DNA of 32,340 nucleotides, taken from assembly GCA_903876875.1 (NCBI GenBank), contig CAIRBT010000031.1, positions 1 to 32,340 of the forward strand, written 5' to 3'. Both the position numbers and the translations under genes were made by a program. The notes beneath the pieces were generated by a model. The model was not told the DNA's origin. It was given only the letters and a program-made list of their open reading frames with translations, and did not search any database. Within the stretch, counting starts at the first letter, position 1, and every line of letters starts with the position of its first letter. Shown here piece after piece: positions 1-32,340 of the stretch. Origin of the DNA: an uncultured Geobacteraceae bacterium. GTDB taxonomy: Bacteria; Desulfobacterota; Desulfuromonadia; Geobacterales; Pseudopelobacteraceae.

Positions 1-28
1 ATTAAGAAGAATCAGGAGAAGTAAGCAC

Positions 29-229
29 ATGGTAAACGGAACAGTAAAATGGTTTAACGACAGCAAGGGTTTTGGATTTCTTGAGCAGGAAGGTGGCGAG
101 GATGTATTCTGCCATTTCTCCGCAATCGCAGGCGAAGGTTTCAAATCCCTTGCAGAAGGTGATAGAGTAACTTTTGAAGTAACAAAGGGTCCGAAAGGGC
201 TTCAGGCCGCGAACGTAACAAGAATTTAA
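29..229 (+). CDS. Cold-shock domain protein (CspA family)
   Basis: A 66-residue protein that is a single cold-shock (OB-fold) domain. It shows both nucleic-acid binding motifs: KGFGFL (RNP1 type) at about residues 13-18 and DVFCHF (RNP2 type) at about 25-30. Proteins of this family bind single-stranded RNA and DNA in the cytoplasm and act as RNA chaperones, some induced by cold and some constitutive. The start is supported by an AGGAG ribosome site about 10 bases upstream. The gene stands alone and is followed by a strong intrinsic terminator. Genomes of this kind usually carry several csp paralogues, so a letter suffix cannot be assigned. Confidence 0.97.
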
Positions 230-252
230 GGTCTGCTTCGCAGCTAAACCAG

Positions 253-285
253 AAAAACCCCGGCTAATTACCGGGGTTTTTTTTT
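253..285 (+). terminator. Rho-independent terminator of the cold-shock gene
   Basis: An 11-bp perfect stem (253-263 with 271-281) around a 7-base loop, running into nine T residues. This is a classic strong intrinsic terminator 24 bases after the csp stop codon. Confidence 0.93.
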
Positions 286-290
286 GGGTA

Positions 291-324
291 AATAGCCCTC
301 TCCACGGTAGTAAAGAGGGCTATT
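291..324. repeat. Perfect 11-bp inverted repeat between convergent genes
   Basis: AATAGCCCTCT at 291-301 pairs with AGAGGGCTATT at 314-324 across a 12-base loop. It lies just past the csp terminator and 41 bases from the stop of the minus-strand YggT gene. Neither strand has a T-tract next to it, so it is not a standard intrinsic terminator. It may still act as a 3'-end stabilising hairpin or a weak terminator for the leftward gene. Confidence 0.6.
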
Positions 325-365
325 CAGAGTTGTCCAGAAAAACACGTACAAAGCGCGATGGTGAG

Positions 366-692
366 TTAGTAGCCGACCCTGACGGTCATGCTGGTGCTGA
401 GCAGGTAGTGATATGCGGTGTCAAACACGATGATCTGCAAGACATAGATGGCGGCAAAGGCCACCAGGGGGGACAAGTCCAGCATTCCGGTATCGGGCAT
501 ATGGCGACGAATACGACGGAGTACCGGATCGGTGACCCGGTAGACGAAGCTGACAAGCGGGTTGTACGGATCGGCATTGACCCATGAAATGATGACGTTG
601 GCGAGCAGCATGTACTTGTAAAGTGTCAACAGGCCGCTTGCCAGTTCAATAAGCTTGGCAAGTGCCAGCAGTATGTTAGCAAATAAAACCAT
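366..692 (-). CDS. YggT family membrane protein
   Basis: A 108-residue YggT-family integral membrane protein. A hydrophobic segment covers about residues 1-30. It is followed by the family signature region ISWVNADPYNPLVSFVYRVTDPVLRRIRRHMP, seen here as a W-x-x-A-D-P-x-N-P core and then T-D-P-x-L-R-R-I-R. A second hydrophobic segment lies near the C-terminus. The reading frame is open for 42 codons further upstream, but the start at 692 gives the usual family length and has a GGGAG ribosome site 8 bases ahead. YggT proteins have been linked to osmotic tolerance and cell-envelope or division functions, but their biochemistry is not settled. It is divergent from the TM2-like gene at 811, with 118 bases between the two starts. 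Confidence 0.88.
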   Translation of the reverse strand: MVLFANILLALAKLIELASGLLTLYKYMLLANVIISWVNADPYNPLVSFVYRVTDPVLRRIRRHMPDTGMLDLSPLVAFAAIYVLQIIVFDTAYHYLLSTSMTVRVGY

Positions 693-810
693 CAAAGTAC
701 TCCCGATAACCGACGAAATAATCCGCACTATGCCCCAATCCGGTGGTAAAGTCAAAAGGGAATCGGTTTCATTGAATACCTGTATACACACTAATGAAAG
801 GAAATTTCCC

Positions 811-1143
811 ATGAACAAGAAAATGACCGCCCTGCTGCTTTCCGCGTTGGTGCTGCCCGGACTTGGCCAGCTCTATCTTGGTCGGAAAATGCTCGGGGGT
901 ATAATTATTGTGCTCGTCAATCTGGTGCTTTTACTGGCTCTCTTTGTCCTCTTGCGGGGACTTTCGCCGGTAATTGCCGCCCAGATTGCCGGTGATGCCA
1001 TTACCATAACCACCGCTGAGGTTATGGGCTCTCTTGAGACGACCAGCGGATTCGGAAAAACGGTTTTAGTGGCATTTTTCATTCTCTGGACGTTTTCCGT
1101 TGTCGATGTCCTTAAATTCGCGGGAAAACAGCCGGAAGAGTGA
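811..1143 (+). CDS. Small TM2-like membrane protein
   Basis: A 110-residue hydrophobic protein. Near the N-terminus it has a P-G-L-G-Q-L-Y-L-G-R-K motif between two hydrophobic stretches (about residues 7-21 and 27-48), which resembles TM2-type and related small membrane domains. A third hydrophobic segment lies at about residues 84-101. The start is the ATG at 811, with AAAGGAAA about 8 bases ahead. The frame is open further upstream, but that part overlaps the divergent YggT promoter region and its start. Function is unknown. Its neighbours give no pathway clue. Confidence 0.75.
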   Translation: MNKKMTALLLSALVLPGLGQLYLGRKMLGGIIIVLVNLVLLLALFVLLRGLSPVIAAQIAGDAITITTAEVMGSLETTSGFGKTVLVAFFILWTFSVVDVLKFAGKQPEE

Positions 1144-1245
1144 GTGACTGTCTTGACAAACGGTGTTTTTTTATGAGACAAGGGATGGTGTTTACTTAAA
1201 ATAAAATTCGTCCGCAGCGTCAGGTCGGACGGAACCGGGGTTTAT

Positions 1246-2229
1246 ATGATCATCTCAAAAATTATCGGCAGCGGCTCCTGCCTGCCAGACCGGGTTATAC
1301 CCAACAGTCATTTCGATTATCTGGTCGAAAATGCCGATGAATGGATATTCAGCCGTACCGGTATCCGGGAACGTCGTTTTGCCCATGCCGATCAGTCTAC
1401 GTCGGATCTGGCAACTGTTGCCGCACGAAATGCTCTGGAAAGAGCCGGGCTGTCTGCATCAGACGTTGATTGTATCGTGGTGGGAACTTCAACCCCGGAT
1501 ATGACTCTGCCATCAACCGCCTGTATGGTTCAGGAAAATATCGGGGCTAAAAATGCTTTTGCTTTTGATGTAAATGCGGTCTGTTCCAGCTTTGTCTATG
1601 CATTGGAAATTGCCGACAACTTCATTAAGTGCGGAAAGTATAAAACGGTAATGGCCATCGGTGCTGATACCTATTCAAAAATTCTTGATTTCAACGACAA
1701 GAACAGCTGTCCCCTCTTTGGTGATGGAGCCGGTGCCGCTATCCTGAGTGCCGGAGGTGATGCAAACACCGGAGTCCAGCATACCTACATGCGGAGTGAC
1801 GGCAAGGGATGGCCCCTCATTCAGGTGCCCTCCTCCGGCTCACGGGCTCCGGTGACTTCGGCGACCATAGAGGCTCGTGAAATTTATTTTCAGATGGCCG
1901 GTAAACAGGTCTACGTTTTTGCGACGGAGGTTATTCCGGACATTATCAACACCCTCTGCGCCCGGGGAGGGATCACTCCGGCAGATCTGGACTACATCAT
2001 TCCGCACCAGGCCAATGTGCGGATGATCGACTTCATCTCCAAGAAGAGCGGTTTTCCCAAGGAACGCTTTTTGCTGAATCTTGACCGCTGTGGCAATACG
2101 TCGGCCGCATCGGTGGCACTGGTGCTGGATGAAAATCTTCGCAACGGCACCATCAAACCGGGGAATCTCATCCTGGCCATGGGTTTTGGTGGCGGACTCA
2201 CCTGGGGGGGGCTGCTCATCAGGATGTAA
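1246..2229 (+). CDS. fabH: 3-oxoacyl-ACP synthase III (FabH family)
   Basis: A 327-residue thiolase-fold condensing enzyme. The catalytic triad is visible: Cys113 (in DVNAVCSSF), His254 (in PHQAN) and Asn284 (in GNTSAAS). An FGDGAGAA motif sits at about 158-165 and a glycine-rich MGFGGGLTWG near the end. FabH starts fatty-acid synthesis by condensing acetyl-CoA (or another acyl-CoA) with malonyl-ACP. Length and motifs are typical. No plsX, fabD or acpP lies nearby, so this may be a stand-alone paralogue rather than the fab-cluster copy, and its priming substrate cannot be read from sequence. The start ATG is preceded by a GGGG stretch that could serve as a weak ribosome site. Confidence 0.9.
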   Translation: MIISKIIGSGSCLPDRVIPNSHFDYLVENADEWIFSRTGIRERRFAHADQSTSDLATVAARNALERAGLSASDVDCIVVGTSTPDMTLPSTACMVQENIGAKNAFAFDVNAVCSSFVYALEIADNFIKCGKYKTVMAIGADTYSKILDFNDKNSCPLFGDGAGAAILSAGGDANTGVQHTYMRSDGKGWPLIQVPSSGSRAPVTSATIEAREIYFQMAGKQVYVFATEVIPDIINTLCARGGITPADLDYIIPHQANVRMIDFISKKSGFPKERFLLNLDRCGNTSAASVALVLDENLRNGTIKPGNLILAMGFGGGLTWGGLLIRM

Positions 2230-2235
2230 CGGCTC

Positions 2236-2403
2236 CTAGGAGTCTGTCGGCCTTAGGGAATCGTCGCGAAAATTCGGCTGGGCGAGAGCAGATTTCGACG
2301 ATTTTGAAGGTCAATAGTCGTTCTATTGACCGAAAAAGCGGTGAAATATGATCAGTTCAGACGGATTTGCAGCAGATTCCTCCTAAGTCCGACAGGCTCC
2401 TAG
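2236..2403. mobile_element. MITE-like element with imperfect terminal inverted repeats
   Basis: A 168-bp non-autonomous element. The left end reads CTAGGAGTCTGTCGGCCTTA and the reverse complement of the right end reads CTAGGAGCCTGTCGGACTTA, so 18 of the outer 20 bases match. The similarity continues more loosely inward, with GAATC after a 2-base offset. In the middle, GGTCAATAG at 2309-2317 and CTATTGACC at 2323-2331 form a perfect 9-bp stem with a 5-base loop. There is no coding capacity. It fills the gap between convergent fabH and the methyltransferase gene. Its right end runs into that gene and supplies the last six codons and the stop. No target-site duplication was identified. Calling it a MITE is an inference from structure. 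Confidence 0.72.
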
Positions 2404-3438
2404 TCCCTCTCCGGCGATAAAGCTCTTCAACCCCTCTGCTTCAAGAAGTGCCCGCAGCCAATCCTGCGGGCATTTTTTCTTCCACCCCCCATGAAAATGA
2501 TCGGCAATCAACAGTAAGCCCCCCGGTTTCAGCAGTGTGGTCAGGTTGCGGAGTGTCCGTGCGATCTGCTCCCTGTCGCTGATAATGGGGCCACCAAGCA
2601 GGCCATTACAGACAATGATTGAAAAGGGGGACACCGTGCCGGGCGTAACCGGGATGGTCAGGTCGGCACAGCGGAACTTCAGGGCAGCGTCCCCTCCCCG
2701 TTTACGCAACGTACGGGCCAGCATGAGTGAAAATTCCTCCCTTCTCTGGTCGTGGGGAAACCGACCCTGGTTGGCGCACCACACCTCCAGCGGTTCTATG
2801 GTCCACCCTTCCATGCGTAGGTGCCGGGGATCAATCCCCCCCTCTATCAGTTGCAATGCCAGCAGGCGGGTTTCTTCGCCGGTGCCGCAGGCGGCATCGA
2901 GGATGGTGGGGGCTTCCCTGCCACTACGGGTAAGCCACTGCCGGATAAACGCTTGTTGTTCCGGATAGCGCCCTTCCCTGCCATAGAAACGCTCCGGCAG
3001 GAAGGAGGCCAGTAGAAAGATGGCCAGCAGTTCCCGATCGGTCAGGAGCGCATCCAGTAATGTTGCCGGATTGGCAGAGAACTGTAACCGGGGGGGGAGG
3101 AGCGAAAAGGTGTCTGCCCAACTGGGGGAATGATAAAAGGGGGTAGCCGAAAGGAGTGGTGGAGAGGGGAGTGCCGCCCGATAGAGCCGGTTGAAGAGGT
3201 TCGTAAGGGGGGAAATCGGCAGATACAGCTCACACTGACAGCGAATTTCCCGGGTGACTATTAAGCCGGGTGCCGGCAGTGGTTCAGGAGAGGTGGCAGC
3301 ATAGCTATGAAACTGCTGTCGGAGCCGTGTTATGGCGGACTGGAAGCGTTCCGGGTCAACGACGGTAATAAGCTGGTCAAGGGTAGTGACGTCCAAAGAG
3401 AGGTCAGTAACGGTGAAGGGGACGGTACAGGGTGTCAC
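2383..3438 (-). CDS. CheR-like SAM-dependent methyltransferase
   Basis: A 351-residue protein. Residues 1 to about 150 are of unknown type. From about residue 175 there is a class I methyltransferase domain: motif I ILDAACGTGEE binds S-adenosylmethionine, and the later segments PFSIIVCNGLL and LKPGGLLLIAD fit motifs IV to VI. The ACGTGEE-type motif followed by a helix and an acidic turn resembles CheR and related methyltransferases, but a chemotaxis role is not implied. The GTG start at 3438 overlaps the end of mqnE by 35 bp, so the two are probably translationally coupled. The last residues (L-G-A-C-R-T) and the stop are encoded by the inverted-repeat element, so the native C-terminus has probably been altered. 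Substrate unknown. Confidence 0.75.
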   Translation of the reverse strand: MTPCTVPFTVTDLSLDVTTLDQLITVVDPERFQSAITRLRQQFHSYAATSPEPLPAPGLIVTREIRCQCELYLPISPLTNLFNRLYRAALPSPPLLSATPFYHSPSWADTFSLLPPRLQFSANPATLLDALLTDRELLAIFLLASFLPERFYGREGRYPEQQAFIRQWLTRSGREAPTILDAACGTGEETRLLALQLIEGGIDPRHLRMEGWTIEPLEVWCANQGRFPHDQRREEFSLMLARTLRKRGGDAALKFRCADLTIPVTPGTVSPFSIIVCNGLLGGPIISDREQIARTLRNLTTLLKPGGLLLIADHFHGGWKKKCPQDWLRALLEAEGLKSFIAGEGLGACRT

Positions 3439-4483
3439 GTTCCACCGGAGTTTTGCCGCTATTTTTAATCAGGCGGATAATGCCCTCCTTGGTCAGGGAC
3501 TGGGGACTCATGGCACCCGCCTCATGGCCGATTTTTTCTTCTACCACGGTACCGTCAAGATCATTGACTCCGAAGGAGAGCGAGACTTGGGCTATTTTTT
3601 CCCCCAACATGATCCAATAAGCCTTGATGTGGTCAAAATTATCAAGAAAAATCCGGGCAATGGCCAGTGTCTTCAGGTCATCAATGCCGGAACTCCCTGT
3701 AATGTCGAGATGTAGATCTGAGTTTTCGGTCTGAAATGCCAACGGAATAAAAGCCTGGAAGCCGCCGGTTTCATCCTGAAGCGTGCGGAGCAAATCCATG
3801 TGGGCGACACGGTCACTGTGGCTTTCCACATGACCATAGAGCATGGTGGCATTGGTTTTCAAGCCGAGGCGGTGAGCCTGTTTGATAATAGCAAGCCACT
3901 GCTCACCCGATATTTTTTCCGGACAAATCTTCTGCCGCACCTCCGCAACCAGTATTTCCGCCCCCCCTCCTGGCAGGGAGGAGAGTCCGGCAGCCATAAG
4001 GCGGGTCAGTACCTGTTCGATGGTGAGGCCGGAAATGCGGGAGAAGTATTCGATCTCTACGGCGGTAAATGCCTTGATGTGGAGTTTTGGGGCCGCAGCG
4101 GTGATAGCTCGCAGCACCTCTTCATAGTATTCAAACGTCAAATCGGGATGGAGCCCGCCGACGATATGGACTTCGGTGGCACCCTCTCCTTCGGCTTCCC
4201 GGGCCCGGCGGCAGATTTCATCAAGTGCCAGGGTATAGGCACCCTCTTCACCGACGGTGCGGGAAAAGGCGCAGAAGGCGCAGCGATTGACACAGATGTT
4301 GGTGGGGTTGATGTGACGGTTAACGTTGAAATAGACGTGGGAACCGTTTATTCGCTCGTTTGCCAAAGCAGCCAGTTCGCCAACAGCAAGCAGATCGGCG
4401 GAGGTGAACAGATGCAGGGCTTCGTCGGTGCTAATACGCTGGCCGCTGTGGACTTTCAGGGAAATGGTATCGAAGGTTGTCAT
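3404..4483 (-). CDS. mqnE: Aminofutalosine synthase, radical SAM (MqnE)
   Basis: A 359-residue radical SAM enzyme. Cys64, Cys68 and Cys71 form the CxxxCxxC motif for the 4Fe-4S cluster (in NICVNRCAFCAF). The MqnE-type signatures follow: HIVGGLHPDL, HIKAFTAVEI, LPGGGAEI and a late GVNDLDGTVVEEKIGHEAG region. MqnE joins 3-[(1-carboxyvinyl)oxy]benzoate and SAM to make aminofutalosine, an early step of menaquinone synthesis by the futalosine route. Anaerobically respiring bacteria of this group use menaquinone. CofH and MqnC are relatives, but the HIKAFTAVEI and LPGGGAEI block fits MqnE best. The ATG has no obvious ribosome site. The 3' end overlaps the methyltransferase gene. Confidence 0.88.
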   Translation of the reverse strand: MTTFDTISLKVHSGQRISTDEALHLFTSADLLAVGELAALANERINGSHVYFNVNRHINPTNICVNRCAFCAFSRTVGEEGAYTLALDEICRRAREAEGEGATEVHIVGGLHPDLTFEYYEEVLRAITAAAPKLHIKAFTAVEIEYFSRISGLTIEQVLTRLMAAGLSSLPGGGAEILVAEVRQKICPEKISGEQWLAIIKQAHRLGLKTNATMLYGHVESHSDRVAHMDLLRTLQDETGGFQAFIPLAFQTENSDLHLDITGSSGIDDLKTLAIARIFLDNFDHIKAYWIMLGEKIAQVSLSFGVNDLDGTVVEEKIGHEAGAMSPQSLTKEGIIRLIKNSGKTPVERDTLYRPLHRY

Positions 4484-4544
4484 GGGGTGAGTCTACGAAA
4501 AAGCGGCCATTAGTGCAAGAGGAAAGCTACCTGTTGCAAGGTGA

Positions 4545-4574
4545 AGGGGGAGAAGTATTTCGACTTCTCCCCCT
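4545..4574. terminator. 12-bp perfect hairpin, likely terminator of the flagellin gene
   Basis: AGGGGGAGAAGT (4545-4556) and ACTTCTCCCCCT (4563-4574) pair perfectly around a 6-base loop. It lies 44 bases past the stop of the leftward flagellin gene and upstream of mqnE. On the minus strand it is followed only by a short, interrupted T-rich stretch, so termination would rely on the very stable GC-rich stem. Confidence 0.7.
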
Positions 4575-4617
4575 CTTTGCCATTCTCAGTGCTGCCGACA
4601 CTATTTCATAGTGTGGC

Positions 4618-5433
4618 TTAGAAGAGTTTAAGCACCGACTGGGAGGCCTGGGAAGAAAGGCTCAGAGCTGTGGTGCCGAGGGACTGACGTGTCTGGAGGG
4701 CCAGCATGTTTGCGCCTTCCTGATTCATATCGGCCAGGGTCAGGCTATCTGCCCCGACCTGTAGGGTGTTTATCATGGAGTCCGTGAACGTCTGACGGGT
4801 GGTGATGGTGGTCAGGTTACTCGCCAGTGAAGATGATTGGGTGCGCAGGGTAGTCAGTGCGGCATCCATGAAAGAGTTGGTACTGGCGGCGTTGCCGCTG
4901 GTCATCCAGCTCCCTGCGGAAGAAACGCCCAGGGTTGACGCATCGGCACCGAAGCCGTTGACGGTCAGATTGGCGTCGCCGGTTTTCTGGCTGAATTCAA
5001 TTGACAGGGTACCGGCAGTCAGCAGGTTGGTACCACGATAGCCGGCGTCACTTGCCAGCGTGGTAATCTGGCTGGCAATGGTGTTGAACTGGGTTTCGTA
5101 GGTGGCCTGGGACAAGGTGTCGTTGGATGCGGCGGCGGCACTGGCAAGACCTTTTGCTGACTGAATCAGCGCCGTAATGGCACTGATGCCGTTATCAGCA
5201 CTCTTGATTGTCTGTACCGCCTCGCTCATACCATCTTTACGGTCGGTCAAGTCGCTTGCGCGGTTGGTTGCGGCCTGGGCGGCAAAGAAGTTGGTGGGGT
5301 TGTCGAGTGCGGTATTGACTTTCTTACCACTACTCAAACGACTTTGCGTCTGCGTGACCTGGGTGGCCGTCTGTTGCAGGGCGAGGAGATTGTTCCTCAT
5401 ACCTGCGGTGAGCGAGATGTCTGAGATTGCCAT
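4618..5433 (-). CDS. Short flagellin, alphaproteobacterial type
   Basis: A 271-residue flagellin. The N-terminal D0/D1 coiled-coil region (about residues 1-130) carries the hallmark SRLSSGKKVNTALDNPTNFFAAQ segment, and the C-terminal D0 region ends in a Q-A-S-Q-S-V-L-K-L-F tail. The central variable region is very short. The LDNP-x-x-FFAAQ and SVLxLF forms are those of Caulobacter and Magnetospirillum flagellins rather than the long enteric type. The start chosen is 5433, because AAAGGAG lies 7 bases upstream and the N-terminus then matches the family. The frame is open 20 codons further up, but those residues are basic and unlike flagellin. No other flagellar gene is in the window, so this is an isolated filament gene. 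Confidence 0.92.
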   Translation of the reverse strand: MAISDISLTAGMRNNLLALQQTATQVTQTQSRLSSGKKVNTALDNPTNFFAAQAATNRASDLTDRKDGMSEAVQTIKSADNGISAITALIQSAKGLASAAAASNDTLSQATYETQFNTIASQITTLASDAGYRGTNLLTAGTLSIEFSQKTGDANLTVNGFGADASTLGVSSAGSWMTSGNAASTNSFMDAALTTLRTQSSSLASNLTTITTRQTFTDSMINTLQVGADSLTLADMNQEGANMLALQTRQSLGTTALSLSSQASQSVLKLF

Positions 5434-5494
5434 GATAATGCTCCTTTTCTGGTGTATCCGAATAGATCGGACGCGCTTTCTGCGCTTACACACC

Positions 5495-5502
5495 TTGTCG
5501 GC
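5495..5502 (-). promoter_or_regulatory. Possible sigma-28 -10 element for the flagellin gene
   Basis: The minus strand reads GCCGACAA, one base from the flagellar sigma-28 -10 consensus GCCGATAA, 61 bases upstream of the flagellin start. No good TAAA element lies 15 bases upstream of it, so the call is weak. Confidence 0.3.
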
Positions 5503-5535
5503 TTAACAGGGCAAAAACTGTAATAAATAAATCTT

Positions 5536-6537
5536 TTAACAGCCTTTTGAAAGGGCAGTAGCCATTTTGATAGCCGCCAGCAGGCTCGCCGTCGAGGCGG
5601 TGCCGGTTCCGGCCAGATTATAGGCGGTGCCATGATCCACCGAGGTGCGGATGATGGGGAGCCCCAGGGTTACATTGACTGCGTCATCAAAATGGAGCAG
5701 CTTGAGGGGAATCAGTCCCTGGTCGTGGTACATAGCGACCACACCGTCGTAGGCACCCTGCCGGGCAAAATGAAACAGGGTGTCTGCCGAGAGGGGGCCT
5801 TCCGCGTTAATCCCCCTGCGGCGGGCTTCGGCAATGGCTGGCGCAATAATGTCAGTCTCCTCATGACCGAACTTTCCCGCTTCGCCACAATGGGGGTTGA
5901 GAGCTAATACGGCCAGGCGGGGAGTGGCGATGCCGGTGAGCCGGGAAACACCCGCCGCCGTGATCCGAATCGTTTTCAGAACCTGCTCAAAGGTAACCAG
6001 GCGGGGGACGTTGGCAAGGGCTTCGTGGATGGTAACCAGGCTGACCCGGAGGATGTCACCGGCCAGCATCATCACGAAATCGTCGCTGCCGCATAACTCG
6101 GCCAGCAGTTCCGTATGCCCCGGGTAGTCATGGCCGGCCCGGTGCATGGCTTCTTTACTGATGGGGGCGGTTGCCATGGCGGCCACCCTGCCGTCGAGGC
6201 AGAGACGGGCTCCGTGGCAGATGTAGCGGAATACCGCATCGCCAGCCGCTGGGGAGGGGTTGCCGAACATAATATCCTCCTCCGCCAGGTGGGACAGTGC
6301 CAGCAGGGGGATGGTACCGGAGGGGACAGCAGCGAGCTCGTCAATGTCTCCCCGTTCCGTAATGGTCAGCGGAGATGCACAGATGGCGATTGCCCGCTCA
6401 AGTGCCCTGCGGTCACCGATAACCAGCGGGCGACAGATGGCTGCGATGTCCGGAGAGTGCAGGGCTTTGACAATGATTTCCGGGCCGATGCCGGAGGGAT
6501 CACCCATGGTGATGGCGATAATGGGCAGAGGGGGCAT
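5536..6537 (-). CDS. pdxA: 4-hydroxythreonine-4-phosphate dehydrogenase family (PdxA)
   Basis: A 333-residue PdxA-family dehydrogenase. It opens with the typical ITMGDPSGIGPE motif. The three metal-binding histidines are His171 (TIHEALA), His216 (NPHCGE) and His271 (MYHDQG), each shifted by five from the E. coli ligands. PdxA oxidises 4-phosphohydroxy-L-threonine in the DXP-dependent pyridoxal phosphate pathway. It is the last gene of a minus-strand operon: only three bases separate it from the end of cbiG. Relatives called PdxA2 act on 4-phosphoerythronate or threonate, usually beside a DUF1537 kinase, and none is present here, which favours vitamin B6. Pairing with corrin genes is unusual. 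Confidence 0.9.
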   Translation of the reverse strand: MPPLPIIAITMGDPSGIGPEIIVKALHSPDIAAICRPLVIGDRRALERAIAICASPLTITERGDIDELAAVPSGTIPLLALSHLAEEDIMFGNPSPAAGDAVFRYICHGARLCLDGRVAAMATAPISKEAMHRAGHDYPGHTELLAELCGSDDFVMMLAGDILRVSLVTIHEALANVPRLVTFEQVLKTIRITAAGVSRLTGIATPRLAVLALNPHCGEAGKFGHEETDIIAPAIAEARRRGINAEGPLSADTLFHFARQGAYDGVVAMYHDQGLIPLKLLHFDDAVNVTLGLPIIRTSVDHGTAYNLAGTGTASTASLLAAIKMATALSKGC

Positions 6538-6540
6538 GGT

Positions 6541-7605
6541 TTACTCTCCAGGGCACTGGGCAATTGCCAGCGTTACATTGGCTGATTTTACCTTGCAAAG
6601 CAGCAGGTACCCCCCCTCTGAAGCCAGCAGTGCCGCCGGTTCGGCAACTCCGGTGGCACCAACCGCTGTCAGGACATAGGGAGAGGGGGGAGATGGGCAG
6701 ACAACCCGGTTTAACTGTTCGCTGGTGAAACAGCGGAGCGGTACGCCGCACTGCTGTGCAAACTCCAGTAACCCCGGTTCATCCCCCTTTGCCGTGATGG
6801 TGGCAATGCTGCAGACGCTTTTTAATGAAAGGGATTGCTCCCGTAGATGGCCAGTGACAAATTCTTCGATCTCACGAGCCGGAGTTCCCCGGTTGCAGCC
6901 GATGCCAAGCACCAGATTGGCCGGGCGGAGAATCAATACCTCCCCCGGTAGTTCGGGAATCGTTTCCTGTCGGTTGGTGACAAGGATGAAGCCCCGGGCA
7001 CCGCTCACACGGGCTTCGGCACAGGTGTCATGGCGACTGATGGTATCATGGCCATGGAGCTGTTTGAAAAGGAGATTGTCCGGATCAATCAGGGCGATGG
7101 GATGGTGATCGAGCAGCAGTCTGTTGAGATGCTTGATCTGGCCGATATCGTCAATGACCAGCCCCGATTCCTGGGCCAGCATATCAAAGGAGGGGAGGTT
7201 ATTGGTGTCGGTGGCGGTGGTAATGACCGGCAGGGCACCGGTAATTTCTCCGCACTGGCGGGCGAGCCGGTTGGCTCCCCCCAGATGGCCGGACAGGAGC
7301 GGAATGGCAAAGGTTCCCGCCTCATCCATAACCACAACCGCCGGGTCACGCTCCTTCGAGTGCAGCAGGGGGGCAATCATTCTGACCACGATGCCGGTGG
7401 CCATAATCAGGATGAAGCCGTCAACACCATGCCAGAGCGAGGTGATGAGGCTCCGCAGATCGGTGGAGTGAAATGTCTGACACCCTTCTCCCCCCTGTTC
7501 AACGTAACGGTTGGAAACGTGGAGTGCAGAACCGGGTAGGCTTTCGGTTAGCACTTTCCCCAGTCTGGCTCCCCGGGCGGTTATGGCGATGATGGCCGTT
7601 GCCAT
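6541..7605 (-). CDS. cbiG: Cobalt-precorrin-5A hydrolase (CbiG)
   Basis: A 354-residue CbiG. The N-terminal and central parts carry the family motifs FILIMATGIVVRMIAPLL and PLLSGHLGGANRLA. The C-terminal domain begins at about residue 245 with LVLGIGCNRGT and ends with a T-A-V-G-x-x-G-V-A-E-P-A-A-L motif. CbiG opens the delta-lactone of cobalt-precorrin-5A and releases a two-carbon fragment in the anaerobic (early cobalt) cobalamin pathway. The start at 7605 leaves one base after the cbiF stop codon. The frame is open 36 codons further upstream, but that part overlaps cbiF and is unlike the family. Translational coupling to cbiF is likely. Confidence 0.93.
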   Translation of the reverse strand: MATAIIAITARGARLGKVLTESLPGSALHVSNRYVEQGGEGCQTFHSTDLRSLITSLWHGVDGFILIMATGIVVRMIAPLLHSKERDPAVVVMDEAGTFAIPLLSGHLGGANRLARQCGEITGALPVITTATDTNNLPSFDMLAQESGLVIDDIGQIKHLNRLLLDHHPIALIDPDNLLFKQLHGHDTISRHDTCAEARVSGARGFILVTNRQETIPELPGEVLILRPANLVLGIGCNRGTPAREIEEFVTGHLREQSLSLKSVCSIATITAKGDEPGLLEFAQQCGVPLRCFTSEQLNRVVCPSPPSPYVLTAVGATGVAEPAALLASEGGYLLLCKVKSANVTLAIAQCPGE

Positions 7606-7606
7606 C

Positions 7607-8386
7607 TCAGGCGGTGTGCCGTTCACGATACCCGTGGGAAAAGTTATCGTCATACAAGAGGGATTTTGCCTTGAGCCCTTCACGGCGGGCCGCCAGTACG
7701 TCCCCGACGACAATCAGTGCCTGCCGGTCGATGCCGGCCTCACGCACCCGCTCGGCCAGATCGTGAAGGGTGCAGGTGATGATCTGCTCATCGTCCCACG
7801 AGGCGCGGCAGACCACGGCAGCCGGAGTGGCGGTGGTGTATACTCCCTGCAGCAGTTGGGCAACCACCTTTTCAACCATGCCGACGGACAGGTAGATGAC
7901 CATGGTGGCACCAAGTTGGGCTATGGCGTGCAGCTGTTCCCGCTCCGGCACCGGGGTACGCCCCTCCACGCGGGTAAAGATAACGGTCTGGGAAAGTTCG
8001 GGCAGGGTAAGTTCCTGCTTTAATGCGGCGGCCGCCGCAAAGGCACTGGTCACCCCCGGCACCACCTGATAGTCGATGCCGAGGCGGTCAAGGGCTTCCA
8101 TCTGCTCCTGAATGGCACCGTAGATGGACGGGTCACCGGTGTGAAGCCGCACAACGGAACGTCCCGTCGCCACGGAATTCATCATCACGGCAATAACTTC
8201 CGTAAGAGTCATGGCGGCCGAATCATAGATATCTGCTTTGGTGGCATACATCTGCACCAGCTTGCGATCCACCAGACTGCCGGCAAAAATCACCACATCG
8301 GCATGTTTCAGTAAGCGTGCCCCCCGAACCGTAATCAGATCCGAGGCACCGGGTCCGGCTCCCACAAAGGATACTCGTACATCCAT
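7607..8386 (-). CDS. cbiF: Cobalt-precorrin-4 C11-methyltransferase (CbiF/CobM)
   Basis: A 259-residue tetrapyrrole methylase. It has the N-terminal VSFVGAGPGASDLITVRG motif, the RLHTGDPSIYGAI motif at about residues 80-92, VPGVTSAFAAAA at about 109-120, and LIVVGDVL near the end. It methylates C-11 of the corrin ring using SAM, one step before CbiG, so the two adjacent genes act consecutively. The name CbiF fits the anaerobic route implied by cbiG. It is the first gene of the cbiF-cbiG-pdxA operon and has GGAGAG ahead of its ATG. No B12 riboswitch could be recognised in the 174-base gap to the divergent OmpA-family gene. Confidence 0.94.
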   Translation of the reverse strand: MDVRVSFVGAGPGASDLITVRGARLLKHADVVIFAGSLVDRKLVQMYATKADIYDSAAMTLTEVIAVMMNSVATGRSVVRLHTGDPSIYGAIQEQMEALDRLGIDYQVVPGVTSAFAAAAALKQELTLPELSQTVIFTRVEGRTPVPEREQLHAIAQLGATMVIYLSVGMVEKVVAQLLQGVYTTATPAAVVCRASWDDEQIITCTLHDLAERVREAGIDRQALIVVGDVLAARREGLKAKSLLYDDNFSHGYRERHTA

Positions 8387-8419
8387 TCTCTACTCTCCAG
8401 GTACAAATTTCTTTTGGCA

Positions 8420-8448
8420 GTTGTAGCGATAAAGTGCCGCTCTGTCAA
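8420..8448 (-). promoter_or_regulatory. Sigma-70 promoter of the cbiF-cbiG-pdxA operon
   Basis: On the minus strand a perfect TTGACA (-35, at 8448-8443) is followed by a 17-base spacer and TACAAC (-10, at 8425-8420; 4 of 6 consensus). The -10 box lies 33 bases from the cbiF start codon. Confidence 0.62.
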
Positions 8449-8516
8449 GCTGGAGAGGGGTGAAAAACGGGAAGGAGAAAATGAGGAGAGAAGGGGGTAC
8501 CAAAATCGGCATTTTG

Positions 8517-8525
8517 TGGTATATT
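8517..8525 (+). promoter_or_regulatory. Extended -10 promoter for the OmpA-family lipoprotein gene
   Basis: TGGTATATT at 8517-8525 fits an extended -10 (TGnTATAAT) with one mismatch in the hexamer. No clear -35 is seen. The box lies 35 bases before the start codon. Confidence 0.42.
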
Positions 8526-8560
8526 ACTCCAGTTGTGCCTGAATGCTGGAGGGGGAGTAC

Positions 8561-9400
8561 ATGGTTAAGCGTTTATCTGTTTGTCTGGTCAGCGGTTTTT
8601 TATTGTTGTCTACCGGTGGTTGTATGATCGCCGAAAGCACCTACCTGAAAAAAGTTGAGGAAGCTGAACTTGTCACCAGGGATCTTGGTGAATTGCAGCA
8701 GGTCTACAAGAGGCTTTCTCTGGAAAATAGTGCCCTCAAAGTGAAATACAGCCGTCTTGTGGAGGATAGTGCCGGAGTTGCCGCCGAAAAGAAACAGCTG
8801 GAAGGGCTCTTGAAGGCGAAGTCAGACACCCTGTCAAAAAATATCAGTGAAATGCGGCAGAGCGTGGCAGAGTTGCGGACGGAGAATGGCAGCTTGCGGG
8901 ATGAGGTGGCCGCCTTGCAGAAAACCAGGGAGGAAAAAGTCGCAGAGGTGAGCAGTACCTATGAACAGCTGATTGAAATTATGAAAAATGAAATAGCCCA
9001 GGGGCAGGTAACCGTCTCGGAGATGAAGGGGAAGTTGACGGTTAATCTGGAGGCGGCTCTTCTTTTTGATGCCGCTCATAATGTGCGGCCGGAAGGGGTG
9101 GCGATTCTCGGCAGAATGGTTCCAACCCTGAAGGGAGCGAGTGGTAGAGTAATCAGGATTGAGGGGCATACCGACAGCGCACGGATCACCAGTGAACTGG
9201 CGCAGAGCTTTCCGTCAAACTGGGAGCTGTCGGCCATGCGTGCTATCGCCGTTACCAAGTATTTTCAGGAGCAGGGGGTTGATCCGAAATGTCTTTCCGC
9301 CGCCGCCTCTGCCGAGTATAAGCCGGTGGCAGAAAACAGCACCAAAGAGGGGCGCTCCAAAAATCGCCGTATAGAGATATCGCTGGCCGTGAAGGAGTAA
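8561..9400 (+). CDS. OmpA-domain lipoprotein with a long coiled coil
   Basis: A 279-residue exported protein. Residues 1-20 are a signal peptide ending in S-T-G-G before Cys21, a plausible but slightly atypical lipobox. Residues of about 28-160 are heptad-rich with many E, K, L and A, predicting a long coiled coil. Residues of about 163-277 are an OmpA/MotB C-terminal domain that binds peptidoglycan, with GHTDS at 202-206, NWELSAMRA at 220-228 and RRIEI at 269-273. This suggests an outer-membrane-anchored protein tying the envelope to the cell wall. The ATG at 8561 is chosen because GGAGGGGGAG lies just upstream; an in-frame ATG at 8543 lacks a ribosome site and would put charged residues before the signal peptide. 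An Smr gene follows after four bases. Confidence 0.88.
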   Translation: MVKRLSVCLVSGFLLLSTGGCMIAESTYLKKVEEAELVTRDLGELQQVYKRLSLENSALKVKYSRLVEDSAGVAAEKKQLEGLLKAKSDTLSKNISEMRQSVAELRTENGSLRDEVAALQKTREEKVAEVSSTYEQLIEIMKNEIAQGQVTVSEMKGKLTVNLEAALLFDAAHNVRPEGVAILGRMVPTLKGASGRVIRIEGHTDSARITSELAQSFPSNWELSAMRAIAVTKYFQEQGVDPKCLSAAASAEYKPVAENSTKEGRSKNRRIEISLAVKE

Positions 9401-9404
9401 CCGG

Positions 9405-10127
9405 GTGAGCAAAAAAAAGCCGCAGCACAACCCACCAAAAGCCAAAGAATTTCATAGTTCCCCCTTTGAAACACTCAAGGGGCTTGCCCTGCCGGAACTG
9501 GAACCGGTGGTGAAGCCGCTCCCCCCTGTCAAAAAAGTTGTCGCGGAGAGCGAGGGGGGAATGGAACTGTTTTTACAGGCGGTGGCGGATGTGCGCCCTT
9601 TTCACCCCACAGCCCGGAAACCGCTTCAGGCCGGTGCTCTTCCCCGCCAGAAGGCAGCCGTTAAACGGATTGAGGAGTTGCAGGTTATTGAGGAGGGGGC
9701 ATTCCTTGCTGAAATAGGGCGTTTGAAGCTCGATACAAAATTCAGCGACGGGGTTCAGGATGAGGGGGAGTTACAGCCGCTCTCCGGAAATCGGCTCCGT
9801 CAGGTAAAGCGGGGCATTGTTTCCGTCAATCACCAGCTCGACCTCCACGGCCTTACCCGTGAGGAAGCCCTCGGGGCATTGCCCGGTTTTCTTCTTTCAG
9901 CCCGCAAAAGAGGGCAGAAAGCTGTGCTGATTATTACCGGCAAGGGAAACCATTCCCCGGAAGAACCGGTACTCCATCAGGCGGTCGCCTCCTGGTTGCG
10001 GGATGCCGGACGTGTCGCCGTTGTTGAGTTTGCCCCCGCCCCCCGTGAAATGGGGGGGAGCGGGGCCTATGTGGTGTTTTTGCGTCCGCTTGTTGAAGAG
10101 GAAATCCCCCCTGCCCCCCTTTTGTAA
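9405..10127 (+). CDS. Smr-domain protein
   Basis: A 240-residue cytoplasmic protein. Residues 1 to about 135 are low-complexity and rich in P, K and E with no recognised domain. Residues of about 143-228 are an Smr domain: the LDLHG motif at 145-149 and an I-T-G-K-G-N-H-S motif at 177-184. Smr domains, first seen at the C-terminus of MutS2, have nicking endonuclease or RNA-cleaving activity in several studied proteins. The GTG start uses the AAGGAG at the end of the upstream gene, so the pair is probably co-translated. The last ten or so residues (E-E-I-P-P-A-P-L-L) and the stop are encoded by a C-rich inverted repeat that looks inserted. Confidence 0.87.
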   Translation: MSKKKPQHNPPKAKEFHSSPFETLKGLALPELEPVVKPLPPVKKVVAESEGGMELFLQAVADVRPFHPTARKPLQAGALPRQKAAVKRIEELQVIEEGAFLAEIGRLKLDTKFSDGVQDEGELQPLSGNRLRQVKRGIVSVNHQLDLHGLTREEALGALPGFLLSARKRGQKAVLIITGKGNHSPEEPVLHQAVASWLRDAGRVAVVEFAPAPREMGGSGAYVVFLRPLVEEEIPPAPLL

Positions 10128-10134
10128 AGGGGGG
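10114..10134. repeat. C/G-rich palindromic repeat containing a stop codon
   Basis: CCCCCCTTT (10114-10122) pairs perfectly with AAAGGGGGG (10126-10134) around a 3-base loop. The Smr gene stop codon (10125-10127) lies within the hairpin. A second C run at 10106-10111 precedes it. The pattern AAATCCCCCC-x-x-CCCCCCTTT...AAAGGGGGG resembles dispersed palindromic repeats known from many bacterial genomes. A T/G-rich tail follows, so it may also stop transcription. Confidence 0.65.
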
Positions 10135-10213
10135 TGTTGTTGTGGAAAGTGAATAGTACATCCTCAGAGTAGTACATCCTCAATTTGCTGGTATCCCAGA
10201 AAGGAGTTTTACC

Positions 10214-10504
10214 ATGATTACCCATATCGTCTTATTCAAACTTGCCGAACCAACCGCAGAAAACGTGACAGCAACCCGTGACAAGCTGCTCAGTATGGAG
10301 GGGAATGTCGACCTGCTGCGCCATCTTGAGGTTGGTGTTGACCTGATCCGGTCAGAGCGCTCCTCTGACATCGCCCTCACCACCCGTTTCGACTCTCTGG
10401 ATGACCTGCAGGCCTATCAGATTCACCCCTACCATGCCGGTGTGGTGGTTCCCCACATGAAGTCGGTCTGCTCTGCTATTGTTGCGGTGGATTACGAAAA
10501 CTGA
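10214..10504 (+). CDS. Dabb (stress-responsive A/B barrel) domain protein
   Basis: A 96-residue protein covering one Dabb domain. It opens with the typical HIVLFKL strand, has an R-S-S-D-I-A-L-T-T-R-F-D-S strand-turn in the middle, and a conserved Y-x-x-H-P-Y-H-x-x-V motif at about residues 73-83. Dabb proteins form dimeric alpha/beta barrels. Some are stress-induced in plants, others are small enzymes such as cyclases; the bacterial ones are mostly uncharacterised. The start has AAAGGAG 8 bases upstream. It is separated from the Smr gene by 86 bases and may have its own promoter. Confidence 0.88.
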   Translation: MITHIVLFKLAEPTAENVTATRDKLLSMEGNVDLLRHLEVGVDLIRSERSSDIALTTRFDSLDDLQAYQIHPYHAGVVVPHMKSVCSAIVAVDYEN

Positions 10505-10530
10505 TCGTGTATAATGTATACGTTTTTAAC

Positions 10531-10559
10531 TTGACGAACGGGAGAGGTATGAGTAGAAT
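10531..10559 (+). promoter_or_regulatory. Sigma-70 promoter of the CoA-transferase gene
   Basis: TTGACG (10531-10536), a 17-base spacer and TAGAAT (10554-10559), each one base from consensus. This leaves a leader of roughly 130 bases before the ATG at 10699. The 5-bp arms GAGTA (10551-10555) and TACTC (10567-10571) overlap the -10 box and could be an operator. Confidence 0.68.
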
Positions 10560-10698
10560 CCGGTTTTACTCGTAAATCACCCGTGGTATTAAAACAAAAA
10601 TAAGTTATGATATCGGACTGTTGCATTAGCACTGCCGAATCACCCCACTTCAACGCAGGTAATTGCCTGTAACACAAAAAACAAACAGGAGGTTGTAC

Positions 10699-12297
10699 AT
10701 GTCAGATTACGGAACTCTTCAGGACCGAGTACAATGCAAATCACTTTTGAGTAAAGTCATGACTGCCGAGCAGACCATCCCCTTCTTCAAGCACGGGATG
10801 AATCTGGGGTGGTCCGGGTTTACTCCGGCCGGATATCCAAAAGTGGTACCGATTGCCCTTGCTGAGCATGTTGAGAAAAATAACCTGCAGGGAAAACTCA
10901 AGTTCAACCTGTTCATCGGTGCTTCCGTCGGTGCTGAAACCGAAGACCGCTGGGCACTCAACGATATGATCGACCGTCGCTGGCCATACCAGACCGGCAA
11001 AAACATTGCTGCCGGTATCAATGCCGGTCGTATCCGCATGGGAGACAAGCATCTCTCCCTGTTCGCCCAGGATCTCGGCTATGGCTTCTACACCAAAGAC
11101 TCCGAAAGCGGCAGGCTTGACCTGGCTATTATCGAAGTTTCCGCCATCAAGGAAGACGGCAGCCTGGTTCCAACCTCCTCCTGTGGTGTTATTCCCGAAA
11201 TTCTCATGATCTGTGATCACATCATCCTTGAGGTAAATACCGGACAGCCTTCCTTCGAAGGGATCCATGACCTTCTGACACCGGCAACACCGCCGAACCG
11301 TCAGCCGTTCAACATTGTAACCGCCGGTTCCCGTATCGGTTCAACCTCCATCGCTTGCGATCCAAGCAAGGTTATTGCCGTTGTTGAATCAAAACTGCGC
11401 GACCAGGGTCGTGCCTTTGCCGAGCAGGATGATACCTCCGAAGCAATCGCTGGCCACATCATCGAATTCTTCACCCAGGAAGTTAAAGCCGGCCGTCTGC
11501 CGAAAAACCTGCTGCCGATCCAGTCCGGCGTTGGTTCCATCGCCAATGCTGTTATCGGCGGCCTGGCAAAAGGCCCCTTCAGCAACCTGACCGTGTACAC
11601 GGAAGTTCTTCAGGACACCATGCTTGACCTGTTTGATTCCGGTAAGCTTGATGCAGCATCTTCCTGCTCACTTTCTCTGTCCGCTTCCCCCGGTTTCCCC
11701 CGGTTCTTCGACAACATGGACAAGTATTTCGACAAGATTACCCTGCGTCCCCTTTCGATCTCCAACGCTCCGGAACCGATCCGTCGTCTCGGCTGTATCG
11801 CCATGAATACACCGGTTGAAATTGATATTTACGCACATGCCAACTCAACGCTGGTTGGTGGTACCCGTATGATCAACGGTCTTGGCGGTTCGGGCGACTT
11901 CCTGCGCAACGGCTTCCTGAAAATGATGCACACACCGTCATCACGTCCGAGCAAAACCGATCCAACCGGTATCTCCTGCGTGGTACCACACTGCTCACAC
12001 ATCGACCACACCGAGCACGACCTGGACTGCGTCATCACTGAGCAGGGTCTGGCTGACCTTCGTGGTTTGGCACCGAAGGAGCGGGCACGTCGCATCATCG
12101 AAAAATGCGCCCACCCCGACTACAAAGCACAGTTGACCGAATACATGAACATCGCCGAAGCTGACTGCCTCAAGCGGAAAGTCGGCCATGAGCCACAGCT
12201 GTGGGATCGCGCGTTCAAGATGCACCTCAACCTTGAGAAGAACGGCACCATGAAGCTGAAAAACTGGGATATCAAAATGGATCTCTGCGAAGACTAA
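10699..12297 (+). CDS. Succinyl-CoA:acetate CoA-transferase (acetyl-CoA hydrolase/transferase family)
   Basis: A 532-residue class I CoA-transferase. It has the family's N-terminal NLGWSGFTPAGYPK region, FNLFIGASVGAE at about residues 73-84, and Glu302 in V-Y-T-E-V, the place of the catalytic glutamate that forms the glutamyl-CoA intermediate. GGSGDFLRN lies near residue 396. In acetate-oxidising Desulfuromonadota this enzyme transfers CoA from succinyl-CoA to acetate, coupling acetate activation to the TCA cycle in place of succinyl-CoA synthetase. An AGGAGG ribosome site 7 bases upstream fixes the start at 10699. Codon choice is strongly biased to C-ending codons, unlike its neighbours, which suggests high expression. 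A terminator follows. Confidence 0.9.
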   Translation: MSDYGTLQDRVQCKSLLSKVMTAEQTIPFFKHGMNLGWSGFTPAGYPKVVPIALAEHVEKNNLQGKLKFNLFIGASVGAETEDRWALNDMIDRRWPYQTGKNIAAGINAGRIRMGDKHLSLFAQDLGYGFYTKDSESGRLDLAIIEVSAIKEDGSLVPTSSCGVIPEILMICDHIILEVNTGQPSFEGIHDLLTPATPPNRQPFNIVTAGSRIGSTSIACDPSKVIAVVESKLRDQGRAFAEQDDTSEAIAGHIIEFFTQEVKAGRLPKNLLPIQSGVGSIANAVIGGLAKGPFSNLTVYTEVLQDTMLDLFDSGKLDAASSCSLSLSASPGFPRFFDNMDKYFDKITLRPLSISNAPEPIRRLGCIAMNTPVEIDIYAHANSTLVGGTRMINGLGGSGDFLRNGFLKMMHTPSSRPSKTDPTGISCVVPHCSHIDHTEHDLDCVITEQGLADLRGLAPKERARRIIEKCAHPDYKAQLTEYMNIAEADCLKRKVGHEPQLWDRAFKMHLNLEKNGTMKLKNWDIKMDLCED

Positions 12298-12324
12298 TCC
12301 AGCTTGATTATCACCGCACACCAG

Positions 12325-12356
12325 AACGCCCCGCCGGAGTCATCCGGCGGGGCGTT
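12325..12356. terminator. Bidirectional GC-rich terminator between convergent genes
   Basis: AACGCCCCGCCGGA (12325-12338) and TCCGGCGGGGCGTT (12343-12356) form a perfect 14-bp stem with a 4-base loop. It lies between the CoA-transferase and the convergent acyl-CoA ligase. The flanking T-runs are short, but the stem is very stable and could serve both genes. Confidence 0.82.
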
Positions 12357-12368
12357 GTGCGTTTATCC

Positions 12369-14231
12369 TCAATGCCCGGTTGAAATGCTGGCCTCAACAA
12401 CAAAACGCTTGATCTTGCGGGTTGTCGTTTTCGGGAATTCATCTTCCCGTATGGTGAATTTCCGTACCCGTTTGTAATCTGCCAGACCGCGGCACGCCCG
12501 CTGTACCTCCACCTTGAGAATCGCCTCCACTCCGGCTTCGCTCATGGGACCTTTGCCGTCAATGCGGCACTGCTCGTCAATGGCATCCTGATTAGGGAAA
12601 ATGATGGCATGAATCTCTTCCGAGGCAGGGTCGACACGATGGCCGTAGACCATGACCTCGGCGATGAACGGGCTTTTGAGCAGTTCGTTTTCCACCTCTT
12701 CCGGATAGACATTTTTACCGTTCGGGGTGACGATCAGGTTTTTGACTCGGCCGCTGATGGTGAGAAATCCGTCGTCACTCAAATAGCCCAAGTCACCGGT
12801 TCGGTACCAGCCATCGCTGAGCACCTCAGCTGTCGCCTGGGGATTCTTGTAGTATCCCTGCATGACATTGGGTCCCTTGACAGTAATTTCCCCTACCTTC
12901 TCATCGTTGGGTGCCTCTATGCGTATCTCCACGCAATCAAGCTGACGGCCGATGGTGCCGAGCCGTTTGGCTCCCGGCTGTTCGGCACTGATAATCGGTG
13001 AGGTTTCGGTGATGCCGTACCCCTGATAGATGGAAAGGCCGAAGTCGGTCATCCCTTGAGCGATGGCCGGGTCCAGTGCGGCACCGCCGCTGATGAAGAT
13101 GGTGCCGGCTCCGAAGCTCTCCTTTATTTTAGAGGTCACGATGGTGCGGGTCAGGGGAACCGAGTAGAGGAGTTGGGATAAGGTGCCGGCATTGATTTTT
13201 TTGGTGACCCGATCCAGAATCATCCGGTACACCGCCGGAACAGCAAGAAAAAAGGTCGGCTTGACTTCGGCCAGATTTTCTCCCAGCTTTTTGAGGGATT
13301 CACTGAAGGAAATTTTTCCTCCCAGGGAGAGCGGGAGCAGCACGCCGCACACCTGTTCAAAAACATGATTGATTGGTAAAAACGACAGGGTATGGATGCT
13401 GCTGTCCAGGCCGAAATGGGCTGCGGCTGCTTTAATGTTGGAGACAATATTGGAATGGCTGAGCATGGCTCCCTTGGAGCGACCGGTGGTCCCAGACGTG
13501 TAGAGAATGACAGCGGTGTCGTGGGGTTCGCGGGTTTTTTCCGGCAGTGGTGCGGTATGACAGAGTGCGGTGAGAGTAAGGAATTTACCGTCACGGGTGA
13601 GTCGTTTTTGCAGACGCTCGACCGGGTCGAACAGGTCGGTGGCACCCCCCTTGCTACCCCCGGCCGAACCGGAAGAATTAAGCAGGCGGTAGACCTGGCG
13701 AGCCAGGACCTCCATGGTGGTGCGGCGTTCCGGCGGGAGCTCGACGGCAGCCACCAGTTCCCGCCACTCTTCGATAAGTGCATCGATGACCTGAACCGCC
13801 TCCGATGTGGAGTCACTTGGGGCGGCCGGCGAAAAGGTAACGATATATTCAAGGGTGTCAATATCAGGGAATATTTCCAGCACCAGATCCAGATAGGGGG
13901 GAATGCTGAAGATGAACTTGGCGTCACAGTCGGTGAGAATATGACGCAATTCGGCAGTTTTTAACTCTTTGTCAATGGGCACCACCACCCCACCGGCTTT
14001 GAGGATGCCGAAGTATGCCGCGACCCACTGGGGGGATGACGGTGCCAGGAGAGCCGCGTGGGTGCCGGGGGTGAAGCCGTTCTTTATCAACCCGGCGGCG
14101 ATGCGATCGGACAATTCCCAAAGTGCCCCGTAGGACATGGTGTGCCATTTTCCCGCCATCTTGTGGCAAAGGGCCGGCTGTTCACTATGTTTCTGACAGC
14201 TCTCCCTGATCAGGGAGTCTATGGTCTGCAT
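12369..14231 (-). CDS. Long-chain acyl-CoA ligase, AMP-forming (FadD15-like)
   Basis: A 620-residue adenylate-forming enzyme. The P-loop motif ILYTSGTTGRSKG lies at about residue 245. YGITETSP marks the adenine-binding region, and WYRTGDLGYLSDDGFLTISGR carries the catalytic Asp and hinge. The C-terminal KTTTRKIKR holds the catalytic lysine region. The enzyme activates a carboxylate, most likely a fatty acid, as acyl-AMP and then the CoA thioester. About 90 residues, including a Ser/Gly-rich linker (SSGSAGGSKGG), separate the N-terminal lobe from the P-loop, longer than usual. The start is set at 14231 by GGAGGAA just upstream; the open frame extends 22 codons further. It is probably not the p-coumarate ligase needed by the PYP at 18859, since its overall layout is of the long-chain type. 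Confidence 0.87.
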   Translation of the reverse strand: MQTIDSLIRESCQKHSEQPALCHKMAGKWHTMSYGALWELSDRIAAGLIKNGFTPGTHAALLAPSSPQWVAAYFGILKAGGVVVPIDKELKTAELRHILTDCDAKFIFSIPPYLDLVLEIFPDIDTLEYIVTFSPAAPSDSTSEAVQVIDALIEEWRELVAAVELPPERRTTMEVLARQVYRLLNSSGSAGGSKGGATDLFDPVERLQKRLTRDGKFLTLTALCHTAPLPEKTREPHDTAVILYTSGTTGRSKGAMLSHSNIVSNIKAAAAHFGLDSSIHTLSFLPINHVFEQVCGVLLPLSLGGKISFSESLKKLGENLAEVKPTFFLAVPAVYRMILDRVTKKINAGTLSQLLYSVPLTRTIVTSKIKESFGAGTIFISGGAALDPAIAQGMTDFGLSIYQGYGITETSPIISAEQPGAKRLGTIGRQLDCVEIRIEAPNDEKVGEITVKGPNVMQGYYKNPQATAEVLSDGWYRTGDLGYLSDDGFLTISGRVKNLIVTPNGKNVYPEEVENELLKSPFIAEVMVYGHRVDPASEEIHAIIFPNQDAIDEQCRIDGKGPMSEAGVEAILKVEVQRACRGLADYKRVRKFTIREDEFPKTTTRKIKRFVVEASISTGH

Positions 14232-14339
14232 GGTTCCTCCAAAACGTCGTTTGTAGGCATGATAGCAAAAACAGGGGGATTTGCCAAAACTAAACAACGT
14301 CAGAAAACCGAGAAAATGCTTTTTTGACGTGGTCGGTAA

Positions 14340-14348
14340 TGCTATAGT
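14340..14348 (+). promoter_or_regulatory. Extended -10 promoter upstream of gltX
   Basis: TGCTATAGT at 14340-14348 is an extended -10 with one mismatch to TATAAT. A TTGACG hexamer at 14325-14330 is too close (12 bases) to be its -35. It probably starts the gltX-uvrB-mutY-like transcript. Confidence 0.42.
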
Positions 14349-14389
14349 ACGGCCATATAATTTACGGTTGCCTATTAAGGAGCATTACA

Positions 14390-15790
14390 ATGTCCCAACT
14401 TCGCGTTCGCTTTGCCCCTAGCCCCACCGGTTACCTCCATGTGGGAGGTGCCAGAACGGCACTTTTCAACTGGCTTTTGGCCAGAAAAGAGGGGGGAATT
14501 TTTATACTCCGCATTGAAGATACCGATCTGGAACGCTCCACGAAAGAGTCCGTGGATGCGATTCTGGAAGGAATGAGTTGGCTTGGGCTGGAGTGGGATG
14601 AAGGACCATTTTACCAGACAGAATCATTTCCCCTCTACAAACAGCAGGTGCAGCGATTGCTGGATGAAGGCAAAGCATACAAATGCTATTGCCGTGCGGA
14701 AGAGCTTGAGGAGAAGCGGAACCTGGCCATGCAGGAGGGGCGCAAACCGAAATATGATGGTACCTGCCGGGAATTGCAGGGAGATGCGGGTGACCGTCCC
14801 TACGTGGTCCGCTTTCGGGCACCCCAGGGGGGGGTGACCTCCTTTGACGATCTTATCAAGGGCACCATCACCTTCCCCAATGAGGAACTGGACGATCTGA
14901 TCATTCAGCGAACCGACGGTTCACCGACCTACAATTTCTGTGTGGTGATCGACGATGCCACCATGGCCATTACTACCGTCATTCGGGGCGATGACCATGT
15001 CAACAACACCCCACGGCAGATTCAACTCTACGAAGCTCTCGGGTATCCGGTACCCCGCTTTGCCCATGTGCCGATGATTCTCGGCTCCGACAAGGCGCGG
15101 CTCTCCAAACGCCACGGTGCCACCAGCGTCATTGCCTATCGCGATATGGGCTTTCTGCCGGAGGCACTGCTTAACTATCTGGTGCGTCTCGGTTGGAGCA
15201 ACGGGGATGACGAGATTTTCAGTCGTGAAGAGATGGTGGAAAAGTTTGCCATTACCAGCGTGGGGCGTTCCGCCTCGGTCTTTAATACGGAAAAACTCCT
15301 CTGGTTGAATGCCCATTATATCAAGAACAGCTCTCCGGCACGTCTGGCAGAACTGCTGCTTCCCCACCTCTCCCGGCGGGGAGTGACCACGGACGGAGGA
15401 CCGGATCTGGAGAAGGTCATCGTTACCTTGCAGGAACGGGCTCAGACCCTGGAGGAGATGGCCGAGCGGGCACTCTTTTTCTATCAGGCACCTGCCAGTT
15501 ATGACGAAGCGGCTCTGGCTAAGTTTGATAAAGGGCATCTGCAGGCCGTATTCGGTGCGGTTGATGAAAAGCTGGCCGCTGCCGGAGTGGTTGAACCTGC
15601 CGCCATCGACGCCCTTTTCAAGGAAATCTGCGCTGACAACGGCTGGAAGATGGGGCAGGTCGGTCAGCCGGTACGCATCGCCCTCTCCGGCGGCACCCAG
15701 GCTCCCGGCATTGGCGAGATCGTTGCCGCCCTCGGCATCGCAGAGACCCGGCTACGACTGCAGAAGGCACGGGAGTATGTGACGCTCTAA
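14390..15790 (+). CDS. gltX: Glutamyl-tRNA synthetase
   Basis: A 466-residue class I aminoacyl-tRNA synthetase. The ATP-binding HIGH-type motif is in [15 protein letters not shown] (residues 9-23) and the KMSKS-type motif is in KARLSKRHG (about residues 235-243). A CYC...Y...C arrangement at about residues 98-125 matches the zinc-binding insertion of GluRS. It charges tRNA-Glu (and in many bacteria also tRNA-Gln). AAGGAG precedes the ATG. It heads a tight three-gene cluster: uvrB starts 10 bases after the stop. A truncated paralogue, gluQ, is also present in the window at 29684. Confidence 0.97.
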
Positions 15791-15799
15791 TCACCTGCC

Positions 15800-17812
15800 A
15801 TGTCGCTATTTACTCTTGCCACCACCTATACCCCCCGGGGGGATCAGCCCCAGGCCATCGAGGAACTGGTTGCCGGCATCGAACGGGGTGACCGGCACCA
15901 GACCCTGCTGGGGGTTACCGGTTCGGGGAAAACCTTTACCGTTGCCAACGTCATTGCCCGGACCTCCCGTCCGGCTTTGGTGTTGGCGCCGAATAAAACC
16001 CTGGCAGCCCAACTCTACGGCGAATTCAAGGAGCTGTTCCCCGATAACGCCGTGGAGTATTTTGTCTCCTATTACGATTATTACCAGCCGGAAGCCTACA
16101 TCCCCACCAGCGATACCTTCATCGAAAAAGATTCGGCCATCAATGACGAAATCGACAAAATGCGTCATTCGGCAACCCGCAGTCTGCTGACCCGTCGTGA
16201 TGTCATCATCGTGGCTTCGGTCTCCTGCATCTACGGCATCGGTTCGCCGGAAGCCTACCAATCCATGCACATCTTTTTCCATCAGGGGGATGACTACGGC
16301 CGGGATGAACTACTGAAAAAGCTGATCGAGATCCAGTACGAGCGCAATGACATGGATTTCCACCGTGGTACCTTCCGGGTGCGGGGGGATGTGGTGGAAA
16401 TTTTCCCCGCCTATGACAGTGAACGGGCCCTACGCATTGAATTCTTTGGCGATGAGGTGGAAGCCATCAGCGAAATTGATCCGCTCCGGGGGGTGGTGCT
16501 GCAAAAATTATCGAAATGCTCCATCTATCCGGCATCCCACTACGTGTCAACCCGGGAAACCCTGGAACGGGCCGTGGAACAGATCAGGATTGATCTGGGG
16601 GAACGGCTCCGCTATTTTCGTGGGGAGAACATGCTGCTTGAAGAGCAGCGGATTGAACAACGCACCTTCTTTGACATCGAAATGATGGAAGAGATGGGGT
16701 TCTGCCACGGCATTGAAAACTATTCCCGTTACTTTGACGGACGGCAGCCGGGGGAGGCACCCTACACTCTCATTGACTATTTCCCCGATGATTTTATCCT
16801 CTTTGTGGACGAGTCCCACATTACCATTCCCCAGACCGGTGCCATGTATCGGGGGGATCGTTCCCGGAAGGAAACTCTGGTCAACTACGGGTTCCGGCTG
16901 CCGGCGGCCCTGGACAACCGCCCCCTTAATTTTCAGGAGTTTCAGGCACGCATCAATCAGGCGGTCTACGTATCGGCCACACCGGCCGATTATGAGCTGG
17001 AGGCCAGTGAAGGGGTCTTTGTGGAGCAGATCATTCGCCCCACCGGACTGGTTGATCCGGTCATTGAAATTCGGCCGGTAACGGCTGGCGCCGCTCTTGG
17101 TCAGGTCGACGACCTGCTCCACGAGGTACGGGAAACCGTGGGCCGGGGAGAACGGGTGCTGGTCACCACCCTGACCAAGCGGATGGCCGAAGAGCTGACC
17201 AACTACTATCGGGAACTGGGGGTACGTATCAAATATCTCCACTCGGATATCGACACCATCGAGCGGATGCAGATTCTCCGTGATCTGCGGCTCGGTGAAT
17301 TTGACGTGTTGGTGGGGATTAACCTGCTGCGGGAGGGGCTTGACCTGCCGGAAGTGTCTCTGGTTGCCATTTTGGATGCCGACAAGGAGGGCTTTCTCCG
17401 CTCCCAGCGTTCCCTGATCCAAACCTGTGGCCGTGCCGCCCGTAATATCCATGGCCGGGTGTTGATGTACGGCGATGGTATCACCCGCTCCATGCAGGCC
17501 TGTCTCGATGAAACCGGCAGGCGCCGGGTCAAGCAGTTGGCGTACAATGAAGAACACGGCATTACTCCGGAAACGGTCAAAAAGGGGCTGCGCAGTATTC
17601 TGGAATCCATCGAAGAGAAGGATTACGTCACTCCGGTGGTCGGAGTGTCCGAGTCGGGCGAAGCCTGCCTGCCGCCGAAGGAGATCCCGAAACTGGTGAA
17701 AAGACTGCGTAAGGAGATGTTGGCGGCGGCAAAGGAGCTGGATTTCGAGAAGGCGGCCGCATTGCGTGACCGGGTCAAGCAGCTTGAGGCCATGGAACTG
17801 GCACTCCGGTGA
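15800..17812 (+). CDS. uvrB: Excinuclease ABC subunit B
   Basis: A 670-residue UvrB. Walker A GVTGSGKT lies at residues 38-45. The DNA-clamping beta-hairpin region is [21 protein letters not shown], and the helicase box is LFVDESH. The motif VI region Q-T-C-G-R-A-A-R-N lies in the C-terminal helicase domain, and a C-terminal UVR domain ends the protein (about residues 630-668). UvrB verifies damage and recruits UvrC in nucleotide excision repair. Length and motifs are complete. It sits between gltX and the MutY-like gene, whose GTG start overlaps its stop codon. Confidence 0.98.
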
Positions 17813-18684
17813 GGAAACGATTACTCCCCGAATACGCAACGGCGAGCCTGCGGGAACATGGCCAGCTGCTGCCGCAGGTTGTCGACGCGTTCCGAAGTCT
17901 CATCTATCACCATCACCGCACCAACCCCCGCCCCATGCCGTGGCGGGAAACTGCGGATCCCTACCGTATCCTGGTTTCAGAAATCATGCTGCAACAGACC
18001 CAGGTGGCGCGGGTCAGGGAAAAATATGCCGAGTTTTTGGCGGCCTTTCCCACGGTGACGGCACTGGCGGCCGCTCCCCTGCCGGAGGTGCTGACGGTCT
18101 GGCAGGGGCTGGGGTACAACCGCCGGGCTCTCTATCTGAAGCGGTGTGCCGAAGAGGTTGCCAGCACACTGGAGGGCCATTTTCCTCCGTCGGTCGCCGG
18201 CTTGCAAGCCCTCCCCGGCATCGGACCCTACACGGCCAGAGCCGTGGCTGCCTTTGCCTTCGGCATCGGGGAACCGCTCATTGAAACCAATATTCGCACC
18301 GTTTATCTCCATTTCTTTTATACGGGAGTCGCTGATGTCGGTGACGCCCTCCTCATGCCGCTGATTGCCGCAACTCTGGACCGTGGCAACCCCCGTGAAT
18401 GGTACTACGCCCTGATGGATTACGGTGCCCTGCTCAAGCAGTGCCACCCCAATCCGGGGCGGCGGAGCAGCCACCATGTGCAGCAGTCCCGCTTTGAAGG
18501 TTCCAACCGCCAGCTACGCAGCCGCATGCTGCGGGAAATCATCAAATGCCCCGCAGGGATGACAGCAGATTATCTGCAAACCCACCTGAAAGCCGAAGCG
18601 GCGGCCATTGAGCAGAATCTCGGCTCCATGGTGCGCGAGGGATTGCTTGTCGAAGCGGGGGCCGTGTACCGCATCGCCGGGTAA
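17809..18684 (+). CDS. MutY-like HhH-GPD DNA glycosylase lacking the Fe-S cluster
   Basis: A 291-residue helix-hairpin-helix glycosylase. The MutY-type block [27 protein letters not shown] (about residues 43-69) keeps the catalytic Glu58. The HhH motif is [11 protein letters not shown] (135-145). Where MutY has its catalytic Asp (LDGNVKRV), this protein has I-E-T-N-I-R-T-V, so Glu159 replaces Asp. The C-x6-C-x2-C-x5-C iron-sulphur cluster is absent, and so is the C-terminal NUDIX-like domain that reads 8-oxoG. Instead there is a [21 protein letters not shown] segment and a C-terminal winged-helix-like tail. It removes a mismatched or damaged base by family membership, but the substrate is uncertain: Tyr141 at the Nth lysine position recalls Mig-type T:G glycosylases. 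Translationally coupled to uvrB (GTGA overlap). Confidence 0.8.
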
Positions 18685-18754
18685 GGGGCTTGGGGGCGTG
18701 CTACTCATCAGACGAACATTTTTTTATGGCATGACTCTGTAGGAGCTTTTTAAC

Positions 18755-18783
18755 TTGAAAAGCTTTACATTCTTGAGTAAAAA
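18755..18783 (+). promoter_or_regulatory. Candidate sigma-70 promoter of the photoreceptor operon
   Basis: TTGAAA (18755-18760), a 17-base spacer and TAAAAA (18778-18783) give a plausible but modest promoter 75 bases before the PYP start codon. The -10 box is overlapped by a small palindrome described separately. Confidence 0.42.
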
Positions 18784-18801
18784 CGTTTACCATTAGTACT
18801 C
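18775..18801. promoter_or_regulatory. Nested palindrome over the -10 box, possible operator
   Basis: GTAAAAACGTTTAC at 18777-18790 has 5-bp inverted arms (GTAAA/TTTAC) and contains the perfect 8-bp palindrome AAACGTTT at 18781-18788. Wider arms GAGTA (18775-18779) and TACTC (18797-18801) enclose it. A repressor bound here would block the candidate promoter. No regulator gene is adjacent, so this is only a structural observation. Confidence 0.4.
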
Positions 18802-18858
18802 TGCATAAGTCGAAATGTCTGAAGGAAACTTGTCCCCACTCTCGCAAAGGAGCACGTT

Positions 18859-19239
18859 ATGAGTATTTCTTTTGATCAGCCGGATGCGTTGAGGCAACTG
18901 GAAAACCTAGACGATGCCGCCATCGACTGTCTTGATTTCGGTGTCATCGGCATTGATAAGGATTGTCTGGTGCGAAGGTATAATGCGTATGAATCAAGGG
19001 CAGCGGCACTCGCACCGGCGAAAACGTTGGGTCATGATTTTTTTACAACCGTCGCCCAGTGTATGAATAATTACCTCGTGGCACAACGCTTTGCAGATGC
19101 ACTTGCCAATGGTACCCCGCTGGATGCAACGATTGAGTATATGCTGACTTGGAGAATGCTCCCTACAAAAGCAGAACTTCGTCTGCTGTCAGCACCGGAA
19201 TACCAGACCAGATATGTACTACTTCGTCGCCTCACCTAA
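18859..19239 (+). CDS. pyp: Photoactive yellow protein (PYP) homologue
   Basis: A 126-residue single-domain PAS protein that aligns almost end to end with the 125-residue PYP of Halorhodospira halophila, with only a one-residue loop insertion. Cys68 lies in the chromophore loop (FFTTVAQC, against FFKDVAPC). Tyr41 and Glu45 (YNAYE, against YNAAE) match the two residues that hydrogen-bond the p-coumaric phenolate (Tyr42, Glu46). Later matches are EY at 93-94 and M-x-PTK at 100-104 (Met100 of PYP). Second-shell positions differ: Thr50, Arg52, Pro68 and Thr70 of PYP are Ala49, Leu51, Gln67 and Met69. PYPs are soluble blue-light sensors with a covalent p-coumaroyl thioester. AAGGAG precedes the ATG. 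The histidine kinase starts 10 bases after the stop, so the PYP is its likely partner. A plain PAS domain is the alternative, but the Cys/Tyr/Glu set argues against it. Confidence 0.9.
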   Translation: MSISFDQPDALRQLENLDDAAIDCLDFGVIGIDKDCLVRRYNAYESRAAALAPAKTLGHDFFTTVAQCMNNYLVAQRFADALANGTPLDATIEYMLTWRMLPTKAELRLLSAPEYQTRYVLLRRLT

Positions 19240-19248
19240 GGGGATACC

Positions 19249-21120
19249 ATGCAACCAAAATCTGCAGCTTCTTACGAAGAGGTAATGGGTTTTCTCTATC
19301 GGGCACCTGTGCCGGTGGTACGCATTGCAACGAACGGTGAGATTCTGATGATTACGCCGCCAGCTGCCAATTTGCTGATGCAGTTGACCGGTGGCACGTT
19401 CTTCGGTAACTTTTTTGAGATTATCGAAACCTGTGCCCCAGAGATTAGAAGCCTTATTGAAGGCTTTCCCGGCTCGGGGATAATTTGTGACTCACTACCT
19501 ATTACCGTGGTGCCGAATTCAGTATCTCACAAGGGGTTGATACTACAATTCAACATTCATAAAATAGATGAAGATGAACTGATGGTGATGATTTTAGATG
19601 TCACTGACCAAAAACAGGCTGAGCTCGACCGTTCCCTGCGTGCTGCCATTGTGGATTCCTCCGATGATGCCATTATCTCAAAGAATCTTGATGGCTCAAT
19701 CATGAGCTGGAACAGCGGTGCGGAAAAAATATTCGGCTTTACTGCCGATGAAATGATTGGGCAGTCAATAACGGTACTTATTCCCCCGGAGCTTCTTGAG
19801 GAAGAATCCACCATCGTTACCGCCATCATGCAGGGTGACAAGATTAATCATTTCCGGACGGTTCGGCGTGCCAAAGATGGTCATCTGCTGGATGTCTCTC
19901 TGGCCGTCTCGCCGCTGATTGTCGATGGCAAGATCATCGGTATTTCAAAGATCGCCCGCGATATTTCCGAACGGGTCAGGTTTGATAAAGCACTGGATGA
20001 GGCAGAACTCTTTACCCGTAAGCTTTCCAGTGCGGTAGAACAAAGCCCCGTATCCATAATGATTACTGACACAGAAGGCACCATCGAATACGTGAATCCT
20101 TTCTTCTGTACGCTGACCGGTTATACCGCCGAGGAAGCCATTGGCAACAACCCCCGGTTCCTTAAGGCAGCTATCTCAACTCCGGAAATGTTTGAGAACA
20201 TCTATAGTAATTTACTGGCTGGTCGCCCCTGGGAAGGAGAGTTTGCCAATACGTGCAAGGATGGGCGGCTGATATGGCAACAGGCCACCATTGCTCCCAT
20301 TACCGATGCAAATGGTACGTTTACCCATTACATCAGCATTCTGAAGGATATCACCAGCGAAAAGCAGTATGTTGATGCCCTGATTAAGGCCAAAGAGCTT
20401 GCAGAGGCCTCCAATATCGCCAAGAATCAGTTCATGTCCAACATGACCCATGAACTGCGTACCCCCATGAATGGTATCATGGGGATGCATGAATTACTGC
20501 TGACGACCGATCTTAACGAAGAGCAGATGGAGTTTTTGGGTATCATCGATTTTTCCAGTAACAATCTGCTCAACCTGATTGATGATATACTGGAGATGAC
20601 CCAGATTGGTACCAAGAACTTCACGCTTGTTCGAAGGGAATTCAACCTGTCGGAAGAGATACAAAGCGTAGTTGCTCTCCATAAATCTGTACTGTCCGAG
20701 AAACATCTTGCACTCAACGTGGAGATTGCCCCGGATGTTCCGGTCACTATCATCGGGGCACAATCCCGTGTCAGCCAGGTACTCAACAATGTGCTGAGTA
20801 ATGCGGTTAAATTTACTGCCGCAGGTGCTATCTCGGTGGTGGTAACTGTGACGGACACCCACGCTACGGGGTTGACTGTGCAGATTGCCATCGGGGACAG
20901 CGGCATTGGCATAGCGGCAGAGGCCCTTGACAGAATTTTCTTGCCCTTTAGCCAGGGTGATAACTCTTCAACCCGTAAATATGGCGGCACCGGCCTGGGG
21001 TTGACCATAAGTAAGGCCATTGTGGAGTTGCTCGGTGGCACCATTACCGTAAAAAGTACCCTCGGTGTGGGGAGTTGCTTCACACTGACACTCCCTTTTG
21101 ACTCCGTCGCACCTTCGTAA
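19249..21120 (+). CDS. Soluble triple-PAS sensor histidine kinase
   Basis: A 623-residue kinase with no signal peptide or membrane segment. The N-terminal region (about 15-125) is a divergent PAS-like domain. Clear PAS domains follow at about 130-245 (ending KIARDISER) and 258-370 (ending ILKDITSEK). The dimerisation helix has the phospho-acceptor His401 in MTHELRTPMNGI. The ATPase domain shows the N box (Asn514, Asn518 in VLNNVLSNAVKF), G1 GDSGIGI (549-555), F box FLPFSQGD and G2 GGTGLGL (579-585). There is no receiver domain and no response-regulator gene nearby, so its target is unknown. PAS3 has GNNPRFL where LOV domains have a reactive Cys (GxNCRFL), so it is not a LOV sensor. Co-transcription with the PYP gene (10 bases) suggests it reads the PYP signal in trans. 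Confidence 0.93.
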   Translation: MQPKSAASYEEVMGFLYRAPVPVVRIATNGEILMITPPAANLLMQLTGGTFFGNFFEIIETCAPEIRSLIEGFPGSGIICDSLPITVVPNSVSHKGLILQFNIHKIDEDELMVMILDVTDQKQAELDRSLRAAIVDSSDDAIISKNLDGSIMSWNSGAEKIFGFTADEMIGQSITVLIPPELLEEESTIVTAIMQGDKINHFRTVRRAKDGHLLDVSLAVSPLIVDGKIIGISKIARDISERVRFDKALDEAELFTRKLSSAVEQSPVSIMITDTEGTIEYVNPFFCTLTGYTAEEAIGNNPRFLKAAISTPEMFENIYSNLLAGRPWEGEFANTCKDGRLIWQQATIAPITDANGTFTHYISILKDITSEKQYVDALIKAKELAEASNIAKNQFMSNMTHELRTPMNGIMGMHELLLTTDLNEEQMEFLGIIDFSSNNLLNLIDDILEMTQIGTKNFTLVRREFNLSEEIQSVVALHKSVLSEKHLALNVEIAPDVPVTIIGAQSRVSQVLNNVLSNAVKFTAAGAISVVVTVTDTHATGLTVQIAIGDSGIGIAAEALDRIFLPFSQGDNSSTRKYGGTGLGLTISKAIVELLGGTITVKSTLGVGSCFTLTLPFDSVAPS

Positions 21121-21167
21121 CAGCAGAATAGTATTCAGGCACAGCATATCTGGAGAGGAGACATTGC

Positions 21168-21587
21168 ATGCATTTTCTTATTTATGTCAGCTCGGCGGTA
21201 AAGCCTTTTACCCAGAACGAATTAGTGGACTTATTGACTAAATCGCGGGAAAACAATACCAAAGTCGGTATAACAGGGCTATTGCTTTATAAAAACGGTA
21301 ACTTTATGCAGCTTTTGGAGGGTGAGGAGGAAACTATCCAGACCTTGCATAAAAAGATCGCAGAGGATGAACGGCATAAGGGGCTGATTACACTGCTTCA
21401 GGGGCCTTTACAAGAGCGGGGGTTTCCCGATTGGTCAATGTGCTTTTACGACCTTGCTTCGCCTGACGTTCATAGCATTCCGGGCTATAATGAGTTTTTG
21501 AATACGCCACTTACCGATGAGTCATTTTCCGCCGACCCGACCAGATGTCAAAGATTACTCCGGATGTTCAAGCAGAAGGCTAAGTAG
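21168..21587 (+). CDS. BLUF-domain blue-light photoreceptor
   Basis: A 139-residue protein: a BLUF domain (residues 1 to about 95) with a short C-terminal extension of PixD type. The residues of the flavin photocycle are all present: Tyr6 (FLIYVSS), Asn30 (SRENN), Gln48 (NFMQLLEG), and Trp89 with Met91 (DWSM). The E-D-E-R-H turn at 66-70 also matches. BLUF proteins bind FAD non-covalently; blue light rearranges the Tyr-Gln hydrogen bonds and alters partner binding. There is no output domain, so it must act through another protein. GGAGAGGAG precedes the ATG. It lies 47 bases after the kinase gene and is probably in the same transcript. Because FAD is universal, this receptor needs no extra chromophore gene. 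Confidence 0.94.
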   Translation: MHFLIYVSSAVKPFTQNELVDLLTKSRENNTKVGITGLLLYKNGNFMQLLEGEEETIQTLHKKIAEDERHKGLITLLQGPLQERGFPDWSMCFYDLASPDVHSIPGYNEFLNTPLTDESFSADPTRCQRLLRMFKQKAK

Positions 21588-21599
21588 TTTCTGCCCGGA

Positions 21600-21619
21600 A
21601 CTGCGGACGAAAACGCAGT
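21600..21619. other. Small hairpin after the BLUF gene
   Basis: ACTGCG (21600-21605) and CGCAGT (21614-21619) pair perfectly around an 8-base loop, 12 bases past the BLUF stop codon. No T-tract follows, so termination before cheD is not assured. It may mark the end of the photoreceptor transcript. Confidence 0.35.
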
Positions 21620-21642
21620 AAAGAGTCGTGTAAAGAGCCCAC

Positions 21643-22230
21643 GTGAAGCGAGAACGGTACAAAAATTACAGCCGCATTACCATCGAACCGGGTGAATACT
21701 ACGCCACCTCCGAAATAGCGGTGATTTCCACGTTGCTCGGCTCCTGTGTGGCGGCCTGTCTCTATGATCCCCATAAGAGACTCATTGGCATGAACCATTT
21801 TCTGCTGAGCGGCTCCCCCCTTTCAAAAGCTCAGCTGCTCCGCACGTCGGAGGGGGGGCGCTACGGTGTTCACGCCATGGAGCTGCTGATAAGTGACCTC
21901 GTTGCCAAGGGAGCCGCTCGTTCCGACCTGCGAGCCAAGATATTCGGCGGTGCCACCCTCATTGGCGACCGTGGAGAAACGGAATGTCTTAACCGGATCG
22001 GCAGTGAAAATTGCCGGTTTATCAAGGAGTTTCTGAGAGGTGAAGGAATCCCTGTTGATGCGGAGGATCTTGGCGGGGAATTTGGCCGGGTGATCCATTT
22101 TTCCAATGGGGATTTCTCTATTTACCGTCGAAAGGTTGGTGCCGACCGGAGTGCCAGTCTGGCTCGTCGGGATCGGGAATGCTGGCAGCAGTCGATCCGG
22201 GAGCAGGTGACCGCCCGGCAGTACCATTAA
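21643..22230 (+). CDS. cheD: Chemoreceptor glutamine deamidase CheD
   Basis: A 195-residue CheD. The catalytic cysteine is Cys35 in STLLGSCVAA and the catalytic histidine is His52 in GMNHFLL, spaced 17 apart as in Thermotoga CheD (Cys27, His44). KIFGGATL at about residue 104 is another family motif. CheD deamidates glutamines of chemoreceptors (MCPs), and in some species it binds CheC to tune adaptation. The start is a GTG with no strong ribosome site; it gives a complete N-terminus. No other che gene is in the window. It follows the BLUF gene by 55 bases and the aminotransferase follows after 15, so it could belong to either unit. Its base composition is GC-rich like the core genes, unlike the three genes before it. 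Confidence 0.92.
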   Translation: MKRERYKNYSRITIEPGEYYATSEIAVISTLLGSCVAACLYDPHKRLIGMNHFLLSGSPLSKAQLLRTSEGGRYGVHAMELLISDLVAKGAARSDLRAKIFGGATLIGDRGETECLNRIGSENCRFIKEFLRGEGIPVDAEDLGGEFGRVIHFSNGDFSIYRRKVGADRSASLARRDRECWQQSIREQVTARQYH

Positions 22231-22245
22231 TACCGGGGGCACGGC

Positions 22246-23418
22246 ATGATCATGAAACTTTCTCCCCACATTACTGCGGTACATACCCCGCCGATTACCG
22301 AAGTGAAGCGGTGGCTGGCGGAGCGGCCGACCGATGGCAGGGAGCTGATTGACCTCTGTCAGGCGGTGCCCGATTATGCGCCCCATCCTGATTTGACCCG
22401 GCACCTGGCCGGACTGCTCGACGATCCACTGACGTCAAAATACTCCCCCGACGAAGGACTGCCCGAGGTGCGTGGTGCCATCTCTGCGTACTATGGCAGA
22501 AAATACGGGGCGACTCTGTCTCCCGATAACTTTTGTCTGACCATCGGTGCCAGTCAGGCCTTCTGGTTGGCAATCGTTACCCTCTGTACTGCCGGTGACG
22601 AAGTGGTGGTACAGGCTCCCGCATATTTTGACCATCCCATGGCACTTGAGATGCTCGGCATCCGCTCTGTGTACGCCCCCTTTTCCGAGGAGGAGCGGGG
22701 TATACCGTCCCCTGCCACAATCGAGGGACTGATTACTGACCGGACACGGGTACTGTTGGTGGTTTCACCAAGTAATCCGACCGGTGCCATCACGCCCCCT
22801 GCCACCATTCGGGAACTGTTCACCATTGCCAAACGCCACGGTATTGCCCTTATTCTCGATGAGACCTACAGCGAGTTTATTCCTGAAGGGGCACGCCCCC
22901 ATGATCTTTTCAGTGATCCGGCCTGGGGGGAGAACTTTGTGCAGATCGCCTCGTTTGGGAAAACCTATGCCCTGACCGGTTATCGCGCCGGCCAGTTGGT
23001 GGCTTCTGCGGCTTTTATCCGGCAGGCACTGAAAGCACAGGATACCATGGCGGTTTGCCAACCCCGCATTACCCAGCAGGCCATCATGTACGGTGTCAAT
23101 CATCTGGATGGATGGGTGAGGGGTAATTGTGACATGATGTGTCGTCGCCACAATCTGTTTCGGCAGCTCTTTGTTCAGCCGGGAAACCGGTTTCGGCTGG
23201 CGGCCAGCGGGGCTTTTTTTGCCTGGGTTCGCCACCCGTTCGGCAGTATGAGTGGCCGTGACGTGGCAAAGCGGCTGGTTGATGAGGCGGCCATTCTCTG
23301 CCTGCCGGGAGAGGTGTGCGGTCCCGGCCTGGAAGGTTACCTGCGTTTGGCTTTTGGCAACATAAAAGAAACGGCCATTCCCGAGGCGGTACAACGCTTT
23401 CGCGACCTGAATAGTTAA
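22246..23418 (+). CDS. PLP-dependent class I/II aminotransferase
   Basis: A 390-residue fold-type I aminotransferase. The PLP lysine is Lys239 in SFGKTYALTGYRAG, with Asn177 (SPSNPTG), Asp205 and Tyr208 (DETYSE) as cofactor ligands and Arg247 near the phosphate. The C-terminal substrate arginine lies in GYLRLAFG. The family covers aspartate, aromatic and related aminotransferases; the exact amino donor cannot be read from sequence. The start at 22246 has GGGGG about 7 bases ahead; a second in-frame ATG at 22252 is possible. It follows cheD by 15 bases, and a functional tie to cheD is not obvious. Confidence 0.88.
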   Translation: MIMKLSPHITAVHTPPITEVKRWLAERPTDGRELIDLCQAVPDYAPHPDLTRHLAGLLDDPLTSKYSPDEGLPEVRGAISAYYGRKYGATLSPDNFCLTIGASQAFWLAIVTLCTAGDEVVVQAPAYFDHPMALEMLGIRSVYAPFSEEERGIPSPATIEGLITDRTRVLLVVSPSNPTGAITPPATIRELFTIAKRHGIALILDETYSEFIPEGARPHDLFSDPAWGENFVQIASFGKTYALTGYRAGQLVASAAFIRQALKAQDTMAVCQPRITQQAIMYGVNHLDGWVRGNCDMMCRRHNLFRQLFVQPGNRFRLAASGAFFAWVRHPFGSMSGRDVAKRLVDEAAILCLPGEVCGPGLEGYLRLAFGNIKETAIPEAVQRFRDLNS

Positions 23419-23494
23419 ATTTTCACCAGATGGCACTCTTCCACCGGTTGACAATTGCCTTCCTGAGCAAAAGCGTGTAGGTTTCACATCTCTT

Positions 23495-23522
23495 CTGACA
23501 AAGAGGTTTAAATTTATAGATT
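23495..23522 (+). promoter_or_regulatory. Candidate promoter of the glycogen phosphorylase gene
   Basis: CTGACA (23495-23500), a 16-base spacer and TAGATT (23517-23522) form a moderate sigma-70-type promoter 45 bases before the ATG. A perfect TTGACA at 23450-23455 has no matching -10 at the right distance. Confidence 0.42.
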
Positions 23523-23567
23523 TCATGTCGTGTCACATCGGCGCAACATGAATAAAGGAATATCCGT

Positions 23568-26066
23568 ATGACACATAAAAGGAAAGTCGCTATTCACTCA
23601 CCCGGCCTGACCGAACTTCCGCCGCTCCCCCAGGAAGCTGCCGGCCTGATTAACGATTATCGTCGCTATTTTACCTATACCCTGGGTCAGAACAAATACA
23701 GCCACTCGGTGAAATACCACTACAAGGCATTGGCACTCACCGTGCGGGATCGCCTTATGGAACGGTGGAAGCGAACCCGCTACGGCTATGTGGAATCCGG
23801 CTGCAAGCAGGGGTATTATCTGTCGCTGGAATTTCTCATGGGGCGAACCCTCGGCAATGCCCTGCTGAATCTTGGCATCACCGATGCTGCGACGGAGGCC
23901 ATGCACGAACTGGGTATCAATCTGGAGGATCTGGCGGAGGCTGAAGTGGATGCGGGGCTTGGCAATGGTGGCCTTGGTCGCCTGGCCGCCTGTTTCCTCG
24001 ACAGCTGCGCCACCTTGCAGCTGCCGGTCATGGGCTATGGTATCCGCTATGAGTACGGCATGTTCCGTCAACGTATCGTCGATGGGCGTCAGATCGAAGA
24101 GCCGGATCACTGGCTCCGTGACGGTAATCCCTGGGAACAGGAACGGCCCGAATTTACCCAGCGGGTTCGTTTCGGTGGTCACTGCGAACGGTATGTTTCC
24201 GAATCCGGCGAGCTGCGGGTGCGCTGGGTGAACAGCCGTGATGTGCTGGCAGTACCCTACGATATTCCGATTCCGGGCTATCGCAATGGTACGGTCAATA
24301 CGCTCCGGCTCTGGAAGGCTGCGGCAACCGATGCTTTTGACCTTGGTGAATTCAATGCGGGGGGGTATGCCGAATCCGTTGCCACCAAGAATGAAGCAGA
24401 AAATATCACCATGGTGCTCTACCCCAACGATGCCAGTGAAAATGGTAAGGTGCTCCGCCTGCGCCAACAGTATTTCCTGGCATCAGCCAGTTTGCAGGAT
24501 GTGGTGGAACGGTGGGTAATTGTGCGCAAAGGGGATTTCAGTGACTTTGCCGCCAATAACTGTTTCCAGTTGAACGATACCCACCCCAGCTGTGCGGTGC
24601 CCGAGTTAATGCGCATTCTGATGGATGACCATGGTTTGGGCTGGGAACAGGCGTGGGACATTACCCGCAAAACCATGGCCTACACTAACCATACGCTATT
24701 GCCCGAAGCCCTTGAAAAATGGCCGTTGCCGCTGTTTGGTCAGCTGTTGCCCCGTATCCTCGAAATTATTCTGGAGATAAATGCCCGCTTCATATCGGAG
24801 GTTTCCAGCCGCTGGCCGGGAGACAACGAGCGGATGAGGCGCATGTCCATTATCGAGGAGGGGGGGACACTCCAGATCCGCATGGCGTACCTTGCCATCG
24901 TCGGCAGCTACTCGGTCAACGGGGTTGCCGCGCTCCACTCCCAGTTGCTGGCCGAAGGGCTGTTCCGTGATTTTCATGAACTTTGGCCCCACAAATTCAA
25001 TAACAAAACCAACGGTGTTACCCCCCGCCGCTGGCTCGCCCGCTGCAACCCGGGGCTCAGTCAACTGGTAAGCGGCATCATCGGAGATGGCTGGGTATCG
25101 GATCTGCAACAGATCAGTCGGATCGCCCCCTTTGTCGATGACCCGGAATTCCGGCACCGCTGGCACGGGGTAAAATACGACAACAAGGTGAGTCTGGCCG
25201 CCCTGGTGGAGAGCCACTGTAACGTGACCTTCAATCCCACTTCCCTCTTCGATGTGCAGGTAAAAAGGATTCACGAATACAAACGGCAACTGCTCAACGT
25301 GCTCCATGTCATCCATCTCTACGACCGGATCAAGCGGGGAGATACGGCAGGCTGGACTAACCGCTGCGTGCTGATCGGCGGCAAGGCGGCACCCGGCTAT
25401 GCAATGGCCAAATTGATCATCAAGTTAATCAATAACGTTGCCCGTGTGGTCAATGCCGACCCGATGGTCGGTGATATGCTGAAAGTAGCTTTTCTCCCCA
25501 ATTATAGCGTCAGTGCCATGGAAACCATCTGCCCCGGCAGCGACCTCTCTGAACAGCTCTCTACGGCCGGCAAGGAGGCTTCGGGGACCGGTAACATGAA
25601 GTTCATGATGAACGGAGCCATCACCATCGGTACCCTGGATGGTGCCAATATCGAAATCCTTGAGGAGGTGGGGGAAGAAAACTTCTTTATGTTCGGCCTG
25701 ACCAGTGCGCAGGTTGACGAACTTCGCTGGCAGTATGATCCCCACGGGATCATCACCCATGACACCGATCTCCAGCGGGTTATGAATCTGCTCCGTTGCA
25801 ACCATTTCAACCTCTTTGAAGGGGGACTGTTTGACCCGATTATCAACGCCATCTGCTCCCCCCATGATCCCTGGATGGTGGCGGCCGATTTCCGGAGTTT
25901 TGTCGATGCCCAGCAACAGGTGGGAGCCGCCTATCAGGATCGTGACCGGTGGACACGCATGAGTATCCTCAACACGGCATACAGCGGCAAATTCTCCACC
26001 GACCGGACCATTAACGACTATAACGAGGAAATCTGGCATCTGACAAAGATGCCAATTGGGGAGTAA
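23568..26066 (+). CDS. glgP: Glycogen/maltodextrin phosphorylase
   Basis: An 832-residue GT35 phosphorylase of full family length. The PLP-binding lysine is Lys678 in EASGTGNMKFMMNGAITIGTLDG (visible core GTGNMKFMMNG). N-terminal family motifs include LEFLMGRTLGNALLNLG and GNGGLGRLAACFLDS, and later NDTHPS and KRIHEYKRQ. It releases glucose-1-phosphate from the non-reducing ends of alpha-1,4-glucans, drawing on stored glycogen. The start has AAAGGA 8 bases upstream. Other glg genes are not in the window. The following gene starts 30 bases later and may be co-transcribed. Confidence 0.97.
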   Translation: MTHKRKVAIHSPGLTELPPLPQEAAGLINDYRRYFTYTLGQNKYSHSVKYHYKALALTVRDRLMERWKRTRYGYVESGCKQGYYLSLEFLMGRTLGNALLNLGITDAATEAMHELGINLEDLAEAEVDAGLGNGGLGRLAACFLDSCATLQLPVMGYGIRYEYGMFRQRIVDGRQIEEPDHWLRDGNPWEQERPEFTQRVRFGGHCERYVSESGELRVRWVNSRDVLAVPYDIPIPGYRNGTVNTLRLWKAAATDAFDLGEFNAGGYAESVATKNEAENITMVLYPNDASENGKVLRLRQQYFLASASLQDVVERWVIVRKGDFSDFAANNCFQLNDTHPSCAVPELMRILMDDHGLGWEQAWDITRKTMAYTNHTLLPEALEKWPLPLFGQLLPRILEIILEINARFISEVSSRWPGDNERMRRMSIIEEGGTLQIRMAYLAIVGSYSVNGVAALHSQLLAEGLFRDFHELWPHKFNNKTNGVTPRRWLARCNPGLSQLVSGIIGDGWVSDLQQISRIAPFVDDPEFRHRWHGVKYDNKVSLAALVESHCNVTFNPTSLFDVQVKRIHEYKRQLLNVLHVIHLYDRIKRGDTAGWTNRCVLIGGKAAPGYAMAKLIIKLINNVARVVNADPMVGDMLKVAFLPNYSVSAMETICPGSDLSEQLSTAGKEASGTGNMKFMMNGAITIGTLDGANIEILEEVGEENFFMFGLTSAQVDELRWQYDPHGIITHDTDLQRVMNLLRCNHFNLFEGGLFDPIINAICSPHDPWMVAADFRSFVDAQQQVGAAYQDRDRWTRMSILNTAYSGKFSTDRTINDYNEEIWHLTKMPIGE

Positions 26067-26096
26067 CTCTCTGCCGTTGCTACCCGCAGGGTGACT

Positions 26097-28748
26097 ATGG
26101 ACGTCATTATTTCCCATATCAATGCCGACTTTGATTGCCTCGGCGCCATGACAGCGGCGCTGAGGCTTTACCCCGGTGCCCTGCTCTGCTTTGCCGGTTC
26201 CCAGGAGAGAAGGGTGCGGGACTTCATAGAACGCCACCCCGCCTATCTCCCCCCCTATACCCGTTTCAAAGAGCTTGACCTTGCGGCCATCACCCGCCTG
26301 ATTATTGTGGATTGCCAGCAGGCCTCCCGCATCGGTGCCTTTGCCGACCTCCTGGGGCATGCACACCTCGATATTCATATCTATGACCATCATCCGGTCT
26401 CCGAAGAAACTCTTTGCTGCACGGGGGGGGAAATTGCCCCCCGGGGTTCTGCCTCCACCCTGCTGGCAACCCGCCTCATGGCGCGAGACATCGACCTGAC
26501 CGCAGAAGAGGCGACCGTCATCATGATTGGGATCCATGAGGATACCGGCGGTCTGCTCTATGAATCGTCAACCCCGGAGGATTACCGGGTTGCCGCCTGG
26601 TTGCTGGAACAGGGGGCGCGACTTTCCGTGGTGAGCGATGCTCTGACCCCCGAATTGACTACCGCCCAGATTACGCTCCTGAAACAGCTCCTCTCAACCC
26701 TGAAAAACGCTTCGGTCAATGGCCGGATGGTGTCAATTGCCTACGCCTCCAGTGACAATTATGTGGGCGATATCGCCTCCCTGGCCCACCTCATGCGTGA
26801 CATGGAAAATTCCGATGCCCTGTTTGTCGTGGTTGCCATGGAAGAGCATGTTTACCTGGTTGCCCGGAGTAATTGCCGGGAAATAGATGTGGGTGTGCTC
26901 ATGAAAGAATTTCAGGGGGGCGGCCACGCCACGGCTGCGTCCGCCGTTGCCCATCACCAGAAACTGGGGCAGGTGCTGGAACGTCTGGATCACCTGCTGC
27001 ACCTTTCGGTCACGGGGGGGGATAGTGCCGGAAGCATCATGACCACCCCGGTCAAAACCATGGCCCATACGCTCACCATTGCCGAAGCCCGTGAGCTGCT
27101 CACCCGCTATAACTGCAACGCCATGCCGGTCATGACAGGGAACGTCATGGCCGGTGTTATCTCCCGCAAGATCGTCGAAAAAGCCCTGTACCACGGCCTT
27201 GGCACCGCACCGGTTACCGACTTCATGCATTCTGAATATTTTTCAGCAACGGTGGAAACCCCCCTGCTGACGATCCAGTCATACATGGTGAACGCCAACC
27301 GCCGGTTTGTGCCGGTCTTTGAGGGGAGCAGCCTGCTTGGTGCCGTGACCCGGACCGACCTGATGCGGCACTTCCATGGCGGTCGCCGTGGTCGTCAGGA
27401 AGAACTCTATGATCTGGAGTCTCTGAAAGTTCCCACCCGCACCCGCTCCATTGCCGGACTTCTTGGTAAACGGCTTTCCCGGGAGACCATCGAACTGCTG
27501 CATAAACTGGGGGATACCGGAGGAGGGCTCGGACTTTCTGTGTATGCCGTCGGTGGTTTTGTCAGGGATCTGCTGCTTGGTATCAGTAACTGTGACATTG
27601 ACATTACCGTTGAAGGGGATGGGGTGCTGTTTGCCGAATGCTTTGCCGACCGCTTTGGCGGCAGGGTCAGAAGTCACAAAAAATTCGGCACGGCGGTGCT
27701 GGTGCTGCCTGACGGGGCAAAGATTGACATCGCCAGTACCCGTCTGGAATATTATGAATCCCCCGGTGCCCTCCCCACCGTAGAGCGGGCTTCCCTGCGC
27801 CATGATCTCCACCGCCGTGATTTTACCATCAACACACTGGCACTCTGTCTTAACCGGGATCGTTTTGGCCAGTTGACCGACCATTTCGGAGGATTGCAGG
27901 ACATTCAGGAGCGGGTGGTCAGGGTGCTCCATAACCTCTCCTTTGTCGAAGACCCGACCAGAGTCTTTCGCGCCATCCGTTTTGAACAACGCCTGGGATT
28001 CCATATCGCTCCCCACACAGAGAACCTGATACGGAGTGCGGTTCGCATGCATCTGCTGGACAAGTTGGGTGGAGAGCGACTGTTTAGTGAGTTGCACCAG
28101 ATCATGTGTGAAAAGGAACCGGTGGGTGCCATCACCAGAATGTCTGTCCTGGGGTTACTGCCGTTCATTCACCCCTCCCTCAAGCTGGCACCACCGACGG
28201 AGCGGGTGGTGAAGGAGACCGGACAGGTGATGGCATGGTTCCGTCTCCTCTATCTGAAGGATCGCTGTGAAACGTGGCAGGTATACTTTTTGGCACTCTG
28301 TGACGGCTTGACGGGAGTTGAATTCCAGGAAACGTGTAGCCGTCTGGCACTCCCCGGTCGGCTGCAGACACGGCTCTGCAGCCAGAGGCAGGGGGCCTTC
28401 TCGACACTCCATGCTGTTAAGCGTCGTTTGAAGCAGGAGCGGGAGGTGCGTAACAGCGAGTTATATCTCTGGTTCAGTGGCTTTGCCATTGAGCTGTTGC
28501 TCTCGATGGCTGCCCGAGCCAGCAGTGAACAGATACGGCGGCTGATCTCCCATTACTTGAACCGGGTACGTGACATCACGCCCCTGTTGGGGGGGGATGA
28601 TCTCTGTCGTCTCGGCGTTACACCGGGGCCCCTCTTCAGACGGCTCAAGGAGCGCTTGTTCAGGGAACGGCTCGATGGTATGGTGAAAAGCCGTGAAGAT
28701 GAGGAACAGTTGATCCAACAGCTCATTGGTCAGGAAAATCAGAAATAG
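26097..28748 (+). CDS. DHH-CBS-tRNA nucleotidyltransferase fusion (A-adding or poly(A) polymerase type)
   Basis: An 883-residue fusion in three parts. Residues 1 to about 300 are a DHH/DHHA1 phosphoesterase: NADFDCLGA at 9-17, the D-H-H-P motif in the 90s and a GGGHATAASA motif near 277. Residues of about 310-428 are a pair of CBS domains. From about 480 comes a class II nucleotidyltransferase head: VGGFVRDLLLG followed by the metal-binding CDIDITVEGDG, then the RRDFTINTLAL and DPTRVFRAIRFEQRLGF motifs. This architecture occurs in A-adding tRNA nucleotidyltransferases and related poly(A) polymerases of bacteria that split CCA addition, Geobacter included. The DHH part may be a nanoRNase-like module. 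The ATG at 26097, with AGGGTG just upstream, is preferred to the GTG at 26091. Confidence 0.92.
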   Translation: MDVIISHINADFDCLGAMTAALRLYPGALLCFAGSQERRVRDFIERHPAYLPPYTRFKELDLAAITRLIIVDCQQASRIGAFADLLGHAHLDIHIYDHHPVSEETLCCTGGEIAPRGSASTLLATRLMARDIDLTAEEATVIMIGIHEDTGGLLYESSTPEDYRVAAWLLEQGARLSVVSDALTPELTTAQITLLKQLLSTLKNASVNGRMVSIAYASSDNYVGDIASLAHLMRDMENSDALFVVVAMEEHVYLVARSNCREIDVGVLMKEFQGGGHATAASAVAHHQKLGQVLERLDHLLHLSVTGGDSAGSIMTTPVKTMAHTLTIAEARELLTRYNCNAMPVMTGNVMAGVISRKIVEKALYHGLGTAPVTDFMHSEYFSATVETPLLTIQSYMVNANRRFVPVFEGSSLLGAVTRTDLMRHFHGGRRGRQEELYDLESLKVPTRTRSIAGLLGKRLSRETIELLHKLGDTGGGLGLSVYAVGGFVRDLLLGISNCDIDITVEGDGVLFAECFADRFGGRVRSHKKFGTAVLVLPDGAKIDIASTRLEYYESPGALPTVERASLRHDLHRRDFTINTLALCLNRDRFGQLTDHFGGLQDIQERVVRVLHNLSFVEDPTRVFRAIRFEQRLGFHIAPHTENLIRSAVRMHLLDKLGGERLFSELHQIMCEKEPVGAITRMSVLGLLPFIHPSLKLAPPTERVVKETGQVMAWFRLLYLKDRCETWQVYFLALCDGLTGVEFQETCSRLALPGRLQTRLCSQRQGAFSTLHAVKRRLKQEREVRNSELYLWFSGFAIELLLSMAARASSEQIRRLISHYLNRVRDITPLLGGDDLCRLGVTPGPLFRRLKERLFRERLDGMVKSREDEEQLIQQLIGQENQK

Positions 28749-28811
28749 ATGTGCAATATTGTGTGGTTACGAAAAACTGTCTTGACGGGGCATTTTGATG
28801 CGTGTTACATA

Positions 28812-28817
28812 TATACT
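28812..28817 (+). promoter_or_regulatory. Possible -10 box of the small exported protein gene
   Basis: TATACT at 28812-28817 matches the -10 consensus in five of six positions, 35 bases before the start codon. TTGACG at 28782-28787 is 24 bases upstream, too far for a normal -35, so the promoter is uncertain. Confidence 0.3.
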
Positions 28818-28852
28818 GTTGGTTGAGACTTTAGGGAAAAAGGAAGGGAATT

Positions 28853-29242
28853 ATGAAAAAGCTACAAAGAATTATTGCGGTCATGACCCTGGTATCGATG
28901 CTGTCGGCAACATCGTCGGCACTTGCTGACGAAACCATTAAAGAGGTATTCACCGACGCATTTTATGGTGCCGCCATCGGCGGGCTTGTGGGGGGTGCCC
29001 TCATGGTGTTCCGGACCAAGCCACTTGAAAATTTTGAGCTTGTTGCCTATGGTGCCGCTACCGGTGTTTTGGTCGGAACAACTTTCGGACTGCTCAAGTC
29101 GGCCCGTGCCTTTGCTGAAGTTGAGAATGGCCGCGTTCGGGTGGCCTTTCCGACCATCGTTCCCGAAGTAGTGGCGGTACCCGGATCGGGACAGATGACG
29201 GTGGCCTGGAAAGCAGATCTGCTGCGGGGGACTTTCAACTGA
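28853..29242 (+). CDS. Small exported protein with two glycine-rich hydrophobic segments
   Basis: A 129-residue protein of unknown function. Residues 1-25 form a signal peptide (basic MKKLQR, hydrophobic core, cleavage likely after SSALA). The mature part has two glycine-rich hydrophobic stretches, FYGAAIGGLVGGALMVF (about 38-54) and VAYGAATGVLVGTTFGLL (about 64-81), with GxxxG-like spacing that suits paired membrane helices. The C-terminal third is soluble and ends in a beta-rich tail. It could sit in the inner or outer membrane. AAAGGAAGGG lies just ahead of the ATG, and a clear terminator follows, so it is probably a single-gene unit. Confidence 0.7.
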   Translation: MKKLQRIIAVMTLVSMLSATSSALADETIKEVFTDAFYGAAIGGLVGGALMVFRTKPLENFELVAYGAATGVLVGTTFGLLKSARAFAEVENGRVRVAFPTIVPEVVAVPGSGQMTVAWKADLLRGTFN

Positions 29243-29270
29243 TTTGGCAGTAGGAATCTTACATGAAACT

Positions 29271-29300
29271 ACCCGTCGGAGTAATCCTGCGGGTTTTTTT
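29271..29300 (+). terminator. Rho-independent terminator
   Basis: ACCCGTCGGA (29271-29280) pairs with TCCTGCGGGT (29285-29294) with one wobble and one mismatch, around a GTAA loop, followed by seven T residues. It lies 28 bases after the stop of the small exported protein gene. Confidence 0.85.
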
Positions 29301-29355
29301 ATATGTGGAAGCAGCGTCTCTCTCACGAGTAAATTACCTATAATCAGGAGGAATA

Positions 29356-29670
29356 ATGTCAGAATTCAGTCAAGTAACGGTGGTGAAGAAAGCGAATATC
29401 TATTTTGGTGGTCAGGTTGTCAGTCACACGGTGCTCTTTGCCGATGGCAGCAAGAAAACCCTTGGTGTCATGCAGGCGGGAGAGTATGAGTTCTCCACCG
29501 GTGCGGCAGAAAACATGGAAATTTTGTCGGGAGAGCTGGAATGGCAGCTCAAGGGGAACCCTGATTGGCAGAGCATCACCGGGGGCGAAAGCTTCGATGT
29601 CCCGGCCAATTCGGTCTTTTTGATGAAGGTACCGTTTGTGACCGACTACTGCTGCTCCTTTATCGCATAA
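29356..29670 (+). CDS. ppnP: Pyrimidine/purine nucleoside phosphorylase (PpnP/YaiE family)
   Basis: A 104-residue single cupin-like protein of the PpnP (formerly DUF1255) family and full length for it. It shows the ANIYFGGQVVSHTVLFADGSKKTLGVMQAGEY block in its expected order (here A-N-I-Y-F-G-G at 14-20, then TLGVM), G-E-L-E-W in the middle, and FDVPANSVFLM at about 80-90. PpnP splits nucleosides with phosphate into free base and ribose-1-phosphate, with broad base specificity, in nucleotide salvage. AGGAGGAA precedes the ATG. gluQ starts 13 bases after the stop. Confidence 0.94.
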   Translation: MSEFSQVTVVKKANIYFGGQVVSHTVLFADGSKKTLGVMQAGEYEFSTGAAENMEILSGELEWQLKGNPDWQSITGGESFDVPANSVFLMKVPFVTDYCCSFIA

Positions 29671-29683
29671 CGACACCCTCGCT

Positions 29684-30619
29684 ATGGTAGAAACGCCGAC
29701 ATGCCCGGTGGTCGGACGGTTTGCCCCTTCGCCCACCGGCACTCTCCATACCGGATCCCTGGCAACGGCGGTCGGGAGCTACCTGATGACAAAGCGTTGC
29801 GGTGGGAGGTGGCTGCTCCGTTTTGATGACCTTGACACCCCCCGTCAGGTGCCGGGTATGGCTGATGACATCATGGCTACATTGGAGGCATTCGCCCTCC
29901 CGTGGGATGGGCCGGTTACCTATCAGAGCAGACATCGGGAGTATTACTGTGATGCCTTTGCGACCCTGACCCGGCAGGGAAATCTTTACCCCTGTGGCTG
30001 TTCTCGGCGGGAGATCGCCCAAAGCTCTTCCGCCCCCCACCATGACGATGACTGCGTCCCCTATGCCGGTAGCTGCAGGGGGGGGATGAAAGACGGAGCA
30101 GCAATCCGCTCCTGGCGGGTCACGGCACCGGCGGATGAGATTACCTTTTCCGACCGCTGCAGAGGCACGGTTACCCAAAATATCTCCACTTTCTCGGGGG
30201 ATTTTGTGGTCAGACGGGGGGGCGGGGAGTTTGCCTACCAGTTGGCGGTTGTCGTCGATGACCATCTGGGCGGTGTCACCCAGGTTGTACGGGGAGAAGA
30301 TCTGCTCCCTTCAACCCCCCGCCAGATCCATTTGCACCAGCTACTCTCTCTCCCCCTGCCGGAATACGCTCACCTCCCCCTGGTGACCGGGCCGGACGGC
30401 AGTAAATTAAGTAAGCGAGACAATCTGGTCTCCGTTCAGTTGGCAGCTGTGGCCGGTCATGAGGCGGCTCTGCTGGTGACGATCCTCCGTTTTTTGGGTA
30501 TGCGTCCACCACAAGAGCTTGCCGGATATTCCTGTTCCCAAATCCTCACCTGGGGCATGACCAATTTCTCCCCGGAGGCCGTGCCATGGAGGGGAAACTG
30601 TCTGCCATACCTCATATAG
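29684..30619 (+). CDS. gluQ: Glutamyl-Q tRNA(Asp) synthetase
   Basis: A 311-residue truncated GluRS paralogue. The HIGH-type motif is in FAPSPTGTLHTGSL (residues 13-26), the KMSKS-type motif is in GSKLSKRDN, and a CGCSR...Y...C zinc site lies at about residues 103-128. The anticodon-binding domain of GltX is missing, which is the hallmark of GluQ. It attaches glutamate to queuosine in tRNA-Asp, without tRNA-Glu involvement. The ATG at 29684 lacks a clear ribosome site; its 13-base distance from ppnP suggests coupled translation. Full-length gltX is at 14390. Confidence 0.93.
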   Translation: MVETPTCPVVGRFAPSPTGTLHTGSLATAVGSYLMTKRCGGRWLLRFDDLDTPRQVPGMADDIMATLEAFALPWDGPVTYQSRHREYYCDAFATLTRQGNLYPCGCSRREIAQSSSAPHHDDDCVPYAGSCRGGMKDGAAIRSWRVTAPADEITFSDRCRGTVTQNISTFSGDFVVRRGGGEFAYQLAVVVDDHLGGVTQVVRGEDLLPSTPRQIHLHQLLSLPLPEYAHLPLVTGPDGSKLSKRDNLVSVQLAAVAGHEAALLVTILRFLGMRPPQELAGYSCSQILTWGMTNFSPEAVPWRGNCLPYLI

Positions 30620-30706
30620 GGTATAGAATGTCCGAAGTACCCCAGATCAGGTGGTGGAACAACCCCTCATGGCCGTGAAACCCCCATTTGTCGGGGAAAT
30701 AAAACT

Positions 30707-30722
30707 TGGCACGGCATCTGCA
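30707..30722 (+). promoter_or_regulatory. Sigma-54 promoter of the Ala/Lys-rich protein gene
   Basis: TGGCACGGCATCTGCA at 30707-30722 matches the sigma-54 consensus TGGCACG-N4-TTGC with one change (CTGC for TTGC) and exact spacing of the -24 GG and -12 GC. It lies 57 bases before the start codon. A perfect TATAAT follows at 30724-30729, but with no -35 at the right distance. Confidence 0.72.
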
Positions 30723-30779
30723 GTATAATACATCACAATCACACGGGCATGTCCCATAATTCAATCGGAGGTTTCACCC

Positions 30780-31013
30780 ATGAAAAAAGTTCTCTCCTCA
30801 ATCGTTGCTGCTCTTGTTGCTCTCTCCTTCTCTGCTGTTGTTTTCGCTGCTGACGCTGCTCCTGCTGCTGCTCCTGCCGCTGCTGCTGCTCCTGCTGTAG
30901 AGAAAAAAGAAGCAAAGCCTGTTAAAAAAGCTAAAAAAGCCAAAAAAGCTAAAAAAGCAGAGAAAAAAGAAGAAGCAGTTAAAGTAGAAACAGCTGCTCC
31001 TGCTGCAAAGTAA
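30780..31013 (+). CDS. Small exported Ala/Pro/Lys-rich protein
   Basis: A 77-residue protein. Residues 1-23 are a signal peptide with likely cleavage after VVFA. The mature 54 residues are low complexity: an Ala/Pro stretch (about 24-39), then four lysine-rich K-K-A repeats (about 46-60), then an E/K/A tail ending in APAAK. No known domain. The lysine repeats resemble histone H1-like tails, but the signal peptide points to the periplasm or outside, where it could bind anionic polymers or cell wall. Codons are nearly all GCT and AAA, giving simple-sequence DNA. GGAGG precedes the ATG, a sigma-54 promoter lies upstream and a strong terminator downstream, so this is a stand-alone regulated gene. 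Function unknown. Confidence 0.82.
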   Translation: MKKVLSSIVAALVALSFSAVVFAADAAPAAAPAAAAAPAVEKKEAKPVKKAKKAKKAKKAEKKEEAVKVETAAPAAK

Positions 31014-31032
31014 TTCTTCTTTATAAAGAAGT

Positions 31033-31066
31033 AAAAAGGCCACCTTCACAAGAGGTGGCCTTTTTT
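31033..31066 (+). terminator. Strong Rho-independent terminator
   Basis: AAAAAGGCCACCT (31033-31045) pairs with AGGTGGCCTTTTT (31053-31065), a 13-bp perfect stem with a 7-base loop and six T residues. It ends the Ala/Lys-rich protein transcript, and the A-tract gives it some bidirectional character. Confidence 0.95.
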
Positions 31067-31117
31067 GTGGTGTGCGGGGTGATTTCGCCCCGGTGATGTT
31101 TGATAACGGTTACCAAA

Positions 31118-31196
31118 GCGTATGGGGTACCGGAGGGGCGTACGGCCATACGCCCTTTCTCAACCCGTGTGAAATCTGGCGTAGAGCCATACGCCA
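31118..31196. repeat. Two sister hairpins with a shared CCATACGCC motif
   Basis: In the 324-base gene-free gap 31014-31337, a hairpin at 31136-31155 (GGGCGTA/TACGCCC) and another at 31177-31196 (TGGCGTA/TACGCCA) each have 7-bp perfect stems and 6-base loops, and share GGCGTA-x-x-GCCATACGCC. An extra copy of the motif on the other strand (GCGTATGG) is at 31118-31125. The rest of the gap holds the terminator at 31033 and a poorly defined promoter region before 31338. Confidence 0.6.
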
Positions 31197-31337
31197 CTCA
31201 TATAGACCGACCATAGCAGTAGTTTTCTCATTGGGAGAGCGGCTATTGCTTGAAATCAGTGCTTGACTACCGGTGCTAAATATTAGTATTCAACGTAACA
31301 ATGTTTCGTGAGTAATGTCATAAATAAGGGGTACCTC

Positions 31338-32282
31338 ATGCGCGGTATCACAACACGCTTGGCCAGAATCGCCCTTCTTTTACTGTTGCCCCTTACAGCC
31401 CATGCTGCCGGAACTGCCATCAACGAGACCGGAGAAATGCCCGATGAAAGTGCCATTCTGGATGCCCGGAGCCTCACCAGGGGCTTTCTGCCACCACGGA
31501 TGACGGCGACACAACGGGGTGCCATCGCTTCACCGGCCACCGGTTTACAGGTATACCAGACCGACGGCACGGCGGGGTTGTATGTGTATAATGGTGCGAC
31601 GTGGAATCTGATTGGCAGTGCCTCCGGCACCGTTCCGATTGCCAATGGGGGCACCGGAACCACCACCCAGGCCGGGGCGGCCACTGCCATTCTGCCGGCA
31701 CAAACCGGTAACAGTGGCAAATATCTGACCACCAACGGCAGTGCGGTTTCGTGGGGCACCGTTGCTGGTGGGGGCGTTCCCGCTGGAACGGTTCACCAGT
31801 TTGCCGGCTCCGCTGCACCGAGCGGTTATCTGCTCTGTGATGGTTCTGCCGTAGACCGGAGCACCTATTCGACACTCTTTGCTGTTATCGGCAGTACCTA
31901 TGGCAGTGGCGACGGTTCCACCACGTTTAATCTGCCGAACCTGAAAGGAAAGGTTCCGGCCGGTTTCGATGGGACGCAAACCGAGTTTAATGCTTTGAAT
32001 AAAGCGGGGGGTGAAAAGACCCATACCATGACGACAGCCGAGATGCCGAGCCACAGCCACACCGGAGTTGCTAACACAGCTGCAAACACACAACCGGCAA
32101 AGTATGTGTCCGGCTCTATAAACAGCGGTGGTGCAGGTTGGACAATGCTGACCGGCGACAGTAGCGTTGGCAGCACCGGCAACTATCACGATCACACCGT
32201 TACGATCAACAGCACCGGCAGTGGCACACCCTTCAACGTGCTGCCACCGTATCTGACAATGAACTACATCATCAAATACTGA
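31338..32282 (+). CDS. Exported phage tail-collar domain protein
   Basis: A 314-residue protein. Residues 1-23 form a signal peptide (basic MRGITTRLAR, a leucine run, cleavage after AHA). Residues of about 24-90 are related to tail-fibre or cell-surface repeats, with a G-L-Q-V-Y-Q-T-D-G-T-A-G-L-Y-V-Y-N-G-A-T-W turn. A GT-rich linker follows (about 95-140). Residues of about 150-215 are a tail-collar domain: GTVHQFAGSAAPSGYLLCDGSAV, then FNLPNLKGKVPAG. The C-terminal part is G/S/T/H-rich and ends in N-Y-I-I-K-Y, as in microcystin-dependent (MdpB-like) proteins. The signal peptide points to an exported host protein rather than a virion part. The ATG at 31338 has AAGGGG upstream; a GTG at 31308 is less likely. 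Confidence 0.85.
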   Translation: MRGITTRLARIALLLLLPLTAHAAGTAINETGEMPDESAILDARSLTRGFLPPRMTATQRGAIASPATGLQVYQTDGTAGLYVYNGATWNLIGSASGTVPIANGGTGTTTQAGAATAILPAQTGNSGKYLTTNGSAVSWGTVAGGGVPAGTVHQFAGSAAPSGYLLCDGSAVDRSTYSTLFAVIGSTYGSGDGSTTFNLPNLKGKVPAGFDGTQTEFNALNKAGGEKTHTMTTAEMPSHSHTGVANTAANTQPAKYVSGSINSGGAGWTMLTGDSSVGSTGNYHDHTVTINSTGSGTPFNVLPPYLTMNYIIKY

Positions 32283-32293
32283 CCGGAGAAAAG

Positions 32294-32340
32294 GTGCCAG
32301 CCTCAACCATGAGCTCATCCGCCGACATCTATCGTCTTGC
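32294..32340 (+). CDS. Start of a downstream gene, cut by the window end
   Basis: An open frame runs from a GTG at 32294 to the window end, with GGAG six bases upstream, 11 bases after the tail-collar gene stop. An in-frame ATG at 32309 is a second possible start. Only 15 codons are visible, so no product can be named. The close spacing suggests co-transcription with the tail-collar gene. Confidence 0.35.
   Translation, partial: MPASTMSSSADIYRL

Follow-up and report, generated by a model that had tools for sequence, protein, structure and literature searches.

Do the adjacent genes for a PYP homologue, a soluble histidine kinase, and a short BLUF protein in a bacterium of the Geobacter lineage form one light-sensing system, or do only some of them belong together? 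PYP is among the best-studied photoreceptors. How the free-standing protein passes on its signal has nevertheless been called an important gap (PMC12826048). The locus lies in a stretch of 32,340 nucleotides (the window), and its features are the following.

18764–18793, + strand: possible sigma-70-like promoter 5' of the PYP gene (consensus scan only, 9/12 matches; weak)
18859–19239, + strand: PYP homologue of the clade C type, 126 aa
19249–21120, + strand: soluble histidine kinase, putative partner of the PYP, 623 aa, with HisKA and HATPase_c
21168–21587, + strand: short BLUF protein of the PixD type, 139 aa (PF04940, E=1e-30)

The gene identities and order given in the original prediction, namely PYP, soluble PAS kinase, and short BLUF protein on the same strand with their key residues intact, are confirmed, and chance is excluded as an explanation. 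The PYP and kinase genes are separated by 9 intergenic bases, and the kinase and BLUF genes by 47, all on the + strand. A single transcript covering the three genes is plausible, because a site scan of the locus showed no terminator-like sequence separating them and a weak promoter-like one ahead of the PYP gene. A cheD-like gene on the same strand (21643–22230) starts 55 bases past the BLUF gene, and its co-transcription is possible; its 81%-identical copy in a related genome (G043, contig C61) reportedly contains an in-frame TAG. We considered, and rejected, synteny conserved on both sides of the triplet, since G043 shares the right flank only: the cheD–aminotransferase–glgP block is kept there, the triplet is absent, and the upstream gene differs.

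Identity of the PYP

The window PYP matches the NCBIfam model TIGR02373 over the full profile with E=6.4e-21. At 74.7 bits, the match falls short of the equivalog cut-off (143), which we do not count as excluding PYP membership because the model catches only about 20% of PYP homologues (PMC9664959). In the PDB it matches only PYPs and proteins derived from them (best E 1.8e-15), and its AlphaFold model superposes on PYP crystal structures with a TM score of 0.87 and deviations of 2.0–2.1 Å. The chromophore-pocket residues Tyr42, Glu46, and Cys69 are present as Y41, E45, and C68. Each of the three is 100% conserved in 82 clade C sequences, which argues for retention of the chromophore in clade C PYPs.

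The signature of clade C, as described by Xing et al. 2022 (PMC9664959), consists of the loss of Phe92, Phe96, and Trp119 with Met100 kept, and the window PYP has I92, L96, Y119, and M100 at these positions. In a tree of 101 sequences, the Halorhodospira-type PYPs split from the window type at 100/100, and the group of the window PYP comprises ten sequences, nine from its own genus and one from a Desulfobacteraceae MAG. By its residues and its place in the tree, the window PYP is thus assigned to clade C.

The kinase and its N-terminal domain

The domains of the kinase are arranged as follows.

19249–19620, + strand: N-terminal "PYP-partner" (companion) PAS, aa 1–124, predicted PAS fold with pLDDT 87
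19639–19965, + strand: second PAS domain, aa 131–239 (PF00989)
20047–20355, + strand: third PAS domain, aa 267–369 (PF13426)
20419–20610, + strand: HisKA phospho-acceptor domain with the H-box MTHELRTP (PF00512)
20758–21102, + strand: HATPase_c catalytic domain (PF02518)

The Pfam scan yields HisKA (E=3e-19), HATPase_c (E=2e-28), and two PAS domains, and the open reading frame carries the histidine-kinase motifs MTHELRTP, DSGIGI, and GTGLGL, that is, a HisKA domain with its H-box together with HATPase_c. The kinase had been described as having three PAS domains. This description holds, with the third one, at the N-terminus, recognized by its predicted fold: residues ~1–125 match no PAS model in Pfam or NCBIfam, and the AlphaFold model of this region has a PAS fold (pLDDT 87) with general likeness only to PAS structures. 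The region is accordingly described here as one predicted to fold as a divergent PAS domain. Among 87 relatives of the domain, only 1–4 reach any one PAS model of Pfam or NCBIfam at E<0.01, and its profile finds nothing significant among the PDB sequences. The near-invariant positions are P20, G30, N54, P64, and D117. In addition, the cysteine C80 (window 19486–19488) is kept in 91% of the sequences.

The companion domain next to clade C PYPs

In the genus of the window, almost all PYPs are directly followed by a protein with a similar N-terminus, and the aligned N-termini of the proteins directly 3' of these PYPs were used to build a profile, called A2. Independently of this profile, a further 80 loci, mostly from Burkholderiales, were gathered from species genomes with the PYP sequence as the sole criterion. 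The companion domain starts 1–288 nt past the end of the PYP domain in 79 of them, and in the exception (L052) the contig ends 290 nt past the PYP. In 16 loci a gene seemed to intervene between the PYP and its partner, but this was rejected as an artefact of ORFs called with starts too far upstream; by the distance between the domains themselves, the two are adjacent. The association of the PYP and kinase genes that had been proposed for the window is thereby borne out, the pair being conserved across relatives in both the family-wide and the locus searches.

An independent check on plasmids gave the same picture, the companion domain following 8 of 9 clade C PYPs, including those of Rhizobium, Sphingomonas, Methylobacterium, and Polymorphobacter. 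On those plasmid records, the genes after the canonical PYPs (Caballeronia, Indioceanicola) encode coumarate-CoA ligase or AMP-binding proteins, with no A2 adjoining. One clade C PYP, that of L163, lacks an adjoining companion domain.

The output domains vary from locus to locus. Pfam scans of 75 partner proteins gave GGDEF in 58, EAL in 28, HisKA/HATPase_c in 15, and HD-GYP in 1, and the companion domain is the sole domain common to all 75. In the kinases of three loci (L075, L098, and L046), it alone is recognizable before HisKA. About half of the loci contain a second, tandem companion-domain protein, and fusions of PYP with the companion domain (Rosetta stones) were not found in the loci.

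The window genome contains two further PYPs, on contigs C22 and C167. Immediately 3' of the former (8349–8705, L039) lies a gene for a hybrid kinase with the companion domain, and after it come genes for a CheY-like regulator and for another large signalling protein. The latter (33811–34170, L038) is an orphan, 73% identical to the window PYP, with no adjoining companion-domain gene. In G043 (contig C54, 5034–11120, L041), two PYPs occur in one cluster, one with a kinase and the other, a divergent one, with an HD-GYP protein.

The two domains also occur together at the level of whole genomes. With a presence threshold of E<=1e-6 in the family search, the family genomes with A2 are precisely the four of 76 that have full-length PYPs; the 72 others, which are rich in ordinary PAS domains, have none. 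A2 is present in 18 of 201 Burkholderiaceae genomes, which share ancestry, so that the co-occurrence does not stem from 18 independent events and formal odds overstate the independence. All 18 have a strong PYP match and an adjacent pair, A2 is found in 0 of the 182 Burkholderiaceae genomes without a PYP match, and one further genome has weak, distant PYP matches only and no A2. The presence and absence of A2 and PYP thus agree throughout the two sets. Co-evolution by tree distances was set aside as main evidence, the correlation of the distance matrices being positive but weak (r 0.15 for PYP and the companion domain, compared to 0.06 for PYP and GGDEF).

Some companion-domain kinases do not adjoin a PYP. 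The window genome itself has two companion-domain proteins away from any PYP (C5, 3714–4076, L152; C86, 9291–9650, L153), and these may be further targets of the same PYPs.

A description of the companion domain was found neither in the texts of PMC9664959 and PMC12826048 nor in searches of the open-access literature. The companion domain of clade C PYPs appears to be so far unnamed, and the window kinase is one of its histidine-kinase versions.

The BLUF gene

The BLUF protein of the window matches PF04940 with E=1e-30 and 106 bits, over the cut-off. Its closest PDB entry is TePixD/Tll0078, and in the alignment with TePixD the photocycle residues of PixD are found as Y6, N29, N30, Q48, W89, and M91. 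A BLUF protein of any kind occurs in 4 of the 76 family genomes, beside a PYP in the window only. The orthologue in G043, 63% identical, is flanked by genes for a LuxR-type regulator and a chemoreceptor and lies close to the end of its contig. In 3 of the 80 other loci a BLUF gene lies within 7 kb of the PYP, never in line with the PYP gene.

As far as seen, the placement of BLUF beside PYP and kinase is specific to the window genome, because so few family genomes have a BLUF gene, the G043 orthologue sits elsewhere, and the right-flank block occurs there without the triplet. BLUF as a conserved third member was thus rejected on the basis of the family-wide searches and the G043 orthologue, and the full order PYP–kinase–BLUF, proposed in the original prediction as something to be sought in relatives, was encountered in no other genome examined. 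Of the combined two-sensor locus put forward there, the conserved PYP–kinase pair stands, whereas the BLUF part does not extend to the relatives. We consider the BLUF gene to be a local neighbour that is probably co-transcribed and may add a second light input.

The combination of PYP and BLUF is rare but recurs, since Caballeronia sp. SBC2 is reported to have two pyp operons that include BLUF (Dohmen et al. 2025, PMC12826048), and on a Comamonadaceae plasmid BLUF lies near a clade C PYP, though arranged differently. A different context is seen in L150 (G038, contig C144), where BLUF forms the C-terminal end of a protein of 1105 aa whose N-terminus resembles an ABC-transporter substrate-binding protein.

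Chromophore supply and habitat

Neither the window genome nor the other three family genomes with a PYP yielded a PF00221 lyase (TAL/PAL/HAL). In the window genome, no coumarate-CoA ligase of the PYP type scores above the cut-off; its acyl-CoA ligases are general ones only. The possibility that the window genome encodes a TAL or a PYP-type coumarate-CoA ligase was rejected on these grounds. TAL is present in just 5% of pyp operons, and uptake of p-coumarate has been suggested (PMC12826048). Some clade C PYPs do adjoin TAL or pCL-like genes. A plasmid of Indioceanicola profundi (L185, 2516–7661) carries a tight run of canonical pyp, pcl, ammonia-lyase, clade C PYP, and GGDEF genes, which ties the clade C PYP to chromophore supply, and the two PYP types of this run possibly share one chromophore pathway.

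The isolate names and PMC8121793 suggest that the named relatives are MAGs from stratified freshwater lakes, in which light and plant phenolics together are plausible. Light sensing, regarded as unexpected for this lineage in the original prediction, becomes less surprising in this setting, and PYPs from Thermodesulfobacteriota have already been counted, at <1% (PMC12826048).

Proposed mechanism and alternatives

What is observed is the pair of genes, a companion domain that almost always adjoins the PYP, the co-occurrence of the two in genomes, and the swapping of outputs. We consider it probable, though by no means certain, that the PYP and the kinase constitute a two-part light-sensing cassette, in which the PYP would control the kinase in trans through the companion PAS. 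The window PYP would bind p-coumaric acid at Cys69, a loading that we infer from the conserved pocket, and blue light would then change its shape. The light-changed PYP would dock on, or release, the companion PAS at the kinase N-terminus, and this putative physical contact would alter the autophosphorylation of the kinase in trans. In other bacteria, the same pair of PYP and companion domain is combined with diguanylate cyclases, EAL and HD-GYP proteins, and kinases. Clade C PYPs show unusual conservation in the helix that follows Cys69, with N70, N71, V74, and A75 invariant and Q76 and R77 at least 90% conserved (window numbering), and this helix is a candidate docking face for the companion domain. 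Points that speak against the cassette are the weak distance correlation, the orphan PYP on C167, the unlinked companion-domain proteins, the PYP of L163, and the missing lyase and PYP-type ligase.

An alternative is that the PYP, the kinase, and the BLUF protein are one evolved two-photoreceptor system with both sensors acting on the same kinase. The common strand, the 9 and 47 nt spacing with no terminator-like site in between, the intact key residues of the BLUF protein, and the operons of Caballeronia sp. SBC2 would fit such a system. We consider it unlikely, as the gene order recurs in no other genome examined, the G043 orthologue is located elsewhere, and no shared partner domain links BLUF with the kinase. 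We have also considered that the PYP and its effector are merely co-transcribed, the PYP targeting another protein and the companion PAS sensing something else. The low probability that we assign to this option takes into account that the companion domain stays constant while the outputs swap, is sometimes the sole sensor domain seen, and is absent from genomes without PYP; on the other hand, the co-divergence is weak, and orphan PYPs and unlinked companion-domain proteins exist.

The chromophore supply raises a different question, namely whether the PYP of this family is still a coumarate photoreceptor or now serves the kinase as an adaptor independent of light or as a sensor for a different ligand. 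PF00221 is missing in 4/4 PYP-bearing family genomes, which are 93–99% complete, and also in 8 of the 26 other clade C PYP genomes searched. However, Y42, E46, and C69 are invariant in the full-length PYPs of the family, unlike in PYPs thought to be function-less, and exogenous p-coumarate together with a broad CoA ligase could suffice, as suggested by PMC12826048. Such a loss of the photoreceptor function appears rather unlikely to us, and the light-sensing cassette is the reading that we prefer. An extended version of the cassette starts from the probable lake habitat of this anaerobic lineage and its lack of any known lyase for p-coumarate synthesis. In it, the PYP would be loaded only in the presence of p-coumarate from plants, so that the cassette would detect the coincidence of light and plant phenolics, with BLUF adding a second light signal to the kinase. 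This version is speculative, and we regard it as quite improbable.

Relation to known systems

The clade C PYPs of Xing et al. 2022 (PMC9664959) resemble that of the window in their signature residues and position in the tree, and in that the gene adjoins one for a signalling protein. The outputs at those loci are mostly GGDEF, whereas in the family of the window they are usually histidine kinases, with one HD-GYP protein, and the text of that study makes no mention of a shared N-terminal companion domain. HisKA/HATPase and GGDEF/EAL genes likewise occur in the pyp operons of Dohmen et al. 2025 (PMC12826048), and two of these operons include BLUF. The kinase genes of those operons tend to precede pyp, in contrast to the downstream kinase of the window, BLUF is found in one organism only, and the text describes no kinase between PYP and BLUF.

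Control of a histidine kinase by PYP, as proposed for the window, has a parallel in Ppr of Rhodospirillum centenum. However, Ppr is a PYP–phytochrome–kinase fusion, whereas in the window the PYP is encoded apart from the kinase, which carries the companion PAS instead. The window BLUF protein is similar in length, fold, and photocycle residues to the short BLUF proteins PixD/Slr1694/TePixD, but no PixE-like gene was seen beside it.

Implications

The stronger result of the present analysis is the companion domain, and the BLUF gene looks like a local addition. We propose that clade C PYP and the companion domain constitute a widespread two-part light-sensing module, which would be a candidate route for the PYP signal. 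Being swapped between kinase, cyclase, and phosphodiesterase outputs, the companion domain is a defined candidate binding partner for clade C PYP and a possible plug-in light switch. With the window locus, the Geobacter lineage gains a candidate for a kinase under light control.
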